Shown piece by piece: positions 1-64,000 of a stretch of DNA of 64,000 nt. This stretch comes from Nitrospira defluvii (GTDB lineage: Bacteria; Nitrospirota; Nitrospiria; Nitrospirales; Nitrospiraceae), in NCBI GenBank assembly GCA_000196815.1, contig FP929003.1, forward strand, positions 2,379,501 to 2,443,500, in the 5' to 3' direction. The number at the start of each line of letters is the position of its first letter. Within the stretch, counting starts at the first letter, position 1. The notes under the pieces are model-generated. The model searched no databases, had not been told where the DNA came from, and worked only from the letters and a program-made list of their open reading frames with translations. A program made the translations under genes and the position numbers.

Positions 1-2
1 CC

Positions 3-347
3 ACGGAACTTGTCGGGTTCTATCGCCGGGTTTCCGATTCCGGGCTTGGCCTTGGCGTGACCTCCGGCGGCATCCTTGTCAGAGACGGACTCCTGTATGT
101 CGTGCTCGCCAACCATCGGTCAAGGTTTTCCGATGCCATGCGGGAGGGGCTGTCCTATGAAGTAGATCCGGTCCGCGACCCGCTCCTCTCACTACGCTCC
201 CGCGCATTCAAAGTATCCTTTGTCACGGATCGAGCCGTTGCCCACCCCGTCAAGGCCTGGGACTATATCGACTCCGGCAAGCTTGTGGTCCTTGAGATTC
301 AAACGCTGGAAAGTCTTTTCCAGCCCACACCAGCCTCCCAACGTTAG
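3..347 (+). CDS. Hypothetical protein, 3' fragment
   Basis: An open frame runs in from the left edge and ends at TAG 345-347, giving at least 114 residues of a C-terminus; the first internal Met (position 57) is unlikely to be the true start because the frame stays open and protein-like upstream of it. No family was recognised. The visible part alternates short hydrophobic strands (GILVRDGLLYVVL, KLVVLEIQTLE) with charged turns, suggesting a mixed alpha/beta fold. There is no signal peptide or membrane segment in the visible part. It is followed by a long gene-free, repeat-filled gap, so it is probably the last gene of its transcription unit. Confidence 0.5.
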   Translation, partial: TELVGFYRRVSDSGLGLGVTSGGILVRDGLLYVVLANHRSRFSDAMREGLSYEVDPVRDPLLSLRSRAFKVSFVTDRAVAHPVKAWDYIDSGKLVVLEIQTLESLFQPTPASQR

Positions 348-467
348 TCACCAGCTCGAACGAGTGTTCTATCCCTCCACGGCAAGCGTCCTGTTGCACC
401 GTCACCTAATCTTCAGACGACGCTTAGGCCGAAGCGCAGCTCCGCCCCCTTGCACATCTCCACTCTC

Positions 468-815
468 TAGCAGGCTACGGAAAAACTCGGTCTTTTCTCA
501 GGAGCTCGCAATCAACTCACGTGCTTTGTTGGGGTCAGAATCACCCGCAGAATGAGCAAAATGGCCGTCCAGCAAGGCCGCAACAGGGTCCGCGACGCCG
601 AAGGATCATGAGTCTTACGTCTGCGGACGGGCGCGAGCCGGTGAGCGCCCCGTATCTCAGAGGCGAATTGTTCATTCTTACCCCCCATCCCGAGCCTGCC
701 AAGACAGGCTCTTGTCCCGTGGCCGTAGGGTGAGCCTCTGAGGTTCACGACGCGCGGAATAACGCGCGTCACGTATGTGAACGCCGCTAGCGGCCTTTTT
801 CCGCATCCTGTTAGG
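468..815. repeat. Composite of palindromic repeat family A
   Basis: The left end (TAGCAGGCTACGGAAAAA from 470) matches the outer arm of the family. A second left arm with CCGTCCAGCAAGGCCGC begins near 547, and the matching right arm GCCTTTTTCCGCATCCTG sits at 793-810. Between the arms lies extra sequence with its own inverted repeat (CAGAGGC 658-664 against GCCTCTG near 733-739) and a hairpin GAGCCTG...CAGGCTC near 694-713, so this copy looks like one element inserted in another. Confidence 0.65.
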
Positions 816-1139
816 GACACATCCAGCTCCTCGCTTGGTTTTGCTCCGTATCAAACTGTCTTGTCTTCGCCCAGCTTCGTGTTGTCCATCATGGAATCGG
901 CCGCAGGAAGACTTGATAACCGATGGTCGTCATGGAGAGCCGAACGCTACATGAGGGAGCTGCAGGTCACCAGGGAAGGACCGTCTTCGTGCTTGAAAGA
1001 AGTCGGAAAAGATGATTCTCTCCGGATCATTGTCAATGGTTCCGGATTACAGAGACCTGGCAGATCCGTCGGTTTATCGGCACTCAGACATGCGGATGCA
1101 GGTGTTGGAGAGTGTCATACCGGTTCGAGAATGGGTAGA

Positions 1140-1175
1140 AGCCGGTATCAAGCCGAATGCCGCTCGATACCGGCT
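1140..1175 (-). terminator. Hairpin after porin gene
   Basis: Perfect 10-base inverted repeat AGCCGGTATC (1140-1149) and GATACCGGCT (1166-1175), beginning 12 bases past the end of the minus-strand porin gene. There is no long T-run after the stem on the minus strand, so intrinsic termination is plausible but not certain. Confidence 0.45.
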
Positions 1176-1186
1176 CATCCTGCAGA

Positions 1187-2689
1187 TTAGTTGAAGAAAT
1201 ATTGGATCTGAAAACGCAGCCAGTGTCCGTACAGCTCATCCTGTGAACGATTCAATGCAAGGACTGTGGTGTCCAATCGGTCGTGCAGTGAGTATTCCGA
1301 CACAAGCCGGAGATGGGTATCAGGCTCCCACACTAAACCAAAGTTCCACATGGTATTATCAGCGGCTGCCCCTTGAAAATTCTTCATGCCGCCGTGGTAA
1401 TAGCTATACCGCACATACGGCGTCAATTGACCTACATCTGAGTAGCGCCAGGTATAGTTGACCTGGGCATACCCTCCATGGAGTTCCTGTTCCGCGACAA
1501 AGCCCTGCGCATTGCGCTCTGGTCCTCGACCGACCGTATATTCGCCCTGGAATCCCCAGGGTTGTGGAGGGGTGAAGATGTACGCGGTGACACGTTGATC
1601 CTGGATTTCACACCCGCCGTGTGTCAGGACTTTGGCGCAGCGAGAACCGGATGTACTGGTCGGGGCACCGACGTTTTGTACATTGTAGATTCCGGTAAAG
1701 GCCAGGACACCGGCTTCCAGAAGTCGACCGTTAGGCAACTCGAACGGGTAGGAGAGTTTGGCGCCGAAATGTTTATCTCGGTTTCGTTCGATTTGGTTGC
1801 GGCCTTGTCCATTGTAGACCATGATGCCGAAAACCCCGTAATCTCCAGGGCCATTGTGGTACGTCGTCATAGTTGCGAACCGTTCTTGAGCAACCTTGGG
1901 GCTCCAATAGTACGCAAGACCGAAATCTCGCTCACCGGGAGCGCCGGTCTGAACGGATTCGGATCGATCCAATTCTTGTCGTTGACTGCTGGACCGATAG
2001 GTGTCGAACGAGTTGGGAACTCGTTGCAAACCGGCACGGATCCGATGTTCCTTATTCTTGGTTATATAATAATCTGCATAGGCGTCGACCATTTCCGCAT
2101 TGGACGTCTGAAAGCCATTTCCTTCGTAGGCTCCCTGAATGAAAAATGAGATCCGATCGGACATCTGGCCTTGAAAGACCATCCGGATTCGCCGATAGAA
2201 GAAATCACCATTGTTATTGTTCGAAAAACTCTCTCCTTGCTGATTGGTCAGATTATTCTGAGATCGCGTGGAGTATCGAAACTGGGCATAGCCGTTCACA
2301 TTGATTCGTTCGAACCATCGTGGACTTGCACGAAATTGTCCTTCGGTTAGTCGTTCGAATGTTCGACGTTCCTCTTCGGCCTTCGTGCGCAACCATTCGT
2401 CTCGGGAAATGAGGTTTTTCTCTAACAGGAGATCTTCTAAAGGGGTGCTCTGCAATGGCAACCCCGCTCCCATTCCGGCCGATGGTCTCACCGCGGGGTC
2501 GGATGGCGTCACAGGAACACCTTGGGCAACCGTTATGTCCTGGGAGGAGCGACTGATCGGAGTGCCCTGAGCTTGCGCGTGAGTCGTTAGGCCCACCATC
2601 AGCAACAGGCAGGCTGCAAAGGTGTATCCTCTGCGTCCAACGGACATTACTTCCGATACGATTCCGGCCCTTGTTCGAACAAGCTTCAC
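1187..2689 (-). CDS. Phosphate-selective porin (OprO/OprP family)
   Basis: 500-residue outer-membrane beta-barrel protein of the porin O/P family, which forms anion or phosphate channels. The N-terminus is a signal peptide (hydrophobic stretch about residues 24-38, then AQAQ). A linker follows, then from about residue 125 repeated amphipathic strands (GYAQFRYS, FYRRIRMVFQG, HRIRAGLQRVP, GYAQVNYTWRYS), ending in the aromatic strand FQIQYFF, as barrel proteins do. The start is GTG at 2689 with AAGGAGGAAG just upstream; an ATG 14 codons in has no comparable site. The GTG overlaps the TGA of a 67-codon upstream frame (ATGTGA), which could couple translation. It is divergent from a PhoB-like regulator at 3175. 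Substrate is inferred from the family only. Confidence 0.8.
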   Translation of the reverse strand: MKLVRTRAGIVSEVMSVGRRGYTFAACLLLMVGLTTHAQAQGTPISRSSQDITVAQGVPVTPSDPAVRPSAGMGAGLPLQSTPLEDLLLEKNLISRDEWLRTKAEEERRTFERLTEGQFRASPRWFERINVNGYAQFRYSTRSQNNLTNQQGESFSNNNNGDFFYRRIRMVFQGQMSDRISFFIQGAYEGNGFQTSNAEMVDAYADYYITKNKEHRIRAGLQRVPNSFDTYRSSSQRQELDRSESVQTGAPGERDFGLAYYWSPKVAQERFATMTTYHNGPGDYGVFGIMVYNGQGRNQIERNRDKHFGAKLSYPFELPNGRLLEAGVLAFTGIYNVQNVGAPTSTSGSRCAKVLTHGGCEIQDQRVTAYIFTPPQPWGFQGEYTVGRGPERNAQGFVAEQELHGGYAQVNYTWRYSDVGQLTPYVRYSYYHGGMKNFQGAAADNTMWNFGLVWEPDTHLRLVSEYSLHDRLDTTVLALNRSQDELYGHWLRFQIQYFFN

Positions 2690-3174
2690 ATCTTCCTCCT
2701 TCCACGGTGTGTTGCGACGGTCTGTTCATCCACGAAACGCGGCAGAGTATCGTTCTGAAACATGTCGTCCAATTCATGGCTTTGTAACATCCGCGTAAAC
2801 TCTCCTGAACACCCGGAGTCGTCCGTGAATGGAGGCGTTGCAACGTCCACATAGCTGAGCGAAAGGCATCTACCAACCGACCTGCACATGGCCGATCCGA
2901 TTCAGCGATCAAACACAGAGCTAGAAACACGTCGCACTGAACAGGTGACGGATCGAATCGAACGTTGAAGCTCACAATGAAATGAGCTAGGAGCGCTGCT
3001 GATGCGAGCGATACTCGTTAGCACCTGGGGGCGAGCCTTGAGTGAAAGGATCGCGATGACGTGCTCACTAAGAAATCGGAAGCCGGCACGAAGTTAACGT
3101 CGTTGTAACGTGGGGGCAACCACCCCCTAATCGACACCTTCTATGTTGTTGGCTGTGATTTAGGAAGATAGGAT
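2690..3174. other. Divergent intergenic region, porin / regulator
   Basis: 485 bases between the porin and the response regulator. A 67-codon minus-strand frame (2686-2889) ends exactly at the porin start and may be a leader, but it resembles no known protein. A pair of TAACGT direct repeats lies at 3095-3111. Upstream of the regulator TCGACA (near 3131) is followed 17 bases later by TGTGAT, a weak promoter candidate; AGGAAG near 3162 is its ribosome-binding site. Confidence 0.4.
3093..3111. promoter_or_regulatory. Candidate operator: TAACGT direct repeats
   Basis: TAACGT occurs at 3095-3100 and again at 3106-3111, an 11-base period. OmpR/PhoB-type regulators bind as head-to-tail dimers to direct repeats spaced about 11 bases, so this may be the binding site of the regulator encoded at 3175, controlling itself and the porin. 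No classical pho box sequence was seen. Confidence 0.35.
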
Positions 3175-3864
3175 ATGACGGATAGAACAAGATCAATTCT
3201 TCTCGTCGCCGTAGCGAGCGCTGCCGAGCACGCCCTCGCGCCTGTACTGAAAACTAACGGCTATACCCTCACCGTGACATCCACACTTGCACAGGCGCTC
3301 GCCGAAATCCGCAGAGCGCCTCCGGCCCTCATCCTTCTGGATCGAACATGGATTGCGACGGCCGCCCTGCAGAGAACCGAACTTCCCGTCACCATCCCGA
3401 TCATTGTCGTACAACCGTTCGATCAATCGTGCGGACCGGATGAATGCCTCACCGAGCTAGACGCGGGATTCGACCTGATGTTTTGTTCTCCTCACTACCG
3501 CGAACTGCTCGCGCATATCCGGGCAATACTCCGGCGGCACAACATGACATCGGCGCCTCCATCCATTCTTCGCGTCGAAGGTCTCGTGATGGATATCGCG
3601 CGCCATGAGGTGACGGTCGGGGGAGCCCTCGTCGAACTCACACCGAAAGAATTTCGCATCCTCCATCAATTTCTCTTGTCACCCGGCGTCGTTCTGTCGA
3701 GGCAGGATCTGCTTAATCGTGTCTGGGGTGAGGACTATGCCCTCGAAGAACATGCGCTGGATGTTCACATCCATTCGTTGCGCCAGAAGATCGAGGCAGA
3801 TTCTTCCAAGCCGAGTTTCATCGTCACAATTCGAGGGATCGGATACAAACTCCAGAACCCCTGA
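3175..3864 (+). CDS. OmpR/PhoB-type response regulator, degenerate receiver
   Basis: 229 residues: an N-terminal receiver-like domain (about 1-120) and a C-terminal winged-helix DNA-binding domain (about 130-229, with ELTPKEFRIL and VHIHSLRQKIE and the ending RGIGYKL typical of the OmpR/PhoB class). The phosphoacceptor-like Asp56 in LILLD is present. However the acidic pair that normally follows the first strand is replaced (ILLVAV instead of the usual ILLVEDD type), and the conserved Lys before Pro is Ser (FCSP). It probably works as an atypical, phosphorylation-independent or differently triggered regulator. No histidine kinase is adjacent. The divergent porin is the obvious target (inference). 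Confidence 0.8.
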   Translation: MTDRTRSILLVAVASAAEHALAPVLKTNGYTLTVTSTLAQALAEIRRAPPALILLDRTWIATAALQRTELPVTIPIIVVQPFDQSCGPDECLTELDAGFDLMFCSPHYRELLAHIRAILRRHNMTSAPPSILRVEGLVMDIARHEVTVGGALVELTPKEFRILHQFLLSPGVVLSRQDLLNRVWGEDYALEEHALDVHIHSLRQKIEADSSKPSFIVTIRGIGYKLQNP

Positions 3865-4044
3865 CCCTGTTCTTTCGAATCTCTTTTTCCTGTACACGGC
3901 TCATGTTGTCGCAGACCGCCGCCGCGTTTTACTGTGGTGCGATATCGAACGGGGGCAAGATAGGATCCGGGAATGGGCATAGGGGTGGCGAATGCGCCGT
4001 CAGGCAGGTGACAGAACAGGTGATGGGTGAGGAAGAGGGGAGTT

Positions 4045-4067
4045 GGCCTGCTCAGACCTGGCAGGCC
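4045..4067 (-). terminator. Hairpin downstream of CBS gene
   Basis: GGCCTGC (4045-4051) pairs with GCAGGCC (4061-4067), 32 bases past the end of the minus-strand CBS gene. No T-run follows, so the terminator call is tentative. Confidence 0.3.
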
Positions 4068-4098
4068 GTCGATGGATAGATACCGATGCGGTGGCGAT

Positions 4099-4482
4099 CT
4101 AGAACTCGTCCACCGACACCGGCTGCAACAGATCCCGTACCGAGAGGACCCCGACGATCGCGCCGCTCTTCAACACGCCCAGATGGCGGGTGTGGTGATG
4201 TTGCATGAGATCGGCCGCTTCCGTGATTGACCGCCGCTCATCGAGGCTGATGACGGGGCTGCTCATGATGGATTCCACGGGAACGAAATGCACCGGTCTG
4301 TTTTCTCCCACGACTTTTCGAACGATATCGGACTCGGTCACGATGCCCACCACACGGTCGTTCTGCTCGATAAACACGCTCCCGACATGGCGCTCGTTCA
4401 TCACTCTGGCTGCGTCCGCCGCCGAAGTGCCGGCCGGCACCGTCACCAGTTTTTTCGTCATCAACTCACTGACTGTGACCAT
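4099..4482 (-). CDS. Tandem CBS-domain protein
   Basis: 127 residues made almost entirely of two CBS motifs, about 1-60 (VSELMTKKLVTVPAGTSAADAARVM) split by HVGSVFIEQNDRVVGIVTESDI, and about 66-127 (VESIMSSPVISLDE ... GVLSVRDLL). CBS pairs bind adenosyl nucleotides and act as energy or redox sensors; stand-alone pairs of this length are common and their partners are usually unknown. The ATG start has AAGGAGG eight bases upstream. It is a single-gene unit flanked by about 200-base gaps, so context gives no partner. Confidence 0.85.
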   Translation of the reverse strand: MVTVSELMTKKLVTVPAGTSAADAARVMNERHVGSVFIEQNDRVVGIVTESDIVRKVVGENRPVHFVPVESIMSSPVISLDERRSITEAADLMQHHHTRHLGVLKSGAIVGVLSVRDLLQPVSVDEF

Positions 4483-4637
4483 TCTTGCATCCTCCTTGTT
4501 GAATGTGTGTCATCGGCTGCTGCCTCTCACCATGCCGATGCTCTAACTGGGAGGATAGTCCTGTCACGTTCCAGGACCGTTAGGCCTACGTAAATTCTAT
4601 GTTACGAATGAGTTCGACGTGGAATGCGGGGAAGACA

Positions 4638-4672
4638 GGCGCGGCATAGGCGAGGGGCGCCCATGCCGCGCC
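4638..4672 (-). terminator. Hairpin after Pal-like lipoprotein
   Basis: GGCGCGGCAT (4638-4647) and ATGCCGCGCC (4663-4672) form a perfect 10-base stem just after the minus-strand gene ending at 4696. The following bases are only moderately T/C rich. Confidence 0.45.
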
Positions 4673-4695
4673 GTGAGAGAAATGCCGGGAAACGA

Positions 4696-5274
4696 CTACT
4701 CTTTCACCACAAAGTGGACGCTACGGTTCTTCTGCCAGCAGACCGGATTGTGCTGGAGACACAACGGCCGGTCTTTTCCGTAACTCGTGACATCGACCTG
4801 GAGCTGATTGATGCCCAACGATTCGAGGTACCGCTTCACGGACAGGGCTCGTCGTTCCCCCAACACCAAATTGTATTCGGAGGTCCCGACTTCATCGCAA
4901 CGGCCTTCCAGCAACACTTTGGTGATCCGGTTGTCTTTCAGCCGCTTGGCGTTGGCCTCGACCGCCGTAAGCGCATCGTCCCGCAGGACATATTGGTCAA
5001 AATCAAACAGCACATCGGGGAACGGGATGTTCTGCTCCCCGGTCGCATTCCGCGCGGCCATCTCCACCGATCGCAACGGCACCGGAGCCGGTTCGGGCGG
5101 GGCGGGGATTTCCTGGACCGGAGCCGCAGCCACACGCTCCTCCGCGCGGGGGGGCTTCGGTGGAGTCGCCGTCGCTCCTCCGCTGGTTCCCGATTTGCTC
5201 GCGCAGCCGTCAAGGAACAGGGGGCCGGCGACGGCCAGCAATCCGAGCAGAACAAACGGGCGCAAACGTATCAT
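4696..5274 (-). CDS. pal: Peptidoglycan-associated lipoprotein (Pal/OmpA C-terminal)
   Basis: 192 residues. A lipoprotein signal peptide ends in the lipobox FLDGC (lipid-bearing Cys24). A Pro/Ala-rich linker (about 30-70) would span from the outer membrane. The OmpA C-terminal domain (about 80-190) contains the strand VLFDFDQYVL and the peptidoglycan-binding helix region YNLVLGERRALSVKRYL. The protein should anchor the outer membrane to peptidoglycan. GGAGG precedes the ATG by 6 bases. It lies 74 bases downstream of the DUF255 fusion gene on the same strand; no tolB or tolQRA is visible, so its membership of a Tol system is not shown here. Confidence 0.8.
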   Translation of the reverse strand: MIRLRPFVLLGLLAVAGPLFLDGCASKSGTSGGATATPPKPPRAEERVAAAPVQEIPAPPEPAPVPLRSVEMAARNATGEQNIPFPDVLFDFDQYVLRDDALTAVEANAKRLKDNRITKVLLEGRCDEVGTSEYNLVLGERRALSVKRYLESLGINQLQVDVTSYGKDRPLCLQHNPVCWQKNRSVHFVVKE

Positions 5275-5348
5275 GAAAACCTCCGGCGCTAGATGGGTTC
5301 GTGGAGTGGACGAGGCACAGAATAATCAAATCGAACGAGCAGGGCAAG

Positions 5349-8300
5349 TTACTTCTTCTCGGCACAGCATTCGTAGACGCGTCGCGAATCCGACAACGGT
5401 TCCCACCGTAGGATTTGCAGCGCGTCGTCCACGTAGGCCGGGGTGCGCATTCCGTTGAGCACGGACGTGACGCCCCCCGTGCTGGCGAGAATCCACAGTG
5501 CCTTCTGCGACAAGGTGGCCTTCCGTCTCTGCTCAGGCAACAGCGGATCGATGGTTCGATGCAGGTCTTCGGCACGCAGGCGGCTGCGTTCACTGGCTTC
5601 ACGATGTAACGTTCGCAGCAGCGCGAGGAGTTCCGGTACGTAACGGTCACGCCAGGCTTCCCACTGCTCGGCAATGGGTCCCGTCAGTGCTTCGGAGAGT
5701 GCCCGTAGCACCTGGTTGACGTGGGGCGCAATCATCTGCGTTTCGATTTGCTCCCAATGTTCCAAGCCCTGCACCTGCGTGCGGATGCGGTTCAGTTCGT
5801 CGGCCCATCGGAAAAAATCTGCGGGAAGCATGCCTTGGCCGCTATGGGCCACCGCCGGCGCAAGATCCTTTCGATACGCTTCTTCCAACAGAGCGACCTT
5901 CTGTCGTTGCGTTTCGAATTCCGCCTCCGGCGCCGGCGCCGGCGCCGGCACCGGCACATCGGCCAATCGCACCACGCCGCCGCGCTGGGCCGGCATCGCG
6001 TTCAGCGGGCGATTCACTAGCACCGCGACACCTTCCTTCACGGCTTCAGCCAACAAGGTGCTGCCGTTGTCCGGACCCGTATTCTTGATCAGCGCCGCGC
6101 CGGATTCGTGCAGGTTCATCGGACATTGCAGAACCGTGAAATGATGGGCGGACGCGCCGACCTTCCTGGCCGCCGCCTTCGCGGCTTCAATCATGCGAGA
6201 CAACGACGTGGCACCGGACTCATCCGGAGAGGCCGTGGATGTATTGGACGAGACACCGTACCCGCGCAACCGGCCCGACTCGACCTGTCGCTCGCAATAC
6301 TCGAATGCCAGTTGCATTCGCACATACAATTCATCGCGCAGCCTGGACAGATCCCGTTGCTCACCGGCGCCGAGCCGGGTCGCGTGGGACAGGAAATACT
6401 CCGGGTTGTGGAGCAAACAGACATCCAGCGTCGCCAGTCCCAGTCGATCCAGCGACAGCGTCAATTGATCCGCCAGAAACTCCGGATGGATGCAATGCCA
6501 GATGTCATCGCCGTACTTCACCATGTCCGGATAGGGCTTGCCGGATTTCTCCCGCGTTTTGGCCTGGGCCAGATTCTGGCCCTGCACATAGCCGATCTTC
6601 GACACCACGATGATTTCCTCGCGGGCCACTTCACCGGCACGGATCAATTGCTGGAGAACCGAACCGACCACTTGCTCGCTCTCGCCGTCCATGTAATTCG
6701 TCGAGGTGTCGATCAGGTTGCAGCCCGAGCGAAGCGCCTTGATCAAGGCCTCTCGATGCTCCGCTTCTCGTTGTCCGACCCGATACGTGCCGAATCCGAG
6801 ACGGCTCACCGTCAGTCCCGTCGCCCCGAACGGCCCGAACCCGTTCGCCAACGAGCCGGCCCCGGTGGCATCGTGGATCTTCCGGGCCGCGTAACCGGCC
6901 GTGCCCTGAACGGTCGCGGCCCCCGGATACACATTTCCGCTCAAGACCTTTTGTTCGGAGGCGGTCAACGGCGGTGCGGCTTTGTGCGATGGATCGAGCT
7001 GGGTAGGAAGATCCGCGGGATCGGTGATCGGCCGGCGGCAGGCAAAATTCCGACAGACATAGAGCGCCGACTTGCCACCGACTAGGGCCTTCCCGTGCAA
7101 CAGCGGATGGGTCGGCTCGGACTGCTGCGACTCGCGAGAGGCAATGACACGATTCGGAATGTAGGTCCGGCTGACTGCAGCGCGCAACGCGACGGTGTTG
7201 GAATCGTCGGGCGCCCCGATGACGGCAATTTCTACCGGCCCGCTGGTCAACAGATCGACGACGATCAGACTCTTGGCGAAGGCGCGCGGGTAGCGGGCGA
7301 TCTGGCGACCGTAGGCACGCACGGCCCCCGCTGCCGCCTGCCGGAAATCTTCCCGCCCGAAGTGATAGGACAATCGGGCCAGCGCCGCTGCCGCGACGGC
7401 ATTCCCGCTCGGCGTGGCTCCGTCCGGACCTTCACGACTGCGCACGATCAGGGCTTCATGGCCCGTGGCGGTGGTGAAGAAGCCACCCTGTTGACCGTCT
7501 GAAAAATCCGCCAGGATGCGCTCCGCGAGCCGCACCGCCGCAGACAAGTACCGCTCGTGGCCGCCTGCTTCATAGGTGTCGATCAAGCCTTCGGCAAAAT
7601 AGGCATAGTCTTCAAGATAGGCATCCAGATGAGCCGTACCCGCGCGATAGGTCCGCAGGAGTCGCCCATCCGGCTTGGACAGCGTCGTCAGGAGAAACTC
7701 ACAGGCGCGCTCGGCAGCGGCCCGATATCGCGGCATGTCGAACACCCGCCCGGCTTCCGCCATGGCGCTGATCATCATTCCGTTCCAGGCCGTGATCACC
7801 TTGTCATCGAGTCCGGGCGGGACCCGTTTCGCGCGCGCCGCATAGAGCAACGGCTTGACTCGATCGATGGTCGCCTGCAGGTCCTCAACGGTCAACCCCA
7901 GCTCCTTCGCCACCGACGCGACGGGCTTGGCCGTATGCAGCACGTTCTTGTGTTCCCAATTGCCGGCCGGTGTGACATCGTAATAGGTACAGATCCGCCG
8001 CACGTCCTCTTCGTTCGAGAGCACCGCGCGAATCTCATCCGGCGTCCAGACGAAGAATTTCCCTTCCACCCCTTCGGAATCGGCATCGGTCGCGGAATAG
8101 AACCCGCCCTCGGGGGAGGTCATTTCCTTCAGAATATAGTCGAGGGTCTCACAGGCGACACGACGATAGTTCGGATCGGCCGTCACTTGGAAAGCCTCGA
8201 CATAAACGCGGGCCAGCAAGGCGTTGTCGTACAGCATCTTCTCGAAATGGGGCACCAGCCACCGGTCGTCGGTGGAATACCGCGCGAAGCCGTCCCCGAT

Positions 8301-9059
8301 CTGATCGTAGATCCCGCCGGCCGCCATGGCATCCAGCGTGGTACGGACCATCGTGAGGGTCTGCGGATCCTTGGTGCGGTGATAACAATGGAGCAGCAGC
8401 GAGAGCCCGGTGGCAGGGGGAAACTTCGGGGCGCCGCCGAATCCTCCGAGCTTGGCATCGAAATCCTCCGCAAACTGAGTCACGGCCATGTCGAGCTCGG
8501 CTTCGCCGACCGTGGTCGGGGAAGGGGCGTGACTGCCGTCCTGCAGGCGTGCCGTGAGCGTGGCCGCTTGCGCGACGACGCCGGCGTGGTCCTTCTCCCA
8601 GTACTCGGCAATCTTCTTCAGCAGGGTGGGGAAGCCCGGACGGCCCCATCGATCCTCAGGCGGAAAATAGGTCCCGGCAAAAAACGGTTTCTGATCGGGA
8701 GTGAGGAACACGGTCATCGGCCAGCCACCCTGATTCCGGTTCAGTGCCAGCGTCGCTTGCATATAAATTTCATCGAGATCAGGCCGTTCCTCGCGATCCA
8801 CTTTGATGCAGACGAAATGGTGATTCATGAGCCGGGCGATCGCCTCGTTCTCAAACGATTCCCTCTCCATGACATGACACCAATGGCAGGAGGAATAACC
8901 GATGGAGAGCAGGATCGGTCGATTCAGCTTCGCCGCCTGAGCCAAGGCCTCCGGCCCCCAGGGATACCAATCTACCGGGTTATAGGCATGTTGCAGGAGA
9001 TAGGGACTGGTCTGCCGTATGAGGCGATTCGGCTCGCGGCCGGGGGTTGTGCTGGTCAT
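5349..9059 (-). CDS. DUF255 thioredoxin-like / aldo-keto reductase fusion
   Basis: 1,236 residues joining two enzymes normally encoded separately. Residues about 10-170 are the thioredoxin-like DUF255 domain with CHWC (Cys58, Cys61) and about 200-620 an (alpha/alpha)6 barrel, together the YyaL/SPATA20 family of unknown reaction. From about 745 an aldo-keto reductase begins ([12 protein letters not shown]). It keeps the catalytic tetrad: Asp in LIDTS, Tyr in NYMDGE, Lys in VVSKIGY, His in LLHNPEYF. A Pro-Ala run and a helical tail (about 1050-1236) follow. The joining frame is open and protein-like, without frameshift. The ATG at 9059 has no strong ribosome-binding site. A redox role for the fusion is inference. 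Confidence 0.85.
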
Positions 9060-9132
9060 GCGCGAACCGTATCACGCACCGATTGAATGGGTCAATGAAG
9101 CGGAGGGGAGAAGGAGGAGCAGCGCGCGAGGC

Positions 9133-9176
9133 AAAAAAAATTGGCTCGCGCCGGCATCCGGAGTCGCGAGCCAATT
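9133..9176 (-). terminator. Rho-independent terminator
   Basis: AATTGGCTCGCG (9139-9150) pairs with CGCGAGCCAATT (9165-9176), followed on the minus strand by an eight-T run (plus-strand A-run 9133-9140). This is a textbook terminator for the small gene at 9207-9431. Confidence 0.9.
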
Positions 9177-9206
9177 AAGACTACGAAAGAACGTCGGAAG
9201 CGGGGA

Positions 9207-9431
9207 TCAGTGTCCGCCCTTCTTTTCGTCCTTCTTCTTGTCTTCGCCGAACACGGTCTGGGACAGGTGTCCACCCTTCTTCTCTTCCTTCTTCTTGTCA
9301 TCGCCGAAGAGGGTCTGGGAGAAGTGGCCGCCCTTCTTCTCTTCCTTCTTCTTGTCGTCACCGGCGAACGACGGGGCAGTGAATGCAACGAGAATGGCTG
9401 CCGCTACGAATGCAAATAGAGCACGCTTCAT
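9207..9431 (-). CDS. Small secreted Lys-rich repeat protein
   Basis: 74 residues: a signal peptide (MKRALFAFVAAAILVAF, cleavage near PSFAG), then 2.7 copies of a 19-residue unit of the form GDDKKKEEKKGGH plus FSQTLF or LSQTVF, ending on KGGH. The mature part is nearly all charged residues with three GGH motifs, which could bind metal, but no function is known to me. The chosen ATG has AAGGAGGGG at good spacing; a longer frame to 9515 has no such site. A strong terminator follows, so it is a monocistronic and probably well expressed gene. Confidence 0.8.
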   Translation of the reverse strand: MKRALFAFVAAAILVAFTAPSFAGDDKKKEEKKGGHFSQTLFGDDKKKEEKKGGHLSQTVFGEDKKKDEKKGGH

Positions 9432-9869
9432 GGAAACCCCTCCTTGAAAGGTTGAGAATATAAGTGCCCACCACAAGGGCGGGCCGAGGGTAGCCAACCT
9501 GTCAAAAAAAGTCAACGAAACTCTTCACCATCTTGTTTCGCCTACGCAGAAAGCCCGGCAGGGCCAGGGGCATCCCCCCTGGGGAAGCACTCCACAACCA
9601 CCCGTGGTCGGATTCGAAACTAATCCACGTTCTCAATAGGATATGAGCTGAACATCAATGAATGATTACGCCCTCATCCTCTTCAGACTGGCCTGTGGTT
9701 CAGCGTCACCGTTCCTGCGACTCTGCCTGCCTCGAAGGTCTTTGGCGACAGTGGCTATTGGGTGGGACGCGGCAGCCCTGCGCAGCGAGCGGCGCTTATG
9801 CTCCGCGCCCGCTGGTGATCCACTGTGATACACTCATGAACAAGGCCACTCACCTCCGGGTCGCAGCCT
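9432..9869. other. Gene-free gap before malic enzyme
   Basis: About 440 bases without a supported gene. It contains a hairpin CCAGGGG (9564-9570) with CCCCTGG (9576-9582) of unknown role. A TTCGAATCC-like string near 9610 on the minus strand was examined as a tRNA T-arm and does not fold into one. No promoter stood out. Confidence 0.4.
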
Positions 9870-11312
9870 ATGACCACCGATGACATCGGTCCCTATTCCA
9901 ACTACCGCCTGACCGTCCGCCTCGCACTCCTCAACAAACCGGGCATCTTCGCAAAAGTCGCCGGGCTGCTGGCCGAAGAGGGGGCCAACCTCGGGGCCGT
10001 GGATATCGTGTCGGCCAATGCCGAACGCATGATCAGGGACATTACCTTCGACGTGCAGAATGAGGCGCACGGAGACCATGTCCTCGAACGCCTCGAAGCC
10101 CTGCCGGAAGTGAATGTGCTCTCGGCGTCCGACCGGATTTTTCTCCTCCATCTGGGTGGAAAAATCAGAGTCCAGAGCAAAGTCCCGGTCAACACACGCA
10201 ACGTCCTCTCGATGATCTACACCCCCGGCGTGGGGCGTGTCTGCCAGGCCATCGCGAAGGATCCATCGAAAGCCTATGCCTTCACGATCAAGAGCAATAG
10301 CGTGGCCGTCGTCACCGACGGGTCTGCGGTACTGGGTTTGGGCAACCTCGGTCCTGCCGCCGCGCTGCCGGTCATGGAAGGCAAGGTCATGTTGTTCAAG
10401 GAATTGGCGGGCATCGACGCCTGGCCGATTTGTGTCGCCACGCAGGACCCGGATGAGATCATCCGCATCGTGCGCGGCATCGCCCCCGGTTTCGGCGGCA
10501 TCAACCTGGAAGACATCAGCGCCCCGCGTTGCTTTGAAATTGAACGCGCACTCAAAACATCCCTCGACATTCCCGTCATGCACGACGATCAACATGGCAC
10601 AGCCGTCGTCCTCCTGGCCGCGCTCACCAATGCCTTGAAGGTGGTCGGAAAACGGATGGAGGATGTCCGGATCGTCGTGAACGGTCTGGGCGCGGCCGGA
10701 ACCGCCTGCTGCCGTATTTTGCTCGCCGCCGGGGCGGCCCATCTCATCGGGTGCGACAAAGAAGGCATCGTGTTGATGGGCGATGCGGAGGAACTGCGCG
10801 CCTGCCGCACCGATCTTCACGCTTGCATCCGTCGGGATCAGCCGCGCGGGACGCTCCACGATGCCTTGAAAGGCGCCGACGTGTTCATCGGGCTCTCAGT
10901 GGGCAATGTGCTGAACCGGGAGGATCTCGAGCGGATGAATCAGGACCGGATCGTCTTCGCGATGGCCAATCCTGATCCCGAGATCGAGCCGAAGGTGGGC
11001 GATGAGGCCTCACGGATCTTTGCCACCGGCCGGTCGGACTTTCCCAACCAGATCAACAACGCCCTGTCGTTTCCCGGAATTTTCCGCGGGGCGCTCGACG
11101 TGCAAGCCAGCGAGATCAACGAAGCCATGAAGCTGGCGGCGGCCGAGGCCATTGCCGGTTGTGTGCCGGCAGAGGCCCTCTCGGAGGACTACATCATCCC
11201 CAGCGTGTTCGATCGCGACGTGGTGCCGCGCGTCGCGAAGGCAGTGGCCGCGGCTGCGCGCGCAACCGGTGTGGCCCGCCGCCGTATCCGGATCGACGAC
11301 GACCTCCGCTGA
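9870..11312 (+). CDS. Malic enzyme with N-terminal ACT domain
   Basis: 480 residues. An ACT domain (about 11-85: YRLTVRLALLNKPGIFAKVAG) precedes a malic enzyme catalytic part (about 95-470). Visible signatures are VNTRNVLSMIYTPGVG, FTIKSNSVAVVTDGSAVLGLGN, the metal-site region INLEDISAPRCFEIE, DDQHGTA, and the nucleotide-binding VVNGLGAAG. The enzyme oxidatively decarboxylates malate to pyruvate with NAD or NADP; the ACT domain suggests allosteric control by an amino acid or similar ligand. The ATG lacks an obvious ribosome-binding site. It lies near citrate synthase and fumarase but is not in an operon with them. Confidence 0.9.
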   Translation: MTTDDIGPYSNYRLTVRLALLNKPGIFAKVAGLLAEEGANLGAVDIVSANAERMIRDITFDVQNEAHGDHVLERLEALPEVNVLSASDRIFLLHLGGKIRVQSKVPVNTRNVLSMIYTPGVGRVCQAIAKDPSKAYAFTIKSNSVAVVTDGSAVLGLGNLGPAAALPVMEGKVMLFKELAGIDAWPICVATQDPDEIIRIVRGIAPGFGGINLEDISAPRCFEIERALKTSLDIPVMHDDQHGTAVVLLAALTNALKVVGKRMEDVRIVVNGLGAAGTACCRILLAAGAAHLIGCDKEGIVLMGDAEELRACRTDLHACIRRDQPRGTLHDALKGADVFIGLSVGNVLNREDLERMNQDRIVFAMANPDPEIEPKVGDEASRIFATGRSDFPNQINNALSFPGIFRGALDVQASEINEAMKLAAAEAIAGCVPAEALSEDYIIPSVFDRDVVPRVAKAVAAAARATGVARRRIRIDDDLR

Positions 11313-11461
11313 CCTGCCGTCCCCACACCCGCCGCATTTTTCTTTCCTCGTTGGCGTGACACGCACAATCCAGGTAGAGTACGACAAACGATCATTGCTC
11401 CAAGCCGGTGCGCCCGTGCCACGACAGCCCCCGGTACAGGGACCCCCAACAGGAACGCGAC

Positions 11462-12721
11462 GTGACGCCAAGTAGCATCGAAGTCATCGGGACTCTTCTG
11501 TTTGCGGTCGCCATCGCGCATACCTTTGCCACCTCCTTTTTCCAACACCTGGCGCATCGGCGGCCCGCTCATGCCGGCCTATGGCACCTTCTAGGCGAAG
11601 TCGAGGTCGTCTTTGGGTTCTGGGCGGCGGTCCTTATGGCGGCGATGTTCGTAACCGAGGGCGCGACCGCTGCCTTGCGCTATATCGACGCCTATCCCTT
11701 CATCGAGCCGATGTTCGTATTCGCGATCATGGTCATCGCGGGGTCCCGTCCGATCCTCCAGACTGCGCGGCAATCGACGCAAGTGCTCAGCCGGCTGTTG
11801 CCCCTCCCGTCGAACGTGGCGTTTTATGTCACGGTGATGGCGATCGTTCCCCTCATGGGGTCACTGCTCACCGAGGCGGCCGCCATGACCCTCGCTGCGC
11901 TGATCCTGCGCGATCGGTTCTTCCGACACGGCCTTTCGACGAATTTGCAATACGCCACCTTAGGCGTCTTGTTCGTCAACGTGTCGATCGGCGGCACCCT
12001 GACCCCGTTCGCCGCGCCGCCGATCCTCATGGTCGCGGGTACCTGGAAATGGGATATGACCTTTATGGCGTCCACCTTCGGATGGAAGGCCGCGATTGCG
12101 GTCTTCGTCAACGCCATCGTGCTGACAATGCTGTTTCGGCGAGAGTTGGCCGCGCTCCCGAGTGAGGAACGTCCGAAGGAAGGCGCCCCCACTCCGTTCC
12201 CGTTGATGGCCATTCATCTGTTGATGCTGGCCGGCGTCGTCGTCTTCGCTCACCATCCGGCCATCTTCATGGGCCTCTTCCTGTTTTTTCTCGGCTTCGC
12301 CCATGCCTATGAGCGGTATCAAAACCGGCTGCTCCTCCGTGAGGGACTGCTTGTGGCGTTTTTTCTGGCGGGGCTGGAGGTGCTGGGGGGACAACAACAA
12401 TGGTGGCTGCAACCGATCCTCTCGCAATTGAGCGAGCACGCCGTATTTTTCGGCACGACATTCTTGACCGCCTTTACCGACAACGCCGCGCTAACCTATC
12501 TGGGCTCGTTAGTCGAAGGCCTATCTGATGCCTTTAAATATGCGCTAGTGGCCGGCGCGGTCACCGGTGGAGGCTTGACGGTCATCGCCAACGCGCCGAA
12601 CCCGGCCGGTCTGGCGCTGCTCCGGAACCATTTCGAGGAAGAGAGTGTGAGTCCGGCCAAACTGGCCCTGGCAGCCCTGCCGCCGACCGTCATCGCGGCC
12701 GCCGCCTTTTTGCTCCTGTGA
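11462..12721 (+). CDS. Putative Na+/H+ antiporter (ArsB/NhaD-like)
   Basis: 419 residues, about ten to twelve hydrophobic segments throughout, with paired re-entrant-like motifs (MGSLLTEAAAMTLAAL; FVNVSIGGTLTPFAAPP; FLTAFTDNAALTYLG; TVIANAPNPAG) typical of the ion-transporter superfamily that includes putative Na+/H+ antiporters. Inner membrane. GTG at 11462 is chosen because AGGAA lies seven bases upstream; an ATG 18 codons earlier would add a charged, non-conserved extension. It follows the malic enzyme by about 150 bases on the same strand. The ion specificity cannot be read from sequence. Confidence 0.7.
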   Translation: MTPSSIEVIGTLLFAVAIAHTFATSFFQHLAHRRPAHAGLWHLLGEVEVVFGFWAAVLMAAMFVTEGATAALRYIDAYPFIEPMFVFAIMVIAGSRPILQTARQSTQVLSRLLPLPSNVAFYVTVMAIVPLMGSLLTEAAAMTLAALILRDRFFRHGLSTNLQYATLGVLFVNVSIGGTLTPFAAPPILMVAGTWKWDMTFMASTFGWKAAIAVFVNAIVLTMLFRRELAALPSEERPKEGAPTPFPLMAIHLLMLAGVVVFAHHPAIFMGLFLFFLGFAHAYERYQNRLLLREGLLVAFFLAGLEVLGGQQQWWLQPILSQLSEHAVFFGTTFLTAFTDNAALTYLGSLVEGLSDAFKYALVAGAVTGGGLTVIANAPNPAGLALLRNHFEEESVSPAKLALAALPPTVIAAAAFLLL

Positions 12722-12818
12722 GATTCTCCCTGCCTCGCCCCTTATCCATCCGGAAATCGTTGTGCTAAGATGCGGACGACCCTGCCGGAACCCCGGGAGT
12801 CACGCCCAACGAGGACTT

Positions 12819-13448
12819 GTGGCCTTTTCGACCAATCGCCTGTTTAAATATCAGCGAGGTATGCGACGGCGCATCGGCATGTTGCGCGCCAAGAATGTCG
12901 ACAGCATGGAGTTTGCCGTCGATTTCATGATGCAAGAACGGGTGGACAGTTACTTCCGCATCGAGCCGGGGCTCGAAGAAATCGAACGCTCGCTGCAACA
13001 GATCGAAGAAGAGCTGGAGTTAGTCAGGGATGTCTCGGGCGCCATTCGGCTGGAGTCCCGGTTGGAGTTCGTCGAAGACCGCTGGGACGAACTCGACAGC
13101 GAAATCCGAGAGCGCCCGCGCCGCCGGCGCCGCAAAATCAATCTGGCCGACTTCCTCAAGGCCGCGGGAGGGGAGGGCAGTCCAACCGGCGCGACCAATG
13201 AAGTCACCAATGCGTACGATGCCTATCAGATTCTGGGTCTCGAGTTCGGCACTCCGCTCGCCGATGTGACCACCTCGTTCCGTCAACGCGCCAAAGAACT
13301 CCACCCCGATGCGCGCAACGGCGACCGTAGTTCAGAACCCGAGCTCCGGCGCATCCTCGAAGCCTATCAATTTCTCAAAGAGTACTTGAGCCTGAGCAAC
13401 ACCGAACCGCCGATTTCACGCGGGGCGGAATATCGTCCCACTGAGTAA
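12819..13448 (+). CDS. J-domain (DnaJ-like) protein
   Basis: About 209 residues. The N-terminal half is charged and helical (coiled-coil-like LEEIERSLQQIEEELELV, then an Arg-rich patch RPRRRRRK). The C-terminal part (about 140-195) is a J domain: AYQILGLEF, helix FRQRAKEL, the HPD tripeptide that stimulates Hsp70 ATPase, and ILEAYQFLKEYL. A J domain at the C-terminus behind a coiled coil suggests a specialised Hsp70 co-chaperone. GTG at 12819 with GAGG five bases upstream is favoured over a longer ATG frame. It is 3 bases ahead of rnd, so the two are probably cotranscribed. Confidence 0.7.
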   Translation: MAFSTNRLFKYQRGMRRRIGMLRAKNVDSMEFAVDFMMQERVDSYFRIEPGLEEIERSLQQIEEELELVRDVSGAIRLESRLEFVEDRWDELDSEIRERPRRRRRKINLADFLKAAGGEGSPTGATNEVTNAYDAYQILGLEFGTPLADVTTSFRQRAKELHPDARNGDRSSEPELRRILEAYQFLKEYLSLSNTEPPISRGAEYRPTE

Positions 13449-13451
13449 CCC

Positions 13452-14657
13452 ATGGCCACACTGGAACCGGATCAGACGTTCATTACCTCCGACGATGCCC
13501 TCGATGCCCTCTGTGATCAACTCATCCACAGTTCGGTCATTGCCATCGATACCGAGTTTATGGGGGAGGAGCATTTCATCCCCCGCCTGGAGTTGATTCA
13601 GGTCGCGGCGGAAGGGGTGGCGGCGGTCATCGACTTTCCCGCCGTGCAGGAGGCCGCGCCGATGGCCCGATTCTGGGAGATCGTCTGCGATGCCCGCATC
13701 GAAAAAGTGCTCCATGCGGGACGGCAGGACCTGGAACTGTTTGCACACCATGCCGGGCGTCTGCCGAAGCCCTTTTTCGATACACAGATCGCCGCCGCCA
13801 TGGTCGGATACGGCGCACAGACCGCCTATGCCAACCTGGTCCAACGCGTCCAGGGCGTCAAACTCGACAAGGCCCATACGTTTACGAATTGGAGCCAGCG
13901 GCCGCTGAGCCGGGAGCAGCTGGTCTACGCCCTGGACGACGTGACCTTTCTACTGCCGGTGCACCGGCATCTCCGGCAGAAATTGTCTGTGATGGGTCGC
14001 TCGGAGTGGGTGGATGAGGAGTTCGCCCGCCTGGAAGTCTCTCTTGGCGCACAGGCGCGGGACCCCCAGGAGCGGTATCAACGCATTCGCGGATGGGATA
14101 GCCTCAAACCACGCGCGGCCGGCGTTCTGCGTGACCTGGCGGCCTGGCGTGAAGGGGAGGCCCGGCGTCGCAACGTCCCGCGGGGACGAGTGATGCGTGA
14201 CGAGGTGCTGGTGCAGCTGGCGCGTCAAACGCCGCGCACGCTGGATCAATTGCGCGGCATGCGGGGGATGTATTCGTCGGAAGTCGAACGGAACGGACAG
14301 GCGCTTCTCGCCACCATGCAGCAGGCGTTGGCGCGACCGGAATCGGAATGGCCCGAGGTCCCGCGGGATCGCAAGCCCGATCCAGAATCCACCGGGGTGC
14401 TGGAGCTGCTGCAGGCGGTGCTGAAGTCCCGTGCCTCCGTGGAGAACATCGCCCCGACGTTGATCGCCACCACGGGTGACTTGCAGGCTCTGGTCGAACG
14501 CGCGTCACCAGTGGAAGAAATGGACATTCCCGTGTTACGAGGCTGGCGACGGCAACTGGTCGGAGAAACGCTCCTCAGCGTCCTATCCGGCGACCTGAAG
14601 GTGTGGATCGACCCGCAACTCGGCAAGCTCCGCTTCGGCCATCTCGATCACGCGTAG
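13452..14657 (+). CDS. rnd: Ribonuclease D
   Basis: 401 residues. The DEDDy 3'-5' exonuclease domain (about 1-190) shows IDTEF (Asp33, Glu35), HAGRQDLE, and YALDDV with the Tyr and Asp of the third exonuclease motif. An HRDC domain (about 210-290: VLVQLARQTPRTLDQLRGMRGM) follows, then a second HRDC-like C-terminal part. RNase D trims 3' ends of tRNA and other small RNAs in the cytoplasm. Its ATG follows the J-domain gene stop by 3 bases, indicating translational coupling. Confidence 0.92.
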   Translation: MATLEPDQTFITSDDALDALCDQLIHSSVIAIDTEFMGEEHFIPRLELIQVAAEGVAAVIDFPAVQEAAPMARFWEIVCDARIEKVLHAGRQDLELFAHHAGRLPKPFFDTQIAAAMVGYGAQTAYANLVQRVQGVKLDKAHTFTNWSQRPLSREQLVYALDDVTFLLPVHRHLRQKLSVMGRSEWVDEEFARLEVSLGAQARDPQERYQRIRGWDSLKPRAAGVLRDLAAWREGEARRRNVPRGRVMRDEVLVQLARQTPRTLDQLRGMRGMYSSEVERNGQALLATMQQALARPESEWPEVPRDRKPDPESTGVLELLQAVLKSRASVENIAPTLIATTGDLQALVERASPVEEMDIPVLRGWRRQLVGETLLSVLSGDLKVWIDPQLGKLRFGHLDHA

Positions 14658-14667
14658 CCTCCGCGGT

Positions 14668-14910
14668 CTACCGCGTCGCCCTTCCGGTCGTCTGAGCCCG
14701 GCTCTGAGTCCGACGCTCTTTCCACAACCCCAACAACAACGTCAGCAGGGCCAGGCCGATTTCGTCGGCCAGCGGGATCACGTCCGGCACAATGATATCC
14801 GCCAGCGTGAGCAGAGCGAACAGCACGAATAAGGACGGAAAGCGCAGGTTGAGCCGCTGCAGAATCCTCCCGAGCAGCGACACGCGATCAACGGAACTGA
14901 ATGCGAACAT
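14668..14910 (-). CDS. Small two-helix membrane protein
   Basis: 80 residues with two hydrophobic segments (about 24-42, LRFPSLFVLFALLTLADIIV, and 46-62, LADEIGLALLTLLLGLW), separated by the short turn PDVIP, and an Arg-rich tail. The pattern RFP...L.D..PD.IP..DE recurs in small bacterial inner-membrane proteins of unknown function; I would not assign more than that. It is convergent with rnd and upstream of nothing obvious. Confidence 0.55.
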   Translation of the reverse strand: MFAFSSVDRVSLLGRILQRLNLRFPSLFVLFALLTLADIIVPDVIPLADEIGLALLTLLLGLWKERRTQSRAQTTGRATR

Positions 14911-14991
14911 CGGTCCGGTCCTCCGTCATGCCCGTCGGCCCCTCCGTAACAGCGTCTGCAGAAGCGTCCAGCTCGCACTTTCCCTGAAAAC

Positions 14992-15342
14992 TCACAGCAT
15001 GTGAGTGATCGTGTCCGCCGGGCGCGCCAGCATGGCCTTATCGCCCTTTTCGACGAGCGGACGCTGGATCAAATCCGGATGCAGGACCATCAGGTCGAGC
15101 ACATGGTCCTCGGTCAGCGCCGGATCGGCCAGCTTCAGCGACTTGTAGAGATCTTCTTTCGTGCGCAAGACCTCGCGAGCCGTGAGTCCGGCTTTCTTGA
15201 GCAGGGCTTTGAGTCGGCTCTTTGTGAACGGTTGCTCATAATAATTGATCGCCTTGAACGGTTGGCCGCTCTCGCGCACGATCCGCACGGCCTCGCGACA
15301 CGTCGAACAGGTGGGTTTCTGATAGATTGTGATCTCCGCCAT
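14992..15342 (-). CDS. ArsC/Spx-family reductase
   Basis: 116 residues of the thioredoxin-fold ArsC family. The N-terminal active-site strand is ITIYQKPTCSTCREA (Cys12, Cys15); further family features are the LRTKEDLYKSL segment and two later Arg residues (IQRPLV, AMLARP) that in ArsC bind arsenate. It could be a glutaredoxin-coupled arsenate reductase, but many members of this size are YfgD/Spx-like and the CxxC arrangement is shared. Start at 15342 is preferred (MAEITIYQ, with AAGGAG upstream) over 14 extra codons. No arsR or arsB neighbour exists, so arsenic resistance is not supported by context. Confidence 0.75.
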   Translation of the reverse strand: MAEITIYQKPTCSTCREAVRIVRESGQPFKAINYYEQPFTKSRLKALLKKAGLTAREVLRTKEDLYKSLKLADPALTEDHVLDLMVLHPDLIQRPLVEKGDKAMLARPADTITHML

Positions 15343-15444
15343 GCTGTCAGCCTTGCTCCTTCTTCGTAGGTTCTCTTGACGCAAATTTTTGACCTGTGTT
15401 ACATGGACACACGAGACTTCACCCTCAAGCGATACGATTGACTT

Positions 15445-15822
15445 ATGCCGATTTTCGGAACCGACACCAGCGACCAGGCCGGAAAATTTTCCTGTGCGTC
15501 AACGACGCAACGCACCCTGAAAGATCTGCGCACCAAACGCAAGGGGCAACCCGTGTTTGTCGTCGGACATCGTTTGGAACGGAAAGGCAAGGAAGCCACC
15601 TTTGAAGTCTTCAATGATCGCCTGGCCATCATTCGCTTCGATGACGACGCGAAATTAGGGTACGACCCGCTCGAACTGCTGCTGCCGACCGAGATCGACG
15701 AGCAGGGGGTGGCGTATTTCGAAATCCGAACCTGCCGGCAGTGCGAGCAATTCTTCCCGCTTACGGCCGACGAATGCGACGCCGACGAGGAGCCGACCCT
15801 CTGCCCCGATTGCGCATCGTAG
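15445..15822 (+). CDS. Hypothetical protein with zinc-ribbon-like tail
   Basis: 125 residues, no signal peptide or membrane segment. The body is beta-rich (QPVFVVGHRLERKGKEATFEVFNDRLAIIRF), and the C-terminus has two CxxC pairs, CRQC and CPDC, about 20 residues apart, that could bind one zinc ion. I do not recognise the family. It is divergent from the ArsC-like gene with a gap of about 100 bases and is followed by a repeat remnant. Confidence 0.55.
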   Translation: MPIFGTDTSDQAGKFSCASTTQRTLKDLRTKRKGQPVFVVGHRLERKGKEATFEVFNDRLAIIRFDDDAKLGYDPLELLLPTEIDEQGVAYFEIRTCRQCEQFFPLTADECDADEEPTLCPDCAS

Positions 15823-15832
15823 CGGACCGCTC

Positions 15833-15992
15833 CCAGGATGCGCAAAAAGTCCGTCCTCATAGTCCGTCGCTCGTGAAACGTCGTTCGTCTCTCGCTTCAG
15901 CCCAATTGCGGTTCCCGACGAGATACGCGTCACCATTCAGACTTCACGAATATCGAACGCACCGCTGGCGGATTTTTCAGCACCCTAACTAG
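15833..15992. repeat. Repeat family A arms with family B inserted
   Basis: The left arm AGGATGCGCAAAAAGTCC (15836-15853) and a right arm GGCGGATTTTTCAGCACCCTAACTAG (about 15967-15992) resemble family A. The interior instead carries the degenerate CGTCGCTCGTGAAACG / GACGAGATACGCGTCAC text of family B. The final bases give the stop codon of the neighbouring minus-strand gene. Confidence 0.5.
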
Positions 15993-16378
15993 TCTGCCAA
16001 CGGCGCAATGTCCACCGCCTTCTTAATCAAGCAATCTCCGGCATATCCCTGCAGCGCCATCGGCAGCATACTGGCATCGAGAACCCGTGCCGTGCTGACC
16101 TTGAATCCATCTCCCATCTTCATTCCTTCAAGCTTGAGCGCATGACAGACTTCCAGGGTGCGCCAGACCGGATTCCCGAGGATCGTGTCTCCCGGCAGGA
16201 GCTTCAAGTCGGAGACGGCGCCGTCGAGCAACGCCTTGGCCGACACGCGCGACCTGTCTTTCGGCACATCGCTGACGACGGCAAACACGACCGTGTCGTC
16301 GTCAGCCCAGGCCGGGGTGAACAGACTCAGTGTCACCGATGCCACGATTCCCCACGCCCGCAAGCGGAACCAGCTCAT
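15989..16378 (-). CDS. Secreted hypothetical protein
   Basis: 129 residues with a signal peptide (hydrophobic core about 9-22, WGIVASVTLSLFTPAWA, cleavage before DDDT). The mature part is a compact alpha/beta sequence with two Cys (VCHALK; AGDCLI) that could form a disulfide in the periplasm. No known family recognised. The ATG is 3 bases after the stop of the upstream gene (16382-16630), so the two form an operon. Its stop codon lies in the end of a repeat remnant. Confidence 0.6.
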   Translation of the reverse strand: MSWFRLRAWGIVASVTLSLFTPAWADDDTVVFAVVSDVPKDRSRVSAKALLDGAVSDLKLLPGDTILGNPVWRTLEVCHALKLEGMKMGDGFKVSTARVLDASMLPMALQGYAGDCLIKKAVDIAPLAD

Positions 16379-16381
16379 GCC

Positions 16382-16630
16382 TCACCTCGTGGTTGCGTAC
16401 GAAGACTCATTGGAAGGGATTCGGCGATCGGCGGACGGGGCTTCCGCCGGCGCGACCGGGATAGATCCCGCGCCGGGGCCGCCATGACTCAAGGTACTGC
16501 GCCCGATGCGTGGTTCACCGGAAGAGACTGCCGGCCGCTCATCGCGCCCGAGCATGAACAAGGCCACACCCAACACTAGAAGCCCGAGCAGCACAAGGAT
16601 CCGTGTCACACCGCTCACTTCATGCCTCAT
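16382..16630 (-). CDS. Small single-pass membrane protein
   Basis: 82 residues. One transmembrane segment near the N-terminus (about 9-27, VTRILVLLGLLVLGVALFML) followed by a low-complexity Gly/Pro/Ser-rich tail likely outside the cytoplasm. No family recognised. It lies directly upstream of, and 3 bases from, the secreted protein gene at 15989-16378. Confidence 0.5.
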   Translation of the reverse strand: MRHEVSGVTRILVLLGLLVLGVALFMLGRDERPAVSSGEPRIGRSTLSHGGPGAGSIPVAPAEAPSADRRIPSNESSYATTR

Positions 16631-16843
16631 AGAGAGTCACACGTCGTTCCAGTGAGTATGCCAAGCGGGCCGCACCAATTCAAGGTGAGAGCTGAGTCGG
16701 CACCGTGGATCATGGTAAGCTCAGCCAGGCGCATGTATGGACGGTGGCCGTCGGACCAGCGGCACGCGGGGACGAAGCTACAGGCGCCCGATGCATCCGT
16801 GATGGGTCATCATTCGTGTTCTTGAAGAGAGGAGAGAGAGACT

Positions 16844-17977
16844 ATGCCGCACGACTTCATGCCGGGGCTTGCCGGTGTTCCTGCCGCAAAATCAGCGATC
16901 AGCGATGTCGATGGGACGCGGGGAGTGCTTGAATATCGCGGCATCCGCGTTGAGGAACTCTGTCAGCACTCGTCGTTTCTTGAAACGAGTTATCTGCTGT
17001 TGTTCGGTCGATTGCCGACTGCGCCTGAGCTCACACAATGGGTGGATGACGTCACGCATCACCGACGCATCAAATTTCGCATCGTCGATCTGTTGAAGGT
17101 GATGCCCGAGCATGGGCATCCCATGGATGCGTTGCAAGCGGCCGTCGCGGCACTCGGGATGTTCTACCCGGGCCGCAATGTGAAAGACGTAGCCAATAAC
17201 TACTGGTCGGCAGTGCGCCTGATCGCCAAACTGCCGACGATCGTGGCGGCCTGGGCGCGCCTGAGACGCGGGGACGAGTACATTCCGCCGCGGGACGATT
17301 TGCCGTTTTCCGATAACTTTCTCTATATGCTGACCGAAACCGTTCCGCACCCGCTGTGGAGCGAAGTCTTCGACGACTGCCTGATTCTGCACGCCGAACA
17401 CACCATGAATGCCTCGACCTTTGCCGGCATGGTGACGGCCTCCACTCTGGCCGACCCGTATACCGTCGTCGCCTCCTCGATCGGCGCCCTGAAGGGCCCG
17501 TTGCACGGCGGCGCGAACGAAGAGGTCGTGATGATGCTGAGGGAAATCGGCACCCCGGCTCAGGCCCGCGCGGCGGTGGAAGCCAGGCTGGAAGGGAAAC
17601 ACAAACTCATGGGGTTCGGGCACCGGGTCTATAAGGTGAAAGATCCGCGCGCGACCGTGCTGCAGGACCTCTGCATGCGTCTCTTCAACGTCTGCGGAAC
17701 GTCCCCGCTGTATGAGGTGGCCGTGGCGGTGGAGCAACTCGCGGGTGAGCGACTGACGGACAAGGGGATTTACCCGAACGTCGACTTCTACTCCGGTATC
17801 ATCTACGACAAGATGGGCATCGAGGTAGATCTCTTTACGCCGTTGTTCGCCATGGCGCGAGTGAGCGGCTGGCTGGCGCATTGGCTGGAGCAATTGCGGG
17901 AGAACAAACTCTATCGGCCCGACCAGATCTATTCCGGCGAACATGACCGGCACTATGTGCCGATCGAGAAGCGGTAG
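16844..17977 (+). CDS. gltA: Citrate synthase
   Basis: 377 residues, the length of the short dimeric citrate synthases. It condenses acetyl-CoA with oxaloacetate. Signatures: the His of HAEHTMNAST, the oxaloacetate-binding GPLHGGANEEV, GFGHRVYKVKDPRA, and the catalytic Asp region NVDFYSG. Close relatives include 2-methylcitrate synthases; with no prp genes nearby, citrate synthase is favoured. GAGAGGAG precedes the ATG. The gene is alone on its strand but within about 2 kb of fumarase and a ferredoxin reductase-like gene. Confidence 0.9.
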   Translation: MPHDFMPGLAGVPAAKSAISDVDGTRGVLEYRGIRVEELCQHSSFLETSYLLLFGRLPTAPELTQWVDDVTHHRRIKFRIVDLLKVMPEHGHPMDALQAAVAALGMFYPGRNVKDVANNYWSAVRLIAKLPTIVAAWARLRRGDEYIPPRDDLPFSDNFLYMLTETVPHPLWSEVFDDCLILHAEHTMNASTFAGMVTASTLADPYTVVASSIGALKGPLHGGANEEVVMMLREIGTPAQARAAVEARLEGKHKLMGFGHRVYKVKDPRATVLQDLCMRLFNVCGTSPLYEVAVAVEQLAGERLTDKGIYPNVDFYSGIIYDKMGIEVDLFTPLFAMARVSGWLAHWLEQLRENKLYRPDQIYSGEHDRHYVPIEKR

Positions 17978-17988
17978 TCGAGGAACGG

Positions 17989-18078
17989 CTACTCAGTGCG
18001 ACCGATGAACCACCACAAGACAATCGATGTCACAAACATAATACCGCCGAGCAGCGCATAAGACATGTATTCCAGCAT
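17989..18078 (-). CDS. 29-residue membrane miniprotein
   Basis: A short minus-strand frame encodes MLEYMSYALLGGIM followed by FVTSIVLWWFIGRTE: a single hydrophobic helix with a charged C-terminal end, shaped like small subunits or regulators of membrane complexes. GGAGG sits 8 bases upstream of the ATG at 18078 (an alternative ATG two codons earlier is too close to it). The frame ends with TAG 11 bases after citrate synthase, convergently. The good Shine-Dalgarno and clean helix support a real gene; the partner is unknown. Confidence 0.55.
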   Translation of the reverse strand: MLEYMSYALLGGIMFVTSIVLWWFIGRTE

Positions 18079-18121
18079 GGTCATCGCCTCCCTGTGTGAA
18101 GGGGGCTACTAAATAATGCCG

Positions 18122-18143
18122 GGGGTCTCAATGTCAAGACCCC
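18122..18143. other. Short hairpin of unknown role
   Basis: GGGGTCT (18122-18128) pairs with AGACCCC (18137-18143) around an 8-base loop, between the miniprotein and the Hsp20 gene. No T-run follows on either strand and it does not match the CIRCE heat-shock operator. Confidence 0.3.
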
Positions 18144-18266
18144 GTCGCCGACTTTAACTCTTCCGGCCCGGGCCTTGACTTCAGCAGCGTGGAGATTACC
18201 TCCTTTCTAGTACGTAGGATGTTCCAAGGGAACAGCATCAACACATCCACACAAGGAGGTTCCACC

Positions 18267-18722
18267 ATGGCGATTGTACGATGGGATCCGTTCAGGGAAT
18301 TGGAGGAGATGTCCGACCGGTTGAACCGGATGATTGCGCGACCCTCAACCGGCACGCCTGCCGGGCAAGGGAAGGAAGTTATGACCGTTGCCGACTGGAC
18401 CCCGACCGTCGACATCAGCGAAACCGAGAGCGAGTATGCCATTAAGGCTGAACTGCCCGAGGTCAAGAAAGAAGATGTGAAGGTCACGGTCGAAGATGCA
18501 GTCCTCACCATTCAGGGTGAACGAAAACAGGAAAAGGAAGACAAGGGCAAGAAGTACCATCGTATCGAACGGTCGTACGGTCGGTTTGTCCGGAGCTTCA
18601 CACTTCCCGATTCGGTCGACGAGAGCAAGGTAAGGGCAGAGTATGCGGACGGCATCCTGCACCTGCATCTTCCCAAGTCGGAGAAGGCGAAACCGAAACA
18701 GATCGACGTCAAGATCTCCTAA
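18267..18722 (+). CDS. Small heat-shock protein Hsp20
   Basis: 151 residues, class IbpA/Hsp16-type holdase. The N-terminus MAIVRWDPFRELEEM is typical. The alpha-crystallin domain spans about 45-140 (PTVDISETESEYAIKAELP; GVKKED-like VKKEDVKVTVEDAVLTIQGERK; SFTLPDSVDESKVRAEYADGIL). The protein binds unfolding clients in the cytoplasm. AAGGAGG lies upstream of the ATG at 18267; longer frames were rejected on this basis. A strong terminator follows, so it is monocistronic. Confidence 0.92.
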   Translation: MAIVRWDPFRELEEMSDRLNRMIARPSTGTPAGQGKEVMTVADWTPTVDISETESEYAIKAELPEVKKEDVKVTVEDAVLTIQGERKQEKEDKGKKYHRIERSYGRFVRSFTLPDSVDESKVRAEYADGILHLHLPKSEKAKPKQIDVKIS

Positions 18723-18745
18723 CAAGATCAGGTGCCCTGAGAAGG

Positions 18746-18775
18746 AAGGCCCGCCCCCCGCGGGCCTTTTCTTTT
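18746..18775 (+). terminator. Rho-independent terminator
   Basis: GGCCCG (18748-18753) pairs with CGGGCC (18761-18766), extended by AA/TT, followed by TTTTCTTTT. It terminates the Hsp20 transcript. Confidence 0.85.
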
Positions 18776-18952
18776 CCACCCTCCTGCCTGCCATCGACGT
18801 CCATCTCACTGTCGGCCCAGACCGTTCGACTCGCGGGCGGCTGAACGCACGTTCTATTCCCGGACGCAGCCATGCTTGTGCTTCCGCACGGGGACCGTTT
18901 AAGATGCGCGGCTCCAGCACGTCAACCGCCAGCTATTCGAGGAGACCCGACG

Positions 18953-20407
18953 ATGAAGAACGCTTCGCGCACAACCGGCACCGCTGCATCCATGACCACC
19001 TCCACGCGCATGGAGCGCGACACGATGGGAGAACTGCCGGTTCCCTCCAATGCCTATTATGGGGTCCAGACCGCCCGCGCGATCGAGAACTTCCCGATCA
19101 GTTCGCTTCGTATTCCCCGCGCGATGATCCGGGCCATGGGACTCATCAAACGTGCCGCCGCGTCGGTGAACCATTCGTTGAAACTGCTCGACAAGAAGCC
19201 GGCGGACGCCATCGTTCGGGCCGCCACCGAAGTGGTAGAGGGACGCCTGGATGCTGAATTCCCGGTCGATATTTTCCAAACCGGCTCCGGCACCTCGACC
19301 AATATGAATACCAACGAAGTCATCTCCAACCGTGCCACGGAACTGCTCGGCGGCGCCAGGGGCAGCAAGCTGGTGCACCCGAACGACCACGTGAACCTGG
19401 GACAATCCAGCAACGACGTGGTTCCGACCGCCATCCACATTGCGGCTTCGGAAACCATTCAACGGCAATTGATTCCCGCGCTCACCCGGCTGCATAAGGC
19501 GCTCAACGGCAAGGCCCGCGAGTTCGACAAGATCGTCAAGATCGGGCGCACCCACTTGCAGGATGCGACGCCGGTCCGGTTGGGACAGGAATTCGGCGGC
19601 TATGCCAGACAAATTGAATTGGGTATCGCACGGATGAAGCGGGCACAGGCGGCCCTCAGCGAAGTGGCTCTGGGAGGCACCGCCGTCGGCACCGGACTCA
19701 ATTGCCATCCGAAATTCGCCGGCAAGGTCATGGCCATCATTTCGAAAGAAACGGGCTGCGCCTTCAAGGAAGCCGTCGACCACTTCGAAGGACAGTCCGC
19801 CCAGGACTCGTTAGTCGAGGCCAGCGGAGAATTGCGCACCCTGGCGGTCAGCCTGATGAAGATCGCCAACGACATTCGCTGGCTCGGGTCAGGTCCGCGC
19901 TGCGGACTCGGCGAGATCAATCTTCCGGAAACCCAGCCGGGCTCCTCCATCATGCCGGGCAAGGTCAATCCGGTCATCGCGGAATCCGTTACCATGGTCT
20001 GTGCCCAGGTGATCGGGAATGATGTCACGATCACCGTCGGAGGCCAGGCGGCCAATTTCGAATTAATCGTCATGCTACCGGTGATGGCCTACAACCTGCT
20101 GCAGTCCATCGAGCTGCTGGCAACGGCCTCGACGAACTTTGCCGTGAAATGCATTGAGGGGATCAAGGCGAACGAAGAGCGCTGCAAGAGCCTGATCGAG
20201 GAAAGTCTCGCCATGTGCACAGCGCTTGCGCCGGTGATCGGCTACGAAGCGGCCGCAAAACTCGCCAAGGATGCCTATAAGTCCGGCAAGACCGTCCGGG
20301 AAGTGGCTCGCGAACAAAACGTGTTGCCGGAAAAGCGACTCACGCAACTCCTGGATCCCTGGCGTATGACTCAGGCCGGCGGACCGGTCGGCAGTGCAGG
20401 CGGGTAG
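18953..20407 (+). CDS. fumC: Fumarate hydratase, class II
   Basis: 484 residues. Interconverts fumarate and malate. Family signatures visible: TGSGTSTNMNTNEVISNRA, HPNDHVNLGQSSNDVVPTA, GRTHLQDATPVRLGQEF and the superfamily block GSSIMPGKVNP. An N-terminal extension of about 20 residues precedes RMERDTMGELPVP. GAGGAG upstream supports the ATG at 18953 over a longer frame. Aspartase shares the fold, but the fumarase-type GSGTSTNMN and overall sequence favour FumC. Confidence 0.92.
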   Translation: MKNASRTTGTAASMTTSTRMERDTMGELPVPSNAYYGVQTARAIENFPISSLRIPRAMIRAMGLIKRAAASVNHSLKLLDKKPADAIVRAATEVVEGRLDAEFPVDIFQTGSGTSTNMNTNEVISNRATELLGGARGSKLVHPNDHVNLGQSSNDVVPTAIHIAASETIQRQLIPALTRLHKALNGKAREFDKIVKIGRTHLQDATPVRLGQEFGGYARQIELGIARMKRAQAALSEVALGGTAVGTGLNCHPKFAGKVMAIISKETGCAFKEAVDHFEGQSAQDSLVEASGELRTLAVSLMKIANDIRWLGSGPRCGLGEINLPETQPGSSIMPGKVNPVIAESVTMVCAQVIGNDVTITVGGQAANFELIVMLPVMAYNLLQSIELLATASTNFAVKCIEGIKANEERCKSLIEESLAMCTALAPVIGYEAAAKLAKDAYKSGKTVREVAREQNVLPEKRLTQLLDPWRMTQAGGPVGSAGG

Positions 20408-20588
20408 GCAACTGCCTGACCGACGCATCGGGCATGACAATCCGCCACACCGGGGTTCACCGGGGCGGTCGGTGATTTTGACAGCCCGAGGAACCCTGTG
20501 CTAACGTGCGCAAAATTTTTAAACTTTCGACCGTTCGACGGTCTTCGTCAATAATGACTCACTTTCGATATAGATTGAAGGGTAGATA

Positions 20589-21959
20589 ATGAGCGCAACC
20601 GGTTCTGAGACAAGCGGGCATGTCGTAATCGTCGTGGGCGCAGGCCCGGCTGGAATGGCCCTGGCCAAGAAGATGGCGGATGCAGGCCACGAGGTCATCA
20701 TTCTCAATCGCGACATCAAGTTCGGCGGATTGGCCGAGTACGGGATCTTCCCCAGTAAGCTCAAACTGCGTGGTGGGTTGAAAAAGCAATATTGGGAGAT
20801 GCTCGAACAGCCCAATGTCCACTACTTCGGCAACGTCTCCGTCGGGCAGGGTAAGGACCTCACGGTTGAAGATTTGCGCGGATTGGGTGCCAGCGCCGTC
20901 GCCTTCTCCATCGGCGCGCAGGGAACCAAGGCCATCGGGGTCGAAGGAGATTCCGCCAAGGGCGTCTTCCACGCCAAGGACGTGGTCTACCACTTCAATC
21001 GCCTGCCTGGCTTAGGCGACCGTCCGTTCGACATGGGCAAACATGTCGCCATCATCGGCGTCGGCGACGTCATGGTCGACATTGCCCACTGGTTGATCAA
21101 GTATAAGAAGGTGGAGCGCGTCACCGCCATCGCCCGCCGCGGTCCGGTCGAGCGTAAATACAACCCGAAAGAAATCCGGGCCGTCTGCACCAACATGGAT
21201 CAGGACGGCATCGCCACAGAGTTCGCCCGCATCAAGGACCGGCTGGCCGCAGTCGGTCAGAATGCCGACGAAGTGCTGGCGAGCATGACCGCAGAATTCA
21301 CCAAGTGCGAACCGACGGGCAGCCCCTCCAAGATGGGCTTTCGTTTTCTAGCCTCCCCGAAGCGCGTGCTGGTCGACGCCAACAATCGCGTCCGCGCGCT
21401 TGAGATGGAAGAAAATAAGCTGGAGCCGAAAGGGGACGACACTGCCGCCGTCGGACTCAAACAATTGTACGAGTTTCCGGTCGACAGCGTCGTGTTCGCC
21501 GTGGGCGACCGCGTTGATGAAACCGTGGGGCTCCCCTATAAGAACGGCGTCTACGTCACCAACCCGAACAAGACCGGAAATGATCCGGACGATGCCCTCT
21601 TCCAAGCCTATGATGAGAAATCAGGACAGATCGTGGAAGGCATCTTTCTCGCCGGATGGGCCCGCAAAGCCAGCGAAGGTCTGGTGGGTATCGCTAAGCG
21701 GGACGGGGACTGGTGCGCGGAAGTCATCACCCGCTACCTGGCAACTCAAACGACGCGCTCGCGGGGAACGATGGATGGAGTGATCGCGAAACTTCACACT
21801 ATCCTCAAGGAGCGAAAGAGCCGGCCGGTGGACCTCGAAGGGCTCAAGGCGCTGGACGCAGTGGAGAAAGCTCATGCCGCCTCTCCCGACGCGATCGGGG
21901 AGTTTAAATTTGCATCGAACGCCGACATGCTGGCCCACATCGAGCGGGGGCGCGGCTAG
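20589..21959 (+). CDS. Ferredoxin-NADP reductase-like flavoprotein (FprA/adrenodoxin reductase type)
   Basis: 456 residues. An FAD-binding GxGxxG (VVGAGPAGMALAKKM) starts near residue 15, and an NADP-domain motif VAIIGVGDVMVDIAHWL lies near 150. The C-terminal FAD signature GWARKASEGLVGIAKRDG corresponds to the GW(I/A)KRG...G(V/T) motif of FprA and adrenodoxin reductases. The likely job is electron transfer between NADP(H) and ferredoxin, which reductive carbon metabolism would require. It is convergent with nadK. A GltD-like small subunit of glutamate synthase was considered; no N-terminal Fe-S cysteines are present, so this is less likely. Confidence 0.75.
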   Translation: MSATGSETSGHVVIVVGAGPAGMALAKKMADAGHEVIILNRDIKFGGLAEYGIFPSKLKLRGGLKKQYWEMLEQPNVHYFGNVSVGQGKDLTVEDLRGLGASAVAFSIGAQGTKAIGVEGDSAKGVFHAKDVVYHFNRLPGLGDRPFDMGKHVAIIGVGDVMVDIAHWLIKYKKVERVTAIARRGPVERKYNPKEIRAVCTNMDQDGIATEFARIKDRLAAVGQNADEVLASMTAEFTKCEPTGSPSKMGFRFLASPKRVLVDANNRVRALEMEENKLEPKGDDTAAVGLKQLYEFPVDSVVFAVGDRVDETVGLPYKNGVYVTNPNKTGNDPDDALFQAYDEKSGQIVEGIFLAGWARKASEGLVGIAKRDGDWCAEVITRYLATQTTRSRGTMDGVIAKLHTILKERKSRPVDLEGLKALDAVEKAHAASPDAIGEFKFASNADMLAHIERGRG

Positions 21960-21967
21960 CCGCGCCC
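21948..21967. terminator. Perfect palindrome between convergent genes
   Basis: GGGCGCGG CTAG CCGCGCCC forms an 8-base stem with a 4-base loop that contains the stop codon of the flavoprotein gene, 14 bases from the convergent nadK end. It could stop transcription from both sides, though T-runs are absent. Confidence 0.45.
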
Positions 21968-21980
21968 ACCTCGACGCTCG

Positions 21981-22841
21981 TTACCCGTCGCCCCATTTCA
22001 GTTTTTCCCGCAACACCTCATAGTAACTACTCTCCGGGAAACGGATCAGTCTGGTCATGTGCTCGAAGGCCCGGATCTCCGCCGTATCGCCCTGGGTCAA
22101 CGCCACTCCGACCTGGCCGTCGAGCGTCGCCATCGCCCCATCATCCTTACTGGTCAGGATCACTTCAATTTCTGCGCTGGCAGGCACAATCAGAGGTCGA
22201 TGTGTCAACGTGTGCGGACAGATCGGCGTCAGAATCAATGACGGGACCGCCGGGTTGATGATAGGACCGCCGGCTGAAAGCGAGTACGCAGTCGATCCGG
22301 TCGGGGAGCTGATGATCAGACCGTCCCCGCGCAGGTTCGTCACAAACTGTCCCTGGATTGCAATCTTGAGCTCGATCATCCGGGCGAGCGTGCCTTTACT
22401 GATGACGACATCGTTTAAGACCACGCCGCGGGCGACCGTCTCACCGTGCCGGTGAACATGCGTCTTGAGCATCAGTCGCTCATCGAGCACGAAATCGTTT
22501 GCGAACACCCGCTCAAGCGACGGGTACAAATTCTCCAGGACGACTTCGGTCAAGAATCCCAGACCGCCCATATTCACACCGAGAATCGGAATGCCGCGCT
22601 CGCCGGCCAATCGCGCCGCATTGAGCATCGTACCGTCGCCCCCCAACACGAGCAGAACATCGGCCTTGCTGGCGAGATGGGTTTTTTGAAACCCGCCTTG
22701 CTCGCCCAGCAAGGTCGTTGCGGTCGTATCCAGCAGAACATCGATGTTCCGGGAACGAAGCCAAGTGACCACGGCTTGCACGGTGCTTTTCACTTCCGGA
22801 AATTTTGGTTTCGTCAGGATGCCGATGCTCTTACTTTTCAT
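21981..22841 (-). CDS. nadK: NAD kinase
   Basis: 286 residues. Phosphorylates NAD to NADP. The ATP/NAD-kinase signature GGDGT is at 67-71 (VLLVLGGDGTML), with the NE/D-type LNDVVISKG, GDGLIISSPTGSTAYSLSAGGPI and the C-terminal GQ motif (LDGQVGV). Cytoplasmic enzyme. Placed convergent to a putative NADP-linked flavoprotein, a suggestive but not operonic pairing. Confidence 0.93.
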   Translation of the reverse strand: MKSKSIGILTKPKFPEVKSTVQAVVTWLRSRNIDVLLDTTATTLLGEQGGFQKTHLASKADVLLVLGGDGTMLNAARLAGERGIPILGVNMGGLGFLTEVVLENLYPSLERVFANDFVLDERLMLKTHVHRHGETVARGVVLNDVVISKGTLARMIELKIAIQGQFVTNLRGDGLIISSPTGSTAYSLSAGGPIINPAVPSLILTPICPHTLTHRPLIVPASAEIEVILTSKDDGAMATLDGQVGVALTQGDTAEIRAFEHMTRLIRFPESSYYEVLREKLKWGDG

Positions 22842-23009
22842 ACATGAGACCAGATCGCGAGGAGATGAGAAGCCGGTTGAAAGGTGCGGGATTGTATCGG
22901 GATGATTCTTTTACTGTCAAACGAGCATGCAGAGAGGAGGAGATTTTCTCCGTCGCGCGCGGCGCGGTTTCAGCAGTCGCAGCGCGGCGCTCGCGTTTCT
23001 CTCAATACC

Positions 23010-23038
23010 TTGACACCCCATATTGCGCTAGTTAGAAT
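23010..23038 (+). promoter_or_regulatory. Sigma-70 promoter of clpC
   Basis: TTGACA (23010-23015), 17-base spacer, TAGAAT (23033-23038). Transcription would begin about 80 bases before the clpC ATG. Confidence 0.75.
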
Positions 23039-23127
23039 CACATCATCAGTATTTTCGAGCCTTTGACGTGCATTCAATCACTCAGCTAAGGCTTCTCTTA
23101 CAGACCCCATCACCATAAGGAGGCGGG

Positions 23128-25557
23128 ATGTTCGAACGGTTCACGGACAAGGGTCGCAAGATCATCATCCTGGCACGTGAAGAAGCCGAGCGCCATCAGA
23201 ACGATTACCTGGGCACCGAGCACCTGGTGTTGGCCATCCTTCGCGAGACGGATGGGATTGCGCTGATGATCCTCAAGAAAATGGGGCTCTCCACCGAGCA
23301 GATTCGACTCGAAATCGAGCGGAATCTCCCGGGTGGGGGCACAACGATGACCTTCGGGGAAATTCCCTTCAGCCCGCGGGTCAAGAAAGTCATCGAGTAC
23401 GGGGTGGAAGAAGCCCGGTTGCTCGGTCATAACCACATCGGCAGCGAACATCTGCTGCTCGGTCTCCTTCGGGAGGAAGAAGGCATCGGCGGGAAGATTC
23501 TCCGGAGTCTGGGCGCCAACCTCCTGACCGCGCGGCAACTCACCGTCACCTTCCTGCGTAAGTCTGCGCCGCGTGAGCGGGATCGCAAGAGCAATACGCC
23601 GGCTCTCGATGAATTCGGACGCGACCTGACCCAGCTGGCCCAGGAGGGGCAGTTGGATCCTGTCATCGGTCGCGCGGACGAAATCGAGCGGGTCTTGCAG
23701 ATTCTCAGCCGACGGTCGAAAAACAATCCGGTCCTCATCGGCGAATCCGGCGTGGGAAAGACAGCCATCGTCGAAGGACTCGCGCAGCGTATCATCGCGT
23801 CGGAAGTCCCCGACAATCTGCTGTCTCGTCGCGTCATCGCACTCGACCTGGGCTCGCTGGTGGCAGGCACGAAATACCGCGGCCAGTTTGAAGAACGCCT
23901 CAAGGTCGTGATGAAGGAGATCGTGCAGGCCGGGAACATCATTATCTTCATCGACGAATTGCACACGTTGGTCGGGGCAGGGGCGGCAGAAGGATCGATC
24001 GATGCCTCCAACATGCTCAAGCCGGCGTTGTCCCGCGGTGAAATTCAGTGCATCGGCGCCACGACGCTCGACGAATACCGCAAACACATCGAGAAAGACG
24101 GCGCGCTCAAACGTCGCTTCCAACCCATTCACGTGCAGCCGCCCAGCACGGATGAAACGGTACGGATCATCCAGGGCTTGCGGGACCGGTACGAGGAACA
24201 CCATGGGGTGGAAATCACGGAAGATGCCATCGTGGAAGCCGTCAAGTTGGCGGATCGTTATATTACCGACCGGTTCCTTCCGGACAAGGCTATCGACCTG
24301 ATCGACGAAACCGGCTCGCGAGCGAAGTTGCAGACCTACGCGCTGCCGACTGAGCTCAAAGCGCTGGAGCAAGAGCTCAAGAAAATTTCCCGCGATAAAG
24401 AGCTGGCGATCTCGATGCAAAACTTCGAGGAAGCCGTCCGTCATCGCGAAGAAGAAGAGCGTCTGCGAAAGCTCCTCGACGAATCCAAGCGGGAGTGGAA
24501 GAAGAATCAGGAGAAACACAAGCCGACCATCGGCAAGGAAGAAGTCGCGTATGTCGTCTCGAAGATGACCGGCATTCCGCTCTTCAAGTTGGAAGAAGAA
24601 GAGTCCAATAAACTGCTCCGCATGGAAGAATTCCTCCACAAGCGGGTCATCGGACAGAACGAAGCTATTTCGGCTGTGGCGCGTGCCATTCGTCGATCCA
24701 GAGCGGGCCTCAAGGAAGCGAAGAAACCCATCGGCTCCTTCATTTTCCTCGGCCCGACCGGTGTCGGAAAAACGGAATTGGCACGGACCCTCGCGGAGTT
24801 TCTCTTCAACAGCGAAGATGCGCTCATCCGGATCGATATGTCCGAGTATCAGGAAAAGTTCACAAGCTCACGCCTCTTCGGAGCCCCTCCGGGATACGTC
24901 GGCTACGAGGAAGGCGGCCAGCTCACTGAAAAGGTTCGACGTCGTCCTTACTCGGTCGTGCTGTTCGACGAAATCGAGAAAGCGCATCCGGACGTGTTCA
25001 ACGTCCTGCTGCAGGTGCTCGACGACGGTGTCCTCACGGACAGCCTGGGTCGAAAGGTCGATTTCAAGAACACGGTCGTGATCATGACCTCGAACATCGG
25101 CACGAAAATGATCCAAAAAGGCGTCTCGCTCGGATTCCAGAATGATGAAAAGGGCGGACAGGCCTTGCGCCGCAAAGAAGACGTGATGGGAGAACTCAAG
25201 CGTTCGTTCAGCCCGGAGTTCCTGAACCGGATCGACGAAATCGTGATCTTCCATTCCCTGGAGAAGGAGCACTTGATCCACATCCTCGATATCCTGCTGC
25301 ACGAACTGAATCTCCGCCTGATCGACAAGAGCGTCAGCATCGAGGTGGACGACGAAGTGAAACAGTGGCTCATCAAGGAAGGATACGAGCCGCTCTACGG
25401 TGCGCGCCCGATGCGCCGCATCATCCAACGGGCGATCGGCGATCCCCTGTCTGAAGAACTCATCAAGGGTCGCTTCAAGGAGAACCGGAAGATCAAAGTC
25501 GTGCTGCGCGACGGCGCGCCGGCCTTTATCGAGCAGGAAGCGATGGCGGGCGTCTAG
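23128..25557 (+). CDS. clpC: Clp protease ATP-binding subunit ClpC
   Basis: 809 residues, the usual ClpC length. Order: Clp N-domain repeats (about 1-145), first AAA+ module with Walker A GESGVGKT (about 207-214), a middle region with a UVR-like motif ([15 protein letters not shown], about 432), second AAA+ module with GPTGVGKT, and the ClpB D2-small C-terminal domain ([19 protein letters not shown]). ClpC unfolds substrates for ClpP in the cytoplasm. AAGGAGG precedes the ATG and a sigma-70 promoter lies about 90 bases upstream. No mcsA/mcsB or ctsR neighbour is seen. Confidence 0.95.
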
Positions 25558-25617
25558 CGCGAGCGACGACCGTTACGAGAGGATCGACTCGTCGTTGAGA
25601 TCCTAGAGACCACCCGG

Positions 25618-25660
25618 CAACCCCCGCGGTCCGCAACCGGATCCGGGGGTTGTCGTATTT
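25618..25660 (+). terminator. Terminator after clpC
   Basis: CAACCCCCG (25618-25626) pairs with CGGGGGTTG (25644-25652), followed by TCGTATTTTA, 60 bases downstream of the clpC stop. Confidence 0.75.
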
Positions 25661-25804
25661 TACGGCAGGATAGGTGTTGACCCGATTTCCTTACGAACAG
25701 CACCAGACACAGTGTCTGACCACTGCGCCTAGCCCCGCCCCTTGGGATCGCGCACGCTTATATAACCATATTCACATGCCGTCACCCTGTCGGCTGTTTG
25801 TCCT

Positions 25805-26863
25805 ATGACCCCCCCTGCGTCCATGACGATTCTTGGCATCGAAACATCCTGCGACGAGACTGCCGCAGCGGTGCTCGACGGTGAAGGCCATGTTCTGGCC
25901 AACGTGATTTCTTCCCAGCACACCGTCCATGAACGGTTCGGCGGGGTGGTGCCGGAGTTGGCCTCACGTGCTCATATTCAAAATGTGGATCACGTCACAC
26001 GTCGGGCTCTGGACGCAGCAGGCCTCACCTGGCAGGACCTCGGCGCCATCGCCGTCACCCAAGGTCCGGGCCTGGCCGGCGCCCTGCTGGTGGGTATTAG
26101 TTACGCCAAATCCTTAGCCTACGCGCTGGGCATTCCACTGGTGGGCGTAAGTCACCTCGAAGGCCACATCGCCTCAGCCTGGATCGACCGCCCGTCATTC
26201 CCGAGAACCTGCGTCGTGTTGATCGCGTCGGGCGGACATACGCATCTCTTCCACGCCGACGAATCCGGCGGGCTCCGCCTCATGGGACGAACGATCGACG
26301 ATGCTGCAGGCGAAGCATTCGACAAGGGCGCACAAATGCTCGGGCTCGGATACCCGGGTGGACCGCTCATCGACCAAGCGGCCAGAAAAGGCAATCCGGT
26401 GACCGTGCGATTTCCTCGATCGCGCGTGAGAACCGGACAACTGGATTTCAGTTTCAGCGGTCTCAAGACAGCCTTGCTCTATCATCTGCAACGCATGGAT
26501 CAGCAAGCCATCACCCGACAACAGGCCGACCTGGCGGCGGGGTATCAGGAAGCGATCGTGGACGTGTTGATCCGTCAGACATTCGCGGCCGTGCGACAGG
26601 CGGGCGTCTCAGCCCTTGCCGTTGTCGGCGGGGTTTCGGCCAATTCTCGGCTGCGAGCACGATTGACGGAGCGGGCAGGCGAGGAGGGGATTGAATTGGG
26701 CCTCCCGGCCCTCTCATACTGCACAGACAATGCAGCCATGATTGCGGCGGCAGGGCAGCGGGCCCTGGAGCAGGGCAGGCTGGCATCCTTCGAGTGCGAG
26801 GCGATGCCGAATTGCGCGTTGCCGGCATCGTCCGGGGGCGGAACGGTGCGTCGCAAATCCTAA
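25805..26863 (+). CDS. tsaD: tRNA threonylcarbamoyladenosine synthase subunit TsaD
   Basis: 352 residues of the Kae1/TsaD ASKHA family that transfers the threonylcarbamoyl group to A37 of ANN-decoding tRNAs. Motifs: ILGIETSCDETAAAV at the N-terminus, the metal-binding HLEGH, VVLIASGGHTHL, DDAAGEAFDKGAQMLGLGYPGG, and VVGGVSANSRLR. Two Met codons (25805 and 25823) are possible; neither has a clear ribosome-binding site. The hflX coding region follows within 26 bases, so the genes are probably cotranscribed. Confidence 0.93.
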   Translation: MTPPASMTILGIETSCDETAAAVLDGEGHVLANVISSQHTVHERFGGVVPELASRAHIQNVDHVTRRALDAAGLTWQDLGAIAVTQGPGLAGALLVGISYAKSLAYALGIPLVGVSHLEGHIASAWIDRPSFPRTCVVLIASGGHTHLFHADESGGLRLMGRTIDDAAGEAFDKGAQMLGLGYPGGPLIDQAARKGNPVTVRFPRSRVRTGQLDFSFSGLKTALLYHLQRMDQQAITRQQADLAAGYQEAIVDVLIRQTFAAVRQAGVSALAVVGGVSANSRLRARLTERAGEEGIELGLPALSYCTDNAAMIAAAGQRALEQGRLASFECEAMPNCALPASSGGGTVRRKS

Positions 26864-26888
26864 CCGTCGAGTCTCAAGGAGCATCACC

Positions 26889-28583
26889 ATCCCTACAATT
26901 CACGGGCACGTCACCGGTCTCAAAGCCAGTCACCTCGCGGCATTGGAGCGACTCTATCGACGACGTGTGCCGTCCTCACTCGTGATCACTGCCGAGCTCG
27001 CGCGCACGACCTGCCAGTTGACGCGGGAGATTCGACGTCCCATCGGTCTCCTGATCACTCGCCGCGGTGTCGTCGAACAGGTACTTGTGGGAGCCGGCTG
27101 CGCACCGACCTTCGAATCGCTGGTAAAGTTCAGAGTCGGATCGCATGCCCTCCGCGGTCTGCGGTTGATTCGCACCCATCTCCATGATGACCCGCTGAGC
27201 CAGGACGATTTGACCCATCTGGCGCTCCTGAGATTGGACCTGATCGGGGTCCTGGGTGTAGACGAAACGGGCGAGCCCAGCCTGCTGCATCTGGCGCATC
27301 TGCTCCCGCCCAATCAGCAGGGAGAAGTCTGCCGGCTCCTGAAGCCGGTTCCGTTCCATGATCTCGACCTTCAACTGGACGTTTTCCTCCATGGGCTCGA
27401 TAGCGATTTGCAGCGAGCGGACAGCACGCATGACGTCGCCGGAGGGAGCGAATCCGCCATTCTGGTCAGCGCGGCTCCCAGAAGTCACGCCGAGCAGGAA
27501 GAACATTTGGAAGAGCTGAAAGAACTGGCCGAATCCGCCGGGGTCCGCGTGCTGGATCGCATCGCCCAGCGCACCCACGAAGGGTTCGAGCGATACTTGC
27601 TCGGAAAAGGCAAACTGAAAGAGGTTGTGATGCGCGCGCTCCAGAAGGGAGCCGACCTCGTGATCTTCGACCAGGATCTCGCCCCGGCGCAAGCCCGCGC
27701 CATTTCCGAGGTCACGGATCTCAAAGTGATTGATCGCACGCAGCTCATCCTGGATATTTTCGCCCGGCGCGCCCATACCCGTGAAGGCAAAGTTCAAGTG
27801 GAGCTGGCTCAGCTTCGGTATCTTCTGCCGCGACTGTCCGGGCATGGCACCTCGTTGTCGCGCCTCGGAGGCGGAATCGGCTCACGCGGTCCCGGTGAAA
27901 CCAAGCTGGAAACCGATCGCCGCCGCATTCGCGATCGCATCGCGCACCTGGAGCGGGAAATCGACGACGTGGCCCGCCATCAAGATCAGCGCCGATCCCG
28001 ACGTGTGCGCCAGGGGCTTCCGATCCTTTCCATCGTCGGCTACACCAATGCAGGCAAATCGACGCTGCTCAACTCCCTGACCCACAGTCAGATCCCGGCC
28101 CAGGATCGTCTCTTTGAAACCCTCGACACGACAAGCCGCCGCCTTCGTTTTCCTCATGATCGCGAAGTCATCGTGACTGATACGGTGGGGTTCATCCGGG
28201 ATCTGCCCAAAGATCTGGTGGGAGCCTTCCGCACCACACTGGATGAATTGCGGGATGCCGACCTACTCCTGCATGTGGTCGATGCGTCGGCCCCCAACGT
28301 CGATCAGCAGATCACCGCCGTCGAAACCGTCTTACAATCGCTCAACTTGGACACGATTCCCCGCGTGATGGTCCTGAACAAGTGCGACCGCCTCTCGGCA
28401 CACGAAGCCGGCGTTCTCTGCGAGCGGTATCACGCAATCGGAATCTCGGCGCCGAACCGTGAGACGCTGCGCCCATTGATCGCGCACCTCGAAACCCTCT
28501 TGCCCGCCGTCCCGACACTGCCGGGACAGGAGGAAGATCCCGACCAGCCGCCCCAGGACCTGGCGCTTGCATCTCACTCCTGA
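26889..28583 (+). CDS. hflX: GTPase HflX, apparent ATC start
   Basis: About 564 residues. HflX is a ribosome-associated GTPase that splits stalled 70S ribosomes. A long N-terminal domain begins PTIHGHVTGLKASHL and precedes the nucleotide-binding helical domain (ILVSAAPRSHAEQEEHLEEL), the GGxGxRGPGE linker (RLGGGIGSRGPGETKLE) and the G domain with GYTNAGKST, DTVGFI and NKCD. The conserved N-terminus leaves no ATG, GTG or TTG: AAGGAG (26876-26881) is followed seven bases later by ATC (26889), which I take as the start. The next upstream ATG (26742) lies deep in tsaD and would add protein-unlike sequence. Confidence 0.85.
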   Translation: MPTIHGHVTGLKASHLAALERLYRRRVPSSLVITAELARTTCQLTREIRRPIGLLITRRGVVEQVLVGAGCAPTFESLVKFRVGSHALRGLRLIRTHLHDDPLSQDDLTHLALLRLDLIGVLGVDETGEPSLLHLAHLLPPNQQGEVCRLLKPVPFHDLDLQLDVFLHGLDSDLQRADSTHDVAGGSESAILVSAAPRSHAEQEEHLEELKELAESAGVRVLDRIAQRTHEGFERYLLGKGKLKEVVMRALQKGADLVIFDQDLAPAQARAISEVTDLKVIDRTQLILDIFARRAHTREGKVQVELAQLRYLLPRLSGHGTSLSRLGGGIGSRGPGETKLETDRRRIRDRIAHLEREIDDVARHQDQRRSRRVRQGLPILSIVGYTNAGKSTLLNSLTHSQIPAQDRLFETLDTTSRRLRFPHDREVIVTDTVGFIRDLPKDLVGAFRTTLDELRDADLLLHVVDASAPNVDQQITAVETVLQSLNLDTIPRVMVLNKCDRLSAHEAGVLCERYHAIGISAPNRETLRPLIAHLETLLPAVPTLPGQEEDPDQPPQDLALASHS

Positions 28584-28616
28584 CCTCTGCACAATTGGCC
28601 GCCACTACACCGCATC

Positions 28617-29288
28617 ATGAAAGTCGCTACAACAGATCAACAGGCCGGCGTGACGGCCACACGTCGCCTCGCACGGATATTGACCGCATTACGCGCGACC
28701 TCACCGGCCATGAACGTCGAACTCGACCATCGCACGCCCTGGGAGTTGCTGGTGGCCACGATCCTGTCGGCGCAATGCACCGACCAGCGGGTGAATCAGG
28801 TCACCCCGAATCTCTTCCGTCGCTATCAGCACCCTCACGAGTACGCTTCGGCCGACCCCGCGGAATTGGAAGCCCTCATCCGGCCCACCGGCTTCTTCAA
28901 AACGAAAGCCAGGAACCTCATCCGCTGTGCGAAGACCGTGGCCGAGCAGTTCCACGGAGAGGTGCCCGATACCATGGAAGCACTCACCACATTACCCGGA
29001 GTCGGGCGAAAGACGGCGAATGTCCTTCTTGGCAACGCATTCGAGAAGCCGGCCATCGTGGTCGACACACATGTGAAACGAGTGGCCGGGCGGCTCGACT
29101 TGACCCGCCATACGGATCCCGAAAAGATTGAGATGGACCTGCAACGCTTACTACCGGCAGACCAGTGGACGGAAGGATCGCAACGGCTCCTTCTGCATGG
29201 CCGATACATCTGCCTCGCGCGCACACCGAAATGTCGGCACTGTCCGATCTATGCCGATTGCCGTTGGAAGGGGAAAACCGCACGATGA
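28617..29288 (+). CDS. nth: Endonuclease III
   Basis: 223 residues. Base-excision repair glycosylase/AP lyase for oxidised pyrimidines. The helix-hairpin-helix region LPGVGRKTANVLL carries the catalytic Lys, the catalytic Asp is in VVDTHVKRVAGRL, and the C-terminal 4Fe-4S ligands have the standard C-x6-C-x2-C-x5-C spacing (CLARTPKCRHCPIYADC). Its TGA overlaps the yicC ATG (ATGA), indicating coupled translation. Confidence 0.95.
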   Translation: MKVATTDQQAGVTATRRLARILTALRATSPAMNVELDHRTPWELLVATILSAQCTDQRVNQVTPNLFRRYQHPHEYASADPAELEALIRPTGFFKTKARNLIRCAKTVAEQFHGEVPDTMEALTTLPGVGRKTANVLLGNAFEKPAIVVDTHVKRVAGRLDLTRHTDPEKIEMDLQRLLPADQWTEGSQRLLLHGRYICLARTPKCRHCPIYADCRWKGKTAR

Positions 29289-30163
29289 TTCGAAGCATGA
29301 CGGGATATGGGAAAAAGGACGGCACGTCGCAGAAAGCCGGCGTCACCGTGGAGATCCGTTCGGTCAATCACCGTTTTCTTGAAGTGGCAGTCAGACTGCC
29401 CCGGTCGTTGGCCCAACTGGAGGACCAGGTTCGAAAAACAGTCCAGCAACGCTGCCTCCGCGGACGAGTCGATGTGTCGGTGTCGGTCCATTCCGCCGGC
29501 GGCAGCCTGAAGACGGTCCAGATCGATCAGGCGTTGGCCAAGCAGTATCATACGGCCCTCAAGAAGCTGCAGAAAACGCTGGGGCTGCGCGGTGCGGTGG
29601 ATGTCTCCACGCTCGCAGGATTCCGGGACATCCTGTCCGTTTCCGATGAGCCGGTCGATGCCGGGCAACTGACGAAAACCGTCCTGCGGGTATTGGGAGG
29701 CGCGCTCACAGACCTTGAGAAGATGCGCCGACGGGAAGGGGAGGCGCTCGCCAAAGACCTGGTTCTCCACCTGGATGCGATCCGGGAGGCCAAGTCCACC
29801 GTGGCGGAGAAGGCCCCGGTACTGGCCAAAAATGCATTTGAGCGCATGAAAGGCCGGATTGAGTCCCTGTTGCAGGCCGAATTGCCGGATCCGGCCCGGC
29901 TCCAACAGGAATTGGCGGTGTTTGCCGACCGTTCGGACATCTCAGAAGAATTGGTCAGACTTGAGTCACATATGCTACAGTTCGACCAGCAGCTCCACAG
30001 TAAGGAGTCGGTGGGGAAGACCTTGGAGTTCCTGCTCCAGGAAATGGGGCGGGAAGTGAACACCATCGGCTCAAAGGCCAACGACGCCGATATCGCCGCG
30101 TTGGTGGTCCGAATGAAAGCCGAACTGGAAAAATTGCGCGAACAAGTTCAGAATGTCGAATAG
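29285..30163 (+). CDS. yicC: YicC-family endoribonuclease
   Basis: 292 residues starting MIRSMTGYGK, the hallmark N-terminus of the YicC/YloC family; the C-terminal block VNTIGSKANDADIAALVV also matches. Family members are reported to be RNA endonucleases acting on small RNAs or mRNA. The start overlaps the nth stop. The order yicC-gmk-rpoZ-coaBC downstream is a widely conserved neighbourhood and supports the identification. Confidence 0.92.
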   Translation: MIRSMTGYGKKDGTSQKAGVTVEIRSVNHRFLEVAVRLPRSLAQLEDQVRKTVQQRCLRGRVDVSVSVHSAGGSLKTVQIDQALAKQYHTALKKLQKTLGLRGAVDVSTLAGFRDILSVSDEPVDAGQLTKTVLRVLGGALTDLEKMRRREGEALAKDLVLHLDAIREAKSTVAEKAPVLAKNAFERMKGRIESLLQAELPDPARLQQELAVFADRSDISEELVRLESHMLQFDQQLHSKESVGKTLEFLLQEMGREVNTIGSKANDADIAALVVRMKAELEKLREQVQNVE

Positions 30164-30193
30164 CGTCGGCCCTGCGCCGGCATCGAACACCCT

Positions 30194-30910
30194 ATGAATA
30201 CCGCGCCCGTTTCATCCAAGGATAAACCGCCCCAAGTACGGCGAGGCATTTTGTTTATCATTTCGGCTCCGTCGGGAAGCGGGAAGACGACGTTGTGCAA
30301 ACAGATCACGGCCAATGTTCCCGGATTGTGGCACTCGATCTCCTACACCACGCGCAAACCGCGGCCAGGCGAGGTGGATGGGCAGGATTACTATTTTCTC
30401 GATGAGCCGGCCTTCCGTCAGATGATCGATCGAAATGAATTCGTCGAATGGGCGCATGTCTACGGCAATTTGTACGGCACACCGCGCAAGATGCTGACCG
30501 AGAAAATGGAACAGGGTATCGACGTGCTGCTCGAAATCGACGTGCAGGGCGCGCGCTCAGTGAAAAAGAAGTTTGAAGACGGCGTCTATATCTTCATTCT
30601 GCCGCCGTCGTTCGACACGCTGCGGACAAGGCTTCAAAACCGGGCTGGAGACTCGCCGGACGAAATTCAACGCCGCCTCCAGAAGGCCAAAGAAGAGGTC
30701 TGGAGCTACCGGGAGTACTACTATATCGTCCGGAACGACGACCTGAAGCAATCCTTGAAAGAGCTCGAAAGCATTTTCCTGGCGGAACGGATCAAAACCA
30801 AACGCCTGAACATGACGTGGTTGGAAGAAAAATTCATTCTCGACAAAGAGGGTAAGCAGGGGAATTCTTCCTCCGCCCCCGCATCAAAGGAGCACTTGCA
30901 TCATGGGTGA
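30194..30910 (+). CDS. gmk: Guanylate kinase
   Basis: 238 residues. Converts GMP to GDP with ATP. Walker A SAPSGSGKTT (about 24-33), the GMP-binding SYTTRKPRPGEVDGQDYYF, and LLEIDVQGA are visible. Both ends are longer than the typical 205-residue enzyme: about 15 extra N-terminal residues and a Ser/Ala/His-rich tail. The last 8 bases overlap rpoZ. Confidence 0.95.
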   Translation: MNTAPVSSKDKPPQVRRGILFIISAPSGSGKTTLCKQITANVPGLWHSISYTTRKPRPGEVDGQDYYFLDEPAFRQMIDRNEFVEWAHVYGNLYGTPRKMLTEKMEQGIDVLLEIDVQGARSVKKKFEDGVYIFILPPSFDTLRTRLQNRAGDSPDEIQRRLQKAKEEVWSYREYYYIVRNDDLKQSLKELESIFLAERIKTKRLNMTWLEEKFILDKEGKQGNSSSAPASKEHLHHG

Positions 30911-31265
30911 AATGTTAAGTTTGTTACCGGAATACGCCACCGGGGAGTTCGATTCACGCCACCGGCTGGTGATCGTCGCGGCGCAGCGGGCGAAACAACT
31001 CGTGCAGGGCGCACGCATGGCGTCAGCATCGAAATACACGAAAGAAACGAGCATCGCGCTCGACGAAGTCCTTCGGCACAAGGTTAAATTCCTGATCGGA
31101 CAGGAAGCACGCGAGGCCATTAAAGAATCCAAACGGGTCAAGGAAGGTGAGACGGAACGCCTGGCCATGATGACCGGCGAGGACGCCAAGGAAATCAAGA
31201 AAGAGCTCAGCGTCTACGTCGACGATACCGTCCAGCCTGCCCCTGCTCCGGAGGGCGAGGAGTAG
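30903..31265 (+). CDS. rpoZ: RNA polymerase omega subunit
   Basis: 120 residues. The omega fold is recognisable in HRLVIVAAQRAKQLVQGA and KFLIGQEAREAI, and the position between gmk and coaBC is the classical one. It helps assemble beta' into RNA polymerase. AAGGAG in the end of gmk serves as its ribosome-binding site (overlap of 8 bases). The acidic tail (EGEE) is typical. Confidence 0.92.
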   Translation: MGEMLSLLPEYATGEFDSRHRLVIVAAQRAKQLVQGARMASASKYTKETSIALDEVLRHKVKFLIGQEAREAIKESKRVKEGETERLAMMTGEDAKEIKKELSVYVDDTVQPAPAPEGEE

Positions 31266-31274
31266 TTCCGCTTC

Positions 31275-32534
31275 GTGCAGACCACCGGCCCCTCACTTAC
31301 CGGTGTCCGTCTTGTGCTCGCCGTCACGGGGAGTATTGCCGCCTATAAGGCAGTCGGGCTCTTGCGCATGCTCCGTCGCGAAGGCGCGACGGTGAACGTC
31401 GTCATGACGGCAGGGGCCTGCCGCTTCGTGACCCCGCTGACCTTCGAGGTGTTGTCCGGTTCCCACGTGGCCACCGACCTCTTCGAAGCCCACCAGGAAA
31501 TGCTGCACCTTTCCTTGCCGGAACAGGCGCAGGCTATCCTGATAGCCCCGGCCACCGCCAATTGCCTGGCGAAAGCCGCGCTCGGGCTGGCCGACGATCT
31601 CCTCTCGACCATGCTCCTCACCACACAATGTCCCGTGGTTTTCGCGCCCGCCATGGATGGGGATATGTGGCAACACCCGACCGTCGTAGAGCATGTGGCT
31701 GCGCTGAAAAAGCGCGGCGCAGTCATCGTCGAACCGGAGGAAGGCCCGCTGGCCTCTGGCCGTTCAGGACAGGGACGGCTGGCAGATGAGCCCCGCATCT
31801 TGTCGGCCCTTCACGCAGCCCTTCATCCGCGACGCGATTGGACCGGTCGCCGTCTGCTTATTTCCGCCGGTCCTACGCAGGAAGCCATCGACCCCGTGCG
31901 GTTCATTTCCAACCGGTCCTCCGGAAAGATGGGATATGCGCTCGCCGAAGCCGCGCAGGCACGCGGCGCGGAGGTCGTGCTGGTCTCAGGCCCCACGGCC
32001 CTGACCCCGCCGGCCGGCGTGGAGTTCTGTCCGGTGACAACGGCTGAGGAGATGCGCAAGGCTGTCACCGGGCGGTTTTCCTGGAGCGATACCGTCATCA
32101 TGGCGGCCGCCGTGGCGGACTTTCGCCCCACACAACCGGCTGCACAGAAACTCAAAAAACGGCAGCATCCCGTCACCAGCCTGGGACTGTCGCCGACCGA
32201 GGATATTCTCAAGGAATTGGGCGAGCGCCGGACGACACAGGTGCTCGTGGGGTTTGCGGCAGAAACCGAAGATCTGCTTGCCCATGCGCGGGAAAAGCTG
32301 CAAGCTAAGGGCGTCGATCTCCTGGTCGCCAATGACGTGACGGCCGCAGGATCGGGCTTCGGGTCGGACACGAATCGCGTGTTCATTCTATATCGTGACG
32401 GCAGCGCGGAGGAACTCCCCCTGTTACCCAAACGGGACGTTGCACACCTAATCCTGGACAGGATTCTCACTTTGCAGACCGGCCGCCGGTCTCCGAAGAC
32501 AGCATCGCGAGTACGAACGAATCGCAAGGAGTAG
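31275..32534 (+). CDS. coaBC: Bifunctional CoaBC (PPC synthetase/decarboxylase)
   Basis: 419 residues. The N-terminal flavin decarboxylase CoaC (about 10-190: VLAVTGSIAAYKAVGLLR; active-site PAMDGDMW, where the Asn of PAMN is replaced by Asp) is followed by the CTP-dependent ligase CoaB (about 200-400: LLISAGPTQEAIDPVRFISNRSSGKMGYALA; AAAVADFRP). Together they make 4'-phosphopantetheine from phosphopantothenate and cysteine. Start is GTG at 31275. The Asp in PAMDGDMW is common in some phyla but is worth noting. Confidence 0.92.
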   Translation: MQTTGPSLTGVRLVLAVTGSIAAYKAVGLLRMLRREGATVNVVMTAGACRFVTPLTFEVLSGSHVATDLFEAHQEMLHLSLPEQAQAILIAPATANCLAKAALGLADDLLSTMLLTTQCPVVFAPAMDGDMWQHPTVVEHVAALKKRGAVIVEPEEGPLASGRSGQGRLADEPRILSALHAALHPRRDWTGRRLLISAGPTQEAIDPVRFISNRSSGKMGYALAEAAQARGAEVVLVSGPTALTPPAGVEFCPVTTAEEMRKAVTGRFSWSDTVIMAAAVADFRPTQPAAQKLKKRQHPVTSLGLSPTEDILKELGERRTTQVLVGFAAETEDLLAHAREKLQAKGVDLLVANDVTAAGSGFGSDTNRVFILYRDGSAEELPLLPKRDVAHLILDRILTLQTGRRSPKTASRVRTNRKE

Positions 32535-32537
32535 GGC

Positions 32538-33215
32538 GTGGCCTCTTCATCGCGTATCGATCCATCGACCGCCGCCGAAATCGACCGCCTGGCCACCGCC
32601 GTCGCCAAAGACCCGCGCTCGAAAGAATTCCTCCCCCTCGCGGACGAATACATCAAGGTCGGCATGTGGCAGGAAGCGGCGGGCGTACTGGAAGACGGCC
32701 TCAAGGTCTATCCTGGTTTTGTCACCGCCATGGCGGCATTGGGCCGGGTGTACGATCAATTGGGCCAGCCGGCGAAAGCGAAAGCTATTCTTGAAGACGT
32801 CGTCAGACAGCGCCCGGACAATCTCCGCGCGCATCGTATTCTCGCCAAACTCTATCACGCCGAAGGGAACGCCGACTTAGCATTGCTGTCCTGCACAGCC
32901 ATCCTGAACGCCAATCCATTCGATGACGAGGCGGCCGCGATGAAACGGAGCATCACCGGTACCCCTGATGGTCCGCCACCCGCGAAGCGCGAGAAGAAGC
33001 GCATCGGCGCCGAGCCTAAACCCGACACAGCAAAAGTTGCGCCTCCCGTCACGCCGGCGTTCGAGCCATCCGTATCCACGTCATCCCTGGCATCTGAACC
33101 GGTTTTGGAAACCACGATTCAGCCGGTTCCTGAACCGCCTTCGGTGAAACATGCGGCCGCAATCGCGCGACTGGAAGCCTGGCTGCAAACCATTCAAGCC
33201 CAACGCGTTCACTGA
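32538..33215 (+). CDS. Tetratricopeptide-repeat protein
   Basis: 225 residues starting at GTG 32538, with AAGGAG overlapping the coaBC end. About three TPR-like helical hairpins occupy residues 10-135 (FLPLADEYIKVGMWQEAAGVLEDGL; AMAALGRVYDQLGQPAKAKAILEDV; AHRILAKLYHAEGNADLALLSC). A Pro/Ser/Val-rich linker and a short C-terminal amphipathic helix (AAIARLEAWLQTIQAQ) follow. It probably serves as a protein-interaction scaffold; the target is unknown. It appears cotranscribed with coaBC. Confidence 0.75.
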   Translation: MASSSRIDPSTAAEIDRLATAVAKDPRSKEFLPLADEYIKVGMWQEAAGVLEDGLKVYPGFVTAMAALGRVYDQLGQPAKAKAILEDVVRQRPDNLRAHRILAKLYHAEGNADLALLSCTAILNANPFDDEAAAMKRSITGTPDGPPPAKREKKRIGAEPKPDTAKVAPPVTPAFEPSVSTSSLASEPVLETTIQPVPEPPSVKHAAAIARLEAWLQTIQAQRVH

Positions 33216-33266
33216 CTGCATCCCCCCAAGTGACCCAGCGCTTGTCGCGGCTCTCCGGAACAACGT

Positions 33267-33295
33267 TTGACCCACTCCTGACACCCTGTTAGAAT
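33267..33295 (+). promoter_or_regulatory. Sigma-70 promoter of aroQ-efp-acc cluster
   Basis: TTGACC (33267-33272), 17-base spacer, TAGAAT (33290-33295), about 64 bases before the aroQ ATG. Confidence 0.7.
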
Positions 33296-33358
33296 GCCGC
33301 CGCTGCTGGCATCTCTATCCATTGCAGCCTACTGATAACGGGGGCGCGCGACAGACAC

Positions 33359-33856
33359 ATGCTGCGGCTGCTAGTGCTTCATGGTCCCAATCTCAATCTC
33401 CTGGGTACGCGAGAGCCATCCGTCTACGGACAGGCCTCTTTGCCCGACATCGACAAGTCGATTGTCCGTCGCGCAGGCGAGCGGGGGATTGCGGTGCAGA
33501 CCAAACAGACGAATGTAGAAGGGGAACTGGTCACCTGGATTCAGAACGCCAGGGGCCATTTCGACGGCATCATCATCAATCCGGCCGCGTATACCCATAC
33601 CAGCATTGCGATTCGCGATGCGATTGCCGCCGTCGCCCTGCCGACGGTCGAAGTGCACCTGTCGAACATCCATCAGCGGGAGGAGTTTCGCCATCACTCC
33701 TTCATCGCCGGCGTCGCCTTGGGACAGATTTCCGGATTCGGTCCCACCGGCTATCTGCTGGCGCTGGACGCATTGGCCGCGCACCTCGAGGCCGGCGGCA
33801 AGGCATCACGCCCTCGGACGGCCTCGAAGAATAAACCCACGGCTTCGCGCCGTTGA
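33359..33856 (+). CDS. aroQ: 3-Dehydroquinate dehydratase, type II
   Basis: 165 residues. Shikimate pathway enzyme removing water from 3-dehydroquinate. Family blocks [21 protein letters not shown], the catalytic Tyr in that segment, [18 protein letters not shown] and the catalytic His region [18 protein letters not shown] are all present. A basic tail (about 145-165) extends the usual length of about 145-150. It is followed after 25 bases by efp. Confidence 0.95.
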
Positions 33857-33881
33857 ACTTGTTGTACCAAGGAGAGTTGTT

Positions 33882-34442
33882 GTGATTTCGACCGCAGAGT
33901 TTCGGAACGGCAGCCCGTTAATGGTAGAAGGTCAACCCTTTTATATCGTGGAATTCCAGCACGTCAAACCCGGCAAGGGCGGGGCATTCGTCCGGACGAA
34001 GCTGAAGAGTTATCTCTCCGGCAACGTCCTCGACAGGACCTTTCGTTCCGGAGAAAAATTCGACACCCCCCAGATCGAAGAATGCGACATGCAGTTCCTG
34101 TATGCCACGAACGATTCCTACACGTTCATGGATACGGAGACGTATGAGCAGTCGACCTATGAGAAGAGCCAGTTGGGAAGCAACGCCGATCTCCTCAAAG
34201 AGAACATGATCGCCAAGATCCTGATCTACGAACACCGGCCGATTACCGTCCTGCTGCCCAACTTCATCGAACTCAAAGTGGTCGACGGCGAGCCGGGCGT
34301 GCGGGGCGACACGGCCTCTGGCGGCAACAAACCGGTGATCGTCGAGACCGGCGCCACAATCAAGGTGCCGCTCTACCTGGAAATCGGGGAAACGATTCGC
34401 ATCGATACGAGAACCCGTGAATTTGTGGAGCGCGTGCGTTGA
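33882..34442 (+). CDS. efp: Elongation factor P
   Basis: 186 residues, normal EF-P length and three beta-barrel domains. EF-P relieves ribosome stalling at polyproline. The tip loop [10 protein letters not shown] has the modifiable Lys (about residue 32) as in EpmA-type EF-P. C-terminal [23 protein letters not shown] is the family signature. The start is GTG at 33882, with AAGGAG ten bases upstream; longer frames overlap aroQ. The TGA overlaps the accB start. No epmA or epmB genes are seen in the window. Confidence 0.95.
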
Positions 34443-35014
34443 ACTCATCAGGTAAAAAGACAGGAAAAGGCCGGGGTGCCGGGAAGCCAATCGTCCTACC
34501 GAGCGCCTTTGCACCTCGATCGACGGCCGCTGAGACATTGCTCTCTCCGGACCAGGCCGCGCAGATTCAACAATTGGCCGATCTGCTCAAGCGCAACCAT
34601 CTGACCGAGTTGGAAATCGAGCGCAGCGGAGTCCGTATCCGCATCCGGCACGAGCCGGTGATTCGAACCACGACGGCCCAGACGGTGGAGACCGTCACCA
34701 ACCAGTCGGCCTCAACCGGGACGACGCCGGCGGCGCAGACCCGTCCACCCGCAGAAACGGATGGCCAGGTCACGATCACGTCTCCCATCGTCGGCACCTT
34801 CTATCGCTCGCCCTCACCCGATGCAGACCCGTATGTGGAAGAAGGGGATTTCGTGAAGAAGGGCCAGGTGCTCTGTATCGTCGAAGCCATGAAGCTTATG
34901 AACGAAATCGAGTCCGAAGCCGACGGACGCATCACGAAAATACTGGCGGAGAGCACCAAGCCTGTCGAGTACGGACAACCTCTCTTCTTGATCGACCCCA
35001 ACGCCACGCCCTAG
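34439..35014 (+). CDS. accB: Biotin carboxyl carrier protein of acetyl-CoA carboxylase
   Basis: 191 residues starting at TTG 34439, overlapping the efp stop. The N-terminal helix ([23 protein letters not shown]) and a Pro/Thr/Ala linker lead to the biotinyl domain (about 112-188) with EAMKLMN, biotinylated on about Lys152. It carries biotin and the carboxyl group in fatty acid synthesis. efp-accB-accC is a well-known gene order. Confidence 0.95.
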
Positions 35015-35196
35015 CCGACGAGATCATGCGGGTTCATGGCGAGACGATCCGGGGATTCGTTCCTCAAGCATGTGGGTCCGACGGCAGACGGCACATGCCG
35101 GGATCCTTCGAGAGAACCGGATCAGGTCTCACCCGTGGCGGAGCAAACCGTTTAGAATCAGGCGGACACAGCGAGTGACCCGCGCCGGAGTATTCT

Positions 35197-36546
35197 GTGT
35201 TTAAGAAAGTGTTGGTTGCCAATCGTGGAGAAATCGCCCTTCGGGTGATCCGCGCCTGCAAAGAGCTCGGCGTCAAAACCGTTGCGATTCATTCCGAAGC
35301 CGATGCCGCAAGTTTGCACGTGCGGGCTGCGGACGAGCACGTCTGTGTCGGACCTCCGGAAGCCGCCCTCAGTTACCGCAATATCCCTAACGTCCTGAGC
35401 GCCGCCGAAGTGACCGGGGCCGATGCCATTCATCCCGGCTATGGATTCCTTTCAGAGAACGCGCACTTTGCGGAAGTCTGCGAATCGATCGGCGTCAAAT
35501 TCATCGGCCCGACTTCTGAAAACATCGCCCTGATGGGCGACAAATCAAAGGCACGGGAAGTGGTCGCTAAGAAGGGCCTCCCGGTCACCCCCGGCAGCCC
35601 CGGCGAACTCCGGAGCGAACAGGATGCGCAAGAGGCCGCGAAAACCATCGGCTTTCCCGTGATCATTAAGGCCTCCGCCGGAGGCGGCGGACGGGGCATG
35701 CGTGTGGTGAACAAACCGGAGGAGCTCGCGCGGGCGTTTCAAGCGGCGCAAGCCGAGGCGAAATCCACCTTCGGCCACGACGGCGTCTACCTTGAGCGCT
35801 ATTTCCTCGAACCACGGCACATCGAAGTACAAATCGTGGCCGACAATCGGGGCCATGTGGTCCACCTCGGCGAGCGTGATTGCTCCATTCAACGACGTCA
35901 CCAAAAGCTGGTGGAAGAAACCCCGTCGCCGGCCATCGATGAAGAATTGCGGCGCGAAATCGGCCGGGTGGCCGTCCAGGCCGTGAAAGCCATTCGCTAT
36001 TGCAACGTCGGCACGGTGGAGTTTCTGCTGGATAAGGACCGCAACTTCTTCTTCATGGAAGTGAATACCCGCATCCAGGTCGAGCACCCCATCACGGAAA
36101 TGGTGACCGGGATCGATCTCGTGAAAGAACAGATACGGATCGCGTCGGGCATGCCCCTCTCGTTCAAGCAGCAGGACATCAAGCTGAACGGTCACAGCTT
36201 CGAGTGCCGCATCAATGCCGAAGATCCGGAAAAGTTCACACCCTGTCCAGGACAGATCACCAAATATTCCGCCCCCGGTGGCTTCGGCGTGCGCGTCGAT
36301 TCCGCGATGGAACCGAACGCCGTGGTGGTTCCGTACTACGACAGCCTGATCGCCAAATTGATTACGCACGGACGTGATCGCCAGGAGGCCATGGCCCGCA
36401 TGCGCCGCGCACTCGATGAATTTGTCATCGAAGGCATCAAAACGACGATCCCGCTCCATCGGAGAATTTTTAACGATCCCGATTTCCAGAAGGGGCATGT
36501 CTCGACGACATTCCTTGACCGCTTTCTTGCCGGCCAGTCCTCGTAA
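35197..36546 (+). CDS. accC: Biotin carboxylase subunit of acetyl-CoA carboxylase
   Basis: 449 residues, GTG start at 35197 with GGAG eight bases upstream. Carboxylates biotin on AccB using ATP and bicarbonate. Signatures: [21 protein letters not shown], the [10 protein letters not shown] block, [12 protein letters not shown] (glycine-rich ATP loop), [27 protein letters not shown] with the catalytic Glu and Arg. It is separated from accB by 182 bases that contain a possible -10 (TAGAAT near 35152). A family A repeat follows. Confidence 0.95.
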
Positions 36547-36579
36547 CAGTTTCCCGACAAACAGATCGCCTCTAGCCAT

Positions 36580-36720
36580 GGGAATCACCCGCAGGCCGTT
36601 GAAAATAGCCGTCCAGCAAGGCCGCACCAAGCGCCGTGGCGAATCGCACGCCTGTCGTACGGTGAGCCATGGAGCGACGAGAGCACGCCGCCGCCGGACT
36701 TGTTCAACAGCCTGCTAACC
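36580..36720. repeat. Palindromic repeat family A copy
   Basis: GGAATCACCCGCAG, then AATAGCCGTCCAGCAAGGCCGC (36604-36625) matches the left arm of the copy near 540-590. The right end ACTTGTTCAACAGCCTGCTAA (to 36718) matches the CAGCCTGC ends of the copy at 57739. It sits between accC and thiE, and its TAA closes the thiE frame from upstream. Confidence 0.6.
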
Positions 36721-36733
36721 CAGGGAGCCCGCC

Positions 36734-37393
36734 ACGTCTCAGGCCACCCGACACTCGCCCCTGAAAGGGCTCTATCTCGTGCTCGACCCCACGGTCAGGC
36801 CGGATCGCCCGCTGCCCGATCTCCTGCGCGAAGCAGCCGCGCACGGTGTCCGGCTCTTTCAATATCGAGACAAACAGGCCACGATGAGAGAGGCCTATGC
36901 GAAGGCACTCGCGCTGCGTCAAGCCGCTAGCGACGCCGGCGCCCTCTTGATCGTCAACGATCGTTGCGATTTGGCCATGGCCGTAAACGCGGACGGGGTA
37001 CACCTCGGGCAGGACGACCTTCCCATTGTCTACGCCAGACAATTACTGGGACCTGAAAAAATCATCGGACTCTCGACACACAACGCCACTCAGGTACGCG
37101 AGGCCGTCACCGCACAGCCCGACTACGTGGGGTTCGGCCCGATTTTCAGTACGTCCACAAAAGCGGATCACGACCCGGTGGTCGGTCTGGAAGGATTGCG
37201 CGCGGCACGCGCGTTGACCTCGCTGCCGATGTTTGCAATCGGCGGTATTACGGCTGAGTCGCTCGGTGAAATTATGGCGGCAGGGGCGGATGGCGTGGCG
37301 GTGATCTCTGCGATCCTCAAGGCTCCGGACCTCGGCGCGGCGATCCGGGCATTCCAACAGCATGTGCCCACACCAGATTCGCAAGCGCTCTGA
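36734..37393 (+). CDS. thiE: Thiamine-phosphate synthase ThiE, non-ATG start
   Basis: About 219 residues if started at ACG 36734. Joins the thiazole and pyrimidine moieties of thiamine. Features: first barrel strand GLYLVLDP, RLFQYRDKQ, LLIVNDRCDLAMAVNADGVHLGQDDLP, YVGFGPIFSTSTKADHDPVVGLEGL, and AIGGIT. The first standard start codon in frame is GTG 36779, but that would cut off the beta-strand GLYLV. Upstream in frame there are only CTG (36761) and ACG (36734), the latter six bases after AGGGAG; no ATG, GTG or TTG exists back to the TAA at 36716. The 3' end overlaps convergent bioD by 77 bases. Confidence 0.85.
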   Translation, partial: TSQATRHSPLKGLYLVLDPTVRPDRPLPDLLREAAAHGVRLFQYRDKQATMREAYAKALALRQAASDAGALLIVNDRCDLAMAVNADGVHLGQDDLPIVYARQLLGPEKIIGLSTHNATQVREAVTAQPDYVGFGPIFSTSTKADHDPVVGLEGLRAARALTSLPMFAIGGITAESLGEIMAAGADGVAVISAILKAPDLGAAIRAFQQHVPTPDSQAL

Positions 37394-38081
37394 TGGGATC
37401 GCTCTGCGCCAGCATTTCGACGGCACCGGACCAATCAGAGCCAAGGTGTGGTTGATAGGACAGCGGTCCCAACACCGGAACACCGGCTCGCTCCCGCAAC
37501 AGCGCGACCGTAGACGCACATTGCTCCTGCTGCGCAGGGGTGGTGGACAACGCCGTCTCGTTCATCACGACAGCCATCACCGCACAATGACGTTGCCGAA
37601 GGCCCTCCAGCGTCAGAAGCGCATGATTGATCCCGCCTAGCCCGGCCCGCCCCACAAGTACGACGGGCAGCCCGATCCGGCCGATCAAGTCACGCAGATC
37701 CCAATCCTTCGCCATCGGCACGAGCAGGCCACCGGCGCCTTCAACCACGACGCAAGCGTACCGGGCCGCAAGCCGTTCGTAGCGTCCCAGGATCTCCTGT
37801 ATCTCGATCACGCGGCCTTGCGCGGATGCAGCGGCGAGGGGAGCGAGCGGCAAGGGGAACCGGTAGGGAGACACCTCTTCGATCCCATCGCACGTTCCCG
37901 CTGCAGCCAGGAGTCGCCCGGCGTCGCTCTCGCTCAGTTGCTCGGGAAGCACCCCGGTTTCGACCGGTTTCATGACCCCGACAGAGCGGCCCGTCTGCGC
38001 CAGCCTCCGGACCAACGCGCAGGAGACAAGCGTCTTTCCAACGCCCGTATCCGTGCCGGTGACAAATACCCCGTTCCCCAT
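37317..38081 (-). CDS. bioD: Dethiobiotin synthetase
   Basis: 254 residues. Closes the ureido ring of dethiobiotin with ATP and CO2. P-loop GTDTGVGKT near residue 8-16, MKPVETG, VVEGAGGLLVP and the GRAGLGGINH block are characteristic. The start at 38081 (MGNGVFVTGTD) is preferred to a 24-codon longer frame that lacks conservation. The C-terminus overlaps the convergent thiE 3' end by 77 bases. It stands apart from other bio genes; accB in the adjacent cluster is the main biotin user. Confidence 0.93.
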   Translation of the reverse strand: MGNGVFVTGTDTGVGKTLVSCALVRRLAQTGRSVGVMKPVETGVLPEQLSESDAGRLLAAAGTCDGIEEVSPYRFPLPLAPLAAASAQGRVIEIQEILGRYERLAARYACVVVEGAGGLLVPMAKDWDLRDLIGRIGLPVVLVGRAGLGGINHALLTLEGLRQRHCAVMAVVMNETALSTTPAQQEQCASTVALLRERAGVPVLGPLSYQPHLGSDWSGAVEMLAQSDPIRALANLVWAHAVGMPGSPRRGPEP

Positions 38082-38153
38082 ACTCTCTTCTTCCCGGTTA
38101 CTACCTGTGACACACACTGCTTCGTGCGGTGAAATCGACGACTCAATTTCCAA

Positions 38154-38361
38154 GCAGGATGCTCACAACGTCTGCCAGCAAGGCCGCAGGGAGTGCGGCG
38201 ACTGAGGGGGTACATACCAGACTTCGTTTGACCCGTTCGCCGCTATAGATACTCCTGGCGAACGGATAAACCCCGCCAGTAGTCCCCTTTGACCACTTAT
38301 GCGTCGCAAGGAGACGTACGACCGAGAACAAAGCCGGCAGCCGCTTCTAGCATCCTGTTAG
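38154..38361. repeat. Palindromic repeat family A copy with internal insertion
   Basis: GCAGGATGCTCACAACGTCTGC then CAGCAAGGCCGCAG (left arm) and CTTCTAGCATCCTGTTAGAG (right end, 38345-38363). The arms enclose about 120 extra bases between roughly 38206 and 38322. The right end supplies the TAA stop of the minus-strand SDR gene (38358-38360). Confidence 0.6.
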
Positions 38362-39116
38362 AGAATGCGACTGTCCAGGTTCCACACTTGCCCCGACATG
38401 TCGGAGAGTTGCGCGAGTTGGCACATCGTCCGGCTCACATCGGCCAGGTTCGAGACACGTCCCAGCACATGGTCGTCGAGCCGTTCACCGGTTGGAAACG
38501 AATCACCGGCCATGCTCGTTTGCTGCCAACCGGGACAGACCAGGTTCACGCGAATATTGTGCCGGCCCCATTCCCGCGCCGCGGTCTTCACCAGCCCGAT
38601 GAGTCCCGCCTTCGACGCCGCGTAGGCGGCCTGGCCGTGTGTGCCCTGCAATCCGGCAAAGGACCCGATGACGAGGATGGCCCCGCCGCCCTGCGCCATC
38701 ATGTCGTTCACCGCAGCGGTCATGCAGCGATAGGTGCCCGTCAGATTCGTGTCGATGATCTGTTGCCATGCTTCCTCCGGGCAATTCACCACCAGATGCT
38801 TCGACGCGATGCCGGCATTACAGAGCAGCGTATCGAGCCGGCCCCGCTGCGCCCGGATCGCATCCAGCATCGCCCGGACCTCATGGCTCGATCGGATATC
38901 CGCCTGGTAGAGGGCACCCTGGCCGCCGGCCCGCGAAAGCAGCGCGAGGGTTTCTTCGCCTGCCGGCCGTTGGCGGAAGTAATGCACTCCTACCCAATAC
39001 CCGGCATGGGCGAAGGCCAGACAGAGCGCACGACCGATTCCGCCGGACCCACCGGTCACCAGTACCGTCCGGCGTTCACAAACGTCTTGCGCTGCGGGAG
39101 ATAGTGGTGGCATCAC
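38358..39116 (-). CDS. Short-chain dehydrogenase/reductase (FabG-like)
   Basis: 252 residues. Rossmann-fold oxidoreductase with the cofactor motif TGGSGGIG (about 21-28), NAG (CNAGIA), the catalytic Ser (IGSFAG) and YAASK. A 3-oxoacyl reductase role is possible since it resembles FabG in length and in the NIRVNLVCPG segment, but substrate cannot be assigned. Its stop codon lies inside the end of a palindromic repeat. It is divergent from the secreted protein gene at 39223. Confidence 0.85.
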   Translation of the reverse strand: MMPPLSPAAQDVCERRTVLVTGGSGGIGRALCLAFAHAGYWVGVHYFRQRPAGEETLALLSRAGGQGALYQADIRSSHEVRAMLDAIRAQRGRLDTLLCNAGIASKHLVVNCPEEAWQQIIDTNLTGTYRCMTAAVNDMMAQGGGAILVIGSFAGLQGTHGQAAYAASKAGLIGLVKTAAREWGRHNIRVNLVCPGWQQTSMAGDSFPTGERLDDHVLGRVSNLADVSRTMCQLAQLSDMSGQVWNLDSRIL

Positions 39117-39222
39117 GGCGTGCGATTATGAGAGGCGGCACAGGAGAAGGCAAGGCGGGACCTGCCGGCTTGCTGCCGCGAATCGGGTATGGTACCGTGA
39201 TTTTTTTGACTGGAGGACAGCC

Positions 39223-40128
39223 GTGATCGTTCAGACCTTGGTGCGCTCGACCGTGATCGCAGTGGGCATGTGCGGGTTCCTGGGCATCCCGTTGGGTCCC
39301 GGGCAGGCCCAGGCAACGGAGGCAGGGCAAACCATCGCCCAGTCTGCCGACTATTTCCCCGATACCGTCGGCACACGCTGGCAGTACCGCGGACAGATCT
39401 CGGAAGGGCCCCTCCAAACGATCGAGAACAAATACTTCTTCAACGTGTCGTCGGTGACCGGAACCCGCACCCTGAAGGGCGGCGTGGTCGTCAACGTGTT
39501 TCACGATACCAACCCGGGCAACCATGGCGCGTCCGACAGCTTTTACCGCCGCGATGCAGCCGGCGTGGTGTACTACGGCTCCGAGCCGGGCACGCCGCTG
39601 GAAAAACAGCTCGTGCCGTATCAGATCATCCGGTTCCCGATGAAAGTCGCCCAGTCCTTCCAACAGTTCAATCGCACGGACATCGATTTCGGCAGCGACA
39701 TCGACGGCGACGGCACCAATGAACATGTGGACGTCGAAGGCGTTTCGACGGTGATCGGTCAGGAATCGATCACGGTGCCCGCCGGCACGTATCCCGACGC
39801 CGTGCGCGTGGAAGCGCGGATGACCCTCAAGATCCATCTCTCCTCCGCCGATCGGACGGCAGTCGGCACCGATGTGATGACGGCCTGGTTCGCCAAGGGC
39901 GTGGGGCTGGTCAAATATATCGAACGGCAGGAATTGGCTGCGCTCAAGGAAGACCGGGGCAACATCACCGATATCACAGAAGAACTGGAAGAGGTCAGCG
40001 TAAAATCCGCGCCGGCGCTACAGGGTCGGAGCGAATCCACGCCGGAGGGTTTGCTCGCTGACGACACGCGCGACCATGAATTGTTTGAGGTACTCTTCAC
40101 CCCCGGCCTTCGCCCCGATACCCGATAA
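39223..40128 (+). CDS. Secreted hypothetical protein
   Basis: 301 residues, GTG start with GGAGG upstream. Signal peptide (VIAVGMCGFLGIPLG, cleavage near AQA). The mature protein opens with YFPDTVGTRWQYRG and continues beta-rich, with a conserved-looking VPAGTYPDAVRVEARMTL segment. This layout is seen in periplasmic proteins of unknown function that start with a WxY strand. The acidic C-terminal tail overlaps the convergent putA 3' end by 111 bases. No enzyme motif seen. Confidence 0.65.
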   Translation: MIVQTLVRSTVIAVGMCGFLGIPLGPGQAQATEAGQTIAQSADYFPDTVGTRWQYRGQISEGPLQTIENKYFFNVSSVTGTRTLKGGVVVNVFHDTNPGNHGASDSFYRRDAAGVVYYGSEPGTPLEKQLVPYQIIRFPMKVAQSFQQFNRTDIDFGSDIDGDGTNEHVDVEGVSTVIGQESITVPAGTYPDAVRVEARMTLKIHLSSADRTAVGTDVMTAWFAKGVGLVKYIERQELAALKEDRGNITDITEELEEVSVKSAPALQGRSESTPEGLLADDTRDHELFEVLFTPGLRPDTR

Positions 40129-42999
40129 CCGGTGGCCGCCAAACGGTTGCCGACCGACTAATGCGCCCGTAGTCGAACGGTTGATGTAGAGGTTGCCGAC
40201 ATCGAATGCCTGACGCGCCAGCTCGATATGCCGGGGACTGCGCGAGTAGAGTCCCCCGGTCAATGCGTAGGTGGTGCCGTTGGCGAGCCGGAGCGCCTGT
40301 TCGAATGAGGACGCCCGCATGACCGCCAGCACGGGGCCGAAAATTTCTTCCTGCGCCAGCCGGTGAGTCGGCTCGATCCCTGCGATGACCACCGGTCCCA
40401 CGGCATAACCGGGGCCCTCCATCGACCGATCGACCACCACCCGGCCTTCTCGTCTCCCGATCTCCAGGTATTCCCGAATCCGTTTTTGAGCCCGCCCGTC
40501 GATCACCGGCCCGACCTGGGTCGCCGGATCCTCAGCCGCGCCGATGCGCAGACTCATGACCGCATCGGCCAGTCGTTGGATGAATGCATCATGAATCGAA
40601 TCCATGAGTATCACACGTGAACAGGCGGAACATTTCTGTCCCGCATAACCGGTACACGATTGCACCACACCGGTCACGGCTTCATCGAGATCCGCCGTGT
40701 CATCGACGATGATGGCATTTTTGCCGCCCATCTCCGCGATGACGCGTTTGACGAACTTCTGTCCTGCTTGTTGCACCGCAGCGGCCTGCACCATGCCCAA
40801 CCCCACATCCTTGGAGCCGGTGAACGCAATCGTCGCAACGGATGCGTGGATGACCAGCTCACGCCCCACGTCGGGACCACCCGGCACGTACTGCAGAACA
40901 CCCGCCGGCACCCCGGCCTGTCGCAGGATTCCGGCAAGCCGGTAGCCAATAATCGACGCGCGCTCAGAGGGTTTGAACAAGACCGGATTGCCGGAGACCA
41001 GAGCCGCCGCGACCATACCGGCAGGAATGGCGAGCGGAAAATTCCAGGGCGCGATGACCACCGTGACTCCGCGCGGACTCCAGAACAACTCGTTCAACTC
41101 ACCGGGATACCGGCCCAAGCGGGGCGGCGGATCAAGCTGCTCCATTTCTCCGGCGTAGTACTCCAGAAAATCGATGGCCTCGGCCACATCGGCGTCGGCC
41201 TCTCGCCAGGGCTTGGCCTCCTCGAACACTTCCCAGGCCGCCAGCTCCCAACGTTGCTCGCGCATCAAGGAAGCGGCCTTCCGCATCACGGCGACCCGTT
41301 CCGCAACCGCACGATGTTTCCATTCCTCCGCATGGGACTCAGCGACCTTCACGAGACCAGCCACGTCGGCAGGCAGATAACTCTGCACGATGCCGACCAG
41401 TTGTTCCGGCTGAGCGGGATTGAAGGAACGTACATCCGCTCCCGTCGGGAGATGCGTATTCAGCTTCGAGACCTCAAGCCGCTGCCCCAATTGTTTGCGC
41501 ACCTGATCGATGGCCCCGGCCATGGCGACCCGAACGTCGTCTCGTGAAAAGTTCGCCACTGGCTCGTTTACAAACCGAACGGCCCCGACGGTGGAGGAAG
41601 CGCCGGGTGCGGTCGTCATCGAAGAAGGAGGCGAGGGGAGGGCCGCCTCGGGCGGAGACAGCAACAAGGACAGCGGTTGCGACTCCACATATTCCTTCCG
41701 CAGGAACGATTCGTTCGACGTGTTCTCCAACAACCGCCTCACCAGATAGGCCATGCCGGGAAGCAGCTCTCCGACCGGGGCATAAAGCCGGAGACGACGG
41801 CCGCGGTCACTCATTGCATGCTGAAACGGCTCCGCCATGCCATAGATCATCTGGTATTCCCAGGCATTCGGTGGCAGCGTCAGCGCCTCAGCCGCCGCTT
41901 CGACCACGGCCAGGCTGCGAAGGTTGTGCGTGCCGAACGCGGGCCGGATCACAGCACTCTGCTCCAGGAGCAATCGAACGAGCCTCTCATAGTTCATATC
42001 CGTCTGCGCCTTGTGCTCGAATAGAGGCATCGACCAGCCACGTTGCCGATAACGAATCGCGTCGGAGTCCCAATACGCGCCCTTCACGAGCCTGATCGTG
42101 ACGGGTACCAGCCGCTCCCTGCTCCAAGCCAACAGCCGTTGCACGTCGTCATACGTATCGGTGCGATAGGCCTGCAGCGCAATCCCGGCATGGGGAAACG
42201 TCCGGTAGGGTTCTTCCATAAACAGGCGCATGAAGATGGAGAGAATTAATTCCTTCGTGTCCGCTTGTTCCATATCGAAAATGACCGAGGCGGGAAGCGT
42301 GCCGGCAAGGTTCAACAAGGGCCGCAGGCGAGCAGCGACTGCGCGATAGCTGGATTCGGGATCGATGGGGTCGAGCTGCGAATAGAGCGCCGAGATCTTG
42401 ATCGACAGTTGCACGCGGGGCAGGGGACCCAGATGATCCCGTTCGAGTAACGGCGCAGGGGACCAACCGGGACAGGCCTCACCAAGTGTCTGCAAAGCCG
42501 CCAGACAGCGGTCCCGGTATCCATCGGCCTCTCGCTCGCTGACACTGGCCTCGCCCAGTAGATCCACCGAAAAAGCCCGGCCGTCCTCCCATAACTTACG
42601 GAGCGCCGGCACGGCTTGCTCCATCGACGCACCGGCGATGAAGCTGGTGGCCATCTGTTCCACCTGATGCCGGATGGCTTTTCCACTGAGCGATGCACCG
42701 AGCTTCGTGGAGGCAAGCGCTTTGAGTCCCCATTGGGCGCCGAAGAGGTGTGCGCTCATCTCGCCGAAATATTCCTCGGCCAACCGCACGACCTGCGCAT
42801 CGTCGTGCAACGACGGCAGGACATCGATGAATCGGAACAACTGGGCTTTGAAGGCGGGATCTTTCATCGCCAGGTTGATGGCCGCCTGCGACCACCAGCG
42901 GGAATCGAACAGGCCGGGCGACATCCCGCTGGATCGGCTGGCTAAATCTTCACCGATGGCGCGAATACGGGGTTCGAGCAGGGCAGGGTCGAGAGTCAT
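40018..42999 (-). CDS. putA: Bifunctional proline dehydrogenase / P5C dehydrogenase PutA
   Basis: 993 residues. The proline dehydrogenase domain (about 70-430) shows LSIKISALYSQLDP, VTIRLVKGAYWDSD and the FGTHN segment binding FAD. The aldehyde dehydrogenase domain (about 500-985) has the catalytic Glu in AEMGGKNAI and the catalytic Cys in GQKCSACSR. Proline is oxidised to glutamate with channelled intermediate. It lacks the N-terminal DNA-binding domain of enteric PutA. Start at 42999 follows GGGAGG; a frame 77 codons longer is not supported. The 3' end overlaps a convergent gene. Confidence 0.93.
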   Translation of the reverse strand: MTLDPALLEPRIRAIGEDLASRSSGMSPGLFDSRWWSQAAINLAMKDPAFKAQLFRFIDVLPSLHDDAQVVRLAEEYFGEMSAHLFGAQWGLKALASTKLGASLSGKAIRHQVEQMATSFIAGASMEQAVPALRKLWEDGRAFSVDLLGEASVSEREADGYRDRCLAALQTLGEACPGWSPAPLLERDHLGPLPRVQLSIKISALYSQLDPIDPESSYRAVAARLRPLLNLAGTLPASVIFDMEQADTKELILSIFMRLFMEEPYRTFPHAGIALQAYRTDTYDDVQRLLAWSRERLVPVTIRLVKGAYWDSDAIRYRQRGWSMPLFEHKAQTDMNYERLVRLLLEQSAVIRPAFGTHNLRSLAVVEAAAEALTLPPNAWEYQMIYGMAEPFQHAMSDRGRRLRLYAPVGELLPGMAYLVRRLLENTSNESFLRKEYVESQPLSLLLSPPEAALPSPPSSMTTAPGASSTVGAVRFVNEPVANFSRDDVRVAMAGAIDQVRKQLGQRLEVSKLNTHLPTGADVRSFNPAQPEQLVGIVQSYLPADVAGLVKVAESHAEEWKHRAVAERVAVMRKAASLMREQRWELAAWEVFEEAKPWREADADVAEAIDFLEYYAGEMEQLDPPPRLGRYPGELNELFWSPRGVTVVIAPWNFPLAIPAGMVAAALVSGNPVLFKPSERASIIGYRLAGILRQAGVPAGVLQYVPGGPDVGRELVIHASVATIAFTGSKDVGLGMVQAAAVQQAGQKFVKRVIAEMGGKNAIIVDDTADLDEAVTGVVQSCTGYAGQKCSACSRVILMDSIHDAFIQRLADAVMSLRIGAAEDPATQVGPVIDGRAQKRIREYLEIGRREGRVVVDRSMEGPGYAVGPVVIAGIEPTHRLAQEEIFGPVLAVMRASSFEQALRLANGTTYALTGGLYSRSPRHIELARQAFDVGNLYINRSTTGALVGRQPFGGHRLSGIGAKAGGEEYLKQFMVARVVSEQTLRRGFAPTL

Positions 43000-43479
43000 G
43001 TGGGCCTCCCGGACGACGTGAAGAGCTCTTTCCTGCAGTATACACCGCGCCTTGCTGCTTGAGAATTTGGCTGTCGGTTCAACAACGCCCCATGATTCTC
43101 CGATTAATACGGGAGAAAGAGTACCAGGCGCACTCGTAGAAACCGTAATTGTCCGCATCAGCCTCCGCCAGCATGCGGAGCCACGTGGTGACTCTGCACG
43201 AATCAGGGCCATAAAGCCCTCTTGTGTCATCCAGCACTTTCCGCTATCTGATGTTCTGGTCTATTCTCAATCAAGGGTCGGCAGGGATACGCGTAATCAG
43301 GGGGCGCCTAGAAGGGAGCTGGCCAGGTTCTTCGGCGTCGAGTGGACTGATCAGACGGCGGTCCTGGTGCGGCAAGTGGAAGTTACCTGTACCAGTACCA
43401 CGAAAGACGGGCGTGTCTCTCACTTCAACGCGCGGGGATGGCTCAGGGCCCAGCGCGATCCCAGAAGGCGGTGATCGGG
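43000..43479. other. Gene-free gap, possible decayed gene
   Basis: 480 bases. The left end holds the putA promoter. A plus-strand frame (43052-43474) contains RELARFFGVEWTDQTAVLVRQVEV and may be the remnant of some protein, but it has no start signal and no family was recognised. No inverted repeats of an insertion sequence were found. Confidence 0.35.
43037..43065 (-). promoter_or_regulatory. Candidate putA promoter
   Basis: On the minus strand TTCTCA (43065-43060) and TATACT (43042-43037) are separated by 17 bases, about 40 bases before the putA ATG. Confidence 0.45.
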
Positions 43480-43791
43480 ATGACAGGATTTCGGCGTCAT
43501 GTGACCATGTTTCTCTTTATTATATGTACGGTCCCTTCTTTTATAACGTCTGTGGTGTTGATCGTTTCATTAATCTTGTATCTCAAAGGGGGCAGTAAGT
43601 ATCTATTTGATGCCTGGAGATCAAACCAGCCTGGTGAATTTTGGATCGCTTGGGTGAGTATTATATTTGGAGCTCCTATCGGCATAACCTTGGGTTTTCG
43701 GCTGTGGCGGTGGCTTGTCCTAAAATTGTCATTGGTTACAAACGAGGAATTCGATCGCCTTGTAACTGGAAGCGATGGCAGGAAGGCATGA
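43480..43791 (+). CDS. Small membrane protein
   Basis: About 103 residues with two transmembrane segments (about 9-33, VTMFLFIICTVPSFITSVVL, and 55-75, FWIAWVSIIFGAPIGITLG). The start (MTGFRRHV) has only a weak upstream purine stretch. Base composition is clearly more AT-rich than the flanking genes, as is the next small gene, suggesting a recently acquired islet. No family recognised; it could be an immunity-type or phage-related membrane protein, but nothing proves this. Confidence 0.5.
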   Translation: MTGFRRHVTMFLFIICTVPSFITSVVLIVSLILYLKGGSKYLFDAWRSNQPGEFWIAWVSIIFGAPIGITLGFRLWRWLVLKLSLVTNEEFDRLVTGSDGRKA

Positions 43792-44058
43792 GCTTGATGA
43801 AACCTTCGTTTATTCGGGAAGCTCCAAGTGCAATACAGTAATTGGATAACAATGTCTCAGCAGGAAATTCTATGGAAGAATTAAGTCTTCAACTGATCCA
43901 TCCAGGGGGGTCAAGTAGTAGGCGCAGGAGTACATCTGAGTTTTGATTATGGCTTTTTTACCGATTACTGCTCCAAAGCCCATACGACAACGTCGTTAGC
44001 TTAGAGCAGATGTTCAGTCGTAGTTGGTCGAGCCATCTGCCATTGACAGACAAAACAA

Positions 44059-44310
44059 ATGGCTATTACTGAAGTCAAAGTGCTACTGAGCAACTATATT
44101 ATTGTGTTGGTAGCTGGAATCGCCCTTGCAATTTCGGTCCAGGTCAGCTGGTGGTATCTCTTCCCCTTCACAGTAATAGAAGCTTTCCTGGTTCGATACT
44201 ATTTAGGAATCAAATGTCCGCAATGCGGGCTTCCGGTGCATAAGGCGATCGAACCATACTATTTCTGGGTTCCAGTTTCGTGTATTCAATGTCAACGACC
44301 CTATGATTGA
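44059..44310 (+). CDS. Small membrane protein with CxxC pairs
   Basis: 83 residues: one or two hydrophobic segments (NYIIVLVAGIALAISVQVSWWYLFPF) and a C-terminal part with CPQC and CIQC 26 residues apart, a probable zinc ribbon. No obvious Shine-Dalgarno. AT-rich like its neighbour at 43480. Function unknown. Confidence 0.5.
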   Translation: MAITEVKVLLSNYIIVLVAGIALAISVQVSWWYLFPFTVIEAFLVRYYLGIKCPQCGLPVHKAIEPYYFWVPVSCIQCQRPYD

Positions 44311-44551
44311 GTACAGCATCTTAGAACGGTAGTGAACCAGGCATACGTAGGTATTTCGCGACCTTTATTATTTAATTTCTCGAGCGATACCGATCCTGTC
44401 GATTATTCAGGCTGCAGTGCTAGCTGCAGGAGTAGTTGGCCAATTGCCAACCCCAACACACGATAGAGGTGAACCGACCGGACCTCACAGGCTGCATTCG
44501 GACAGGAGCGGCCTAAGGCCCTATCCTTCACGCTCTCCAATCCCTACAAAT

Positions 44552-45091
44552 ATGCCCATCGAGACCACTCACGACCTCATCGAACAAATTCTGTCGAAAT
44601 GGGCAGGGACGATCGGGGAGGATTACCAGGGCTACAGGGGACATGTGTATCGCCTGTTCAATTTCTGCCTGACGTTGCGCCCCTGCACCGAAGAGGAGAA
44701 GACAAAGGTAGCCATTGCGGCCTGCTTTCACGATCTCGGTCTGTGGTCTGATTGCACGCTCGACTACATTCCTCCTGCGGTGTCCCACGCAGCCGAATAC
44801 CTGGCCAATACGGGGCGGCAGGCGTGGGGTGCAGAGATTGCCCTGATGATCGGTATGCACCACAAGGTGCGCGCCTATACCGATCACCAGTACCCGCTCG
44901 TGGAGCTGTTTCGAAAGGGCGATCTGGTTGATGTGTCCTGGGGTGTCGTCCGGTATGGCATTCCCCGATCGTACATCGCGGCCGTGCAGAACCATTTTCC
45001 CAACCAAGGTTTTCACAGGTTTCTCATGCACACCGCCGCATCCTGGTGGGTGAAGCATCCCTTGAATCCCGCACCCTTTCTGCGGTGGTAG
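44552..45091 (+). CDS. HD-domain phosphohydrolase
   Basis: 179 residues. The metal-binding HD signature is visible: His in GHVYRLFNF, then CFHDLGLW, and later MIGMHHK, in the order expected for HD hydrolases. The substrate is unknown; such proteins often cleave nucleotides or cyclic nucleotides. The ATG at 44552 is chosen because earlier frame residues are Pro/Arg-rich and unlike protein; no clear ribosome-binding site precedes it. GC content returns to the genome norm here, marking the right edge of the AT-rich islet. Confidence 0.7.
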   Translation: MPIETTHDLIEQILSKWAGTIGEDYQGYRGHVYRLFNFCLTLRPCTEEEKTKVAIAACFHDLGLWSDCTLDYIPPAVSHAAEYLANTGRQAWGAEIALMIGMHHKVRAYTDHQYPLVELFRKGDLVDVSWGVVRYGIPRSYIAAVQNHFPNQGFHRFLMHTAASWWVKHPLNPAPFLRW

Positions 45092-45331
45092 CGCAGACTG
45101 TGCGATGGCAGGGAATGACGACCGACATCTCGCTCGATAAGCTTCACGGAACCATCACCTGATCCGCGTCCCAACATCAGCCCCCCGTCGACGAATGGCA
45201 TGAGCCGCCGCGTTTCTCCTCTTGAAAATCTGACAGCCGCTCCGTTACAGTGCGCCGTTTGCCTTCACCTATACCCTTAGTCTGGCGGTGCACTGTGGCG
45301 AAGAGTTGCGCACAGGTTCCGAAGGAGTACG

Positions 45332-46165
45332 ATGGCCGACTCATCCACACAATCCGTCTGCTGGGGCACCGTGGCCCTGTTTACTGCACTCACGCTGCTG
45401 ACCTTCGTCGGTGTCCCGCTCTTCGCCTACTTCTATGACTACACTCTGCTCGACTGGGTCCTGCTGGCCGTCCTCTATGTCGTGACCGGCATGGGGATCA
45501 CGGTGGGCTATCACCGCATGATCACCCATCGCAGCTTCGAGAGCCATCCTTGGGTCAAAGCCTGCCTGCTGGTGATGGGCGGATGGGCCGTGCAAAACTC
45601 CGCCCTCATGTGGTGCGCCGATCACATCCGCCACCATGCCCACACGGACGAGGAGGCGGATCCGTACAACGCCAGCAAGGGATTTTGGCACAGCCACGTC
45701 GGCTGGTTGTTTTTCGATACCCCGCACCGTGAAGACCGCTTCGCCGCGAAATTGCGTACCGACCCGATGATCATGTGGCAACACCGGTATTACTGGGTCA
45801 TCGTCGCATCGGGCCTATTGCTGCCCTTTGCGCTCGGGTACCTGAACGGCGGCTTCACCGGCGGGCTGGGTTGTTTTCTGCTTGCCGGCGTGCTGCGAAC
45901 CGTGCTGGTCCTGAACTCCACGTTTACCATCAACTCGCTCTGCCATATGGTCGGTACCCAACCCCATGGCACGCAGGACAGCAGCCGCGACAGCTGGCTG
46001 ATTTCGTTCATTAGTTTCGGCGAGGGCTATCACAACTATCACCACACCTATTCGCACGACTATCGAAACGGATCGAAGTGGTACAATTTCGATCCGTCGA
46101 AGTGGCTGATCTATTCCCTGTCCCTCTTGGGGCTGACGTATAACCTGCACCGGGAACGCACCTAA
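45332..46165 (+). CDS. Acyl-CoA/acyl-lipid delta-9 desaturase
   Basis: 277 residues. Membrane di-iron desaturase with the three histidine boxes HRMITH (61-66), HIRHHAHTD (about 98-106) and HNYHH (about 235), and four transmembrane segments. It should introduce a double bond into a fatty acyl chain (stearoyl-CoA desaturase-like), with oxygen as electron acceptor. AAGGAG upstream of the ATG. It is a single-gene unit with about 240 bases on its left in which no other feature was seen. Confidence 0.92.
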   Translation: MADSSTQSVCWGTVALFTALTLLTFVGVPLFAYFYDYTLLDWVLLAVLYVVTGMGITVGYHRMITHRSFESHPWVKACLLVMGGWAVQNSALMWCADHIRHHAHTDEEADPYNASKGFWHSHVGWLFFDTPHREDRFAAKLRTDPMIMWQHRYYWVIVASGLLLPFALGYLNGGFTGGLGCFLLAGVLRTVLVLNSTFTINSLCHMVGTQPHGTQDSSRDSWLISFISFGEGYHNYHHTYSHDYRNGSKWYNFDPSKWLIYSLSLLGLTYNLHRERT

Positions 46166-46378
46166 CGGACGTGAACCGTCAGGCGTGCAAGGTGAAACGT
46201 TCCTCGCGTCGTCACTGAACATTCCCGGGACCTGTCGTTCCACCCTTTCGTCCCGCCCTGTTCTACCCGGCTGCGCACTGCGTCTACTGGCCCATTTCTT
46301 TTCCTCGGGGCGATAGCTTAATATGCGATGAAGCCCGCGAATTCCATCCGGACCCGCGAGGTGGTAGGAGGCAGATCT

Positions 46379-47266
46379 ATGGCAGAACAACAAGGTGGCG
46401 CACCGCATCAAGACGAGGCGGCCGCCAAGCCCAATATGATTCCCGGCGTGAAACACGTCGTCGCCATCAGCAGCGGCAAAGGCGGCGTCGGGAAATCCAC
46501 CGTGTCGGTCAATCTGGCCGTCGCCCTCGCCCTCACCGGAGCGAAGGTCGGATTACTGGATGCCGATATCTACGGCCCCAACATCCCGATGATGATGGGC
46601 GTCGAAAAAACACCCGAACAGAAAGACGGCAAGATCGCCCCGGCGGAAAGCCACGGCGTCAAACTGATCTCCATGGGATTTTTTGTGCCGGAAGATACCG
46701 CCGTCGTGTGGCGCGGTCCGATGGTGCACACCGCCATTCAACAGCTCTTCCGTGACGTTCTCTGGGGCGACCTGGATTATCTCTTAATCGACCTGCCGCC
46801 GGGAACCGGCGACGCGCAATTGACGCTGACCCAGCTGGTATCCCTGTCGGGCGCCGTCACGGTCACGACCCCGCAGGAAGTGGCGCTGCACGATGTGCGC
46901 AAAGGCATGATGATGTTCCAGAAGGTCAACGTGCCCCTGCTGGGCATCGTTGAGAATATGAGCTTCTTTCTCTGCGGTCATTGCGGCGAACGCACGGAGA
47001 TTTTCTCCCATGGCGGCGGAGAACGGGCCGCGGAGAAACTGGGTATTCCCTTCCTTGGACGGGTGCCCATCGATCCGGCCATTCGCGCCGGCGGCGATAC
47101 CGGAAACCCGATCGTGGTCGCCAAGCCTGATTCACCGCAAGCTCAGGCGTTTCGCGAGATCGCCGCGAAACTTGCGGCCGCACTGCAAACGGGCGAGGCA
47201 GGGGCGGCGAAGAGCCGGATCGCCAGTCTGCTGGATAAAATCAAACGACCGGCGACGGGAAATTGA
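46379..47266 (+). CDS. mrp: Mrp/ApbC-type iron-sulfur carrier ATPase
   Basis: 295 residues. P-loop NTPase: [11 protein letters not shown] (31-41), then [36 protein letters not shown], and the Fe-S-binding pair CGHC in [15 protein letters not shown]. Mrp proteins bind and deliver Fe-S clusters. The ATG at 46379 follows TAGGAGG; a 17-codon longer frame is rejected. The immediately downstream gene encodes a Rieske ferredoxin, which fits a cluster-assembly role. Confidence 0.92.
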
Positions 47267-47309
47267 CCGGAACCGGACCAAGGAAGACGGACGTACTCAG
47301 GGAGGATGT

Positions 47310-47615
47310 ATGGGCGAGCTGATTAGAATCGCAGGAACCGCCGACGTGAAGCCGGGAGCCGGCATGGTTGCGGAAGTCAACGGCAAGGCGATCGCGGTAT
47401 TCAACGTGGATGGCGCGTTTTATGCCATCGACAATACCTGTGTGCATCGCGGCGGCCCGCTGGGTGAAGGCGATGTGGTGGGTGATGTGGTCGCCTGTCC
47501 CTGGCACAACTGGGAGTTCAACGTGAAGACGGGCGCGTGCATGAATAACCCTTCGGCAAAAGTGACGGCCTACGAAGTCACGGTCGAGGGCACCGATATT
47601 AAAGTCCGGCTGTGA
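47310..47615 (+). CDS. Rieske-type [2Fe-2S] ferredoxin
   Basis: 101 residues, a complete Rieske domain with CVHRGG (Cys44, His46) and CPWHNW (Cys63, His66) as ligands of the cluster. The soluble form, with no signal peptide or membrane anchor, resembles NirD-like or biphenyl-dioxygenase ferredoxins. It probably shuttles electrons in the cytoplasm. GGGAGG precedes the ATG. It lies 43 bases after mrp on the same strand and is probably cotranscribed. Confidence 0.9.
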   Translation: MGELIRIAGTADVKPGAGMVAEVNGKAIAVFNVDGAFYAIDNTCVHRGGPLGEGDVVGDVVACPWHNWEFNVKTGACMNNPSAKVTAYEVTVEGTDIKVRL

Positions 47616-47693
47616 CGCAAGACCGGCTCGCGCCGGTCGCACACTCACGGCAGCGAATGAATGATTCCGGCACCACAGTGAATGGAGGCTCCG

Positions 47694-48062
47694 ATGGCAG
47701 ACAATACGCTGACCTCGAAACACATTGAGATCGCCGAAACCTTCGTGCGGCTCTACGTCTTTCTGACGCAGTACATCGACCGTTGCGAAGATGAAGCTGC
47801 GCGCAAGGAATACCCGGAAGCAGAACTCCAAAAGCACCTCGGCGAAACCCGCGCCAAGATGATGGAGATCCTGAAGGTGAATCCCGTCGTCAAGGGCAAG
47901 GTGGAAAAAGAATGTGAACGGGTCCTCGCATTGGGCAGCAAGTGCCTGATGGGCGGAACCGAAAAGGTGGCCGCGCTGGACGTGCTGGGAGCCGAGCGGG
48001 TCATTCTCAAGAACAAAACCATCGCCTTGAGCGATCTGTTAGCCGTGTATCGCGCGCTCTAA
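47694..48062 (+). CDS. Hypothetical alpha-helical protein
   Basis: About 122 residues, mainly helical and charged (FVRLYVFLTQYIDRCEDEAARKEYPEAELQ), with two Cys (CEDE, ECERV and GSKCLMG). GGAGG precedes the ATG at 47694, better than the Met four codons earlier. The family is not recognised. It sits between the Rieske ferredoxin and another small gene on the same strand. Confidence 0.55.
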   Translation: MADNTLTSKHIEIAETFVRLYVFLTQYIDRCEDEAARKEYPEAELQKHLGETRAKMMEILKVNPVVKGKVEKECERVLALGSKCLMGGTEKVAALDVLGAERVILKNKTIALSDLLAVYRAL

Positions 48063-48069
48063 TCGTTCG

Positions 48070-48423
48070 ATGTCCACCCCGGCTGGAGAGAAACACCAAC
48101 TCGCCGGTTTCGACGTGAGGGAACGAGGGTTCAATCGTCCCGTGGACTTCGTGCGGACAGCCACGGGATACCAGGCGACGTTGCGCTACGAAACCACGCA
48201 CATCGTCACCCCGGAGGCGCCGAGCGCAGGCGAGGCCCTGCAGCAATTGATTACCACCCTCCAGCAACAGGGGTACACTCAGCTGCGCAGCCAGCAGAGT
48301 TATCGCGACGGCATCTACCTCGGCTCGCAGGAGCTGTGGGTGGAATATCCGGACCGGCAGGCAGCCCCGGAAGTCGGACTCCTGGGCCTGCTGAAGAAGT
48401 GGCTCGGCCGCTCATCAGGTTGA
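48070..48423 (+). CDS. Hypothetical protein
   Basis: 117 residues, soluble, no motifs recognised. Contains beta-strands (YQATLRYETTHIVTP), a helix (EALQQLITTLQQQG) and a hydrophobic end (EVGLLGLLKKWLG). Seven bases after the previous gene, so likely the last member of the mrp-Rieske group. Confidence 0.5.
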   Translation: MSTPAGEKHQLAGFDVRERGFNRPVDFVRTATGYQATLRYETTHIVTPEAPSAGEALQQLITTLQQQGYTQLRSQQSYRDGIYLGSQELWVEYPDRQAAPEVGLLGLLKKWLGRSSG

Positions 48424-48458
48424 GAGCCGCCACAAATTCCACCTCGCGCCCGGCGACA

Positions 48459-48487
48459 TTGACTCTCCTCGGCCTCACGCCTATAGT
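48459..48487 (+). promoter_or_regulatory. Sigma-70 promoter
   Basis: TTGACT (48459-48464), 17-base spacer, TATAGT (48482-48487), 75 bases before the gene at 48562. Confidence 0.65.
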
Positions 48488-48561
48488 CCACCCCAGGTCC
48501 CCAATCTGATCGTTCGTCCCTCACGCTTCACCAGACAGGATCCGGCACCGGAGAATTGACG

Positions 48562-49008
48562 ATGCGCTGGGTTCACGTCCTGCTTCTCACTCTGGTCGCA
48601 GTCCTCCTACCTGGCAAAGGAATCGCGAAGGTCTACCGTTGCCAAGGCGCCAATGGCGGCACAGTCCTGACGGACCAGCCGAAGGGCAAGCCGGGCTGCG
48701 TCGCCATCGACACCGCGACCCCCCCGCTCCCGGGAGGGTTCACCCCTCCCGTCGAGCCGACCGAACCGGCACAGATGGAACTACCGGCGAATGCGACTCC
48801 GCCGTCCATGTCAGCCGCACCGATGGTTCCGCGCCAACCCGCTCCCGGCGATCCCGCATTATCGCCGCCCGGTTCCAAAGACACCCCCGAAAAGGCCGCA
48901 CCCGAAGCGCAACGGTGCTCACCACGCGTCAACCCCCTGAATCCCTTCGCCGGAATGAACTGCTCACCGGCATCCGGCGACCCCCCGGCAGAGAACAAAC
49001 ACCAGTAG
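48562..49008 (+). CDS. Secreted DUF4124-like protein
   Basis: 148 residues. Signal peptide (VHVLLLTLVAVLLPGKG) followed by KVYRCQGANGGTVLTDQPKGKPGC, the typical opening of DUF4124 periplasmic proteins (a small domain with two Cys). The rest is Pro-rich and low complexity with two further Cys near the end (CSPRVNPLNPF, NCSPAS). ATG 48562 has GGAG eight bases upstream; a TTG two codons earlier is less well placed. Role unknown. Confidence 0.6.
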   Translation: MRWVHVLLLTLVAVLLPGKGIAKVYRCQGANGGTVLTDQPKGKPGCVAIDTATPPLPGGFTPPVEPTEPAQMELPANATPPSMSAAPMVPRQPAPGDPALSPPGSKDTPEKAAPEAQRCSPRVNPLNPFAGMNCSPASGDPPAENKHQ

Positions 49009-49039
49009 CCCCTCGTCGCGCGCGTCGCCGCAGGCTCGA

Positions 49040-49068
49040 TTGACTCTCCCGATGCCCCTTCATATAAT
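49040..49068 (+). promoter_or_regulatory. Sigma-70 promoter of the MutL-membrane operon
   Basis: TTGACT (49040-49045), 17-base spacer, TATAAT (49063-49068), 38 bases before the first ATG. This is the closest match to consensus seen in the window. Confidence 0.75.
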
Positions 49069-49106
49069 GCCGCAACGAACCGTTTAAGCTGATCTCACAA
49101 GCACTT

Positions 49107-49481
49107 ATGTCTGGCTTCTCCGCTGGTTTTTTATCCCGTCGCGCACAGGATCTTCGAGCCGGTCTCCGGCACGCGTTTGCCGTGCGTCCTGAACACACCG
49201 CCTTCACGATCGAAGACCTGGCCCTACTCGAACGGGTCGCCGACGCCGTCGTCTCGCGCGGTATGGCCGCACCGGCCACGTTGTTTCTCGAATCGATGGG
49301 CCCCATGAACTTTCTCGGCAGCCAGGCGCTGCACTTCCTGGCACCCGTCGTGGAATGTGTGCTGACCGGCACGGAGATCGCGCAGATCGCGCGCCTGCTG
49401 GAACGGCGCGATTCCATTCAGCGACTGACCGCCCTCATCGAAGCCAAGGCCGCGGCTCCCGAAGGAGCGCCCGCTCGATGA
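49107..49481 (+). CDS. First gene of MutL operon, small helical protein
   Basis: 124 residues, helical, with the central block FTIEDLALLERVADAVVSRGMAAPATLFLESMGPMNFLGSQALHFLAPVVECVL and a short amphipathic helix at the end (RRDSIQRLTALIEAK). No transmembrane segment is certain, though FLGSQALHFLAPV is hydrophobic. No family recognised by eye. Its TGA overlaps the ATG of the MutL homologue (ATGA), so the two are translated together and probably act together. It has no good Shine-Dalgarno and a short leader (about 32 bases). Confidence 0.65.
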   Translation: MSGFSAGFLSRRAQDLRAGLRHAFAVRPEHTAFTIEDLALLERVADAVVSRGMAAPATLFLESMGPMNFLGSQALHFLAPVVECVLTGTEIAQIARLLERRDSIQRLTALIEAKAAAPEGAPAR

Positions 49482-51328
49482 CGGAACAGCCTCCTTCGCC
49501 TGCGGCAGCAGCCGTGACTCATCCCCTGAACGTCATCGTCGCGACCGATTGCGGCAGCACCACCACCAAAGCCATTCTGATTGAAAAAGTCGGGGAGGAG
49601 TATCGCCAGACCTACCGTGGTGAAGCGCCGACGACCGTCGAAGCCCCCTTCGAAGACGTGACCCGCGGCGTGCTCAACGCCATCGCCGAAATCGAGGAAC
49701 TCTCCGGACGCACGATTCTGGAGGGCGACCGCATCATCACCCCAAACCAGTCGGCGCAGGGCGATCCCAAGCGAGGTGTGGATATATACGTGTCCACCAG
49801 CAGCGCCGGCGGCGGATTGCAGATGATGGTCACCGGCGTGGTGCAGAACATGACCGGCGAGAGCGCTCAACGCGCCGCCCTGGGCGCAGGCGCCATCGTC
49901 ATCGATGTCCTGGCCTCCAACGACGGACGGCTGCCCTACGAAAAGATCGAGCGGATTCGGACCATGCGCCCGGATATGATCCTGATGTCCGGCGGCACCG
50001 ACGGCGGCGCCGTCACCCATGTGGTGGAAATGGCCGAGTACATTGCCGCCGCCGACCCGCGACCACGCTTCGGCAGCACCTACCGGTTGCCGCTCGTGTA
50101 CGCCGGCAACACCGATGCCCGGCCGCAAATCAAAACAATTTTAGGCGAAAAGACCGCCTTGGATTTTGCCGACAATATCCGGCCGGTGCTCGAACGCGAA
50201 AACCTTGCGCCGGCCCGCAATAAAATCCACGACCTGTTCCTCGAACATGTCATGCAACAGGCTCCCGGCTACAAGAAACTGATCGAGATGGCCGGCGCGC
50301 CCATCATGCCGACCCCGGCGGCGGTCGGCGTCATCATGGAGACCATCGCCAAACGGGAAGGCATCAATCTGATCGGCGTCGATATCGGCGGGGCCACCAC
50401 CGACGTCTTCTCGGTGTTCAACGGACTCTTCAACCGCACGGTCAGCGCGAACCTCGGCATGTCCTACAGCATTTCGAATGTGCTGGCGGAGGCGGGGCTC
50501 GACAACATCATGCGCTGGGTGCCGTTTACCATCGACGAACAGACGCTGCGCAACCGCATCAAGAACAAGATGGTGCGACCCACCACGATTCCGCAATCGC
50601 TCGACGAACTGCAGATCGAACATGCCATCGCCCGCGAGGCCTTGCGACTGGCGCTGATCCATCACAAGTCACTCGCCACGGGGCTCAAGGGCATCCAGCA
50701 GGAACGCACCATTTCCGATGTGTTCGAGCAGCGGACGTCCGGCAAGACCCTGATCGATCTCTTGAAACTGGATTTGATCGTCGGCAGCGGCGGCATCCTG
50801 TCCCATGCGCCACGCCGCATCCAGTCCATGCTGATGATGGTGGATGCCTATGAACCGCTCGGTGTCACAACGCTGTCGGTCGACAGCATTTTCATGATGC
50901 CGCATCTCGGCGTACTTTCCACCGTGAACGAGCAGGCCGCCACCGATGTATTTATCCGTGATTGCATGGTCTATCTCGGCACCTGCATTGCCCCGATCGG
51001 ACAGGGGAAGGACGGGGAGCGCTGCGCCGACTATGAAATCGCGCTACCCGATGGACGAATCGAGAAGGGGCAGCTGGCGTTCGGAGATCTCAAACTCTTT
51101 GCCTTGACGCGAGAGCAGCAGGCCACGGTGACGATGCAACCGGCCAAACAGGTCGATCTCGGAAACGGACCGGGACAGTCGTTCACCAAAACGGTACAGG
51201 GCGGTGTGGTCGGCCTCATGCTCGATGGACGCGGTCGTCCGTTGCAGTTGCCGGGCGAGCAGGCAGCCCGCGTCGCCATGCTGACCAGATGGTACCAGGC
51301 CGTCGGCTTGTACCCGAAAGGGAGCTGA
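49478..51328 (+). CDS. Glutamate mutase MutL-type ASKHA ATPase
   Basis: 616 residues of the MutL (not DNA-repair MutL) family, an actin/Hsp70-fold ATPase. Phosphate-1 motif DCGSTTTK (about 24-31), phosphate-2 VDIGGATTDVF (about 300-310), adenosine motif VGSGGILSHAPR (about 433). In clostridia the gene sits between the two glutamate mutase subunit genes and is thought to be a chaperone or reactivase for that B12 enzyme. Here no mutase subunit lies nearby; instead membrane proteins follow. The ATPase was probably recruited to a membrane complex (inference). AAGGAG precedes the ATG. Confidence 0.85.
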   Translation: MTEQPPSPAAAAVTHPLNVIVATDCGSTTTKAILIEKVGEEYRQTYRGEAPTTVEAPFEDVTRGVLNAIAEIEELSGRTILEGDRIITPNQSAQGDPKRGVDIYVSTSSAGGGLQMMVTGVVQNMTGESAQRAALGAGAIVIDVLASNDGRLPYEKIERIRTMRPDMILMSGGTDGGAVTHVVEMAEYIAAADPRPRFGSTYRLPLVYAGNTDARPQIKTILGEKTALDFADNIRPVLERENLAPARNKIHDLFLEHVMQQAPGYKKLIEMAGAPIMPTPAAVGVIMETIAKREGINLIGVDIGGATTDVFSVFNGLFNRTVSANLGMSYSISNVLAEAGLDNIMRWVPFTIDEQTLRNRIKNKMVRPTTIPQSLDELQIEHAIAREALRLALIHHKSLATGLKGIQQERTISDVFEQRTSGKTLIDLLKLDLIVGSGGILSHAPRRIQSMLMMVDAYEPLGVTTLSVDSIFMMPHLGVLSTVNEQAATDVFIRDCMVYLGTCIAPIGQGKDGERCADYEIALPDGRIEKGQLAFGDLKLFALTREQQATVTMQPAKQVDLGNGPGQSFTKTVQGGVVGLMLDGRGRPLQLPGEQAARVAMLTRWYQAVGLYPKGS

Positions 51329-51514
51329 GAGCCGCACGCCGGGAGCGTATGGTAAAGAGCGGGGAGCAGATAGCAAATGGTACGGAGAAGAGAAGCTGTG
51401 CAATCGCATCCTCCATTCAAAGTGTACACACAACACAATCTCCAATTCGCTCTTGGCTTCGGGCTCGTTGCCATCGGCTATCAGCCATTCGCTATTAGCT
51501 CCGAACACTGACCT
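51329..51514. repeat. Degenerate repeat between operon genes (family C text)
   Basis: This gap inside the MutL operon contains AGCAGATAGCAAATGGTA (51365-51382) and GCCATCGGCTATCAGCCATTCGC (51470-51492), related to CTATCTGCCATACGCCATCAGC at 63210-63231. No promoter or gene was seen. It appears to be a decayed repeat insertion that did not break the operon. Confidence 0.4.
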
Positions 51515-52642
51515 ATGGCGCATTCGTATACACCAGGATTGACCGTCACCGAACAGACCACCGTTCGCCGCAGGCGCATCCTGCCGCTGCCCGGGACCGT
51601 CCTGGTTAAGGTGGGGGACGCGGTGCACGCGGACACAGCGGTGGCCCGCGCCGAGTTGCCGGGCAAAGTCGTCCCGCTCAACCTGGCGAACCAGCTGGGC
51701 ATCGCGCCGGATGAGATCAACGACTACCTGATCAAGAAGGAAAACGATTCCGTCCGGAAAGACGACGTGCTGGCGGAGAATAAACCGTTCATCAAATGGT
51801 TTAAGACGGAAATCCGTTCCCCGATCACCGGCAAAGTGGAATCCGTGTCCACCATCACCGGCCAGATCCTGTTACGGGAACCGCCGCGCATCCTCGAATT
51901 GCGCGGCTATGTCGACGGCTCGATCGTCGACGTGCACCCCGAGCAGGGCGTGACGGTCGAAACCTCCTGCAGTCTGGTGCAGGGCATCTTCGGCATCGGC
52001 GGGGAGACTAGCGGGGAATTGGTCATGGGTGTCACGGCGCCGGATCAACCCATGACGCCTGAGCATTTGACGCCGGCGATGAAGGGCAAGATCGTAATCG
52101 GAGGCGCATTCCTCTCCGCCGCTACCATGGCCCGCGCGAAGGAACTCGGCGTCATCGGTCTCGTCGTCGGCGGGATTCACGACAAAGATCTGCGCGCGCT
52201 CCTCGGGTATGATCTCGGCGTGGCCATTACCGGCACCGAACAGGTCGGCTTCACGTTGATCCTGACGGAAGGCTTCGGCACGATCCCGATGGCGCCCAAG
52301 ACGTTTGCGTTGCTGTCCGCCCGGGCGGGGCACAAGGCCTCTGTTTCGGGCGCGACGCAAATCCGCGCCGGTGTGATTCGTCCGGAAATCATCATTCCAC
52401 AGACCGCACGCACCGTCGCCGCCCGGCCGGACCGGGTCGAACGCGAAGGGATTCAACTCGGCGATCCCGTACGGATTATTCGCGATCCGTTGTTCGGCAA
52501 GATCGGCGCGGTGTCCGGGTTGCCATCGGAGCTCAGAGCGATCCCGACGGAAAGTGAAGTCCGCGTACTCGAAGTCCGGTTTCCCGACGGCACGACCACC
52601 GTGGTGCCTCGCGCCAACATCGAAGTGATCGAGGGAGCATGA
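51515..52642 (+). CDS. Lipoyl-like/KOW-domain protein of MutL operon
   Basis: 375 residues, soluble. N-terminal hammerhead-type motifs resemble biotinyl/lipoyl or RnfC N-terminal folds (LPGTVLVKVGDAVHADTAVARAELPGKVV; EIRSPITGKVESVS), but no modifiable Lys motif is present. The middle (about 170-290) is an alpha/beta region with IVIGGAFLSAATMARAKELGVIGLVVGGI. The C-terminus (about 315-372) is KOW-like (GDPVRIIRDPLFGKIGAVSG; VRFPDGTTTVVPRANIEVI). No enzyme motif is clear. Its stop overlaps the next start by 4 bases, so it belongs with the membrane proteins that follow. Confidence 0.65.
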   Translation: MAHSYTPGLTVTEQTTVRRRRILPLPGTVLVKVGDAVHADTAVARAELPGKVVPLNLANQLGIAPDEINDYLIKKENDSVRKDDVLAENKPFIKWFKTEIRSPITGKVESVSTITGQILLREPPRILELRGYVDGSIVDVHPEQGVTVETSCSLVQGIFGIGGETSGELVMGVTAPDQPMTPEHLTPAMKGKIVIGGAFLSAATMARAKELGVIGLVVGGIHDKDLRALLGYDLGVAITGTEQVGFTLILTEGFGTIPMAPKTFALLSARAGHKASVSGATQIRAGVIRPEIIIPQTARTVAARPDRVEREGIQLGDPVRIIRDPLFGKIGAVSGLPSELRAIPTESEVRVLEVRFPDGTTTVVPRANIEVIEGA

Positions 52643-53886
52643 GCCGCCGACAGCCTCGCCTTCGTATTCTGTTCCTTGCCATCGCGATGCTCGCGTGCCT
52701 GCCGTCGTTCGTCTCGGCACAAACTCCGCCGCAGCGGCTTCGGGTCATCGACACACCCAGCGACGGGGGAGGCAGCCTCACGGTTCTCTGGGCTCCCTCG
52801 GCAAGCGACAGCGCCGCGTGGAAATATCAAATCCTCCTGCACGAAGGCAGCGTGCCTTCAGACCCGTCCGCATGGAAGATCGTGGCGGAATTTCCGGCCA
52901 ACACCCGCTATGTCCGCGAGGGCAAGACCGCCTGGTGGACAAGATCCGGCGACCCCGGCGACCACATCTTCCTGCTCAAGAACGGGAAAGGCATCGAGCT
53001 TAAGGCGACCCAGTCCTATGCCGTTACCGTCGCCGCGGTGAACGGCCAGGAACGATTCATCGCGTTACCGCTCGTCGCCTCCCCTGAACCGAACTGGATG
53101 AACTGGAACCAAGTCAACAACCTGGTGCTGGCCTTGATGTTCGGCGGCATCGTGTTTTACGCCATCAACCTGGCCAAGCGGAAAGAGATCTTCTTACGGC
53201 GCATTCCCGGGCTGGATGCCGTCGATGAAGCCATCGGGCGCGCCACGGAATTGGGCAAGCCGATCCTCTACATGACCGGGGCGCACGACATGAACGACCC
53301 TTCGACCATCGCCGCCGCCGTCATCCTGGGGCGCGTGGCCAAGAAGGCCGCCGCCTATGAAACCGAACTGCTGGTGCCGCACCGCGAGCCGATCACCATG
53401 GCCGTCTGCCAGGAAATTACCAAACAAGCCTATATGGAAGCCGGCAAGCCGGACCTCTTCAAGGAAGACGCGAACTTTTTCATCACGAGCGACCAGTTCA
53501 GTTACACCGCGGCAGTGGACGGCATCATGCTGCGCCGCAAGCCGGCGGCCAATTTTTTCATGGGCTCATACTTTGCCGAATCGCTGCTGTTGACGGAAAC
53601 CGGCGCCAGCACCGGAGCGATTCAAATCGCCGGCACCGACTCCGATCACCAGCTGCCGTTCTTCGTGACCACCTGCGACTACACCCTGATCGGCGAAGAA
53701 CTCTATGCCGCCAGCGCTTACCTGTCGAAAGAGCCGATCCAGATCGGGACCCTGCGCGGGCAGGACCTGGGCAAGGCGTTCGTCTTGGGTGTGATCGGAG
53801 TCGGAACGTTGCTGGCCACGCTCGCCGTGATCACCGGCAACAACTGGGCGCAGCCGCTCCTCGACCTCTTCAAGGATCTCAAATGA
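52639..53886 (+). CDS. DUF6754-like membrane protein
   Basis: 415 residues. Signal peptide (LRILFLAIAMLACLPSFVSA), an extracytoplasmic Fn3-like domain (about 30-145: QRLRVIDTPSDGGGSLTVLW; SYAVTVAAVNGQE), a transmembrane helix (about 154-172), then a cytoplasmic Rossmann-like domain (about 175-380: GRATELGKPILYMTGAHD; NFFITSDQFSYTAAVDGIMLRRKPAANFFMGSYFAESLLLTETGA) and a C-terminal helix (about 385-405). The central domain resembles DUF6754, a family of unknown function that I recall alongside MutL homologues in other phyla. Starts overlap both neighbours by 4 bases. Confidence 0.65.
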   Translation: MSRRQPRLRILFLAIAMLACLPSFVSAQTPPQRLRVIDTPSDGGGSLTVLWAPSASDSAAWKYQILLHEGSVPSDPSAWKIVAEFPANTRYVREGKTAWWTRSGDPGDHIFLLKNGKGIELKATQSYAVTVAAVNGQERFIALPLVASPEPNWMNWNQVNNLVLALMFGGIVFYAINLAKRKEIFLRRIPGLDAVDEAIGRATELGKPILYMTGAHDMNDPSTIAAAVILGRVAKKAAAYETELLVPHREPITMAVCQEITKQAYMEAGKPDLFKEDANFFITSDQFSYTAAVDGIMLRRKPAANFFMGSYFAESLLLTETGASTGAIQIAGTDSDHQLPFFVTTCDYTLIGEELYAASAYLSKEPIQIGTLRGQDLGKAFVLGVIGVGTLLATLAVITGNNWAQPLLDLFKDLK

Positions 53887-54533
53887 TGTTCCTTCGCCGA
53901 CAGTTGCCGCTGCTCATCACGATGGTCACCGGCCTCGTCATGGCCGCGCAGTACTATGTGCCGCATCCGGCCTCGGAACAACTGCTGACCACCGTGACCA
54001 AATGGCTGCAGATCATCGGCGGCTTCGCGCTCGTGCTGGGCATTACCAGCCTCTTTCACGTGCATGCATCCAAAATCAGACGGAAGGAAGCCGGATGGGC
54101 GTACAGCCTCGTCCTTTACGTCGGCATGCTCGGCACCATCATCGTGGGGCTCTGGAACGGCGGCAAAGAAAGCGTCGACGGCGCATTGACCTCGTTTGGA
54201 TGGGTCTACTCCTACACGCTGGTCCCGCTGCAGGGGACCATGTTCGCGATCCTGGCTTTCTTCATTGCCTCGGCCGCCTACCGGTCGTTCCGGGCACGCA
54301 GCCGCGAGGCGGCGGTATTGTTGGTGGCCGCCGTCATCGTGATGATGGGCCGGGTGCCGCTCGGGGAATATATGTTGCCGATCAGCGGGGACCTCTCCAG
54401 CTGGATTCTGAATGTCTTAAACGCGTCCGTGCGGCGCGCCATTTTGATCGGCGTCAGCCTGGGCGCGGTAGCCCTCTCGTTCAAGATCATCTTCGGCGTC
54501 GAACGCTCGTATCTGGGCGGAGGGAAGGAATAA
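53883..54533 (+). CDS. Polytopic membrane protein of MutL operon
   Basis: 216 residues with about six transmembrane segments (LPLLITMVTGLVMAAQYYV; WLQIIGGFALVLGITSLF; YSLVLYVGMLGTIIVGLW; PLQGTMFAILAFFIASAAY; AAVLLVAAVIVMMG; AILIGVSLGAVALSFKIIF). No transporter signature recognised. The ATG overlaps the end of the DUF6754-like gene (ATGA), so it is translationally coupled. It is followed by a short repeat remnant and then another membrane protein gene. Confidence 0.6.
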   Translation: MMFLRRQLPLLITMVTGLVMAAQYYVPHPASEQLLTTVTKWLQIIGGFALVLGITSLFHVHASKIRRKEAGWAYSLVLYVGMLGTIIVGLWNGGKESVDGALTSFGWVYSYTLVPLQGTMFAILAFFIASAAYRSFRARSREAAVLLVAAVIVMMGRVPLGEYMLPISGDLSSWILNVLNASVRRAILIGVSLGAVALSFKIIFGVERSYLGGGKE

Positions 54534-54611
54534 CGTGACGCGTCGCTCGTCGCTCATGAAGCGCCAACGTTTCCGGACGAGATACCCGTCACGTTTCACG
54601 AGGAACGGCGT
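54534..54611. repeat. Degenerate repeat family B inside operon
   Basis: CGTCGCTCGTCGCTCATGAAGC and GACGAGATACCCGTCACG (54578-54595) match the text of the copies near 15860 and 63239. It lies between two operon genes. GAGGAAC at its right end could still serve as ribosome-binding site for 54612. Confidence 0.5.
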
Positions 54612-55457
54612 ATGAGTCTCGCTGAACGCATGTTGCGGATCGACCGGCGGATCATCTTTCTGGTGATCGGCCTCTGCACACTCCTGCCGCTGCTCTTTCC
54701 CGTGGGACTGCCCATCAAGATCTCGTCGGAAGTGCGGGGCGTGTACGACTACATCGAAAACTTGCCCGAAGGATCGGTCTTCCTGTTGTCGCTGGATTTC
54801 GATCCCGCGTCCAAACCCGAGCTCTATCCGCAGGCCATCGCCATCCTGCGCCATGCCTTCAAGAAGAATCTGCGCGTGGTCGCCATGACCCTCTGGGTGT
54901 CCGGCACCGGGTTGGCCGACCAAATCCTGTCGCAAACCGCGAAGGAAGCAGGCAAGGAAAACGGGAAGGATTATGTGTTCCTGGGCTGGAGTCCCGGCGG
55001 CAGCGCCGTGATCCTCAACATGGGGCAGGACCTCTACAATGCCTTCCCCGCCGACTATGGCGGCAAGGCGACCAAGGGCCTGCCGGTACTGGCCGGCGTG
55101 CAGAACCTGCGCGATGTAACCTATGCGGTGAGTTTGGGCGCAGGTAATCCGGGGGTCGAAGCCTGGTACGTCTTCGGGAAGGACAAATATAAGTTCGAAC
55201 TCGGCGGCGGCTGTACCGGCGTGATTGCGCCTGGCCTGTATCCATTGCTCAGAAGCGGCCAGATCAACGGCTTGATCGGCGGGTTGCGCGGAGCGGCGGA
55301 ATACGAAACCTTGATCGGGCAGAAGGGGAAGGCGGTCGCCGGAATGGATGCGCAGTCGGCCACGCACCTCGCCATCATCGTGCTCGTCGCCATCTGTAAC
55401 CTCTTTTACTTCTCGTTGCGGCGGCAGCAACGCCGGCACGACGGGTTAGGATCGTAG
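54612..55457 (+). CDS. Membrane-anchored protein of MutL operon
   Basis: 281 residues. An N-terminal transmembrane helix (about 12-32, IIFLVIGLCTLLPLLFPVGL), a large globular domain (about 40-250: SVFLLSLDFDPASKPELYPQAIAILRHAFKKN; VFLGWSPGGSAVILNMGQDL; GAGNPGVEAWYVFGKDKYKFELGGG) and a C-terminal transmembrane helix (about 257-275). The globular domain has Rossmann-like alternation similar in style to the DUF6754-like protein two genes upstream, perhaps a diverged paralogue. Family otherwise unknown. Confidence 0.6.
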   Translation: MSLAERMLRIDRRIIFLVIGLCTLLPLLFPVGLPIKISSEVRGVYDYIENLPEGSVFLLSLDFDPASKPELYPQAIAILRHAFKKNLRVVAMTLWVSGTGLADQILSQTAKEAGKENGKDYVFLGWSPGGSAVILNMGQDLYNAFPADYGGKATKGLPVLAGVQNLRDVTYAVSLGAGNPGVEAWYVFGKDKYKFELGGGCTGVIAPGLYPLLRSGQINGLIGGLRGAAEYETLIGQKGKAVAGMDAQSATHLAIIVLVAICNLFYFSLRRQQRRHDGLGS

Positions 55458-55461
55458 CCGC

Positions 55462-56217
55462 ATGGATCTTTCGTTCGACGTCATACTCGGCGCCTGGATC
55501 GCCACGGGATTGACCCTCTTCATCCTGTCGTTCCTGTATGAAGATAACCCGCTGTTCAAGCTGGCGGAGCATCTGTACGTCGGCGTCTCGCTCGGGTATA
55601 CGATCGTCAAAACCTACGACACAGTGGTCATGACCCTCATCGTGCACCCGATCCTCGACAAGGGCGAATGGTCGCTGTTGATCCCCGTCGCGATCGGCAT
55701 GCTCATGCTGACGCGCTATGTGCCCAAGGCCGCCTGGCTTTCGCGGTATGCCTTCGCCTTTATCGTGGGCATCGGCGCCGGACTCGCCATCCCTCGCACC
55801 ATTTCGTCGTTTATCCTGAAACAGATCGAAGACACGGTTCGCCCGCTCCTGGCCGCGGCCCCGGGCGGCGGCATCACGTTCGACTATTCACTCCTGAACC
55901 CCGCAAGCCATTTAAACGGCATCATCATTCTGATCGGGGTGGTGTCGGTCCTGTTCTATTTCTTCTTCTCCGTGGAACATTCAGGACCGGGCAAGGCTGT
56001 CGCACGCGCCGGCATCCTCTTTCTCATGATCTCCTTCGGCGCAGCCTTCGGCTATACCGTCATGGCCCGCATGTCGCTGCTGATCGGCCGCCTCACGGAC
56101 CTGATCGAATTCTCCGACGCCTCCTATGGCCGCCCCACGCTCTGGCTCTTCCTCTTGACCGTCGCCACCCTGATTGTCCTCAGCCGGCGCGGCAACGCCC
56201 ATCCGCCGAAACAGTAG
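55462..56217 (+). CDS. Polytopic membrane protein, last gene of MutL operon
   Basis: 251 residues with about seven transmembrane segments (DVILGAWIATGLTLFILSFLY; LYVGVSLGYTIVKTYDTVVM; WSLLIPVAIGMLMLTRYVP; YAFAFIVGIGAGLAIP; LNGIIILIGVVSVLFYFFFS; AGILFLMISFGAAFGYTVMA; LWLFLLTVATLIVLS). No known transporter motif was seen. It starts 4 bases after the previous stop. The four membrane proteins together look like subunits of one complex. Confidence 0.6.
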   Translation: MDLSFDVILGAWIATGLTLFILSFLYEDNPLFKLAEHLYVGVSLGYTIVKTYDTVVMTLIVHPILDKGEWSLLIPVAIGMLMLTRYVPKAAWLSRYAFAFIVGIGAGLAIPRTISSFILKQIEDTVRPLLAAAPGGGITFDYSLLNPASHLNGIIILIGVVSVLFYFFFSVEHSGPGKAVARAGILFLMISFGAAFGYTVMARMSLLIGRLTDLIEFSDASYGRPTLWLFLLTVATLIVLSRRGNAHPPKQ

Positions 56218-56222
56218 GCACC

Positions 56223-56310
56223 GGGCTGCCACCCGGTGCCGTCGTTCGTCGCTCGTATCTCGTCGTGTGCAAGAGCAGATCGGCAGCGACCCTGTAGCCA
56301 TCAGCCCCGC
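56223..56310. repeat. Degenerate repeat family B text
   Basis: CGTCGTTCGTCGCTCGTATCTCGTCG (around 56240-56265) matches family B in inverted sense, next to a family A copy. Confidence 0.35.
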
Positions 56311-56445
56311 ATGCAGGATGCGCAAAAAGGCCCTCCAGCAAGGCCGCAGCGAATGAAGAGTTGAGGCGTACCCTCGGCGGTACGTTGAAACTCTGAATGA
56401 CGCGAGAACGCCGCTGGAGGCATTTTTCCGCATCCCGCTAAGGCT
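56311..56445. repeat. Palindromic repeat family A, full copy
   Basis: Arms GCAGGATGCGCAAAAAGGCC (56313-56332) and GCATTTTTCCGCATCCCGCTA; inner arms CTCCAGC (56333-56339) and GCTGGAG (56413-56419); central hairpin GCGTACC ... GGTACG (56365-56384). About 130 bases that could fold into one long imperfect hairpin, lying after the MutL operon where it may also end transcription. Confidence 0.75.
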
Positions 56446-56474
56446 GTTGCGCCTGAGAAGTGGCCTCCGCTACA

Positions 56475-57737
56475 ATGCCGCTCATTATGGAATCAACGCC
56501 GACCATCGCCGCTAAAGATCCCGCGCAGTACCCGCTGTTGCGTAACCTCCAATTCTCGCCCATCAAGGAAGGGGAGGAGCAGTACATTGTCCTCTGGGAC
56601 CCGACCGGGCTGAGCAAGGAACGACTGGTCCTGCCGTTGAATTACTTCTTCATCGTGCAGCACCTCGACGGGGAGCACAGCGTCCAGGATATCGGCGCGC
56701 TCTACCTGAAGCGGTTCGGCGAGTTCCTCATGCCGAATAAGGTCGAGCAGCTGCTCGCCGATCTGGACACGAAACTCTTCCTGGAAGGAACACGCACCGA
56801 GCAGGCCAAGCAACAGGCGTTGACCGCCTATCGCCAGGCGCCCGCGCGACTCCCGCAGTTTGCCGGCCGCAGTTACGAAGCCGACGCCGCCAAGCTCCGC
56901 GCCCAGATCAACGGGTTCTTCATTTCAAAAGAAGGACCGGAGGTTAAAAAATCGGAGCATGCGGGGAAGCTCATCAAGGGGCTCGTCGCACCGACCTACG
57001 AACTGAAACATGCCGGACCGATCTATGCCTGGGCCTACAAAGAATTGCAGGAAGCCCAGCAGCCGGACCTGTACGTGCTCATCGGCACCGCCTACTCGGG
57101 GCTCGAACATCCCGTGGCGATGACGGACAAAGATTTCGAGACACCATTGGGGCTCGTGAATGTCGACCGCACGGTCACCGATCGCCTCCGCGAGCACATT
57201 CCTTCAGCCTTCACCGACGAATTGGCACATCACAATGAACATGCATTGGAATTTCAGCTGCCGTTCCTGCAAGAGAGTCTCGGCAAGGACCGGCCGTTTA
57301 CGATTGTTCCGATCCTCACATCGTTTTCGGCGGACAGCCTGCGCGATCCGCAAATACGGGAGCAGGTCGAGACGTTTCTTCAGGCCCTGAAAGATGCCCT
57401 CGTGGCGACCGGCAGGAACTACTGTGTAGTCGTGGGGGCGGAACTCGCCCACATCGGCATGCGGTACGGCGACTCGGCGCCGCCGACGGATTTCTCCTTC
57501 CACCGCTGCATGCAGATCGATCTCGAAATGCTCAAGCACGTCGAGAACCGCGATCCGGAAGAGTTCGCGAAGTTCATTCAAAAGGAAAACGATCAGCGAC
57601 GCATTTCCGGCTTCTCGCCGATCTACTCCCTGCTGCGGTTGATTCAAGCGGAGACGGGGCAGGTGTTGCGGTATGATCGCGGGATCACGGATCAGTATAA
57701 TTCGACGGTGACGTATGCCAGCATGGTCTTCTTCTAG
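56475..57737 (+). CDS. MEMO-like protein (AmmeMemoRadiSam B-type), degenerate metal site
   Basis: About 420 residues. A PqqD-like winged-helix domain (about 15-110: LPLNYFFIVQHLDGEHSVQDIGALYLKRFG) precedes a MEMO-family domain (about 150-420) ending TVTYASMVFF. MEMO proteins share the LigB dioxygenase fold. The usual PHAG motif is here APTYELKHAGP, so its metal-ligand His is Thr; EHALEFQLPF keeps the second His region; the SSD-type third motif is VGAELAHIG. Catalysis or metal binding is therefore likely altered. Start codon uncertain: GTG 56460, ATG 56475 or ATG 56487; no clear ribosome-binding site. A repeat separates it from the MutL operon. Confidence 0.7.
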   Translation: MPLIMESTPTIAAKDPAQYPLLRNLQFSPIKEGEEQYIVLWDPTGLSKERLVLPLNYFFIVQHLDGEHSVQDIGALYLKRFGEFLMPNKVEQLLADLDTKLFLEGTRTEQAKQQALTAYRQAPARLPQFAGRSYEADAAKLRAQINGFFISKEGPEVKKSEHAGKLIKGLVAPTYELKHAGPIYAWAYKELQEAQQPDLYVLIGTAYSGLEHPVAMTDKDFETPLGLVNVDRTVTDRLREHIPSAFTDELAHHNEHALEFQLPFLQESLGKDRPFTIVPILTSFSADSLRDPQIREQVETFLQALKDALVATGRNYCVVVGAELAHIGMRYGDSAPPTDFSFHRCMQIDLEMLKHVENRDPEEFAKFIQKENDQRRISGFSPIYSLLRLIQAETGQVLRYDRGITDQYNSTVTYASMVFF

Positions 57738-57865
57738 CGCAGGCTGCTGAAAAAACCGCCTACTTTCGTTCTCAGCTCGTCAAAATCCTCAACGTAGCCA
57801 GAGGCTACGCCTCCGGTTTTGCCTCACCTGCGGCCTCGGCAGACGGCTTTTTGAGCAGCCTGCGA
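57735..57865. repeat. Palindromic repeat family A copy
   Basis: TAGCGCAGGCTGCTGAAAAAACCG at the left (the TAG is the MEMO-like gene stop) mirrors ACGGCTTTTTGAGCAGCCTGC at 57843-57863. The central hairpin CGTAGCCAGAGGCTACG is at 57793-57809. Strand sense is opposite to the copies at 56311 and 58078. Confidence 0.7.
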
Positions 57866-58201
57866 AGAGACATACGCCGTCGTTTTCCCGTCTCTCAGCT
57901 CGCTCAACGTAGCCAAAGGCTACGCCTCCGATGCTTTCATCGGCTGCGGCTTCGCCGAATGACCAAATGAGCAACCAGCACCATATTCCCACATCTCAGA
58001 ACCGTCGTGCGACTTTCAGTGCACATGTGTCTGTTCATCTGGCACGTCTTCACGCTTTCCCGCTCCGCAGGGCATGGCTAGGAGGGTCAAAAAGTCCGCT
58101 CAGCGCGGCCGCAGCGAGCGAAGGGACGAGGCGTACCCTTGCGGTACGTTGAGGATCGAAGCGATGCGAGAACAAAGCTGGGAGGCTTTTTCACCCTCCT
58201 G
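57738..58201. other. Repeat-only intergenic region
   Basis: 464 bases between the MEMO-like gene and the convergent lipoprotein gene consist almost wholly of three family A repeat copies. About 95 bases (57980-58077) are unassigned. No gene is supported. Confidence 0.6.
57866..57980. repeat. Partial tandem copy of family A
   Basis: CGTCTCTCAGCTCGCTCAACGTAGCC and GGCTACGCCTCCG (to 57929) repeat the left and central part of the copy at 57739-57863, with hairpin CGTAGCCAAAGGCTACG at 57908-57924. The outer arms are degraded. Confidence 0.6.
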
Positions 58202-58206
58202 CTAGT
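58078..58206. repeat. Palindromic repeat family A, full copy
   Basis: CTAGGAGGGTCAAAAAGTCC (left) mirrors GGCTTTTTCACCCTCCTGCTAG (right). The central hairpin is GCGTACCCTTGCGGTACG (58131-58148). The right end supplies the stop codon (CTA 58202-58204 on the minus strand) of the lipoprotein gene. Confidence 0.75.
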
Positions 58207-58588
58207 AGGCCGGCATGCCGCCGGCCGGATCGGTATATCGGGTGGGGGTAGTGAAGCGGTCCCAGGTGGTGACGACGCCTTCTTCGAAGTACACACGAAA
58301 TGCGCTGGTCACGCAGGCATCCCGGCCGATGGGCGGGTAGAGCCAGACCGTGACCATCCGCCCTTCGTCATCCACGTCCTTTTTACACACCGGCGACCCG
58401 AGTGCGAGGTAGACCTGATCCTGGTTCATCCCTCGCAGAATCTTCCCGTGATCGATAGCCCAGCGCATGCCCTCGGGGTAAGACGGATAGTGGTCGGTCA
58501 TCAGACGGTGACGTTCCGTATCGCAGCCCGGCAAAACCATGATGACCAACAGAAGGCCGTTGCTCAAAATCAGTCGTAATCTCCTCAT
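58202..58588 (-). CDS. Small SmpA/OmlA-like lipoprotein
   Basis: 128 residues. The lipobox VLPGC puts the lipidated Cys at 22. The mature part has RGMNQDQVYLALGSP, the pattern of the BamE/SmpA/OmlA-like domain (GM...QV...LG.P), and two further Cys (VCKKD, DACVT). It is probably a periplasmic-facing lipoprotein; assignment to the Bam complex is not justified. Its stop lies in a palindromic repeat. Confidence 0.65.
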   Translation of the reverse strand: MRRLRLILSNGLLLVIMVLPGCDTERHRLMTDHYPSYPEGMRWAIDHGKILRGMNQDQVYLALGSPVCKKDVDDEGRMVTVWLYPPIGRDACVTSAFRVYFEEGVVTTWDRFTTPTRYTDPAGGMPAY

Positions 58589-58633
58589 GGGTACCTTGCC
58601 TTGGCTCGTGCGAAGATCGATGCCACCTGGAGG

Positions 58634-59221
58634 CTATGCGGGCGACTCCGGAAGTAGCCGACAAAATAACTCGACTGTCTTCCGGAATAAAAATAATGCC
58701 GTATCTTGGGGGGAGGCAGCAATGGCAGAAGCCGCAGCCTGTTCAATGGCAGTTCGAGAAATCTCAAATCGATGGACAACGTAGAGCGCATCGTCCAAAT
58801 CAAGCTCAATGCCTCGACGAAGTTTTGCGATCACAAAATCGACCGGCTCCAGCAAACGGATGCGCAGACCCGGATGAGAAACAAGGTCCGTGGCGCGTGC
58901 TCGATACCCTGGCGGCATCGCCACGATGGACCATCCTGAAATGTCCTGCGTGAGATCTGCCGGCACACCTTCATCGGTGAGAAACGTGACCAACGGCTGG
59001 AGTGGGCCGGTGAGTTCGCCGTCCACGTCATTCGTGTAGCGTTCTCGTAGACCATAACATTGCATCGCGAGCGCCCCGACAAGAAGCAAGTCAATCGGCT
59101 GTCCGGTTGTCTTGACGAACTGCTCCAGTAACGCAATCAGACGGTCAGCGGTGATGGTAGGCAAATTGGAGTGCCTCGGCAAAAGTCCGGTAGTCTCGAA
59201 AATCGATCGGCCCTGAATCAT
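58634..59221 (-). CDS. Nucleotidyltransferase-like protein (AbiEii/DUF6036 type)
   Basis: 195 residues. The segment LLLVGALAMQCYGLRERYTNDVDGELTG matches the core of AbiEii/DUF6036 minimal nucleotidyltransferases: a Gly-Ala start, then Thr-x-Asp-x-Asp-like metal residues (TNDVDGE). Related proteins act as toxins in type IV toxin-antitoxin systems or in phage defence. The upstream gene (59145-59480) overlaps it by 77 bases if the ATG at 59221 is used; a TTG at 59164 would reduce the overlap. No ribosome-binding site decides this. Confidence 0.65.
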   Translation of the reverse strand: MIQGRSIFETTGLLPRHSNLPTITADRLIALLEQFVKTTGQPIDLLLVGALAMQCYGLRERYTNDVDGELTGPLQPLVTFLTDEGVPADLTQDISGWSIVAMPPGYRARATDLVSHPGLRIRLLEPVDFVIAKLRRGIELDLDDALYVVHRFEISRTAIEQAAASAIAASPQDTALFLFRKTVELFCRLLPESPA

Positions 59222-59480
59222 CGGGGAGGGGCGCGCGGTTAAACAAATAGGTAATCAGACGACGATACTGCGTGTACCAGCGACAGGCATTGCGATACAC
59301 CGCTTCGAATTCAGGGTCATTCCGCCAGGCCGACCAGTCCGGTTTATCGTTCAGGACGATTTCAAGCCACAGGATGCGACGCCCACGTGGAGTCTGGAGT
59401 GCCTCGTTGATGGAGTCTGTATTGAGATAGGCAGGGAGCAACTTGAATGAGGACGGTGATGGTTGATCGAGGGCAGTCAT
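59145..59480 (-). CDS. Hypothetical partner of nucleotidyltransferase
   Basis: 111 residues, Trp- and Tyr-rich and helical (WLEIVLNDKPDWSAWRNDPEFEAVYRNACRWYTQYRRLITYLFN). No family recognised. Position directly upstream of, and overlapping, the nucleotidyltransferase gene suggests a two-gene unit, possibly with an antitoxin role for this gene; that is inference from arrangement only. Confidence 0.5.
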   Translation of the reverse strand: MTALDQPSPSSFKLLPAYLNTDSINEALQTPRGRRILWLEIVLNDKPDWSAWRNDPEFEAVYRNACRWYTQYRRLITYLFNRAPLPDDSGPIDFRDYRTFAEALQFAYHHR

Positions 59481-59542
59481 GTCGCGAAGTGTAGCACAAT
59501 ACCACTCTGAGGAGAACCGACAGGATACAGCGAGTGCCCCTT

Positions 59543-60064
59543 CTATTCCTTCACCGTCACCTTCATGCGAATGGCTTCGAGCGGGTTGTCGCGCTCATCG
59601 CAGGGCAGCTTCGCGATCATGTCGATAATTTCGATCCCCCGGATGATTTCGCCGAAGATCGAATAGCGTCGATCCAACCCGCCGTTGTCCTGCAGTGAGA
59701 TGAAAAACTGCGAACCGTTATCGTTGAAGTCGCGGGTGCTGGTGCCGTCGCGCGGCATCTTTGCCATGGAGATGGCGCCGCGTTTATGCGGCCGGTCGTT
59801 CGGCTCGGGATTCAAAAAGTACCCCGGCCCGCCCGTGCCGTGCGAGAGCCGATCGGATGTCTTGCTCAGCGGATCGCCGCCCTGGATGATGAACCCCGGC
59901 ACCACGCGATGAAACGTCGTGTCGTCGTAGAAGCCCATCTTCGCCAAGTTGATGAAGTTTTCGACATGGCGCGGCGCATCGTCCGGGTAGAACTTAATCC
60001 TGATTTCCCCGAACTTGGTGGTGATCGTGGCACGCGGATCTTTTTTCTGAAATTGCATGATCAT
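59543..60064 (-). CDS. Cyclophilin-type peptidyl-prolyl isomerase
   Basis: About 173 residues. Motifs: ENFINLAKMGFYDDTTFHRVVPGFIIQGGDP, GAISMAK and NGSQFFISL. The catalytic Arg (FHRVV) and Phe residues are present, but the length and lack of signal peptide indicate a cytoplasmic PpiB-like enzyme. Start at the first of two Met codons (60064 or 60058); longer frames are rejected as Arg/Pro-rich upstream sequence. It helps protein folding at Xaa-Pro bonds. Confidence 0.9.
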   Translation of the reverse strand: MIMQFQKKDPRATITTKFGEIRIKFYPDDAPRHVENFINLAKMGFYDDTTFHRVVPGFIIQGGDPLSKTSDRLSHGTGGPGYFLNPEPNDRPHKRGAISMAKMPRDGTSTRDFNDNGSQFFISLQDNGGLDRRYSIFGEIIRGIEIIDMIAKLPCDERDNPLEAIRMKVTVKE

Positions 60065-60306
60065 GGCGCAAATGTAACAGGGCGGAGATTCCAACGGCAA
60101 GAGGGCCGATCCGGCATGCACCGGACCATGCATCGCGAACGACGGCGTCCGTTTTGGCGGGCGTGATTTCTCCCAGTGAACGGCGTATTCTCTGCCAAAA
60201 CCGTCGGGGCGCCGATGACCGAGCATAGTCGAGGGTCGAATCTAAGGATACGGGCAACCGGGATCGCCGCCGGCAGTCTTCATCAGCAGCCTACAAGGGG
60301 GGACCT

Positions 60307-61836
60307 ATGCCTGACACAGTCGTGCTCAATATCGATCTGGCGGATGTGTGGGCGGAACGGGGTCGGAAGAAGCTGATCCGGACCATTGCCTGGGGCGACG
60401 AAGTCACCTTGTTAAAAGTAGCCGCGACACACCTGGAAGTCGGCATTACCATCTTTCGCGAGAAACCCGACGGCAGCATCCTCCCCGAAGCCATCACCGG
60501 CTATATCGAACCGACAAAATCGTCCCGCATCAAAATCGCCAACCTGACCAGGCCTCTCGCAGACAATCAGGTCTTGAAGGTCAATTTCGTCGATGTCCAG
60601 CAGGGCGACGGCTCAGTGATCGAATCGCCGGACGGGAAGATCGTTCTGGTCGATGGGGGAGACAACCAGATGTTCGCGCGGTACCTGGCCGGCCGATTTC
60701 GAGGGACCACGGCAGAGAACCCCCAACCCATCGACTGCATCCTCGTCACTCACGGAGATGCGGACCATTTCGCAGGCCTTCCAGAAATCCTCAAGTCGGA
60801 AACGAACAACGTGAAGCGCAAACGCTTCTTCATGCAGCCGAAGCGGGTGTATCACAACGGCATCGTGAAACGCCCCAGCAAGATGAACAACAAGACCGTT
60901 CCCGACACCAAGCTGCTGGGGCCGACCAAAACGGTCAACGGACAACTCTACCTCACGGGGCTGGAAGACAATCTGCTCGACGTGGCCGATGCGGACATGA
61001 ACGAGCCGTTTCGAGAATGGAAAAATACCTTAACCACGTACAACAGCCGGAGTGAAGTGAGCTTCCGGCGTCTGCAGTTCGGAGACAATCAGGCCTTTGA
61101 GTTTTTCAACCGGGGTGATCTGCGCATGGAAACCCTTGGGCCGCTCACCACAACCGTGGGCGGACAACCGGCGCTGAAATTTCTCGGAGAGCCGCCGAAA
61201 GGACCGAGAATCGGGCATGACTCGCTGAGCGAGACCGACGAAGGCTTCACCGGCCACTCCGCCTCCCACACCATCAACGGCCACTCGATCGTGTTCCGTC
61301 TGGTCTACGGCGGGTTCAGCTTCCTGTTTTCCGGCGATCTCAACGATGAAGCCAGCCGGACTCTGGCGCGGGAACACAACCGGGGCAACCTGAACCTGAG
61401 GTCGGAGGTGTTCAAGGTGCCGCATCATGGGTCGGCCGATTTCTCCGGCGCGTTCATTCAAGCCGTCTCGCCGATCGTGAGCGTCGTGTCGAGCGGGGAC
61501 GAGAGCGCCCGCAAGGAATACATCCATCCGCGAGCCACACTCATGGGAGCCCTTGGCAAATGGTCCCGCGTGCCCGAGCCGCTCATCTTCGTCACCGAAT
61601 TGGTCGCGTTCTTTGAGGAGGAGGGGCCGTCCCGCCTGCAGGACGAGAAGAAGGCCAAAAAACGAGGGCCGTTCTACGGATTCAGCCGCACCGCTTACGG
61701 CCTCGTGAAAACACGCACCGACGGCAAACGCCTGTTCGTCTATACGGACAGCGGCAACGTACAGATGAAAGAGGCCTACGCCTATGACCTGGATTCCTCC
61801 GGAGTACCGCAACCGGCCGAGGTCACCCGCGCATGA
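60307..61836 (+). CDS. ComEC-like MBL-fold hydrolase
   Basis: 509 residues, no transmembrane helices. An N-terminal beta-rich, SH3-like part (about 1-90) precedes a metallo-beta-lactamase domain: NFVDVQQGDGSVIESPDGKIVLVDGG, metal-binding THGDADHFAG, FLFSGDLNDEAS and PHHGSADFSGAF. These match the soluble ComEC-type MBL family, whose relatives act as nucleases and recur in defence islands. AGGGGGG precedes the ATG. The last 10 codons and stop (61807-61836) are duplicated 770 bases downstream, beyond a toxin-antitoxin pair. Confidence 0.8.
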   Translation: MPDTVVLNIDLADVWAERGRKKLIRTIAWGDEVTLLKVAATHLEVGITIFREKPDGSILPEAITGYIEPTKSSRIKIANLTRPLADNQVLKVNFVDVQQGDGSVIESPDGKIVLVDGGDNQMFARYLAGRFRGTTAENPQPIDCILVTHGDADHFAGLPEILKSETNNVKRKRFFMQPKRVYHNGIVKRPSKMNNKTVPDTKLLGPTKTVNGQLYLTGLEDNLLDVADADMNEPFREWKNTLTTYNSRSEVSFRRLQFGDNQAFEFFNRGDLRMETLGPLTTTVGGQPALKFLGEPPKGPRIGHDSLSETDEGFTGHSASHTINGHSIVFRLVYGGFSFLFSGDLNDEASRTLAREHNRGNLNLRSEVFKVPHHGSADFSGAFIQAVSPIVSVVSSGDESARKEYIHPRATLMGALGKWSRVPEPLIFVTELVAFFEEEGPSRLQDEKKAKKRGPFYGFSRTAYGLVKTRTDGKRLFVYTDSGNVQMKEAYAYDLDSSGVPQPAEVTRA

Positions 61837-61866
61837 GGGGCAGGAGGCCTCAAGGCTCTCCGGACG
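61807..61866. repeat. Direct repeat, left copy
   Basis: CCGCAACCGGCCGAGGTCAC followed by CCGCGCATGAGGGGCAGGAG and ending CTCCGGACG. It is repeated at 62574-62634 with few changes. It spans the 3' end and stop codon of the MBL gene. Confidence 0.85.
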
Positions 61867-62027
61867 TGACCTTTCACGAACGACATCTCCCTGATCTAGC
61901 ATGTCTGTGATCAGCGCCGCTTCTCAGAACGGGGTGTCGGAGAATGCCTAAGAGTTGTGTCCGGATGGTCTTCAGACCATAATGCATCTGTTGCATATGT
62001 TGCTGGTGGGTTGAAAAGGAGGCATCG

Positions 62028-62228
62028 ATGTCGACGGCGGAGAAAATCTTTAAGGAAGTGCAAAAACTTCCGGACCCTCTCGCGCAAGAAGTTCTGGATT
62101 TCATTGGATACATTGAAATGAAGCATGGCCTCAGGGATCGTCTCACCGAAGAATTGAAACAGGCACAGGAGCCGGCCATGCGCCATGTGTGGGACAACCA
62201 GGACGACGAGGTTTGGAATGGCGTGTAA
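62028..62228 (+). CDS. Antitoxin, DUF2281-like
   Basis: 66 residues. The N-terminus EKIFKEVQKLPDPLAQEVLDFIGYIEMK matches the DUF2281 type of antitoxin; the C-terminal tail is charged and likely binds the toxin (ALKQAQEPAMRHVWD-like helix). AAGGAGG precedes the ATG. Its last codons overlap the toxin gene by 11 bases, the usual arrangement of co-translated pairs. Confidence 0.8.
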   Translation: MSTAEKIFKEVQKLPDPLAQEVLDFIGYIEMKHGLRDRLTEELKQAQEPAMRHVWDNQDDEVWNGV

Positions 62229-62556
62229 GCCAGGAGATCTGGTCTTGATTCCCTTCCCATTTTCGGACCTGCAGGCAACGAAAAAACGTCCAGTGATGGT
62301 TTTGACTCCGCCTGATCGCCACGCTGATTTTATCGGTCTCGCGATCACCACTGTCGAGCAACAACATCACGCCCTCCAAGTGGGGGCGGCCAACTTACTC
62401 GACGGGGCGCTTCCCAAACCCTCATGGATCAGATTAGACAAAGTCTTTACCTTATCCGAGAGCAGTATCGTTAAGACGTTCGGCACCCTTTCTCCGCAAA
62501 CCGTGCACAGTGTGCTGCAGGGACTTTGCGCCGTCGTCGGTTACGCCAAAAGATAA
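62218..62556 (+). CDS. MazF/PemK-type toxin
   Basis: 112 residues. MACKPGDLVLIPFPFSD, KKRPVMVLTP and the later WIRLDKVFTL segment identify the PemK/MazF endoribonuclease family, which cleaves mRNA when antitoxin is degraded. The active-site-type Arg in KKRPVMVL is present. ATG 62218 overlaps the antitoxin end; a longer frame from 62185 is rejected. The pair is framed by 60-base direct repeats. Confidence 0.85.
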   Translation: MACKPGDLVLIPFPFSDLQATKKRPVMVLTPPDRHADFIGLAITTVEQQHHALQVGAANLLDGALPKPSWIRLDKVFTLSESSIVKTFGTLSPQTVHSVLQGLCAVVGYAKR

Positions 62557-62573
62557 GCGGCATCCAAACCCAG

Positions 62574-62634
62574 CCGCAACCGGCCGAAGTCACCCGCGCA
62601 TGAGGGGCAGGAGTGGCTCACGGCCCTCCGGACG
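62574..62634. repeat. Direct repeat, right copy
   Basis: CCGCAACCGGCCGAAGTCAC, CCGCGCATGAGGGGCAGGAG and CTCCGGACG, as at 61807-61866. Together they bracket about 707 bases that hold the toxin-antitoxin pair. Confidence 0.85.
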
Positions 62635-62639
62635 AGCTG

Positions 62640-62718
62640 CTTTTCTTCCCCCCCCACGAGATACGCTTCACGAACAGCGCGAGACGGGTATTTGTTCCCC
62701 TGTGACCCCGGATGTCAC
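62640..62718. repeat. Repeat, copy 1 of 27-base end plus family B text
   Basis: CACGAGATACGCTTCACGAA (62655-62674), then TTGTTCCCCTGTGACCCC and GGATGTCAC (62692-62718). The same order recurs at 63239-63300. Confidence 0.75.
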
Positions 62719-62765
62719 GGTCATCGGTTACAGTCGCAGGTGACCGGGCAGAAGAGGAGGGCACT

Positions 62766-63125
62766 ATGCGATCTTTATGGCTTCCAGTGGTACTGCTGCT
62801 GATTCTGGCGTCGACCTCGACAACCTGGGCAGAGCCGGGGTTCGACGAGAAGTACCAGCGGGACTTTAACATCTTCAATCCCATCAACCAGTATCAGCCG
62901 GATAACCCCTTGAACCCCGCCAATGCCTACGATCCGGCAAACCCCTTCAACCCGATCAACCAGTACGATCCCAACAACCCCGCCAATCCCATCAACCAAT
63001 TCAATCCGAACAATCCGTTCAACCCCATCAATCGGTACCGCCCGGAGAATCCGCTGAACCCCATCAATGAGTTCAACCCGACCGTACCGTTTGCGCCGTT
63101 GGGTGGGCCTGGACAGAAGCGCTGA
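62766..63125 (+). CDS. Secreted Asn-Pro repeat protein
   Basis: 119 residues. Signal peptide (SLWLPVVLLLILASTSTTWA, cleavage before EPG), a short charged link (GFDEKYQRDF), then about five 12-residue repeats of the pattern NPxNPINxYxPx or NPxNPANxYDPA (for example NPFNPINQYDPN, NPLNPINEFNPT), ending in a Gly/Lys tail. The repeated NP dipeptides should form an extended, turn-rich chain. GAGGAGGG upstream supports the ATG at 62766. No family recognised. It is flanked by 27-base direct repeats. Confidence 0.75.
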   Translation: MRSLWLPVVLLLILASTSTTWAEPGFDEKYQRDFNIFNPINQYQPDNPLNPANAYDPANPFNPINQYDPNNPANPINQFNPNNPFNPINRYRPENPLNPINEFNPTVPFAPLGGPGQKR

Positions 63126-63611
63126 GGCGACTCGTGCCCTTCCCGATCCCGGCGAAAGAGGCTTCACGAACGACGAGCGACGATCTTCCGGATTCCGAGG
63201 TCCTGCTATCTGCCATACGCCATCAGCTTTTGTTTCCGAACGAGATACGCTTCACGAGATACGAGCGGCGAAGTTGTTCCCCTGTGACCCCGGATGTCAC
63301 ACCGCAATGCTAGGGTATGGATGCCGGAGGCAGGGAGGCGAGGGTGCATGACCGGAAACGTGCAGTCTATGGGCGGGTAGGCTTGCTACAGCGGTCAATG
63401 GAAAAACTTGTCACTTCGCAGGCTGATGGAACACGCGCCGTTGTAGAAACACCTCGCACTCCTACCAGTGACTGTACTCAAGGTAGCTGCCCTGAACCTA
63501 GCCATTCAACAGGGTGATTTCTTGGCACGAAAGCAGGTATTCTTCGCCGGCGCGACCTGGCAGATTTGATCTGACAGCGATCCTCTTCTCCTGACCAAGA
63601 GGCCGATTCAC
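63126..63611. other. Gap with repeats before hsdM
   Basis: 486 bases. The left part (63150-63300) is repeat B/C text and the 27-base repeat. The rest has no supported gene; a few short frames lack start signals. The region marks the left edge of the restriction-modification locus. Confidence 0.45.
63150..63300. repeat. Repeat B/C text and 27-base repeat, copy 2
   Basis: CTTCACGAACGACGAGCGACG (from 63163), CTATCTGCCATACGCCATCAGC (63210-63231), AACGAGATACGCTTCACGAG (63239-63258) and TTGTTCCCCTGTGACCCC with GGATGTCAC (63274-63300). Confidence 0.7.
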
Positions 63612-64000
63612 ATGGCACTGTCCCTCAACAAACCCAAACTCGACAATCTGGCCGACGAAATTTGGAAGTCCGCCGAACGGCTGCGCGGCAAGTTCAAAGC
63701 CTACGAATACCAGAACGTCATCCTGCCGATTATCGTCATCCGCCGCTTGGAGTGCGTGCTCATCAAATGGCGAGAAGACAAAACAACAGAAGTCCGAGCC
63801 AAGCGTCCGAAACTGACTGAAAAGGAATTGGCCAAGCTCGTCAAAGGCCTCGAACTCACCACGGCGCCGTTTTCGAACAAGACCAATCTGACGCTACGCA
63901 AAGTCTACGAAGAAGAGCCCACACTACTGGATCAGACGTTCAGAAAATACATTAACGGCTTTTCCAAGAACGTGGACGACATCATCGATCACTTTAACTA
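63612..64000 (+). CDS. hsdM: Type I restriction-modification methylase HsdM, 5' fragment
   Basis: 129 residues visible before the window ends. The N-terminal helical domain NLADEIWKSAERLRGKFKAYEYQNVILPIIVIRRLECVLIKW is characteristic of the type I M subunit (N6-adenine methylase), whose SAM-binding motifs would lie beyond the edge. AAGAGG lies upstream of the ATG. hsdS and hsdR presumably follow outside the window. This opens a defence locus. Confidence 0.85.
   Translation, partial: MALSLNKPKLDNLADEIWKSAERLRGKFKAYEYQNVILPIIVIRRLECVLIKWREDKTTEVRAKRPKLTEKELAKLVKGLELTTAPFSNKTNLTLRKVYEEEPTLLDQTFRKYINGFSKNVDDIIDHFN

Follow-up and report, generated by a model that had tools for sequence, protein, structure and literature searches.

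The long-form hflX gene of Nitrospira defluvii appears to begin at AUC, a start codon class conserved in most of its phylum that may tie HflX synthesis to IF3

HflX splits stalled or idle 70S ribosomes. It has been described as an alternative recycling factor, with IF3 holding the split subunits apart (PMC9067457). Conserved non-standard start codons have been established for few bacterial genes. Conserved AUH starts (AUU, AUC or AUA) are already known for infC, pcnB, ccpN and cvfC1, and have been proposed for lepA in two genomes. The non-standard starts of infC and of Streptomyces sigR are reported to be repressed by IF3 (PMC5472188). According to PMC10158994, IF3 requires Watson-Crick pairing at the first two bases, weak third-base pairs are excluded by IF3 in vitro, and EF-G together with RRF dismantles complexes carrying unstable initiator tRNA (for IF3 see also PMC4770234).

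The hflX gene described here resembles infC in its start codon class, its good Shine-Dalgarno sequence, its deep conservation and a product that acts on ribosomal subunits, but that product is HflX and not IF3, so that control by IF3 would be cross-regulation. Streptomyces sigR likewise has a conserved non-standard start without encoding IF3; it differs in that the codon is GTC rather than AUH, was described within one genus and was shown experimentally (PMC5472188). In Staphylococcus, ccpN (AUA) and cvfC1 (AUU) combine conserved AUH starts with strong Shine-Dalgarno sequences as hflX does, and these starts lower output, with a medium-dependent effect in ccpN; the genes are unrelated to hflX, however, and their starts were shown by ribosome profiling and reporters (PMC13009471). 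The AUU of Escherichia coli pcnB limits output, and its product, unlike HflX, is no ribosome factor (cited in PMC1780047 and PMC13009471). For lepA, encoding a ribosome-acting GTPase, AUU has been proposed from sequence in Borrelia burgdorferi and Bacillus licheniformis (PMC1780047), these being two single genomes, whereas the hflX start is conserved phylum-wide. No report of an hflX gene with an AUU/AUC/AUA-type start was found in the literature searched, outside which most subscription journals lie.

The stretch of DNA analysed (the window) comprises 64,000 nucleotides, positions 2,379,501–2,443,500 of the one-contig genome (4,317,083 bases) of Nitrospira defluvii. In window coordinates, the start region of hflX contains the following features:

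25805–26863, forward strand: tsaD (TIGR03723, 411.8 bits; open reading frame list)
26742–26744, forward strand: TTG within tsaD, the sole upstream ATG, GTG or TTG in frame with hflX; rejected as start
26876–26881, forward strand: AAGGAG, putative Shine-Dalgarno sequence of hflX (4 nt or more matched at the same place in 148/149 relatives having ATT, ATC or ATA)
26889–26891, forward strand: ATC, predicted start codon of hflX (ATC in 27/27 of the genus; ATT, ATC or ATA in 149/168 phylum genes)
26889–28583, forward strand: hflX, long form, 564 codons plus stop (NCBIfam TIGR03156, solved HflX structures, Pfam)

The original prediction had placed the start of hflX at an ATC seven bases after AAGGAG, with no ATG, GTG or TTG in frame between that codon and position 26742 inside tsaD. 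Both elements are present, separated by the 7-nt spacer CATCACC, and the sequence bears out the lack of canonical codons in this interval. The stop codon of tsaD occupies 26861–26863, leaving 25 nt to the ATC, and the first ATG, GTG or TTG downstream in frame is the TTG at 26943, codon 19 of hflX. Two nearby codons were considered and set aside: an in-frame ATC at 26883, two codons upstream, is spaced by 1 nt from AAGGAG and is not conserved, and the column of ATT 26898 (codon 4) varies between ATT, ATC, GTC, GTT, GTA and CTT. When the region around the start was folded in three genus members, none surpassed shuffled sequences (z = −0.05, 0.57 and 2.17).

The product scored 449.3 bits against the NCBIfam equivalog model TIGR03156, above the curated cut-off of 216.75, which makes it a member of that group. 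The match spans residues 190–536, that to E. coli HflX covers residues 188–507 of the same protein, and the Pfam domains GTP-bdg_N, GTP-bdg_M and MMR_HSR1 were found, with nothing recognised before residue 204. From its homology to HflX proteins of solved structure, this protein would be expected to split 70S ribosomes in a GTP-dependent manner. Residues 1 to ~187 (window 26889–27450, forward strand) precede the part held in common with E. coli HflX, and this N-terminal portion matched no Pfam or PDB sequence. A short hflX paralogue in the same genome (L008) offers an ATG at its N-terminus; within this genome, therefore, the weak-start trait belongs to the long form.

To compare the codon among relatives, hflX was sought in 29 genomes of the genus and found in 27 (E ≤ 1e-80), all 27 having ATC at this position, which rules out a sequencing error. 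Eight of them carry an in-frame stop 18–108 nt before the ATC and no ATG, GTG or TTG after that stop. Since the upstream frame is closed, a longer protein is ruled out in these eight species and, to judge from the reading frame, only the ATC or a codon within the conserved N-terminus can serve as the start.

The survey was extended to 168 distinct hflX genes of the phylum: the family (in which 164 genomes had a match) supplied 74, three further families of the order 40, and the remaining class and phylum 54. We chose the genes so as to take in the whole genus and, outside it, a range of other genera and families, favouring complete contigs; many of the genomes sampled are fragmented, and the named ones are mostly metagenome assemblies. 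Two second pieces of counted genes (L202, L207), one locus lacking the N-terminus (L206) and loci L036–L051, which repeat genus genomes or are near relatives of these, were left out of the counts. The aligned codon was ATT in 93 genes, ATC in 41 and ATA in 15, giving 149/168, a count of genes and not of independent events. Tallied by family (148 genes), 24 of the 32 families read have an ATT, ATC or ATA codon, including families in which the upstream stretch appears intergenic.

For 71 of the 149 genes the frame contains no ATG, GTG or TTG between the upstream stop and the end of codon 12, and the start must therefore be non-standard; the stop lies within 12 codons in 50 of these. A conserved internal isoleucine would account for ATT, ATC and ATA at this column but not for stops just upstream. 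Shine-Dalgarno matches of 4 nt or more, located 4–12 nt upstream, occur in 148/149 genes, compared with 9–39/149 at six shifted offsets. Taken together, the comparison shows a predicted AUU, AUC or AUA start with a good Shine-Dalgarno sequence to be the rule for long-form hflX in this phylum. It also strongly supports the original prediction, for which an ATG at this position in relatives would have been damaging: ATG occurs in 6/168 genes. We regard the AUC at 26889 as almost certainly the start of hflX.

The other 19 genes comprise the six with ATG, one with GTG, one with TTG and 11 others; a canonical start is thus found at the codon itself in eight and within two codons in five more. Among the 11, an ATG or TTG follows one or two codons downstream in five, codon 2 is ATC in another, and one is ambiguous. 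The remaining four belong to two families; their codon 2 is ACG and, judged by eye, a stretch resembling a Shine-Dalgarno sequence lies ~8–9 nt before it. This ACG appears to be the hflX start in families f7 and f10 (L147, L150, L151, L174; labels f1–f34 are specific to this analysis), and the three f7 genomes in which infC was read have ATG as its start.

The original prediction had drawn a parallel with infC, and that gene served as a yardstick. The parallel proved apt: infC of this genome (G000:C1, near 362,939, reverse strand, locus L180) also starts at ATC, after GAGGTGACCT. In the family, infC was matched in 60/60 genomes and 30 loci were taken, all 30 having ATC with a GAGGTG-type Shine-Dalgarno sequence. 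hflX shares with infC-type AUH genes both the AUU/AUC/AUA start and its conservation beyond close relatives. Among 30 genomes picked to provide contrast, 21 had ATC, ATT or ATA as the start of infC and six had ATG, with three ambiguous; a further 30 from the order and class yielded infC in 28, with ATG in 21 (all family f3) and ATC in seven.

A feedback loop shared by the two genes would be expected to make their start classes covary, and this was not seen in families f3 and f12. In f3, infC had ATG in all 23 cases found, with a changed N-terminus (L311, L312, L315–L332, L336, L286, L290; no infC match in genomes G201 and G208), yet hflX had ATT in 28/30, the exceptions being ATG in G192 and TTG in G185. 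The reverse holds in f12, where infC had ATC in 4/4 and hflX ATG or GTG in 4/4, which also marks the weak hflX start as dispensable. These patterns indicate that this start has been kept and lost independently of that of infC. The f3 pattern argues against a shared infC–hflX feedback loop. Control of hflX by IF3 in the manner of infC, as suggested in the original prediction, is plausible and would not require feedback through the weak start of infC itself.

How such a start would act can be proposed from the initiator tRNA and from work in other bacteria. A search for initiator-type anticodon loops with the pattern GGGYTNATNACCC, which covers only the usual anticodon stem, gave two matches, one being tRNA-Met (anticodon CAT) and the second no tRNA. 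This ordinary initiator (CAU) would read the AUC of hflX with a third-position mismatch, and initiation there would consequently be weak. Judging from E. coli and Streptomyces, IF3 would hold down such weak initiation, giving a low basal level of HflX and more of it when there is too little IF3 for the 30S subunits present. HflX synthesis would then depend on the survival of weak initiation complexes, and hence on IF3 and recycling capacity. Translation of hflX is very probably throttled by its AUC start and may be tied to IF3. That the weak start is under selection to throttle HflX seems to us well supported by its conservation, AUU, AUC or AUA having been kept although a single base change would yield AUG. 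That IF3 is the sensing factor, an argument carried over from other bacteria, has about an even chance. The account as a whole, of an AUC start that is weak, throttles HflX and is tied to IF3, is considered likely. That the gene of a ribosome-splitting factor has kept a weak start in most of the phylum suggests that recycling is controlled through the choice of start codon.

Besides IF3, HflX itself may exert such control, which would make hflX a sensor of ribosome splitting, with excess HflX dismantling initiation complexes on its own messenger. Complexes at AUU, AUC or AUA would be those most easily dismantled by IF3 and the recycling factors, an effect seen in vitro for EF-G and RRF, and hflX output would rise when splitting and anti-association capacity were short. 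This would be comparable to the feedback of infC and of the prfB frameshift, but for ribosome recycling, and would explain why hflX kept its weak start where infC lost its own. We put it forward tentatively, as a rather unlikely form of the control.

The alternative that survives best is that the weak start merely fixes a constant low level of HflX with nothing being sensed, as proposed for E. coli pcnB. It accounts for the interchange of ATT, ATC and ATA and for a weak hflX start beside either an ATC or an ATG in infC. A weak Shine-Dalgarno sequence or a GTG or TTG start would lower output as well, however, and what has been retained is a good Shine-Dalgarno sequence and the codon class discriminated by IF3, with GTG or TTG in 2/168 genes. 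A constant level is therefore a serious possibility, of somewhat less than even probability.

Throttling at an independent AUC start is much to be preferred over a tsaD–hflX frameshift fusion or a start dependent on coupling to tsaD. The 25-nt distance and an hflX frame that is open into tsaD in this genome would suit either arrangement. The relation of the frame to the upstream stop varies within the genus, however, with the frame closed in the eight members described above, and the start class is kept also where the upstream stretch appears intergenic. Fusion or dependence on coupling is thus very improbable, while coupling to tsaD as a helper in Nitrospira is possible.

The rarity of such starts in the genome was assessed with a census, in which 464 kb around hflX were compared with 400 kb of a roughly collinear, inverted region of the genus member G021; roughly a tenth of the genome was sampled in this way, and the method can miss cases. 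Of 268 homologous open reading frame pairs, 168 had an aligned ATG, GTG or TTG at the conserved N-terminal edge, ATG being present in both genomes in 113 of these. A further 54 had one such codon per genome, unaligned, 21 had one in one genome only and 13 lacked a sharp edge. The remaining 12, hflX among them, had no ATG, GTG or TTG near the edge in either genome, and in two of these, hflX (ATC) and thiE (ACG), a Shine-Dalgarno sequence precedes the aligned non-standard codon. The lepA pair had a false edge, its ATG lying further in, and the other cases were judged by eye to be shadow frames or edges inside genes.

A special initiator tRNA with anticodon GAU or AAU, making AUC or AUU an efficient start, would account for tolerance of such codons, but the one tRNA found with the usual anticodon-stem pattern carries CAT and ATG prevails in the aligned pairs of the census; this explanation is highly improbable. 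Two other start sites may be dismissed as having next to no chance. Initiation at the TTG at 26742 would give a protein 49 residues longer, overlapping tsaD; no canonical codon precedes this TTG in the open frame, and a standard gene finder would choose it, but the stops in the eight genus members and the closed frame in the 71 phylum genes refute it for the relatives. Canonical codons are likewise available in frame downstream, at TTG 26943 or later, but their use would remove the conserved stretch HGHVTGLKASHLAALERLYRR, the best ATG/GTG/TTG column between −14 and +40 (column 27) holds such a codon in only 35% of genes, and the Shine-Dalgarno sequence sits 7 nt before the ATC. Gene finders allow only ATG, GTG and TTG, so the starts of both hflX and infC are likely to be misplaced in these genomes.

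Beyond the phylum, a scan of contigs returned only records titled Nitrospira, Nitrospiraceae or, in one case, 'Nitrosospira', and no relative was found in the viral contigs searched. In a plasmid collection, two records covered at least 80% of the query, both from Fusobacterium. One Fusobacterium long-form gene, the sole gene read from outside the phylum, has an ATG start aligned about three codons later.

The thiE gene noted in the census lies downstream of hflX:

36734–37393, forward strand: thiE (TIGR00693, 217.8 bits)

There is no ATG, GTG or TTG from its upstream stop (TAA, 36716) to codon 16, and the ACG at 36734 follows AGGGAG. This ACG is kept in the genus members G021, G023 and G014, and the other 27 thiE loci read in the family have GTG, ATG or TTG near the N-terminus.

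Follow-up and report, generated by a model that had tools for sequence, protein, structure and literature searches.

Near the right end of a 64,000-nt stretch of the Nitrospira defluvii genome (the window; contig FP929003.1, positions 2,379,501 to 2,443,500), a gene for an MBL-fold metallo-hydrolase is followed by a two-gene toxin–antitoxin (TA) pair that lies between two direct copies of the hydrolase gene's own 3′ end. The features of this site, and of a tandem array past the window's right end, are as follows.

60307–61836, plus strand: MBL-fold metallo-hydrolase gene, 509 aa (Pfam PF00753, 6e-13); its 3′ end is the duplicated target
61807–61866, plus strand: 5′ copy of the direct repeat, comprising the MBL gene's final 9 codons, its stop and 30 bases beyond
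61867–62573, plus strand: apparently inserted cassette, 707 bp, missing at empty (single-copy) congener sites
61914–62022, plus strand: TA leader, apparently from an hsdR 3′ end, degenerate (..LFPDGLQTII..), by local alignment to the hsdR end of genome G020
61955–61983, plus strand: putative promoter TTGTGT-17-CATAAT with the palindrome GGTCTTCAGACC (61967–61978) between the hexamers, as read from the sequence
62028–62228, plus strand: antitoxin-like gene, DUF2281, 66 aa (PF10047)
62218–62556, plus strand: PemK/MazF-type toxin gene, 112 aa (PF02452)
62574–62634, plus strand: 3′ copy of the direct repeat, an orphan MBL gene end
62635–62740, plus strand: downstream flank, which adjoins the single MBL end in empty congener sites
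G000:C1:2450949–2452225 (L114:16800–19711; G000 is the N. defluvii genome itself), minus strand: MFS tandem array, about 7 kb to the right of the window

The MBL gene has an orthologue in 22 of 28 congeners, and its product showed similarity to the PADLOC LmuA/Avs1a-type MBL protein and to the ComEC MBL domain, in every case far under the NCBIfam cut-offs. The toxin matched PF02452 at 48.2 bits against a gathering cut-off of 23.1, in line with its earlier assignment to the MazF type from sequence alone, and its closest solved chain was MazF6 (E = 0.005). The antitoxin fell slightly under the Pfam cut-off for DUF2281 (PF10047; 1.9e-5, 25.6 bits against 26.5) and was also under cut-off for NCBIfam TA_VapB (5.8e-5). 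The two reading frames overlap by 11 bases, with the antitoxin gene upstream, and the pair, which is by prediction a type II TA with a PemK/MazF toxin, was kept at 17 other Nitrospiraceae loci (antitoxin identity 85–98%); the named relatives that carry it are Nitrospira. A DUF2281 protein that neutralizes VapC is a demonstrated antitoxin (PMC12654330), and a PIN/DUF2281 pair is present in Synechocystis (PMC4963859). As in such systems, the DUF2281-like gene here adjoins a toxin gene, although its partner, unlike that of the VapC/DUF2281 pairs, is PemK/MazF. The functional MazF of Nitrospira ND1, which has a 10.8-kDa MazE (PMC7291052), apparently belongs to another module. Carriage of the TA by a phage or plasmid was considered and rejected, as phage records held no relatives of the toxin and plasmids held distant ones alone (28–37%).

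The two repeat copies (61807–61866 and 62574–62634) were 92% identical over 61 columns of a pairwise alignment, with one 1-base gap, and matched at E = 3e-20 when the 800 bp upstream of the TA pair were compared with the 800 bp downstream. The sequence-only reading that direct repeats of the MBL gene end surround the TA pair was therefore sound, including its 30 bases past the stop, and needed correction in the coding part, which starts 27 bases before the stop and so spans nine codons plus stop rather than ten. The intervening segment, put at about 707 bases, is exactly 707 bp (61867–62573); the two TA genes are its entire gene content, and no transposase or integrase lies within it. A genome search found two copies of the repeat in the 4.317-Mb single contig, and a partial relic of the repeat and its tail is present at another locus (81% over 128 nt). 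When all 64 kb of the window were scanned, the MBL pair alone among long, non-tandem direct repeats reproduced the end of a gene and had genes between its copies; the other two long-repeat families were one tandem repeat and one pair of intergenic motif copies.

Analyses of congeners revealed empty, occupied and decayed versions of the MBL site. Relatives with a single repeat copy and no TA genes, which had been named earlier as the thing to look for, were found in G023, G028, G002, G004 and G019, so possession of both copies is not universal. In G023, G028, G002 and G004, the MBL stop is followed by one repeat copy and then by the flank found after the window's second copy, and shorter versions of the single-copy site occur in G019 and G009. 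The sequence-only reading had left the choice between insertion and tandem duplication; because the relatives' single copy runs from the MBL stop into the downstream flank, insertion is favoured and tandem duplication is not. G018 has the full occupied arrangement, as does G027 with a damaged toxin start, whereas the decayed sites retain the antitoxin and 14 toxin codons (G011) or the antitoxin alone (G010). On an rpoB tree, each of the genus's two deep clades contained sites that are occupied or decayed next to clean single-copy ones, with G002 (clean) beside G010, and G023 and G028 (clean) grouped with G011 at moderate support. The history of the MBL site must therefore include repeated loss, lateral spread or both, and the presence of the TA in both deep clades would reflect either one ancient insertion with many losses or lateral spread. 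Loss of the cassette by recombination, as had been anticipated, is consistent with this tree, in which clean single-copy sites stand beside occupied or decayed sisters.

Comparison of three genomes (G000, G018 and G027) gave 90% likeness between the two G000 copies and 73–74% between 3′ copies of different genomes, a difference that would reflect either homogenization or re-insertion; on these three genomes, homogenization of the two G000 copies is suggested. Independent insertions at the MBL end in the three genomes were judged less likely, since the junction layouts resemble each other. An extra spacer of about 75 bp follows the toxin in G018 and at a second locus (locus B) described below; its derivation from an hsdR orphan end seemed plausible by eye and was ruled out by shuffles.

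The leader of the TA pair links the MBL site to the type I restriction gene hsdR. Its 109 nt aligned to the hsdR end of G020 with a score of 81, about 20 s.d. above dinucleotide shuffles (19 ± 3), and the palindrome GGTCTTCAGACC within it is a possible autoregulatory operator. The same TA lies 3′ of hsdR in a sister genus and in G020, where the HsdR C-terminal segment is present twice, as the in-frame end of hsdR and as an orphan after the toxin. This duplication around the TA was detected in G020 (E = 2e-29) and G114 (1e-24), and also in G057, G088 and G056, with a length put at about 90–150 bp and, in another estimate, at about 90–105 bp. Since a degenerate hsdR 3′ end forms its leader, the window's cassette probably resided behind an hsdR gene first and came to the MBL gene later. 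Among 27 hsdR ends surveyed, a gene-end repeat at E < 1e-5 was found at 9 of 14 loci with an alternative, ..ALVA-type end and at none of 13 with the usual, mostly ..ALAA ends (Fisher p = 6e-4, relatedness ignored), these 13 being single-copy sites without an insert, and no orphan end was found at hsdR loci with TA-type ends in G159, G151, G048 and G050. The slot 3′ of hsdR accommodates DUF2281/MazF, PF09720/ParE, or DUF2281 followed by PF09720/ParE. In G068 and G172 (L191 and L204), the DUF2281 antitoxin 3′ of hsdR is kept and a complete PF09720/ParE pair takes the place of its MazF, as though a second TA had inserted into the first.

The arrangement recurs at other genes and with other TA families, beyond what the sequence-only reading could see. 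Several of the PemK cases belong to a single site, at a gene for an MFS transporter not far from the MBL gene. The N. defluvii array there consists of the MFS gene, an RHH/PemK pair, a 257-nt copy of the MFS end (89% identity), a MazE/MazF pair and a 128-nt copy of the MFS end (89%), so that the duplications at this gene span 128–257 bp. An orphan MFS end was present in all ten TA-bearing genomes (weakly in G025) and in none of the nine with an empty MFS site. The point at which the orphan begins depends on the TA family: MFS nt 880–905 for RHH/PemK in four species (G000, G019, G028 and G007), and nt 990–1007 for MazE/MazF in six genomes. This fixed boundary implies one founding insertion per TA family at the MFS gene, after which each family was presumably inherited or spread by homology. 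The order of the modules varies, with RHH/PemK first in G000 and G023 and MazF first in G028.

At a second locus in G028, G026, G012 and G004, the same TA has a caspase-like gene on one side and a small conserved gene on the other, and after it come the MBL end and tail in degraded form. In N. defluvii, this locus has the MBL tail without the TA, and six other genomes have neither. In a TA tree, the second-locus TAs grouped with the MBL-site TAs (100/100) and the four formed a clade within that group (100/98); the rows for G159, G068 and G172 carry different downstream genes, and their placement was disregarded as meaningless. On the simplest reading, the TA moved to the second locus from the MBL site along with its 3′ flank. 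An 18-base motif, TGTGACCCCGGATGTCAC, is present at the right border of both the MBL locus and the second locus and may have provided microhomology. This motif is palindromic and has five genome copies with at most one mismatch (62701–62718, 63283–63300 and three other places; none for a reversed control), including copies in the leaders of a gene for an NPxNP-repeat secreted protein and of the small conserved gene; it is possibly a binding site of a CRP/FNR-type regulator. The caspase-like (Peptidase_C14) gene adjoining the second locus lies at L115:6353–8074 (G000:C1:1464352–1466073).

We surveyed TA loci of two Pfam families against control loci. With the background rate sampled at chosen loci and related genomes counted as independent, bracketing repeats occurred at 10 of 27 PemK, 3 of 26 ParE and 2 of 18 ZnF loci, and at none of 29 rpoB and ComEC loci; ParE loci in general are not enriched for such repeats. 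Many of the congener genomes are draft assemblies, and those of N. defluvii, G015, G020 and others are single contigs. Further orphan gene ends flank TA-like genes (DUF433/DUF5615, and DUF2283 with a CopG antitoxin) as well as NUDIX and oxidoreductase genes, both of the latter named by eye. The G074 genome has the same TA as the window between the ends of NPxNP-repeat genes, a case of gene-end insertion that we regard as tentative because this gene family is repetitive and multicopy.

The arrangement at the MBL gene could also have arisen in other ways. Islands mobilized by tyrosine recombinases typically target the 3′ ends of genes and restore the gene, and the cassette might thus be the remnant of a larger integrative element (an island or integrative plasmid) whose integrase gene has been lost and whose attL and attR are the repeats; lengths of 60–250 bp are not impossible for att regions. 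The same arrangement is nevertheless found at three or more target genes with unrelated end sequences, with one TA family at two of them, the insert is the TA pair alone in several genomes, and the MFS duplication boundary differs with the TA family, unlike a fixed att site. We therefore consider such an element unlikely. Tandem duplication of a region that already held the TA and the gene end, with later deletion of the second gene body, would likewise yield a gene, a TA pair and an orphan gene end. It is a rather improbable account of empty sites that consist of the gene end and downstream flank without a TA, of orphan copies that hold the gene end alone and start at family-specific points, and of different TA families stacked in differing orders 3′ of the same gene. 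Least probable, and very much so, is that the repeat is an intergenic element dispersed in Nitrospira that flanks the TA by coincidence. Downstream of the 3′ copy there are indeed short motifs with further copies in the genome (TGTGACCCCGGATGTCAC and GAGATACGCTTCACGA), and a relic of the tail exists at another locus; these motifs, however, are outside the 60-base repeat, which itself includes MBL coding sequence, and with two good copies in 4.3 Mb and one partial relic, the genome search ruled this reading out, which disposes of the earlier proviso that the repeat might be a dispersed genomic element.

We favour, with a probability of roughly 0.7, insertion of the TA cassette at the MBL 3′ end with a 60-bp target duplication, as one case of a recurrent Nitrospira process in which TA modules that carry neither integrase nor transposase enter gene 3′ ends. 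The duplication, the empty sites, the repeated occurrence of the arrangement at three genes and for several TA families, stacking, decay and family-specific boundaries are all legible in the genomes compared. By such an insertion, the MBL frame would stay complete through the 5′ copy, and the downstream sequence would keep its original left neighbour through the 3′ copy. For each TA family and gene, the founding insertion would be a rare illegitimate event, perhaps a staggered break with fill-in or one-sided homologous recombination. The gene-end copies would then offer homology for RecA-type recombination, through which cassettes could be lost, copies homogenized, modules stacked at one site and cassettes transferred between strains. 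Among insertions, only those in which the gene end is duplicated would survive selection, since any other would harm the host gene, and addiction to the TA would help to retain them; this suggests a reason for the gene-end location, in that the host gene is spared solely when its end is duplicated.

A bolder version, which we hold only tentatively and consider somewhat doubtful, is an integrase-free system of TA cassettes in which the 3′ end of the host gene acts as a homologous recombination site and cassettes, each with one end copy, enter, stack and leave. The cassettes would probably be circles released by recombination and would insert, stack in varying order and leave through ordinary homologous recombination; through a rare illegitimate event, a cassette could acquire another gene end and hence another address. 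Integron and superintegron arrays hold small cassettes, often TA-bearing, in tandem. The Nitrospira arrays share with them tandem TA cassettes, the same sequence between cassettes and a variable order, but have the coding end of a host gene (MFS) as that intervening sequence, which makes homologous recombination the likely agent.

It has long been asked how solitary TA and restriction–modification modules can move in the absence of a transposase, and long target duplications have so far been inferred mostly for restriction–modification systems, which reportedly insert with long and variable target duplication (work attributed to Nobusato in 2000 and Furuta in 2010, reviewed in PMC3874152). Two sources describe long, variable target duplications of about 100 bp for these systems and argue that they are mobile by themselves (PMC3874152, PMC3031569). 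The Nitrospira cassettes are similar in being self-contained selfish gene pairs without a known mobile element and in being flanked by direct duplications of their target, on the scale of 100 bp, that empty sites make recognizable. Unlike those insertions, the cargo is TA modules, the target is a gene 3′ end with the gene kept intact by duplication, and several TA families use one target and form tandem arrays. In Microcystis aeruginosa, a ParE/ParD-like TA lies 3′ of the orthocaspase gene MaOC1 between identical 152-bp direct repeats, which start 14 bp past the stop codon and carry inverted repeats (PMC7935541). A TA pair directly 3′ of a gene and between long direct repeats is common to both cases, whereas the Nitrospira repeats copy the gene's coding end and have documented empty sites. 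The Peptidase_C14 and TA neighbourhood at the second locus also resembles this protease–TA case, except that the genes diverge. Gene-end duplications common to several TA families, tandem arrays and empty sites appear in neither PMC3874152 nor PMC7935541, as far as the available text of each extends, and the recurrence, the arrays and the TA turnover look new. Within one genus, three gene ends are found with TA modules of several families, in empty, single, stacked, reordered and decayed states; with these states and the fixed family boundaries, founding insertion and later recombination become separately testable.

Other features of the window lie around this site. Positions 62766–63125 encode the secreted NPxNP-repeat protein (..NPINQYNPNNPFNP..), with related genes at several places in Nitrospira, and 63612–64000 covers the first part of hsdM, a type I restriction gene; together with further TA pairs, the MBL, TA and hsdM genes make up a cluster that resembles a defence island. 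Upstream, on the minus strand (58634–59480), a DUF6036 nucleotidyltransferase gene overlaps a small upstream gene without a family match, a layout that resembles a nucleotidyltransferase TA pair. At 9203–9373, three tandem 57-nt repeats are 75–84% alike and probably coding.
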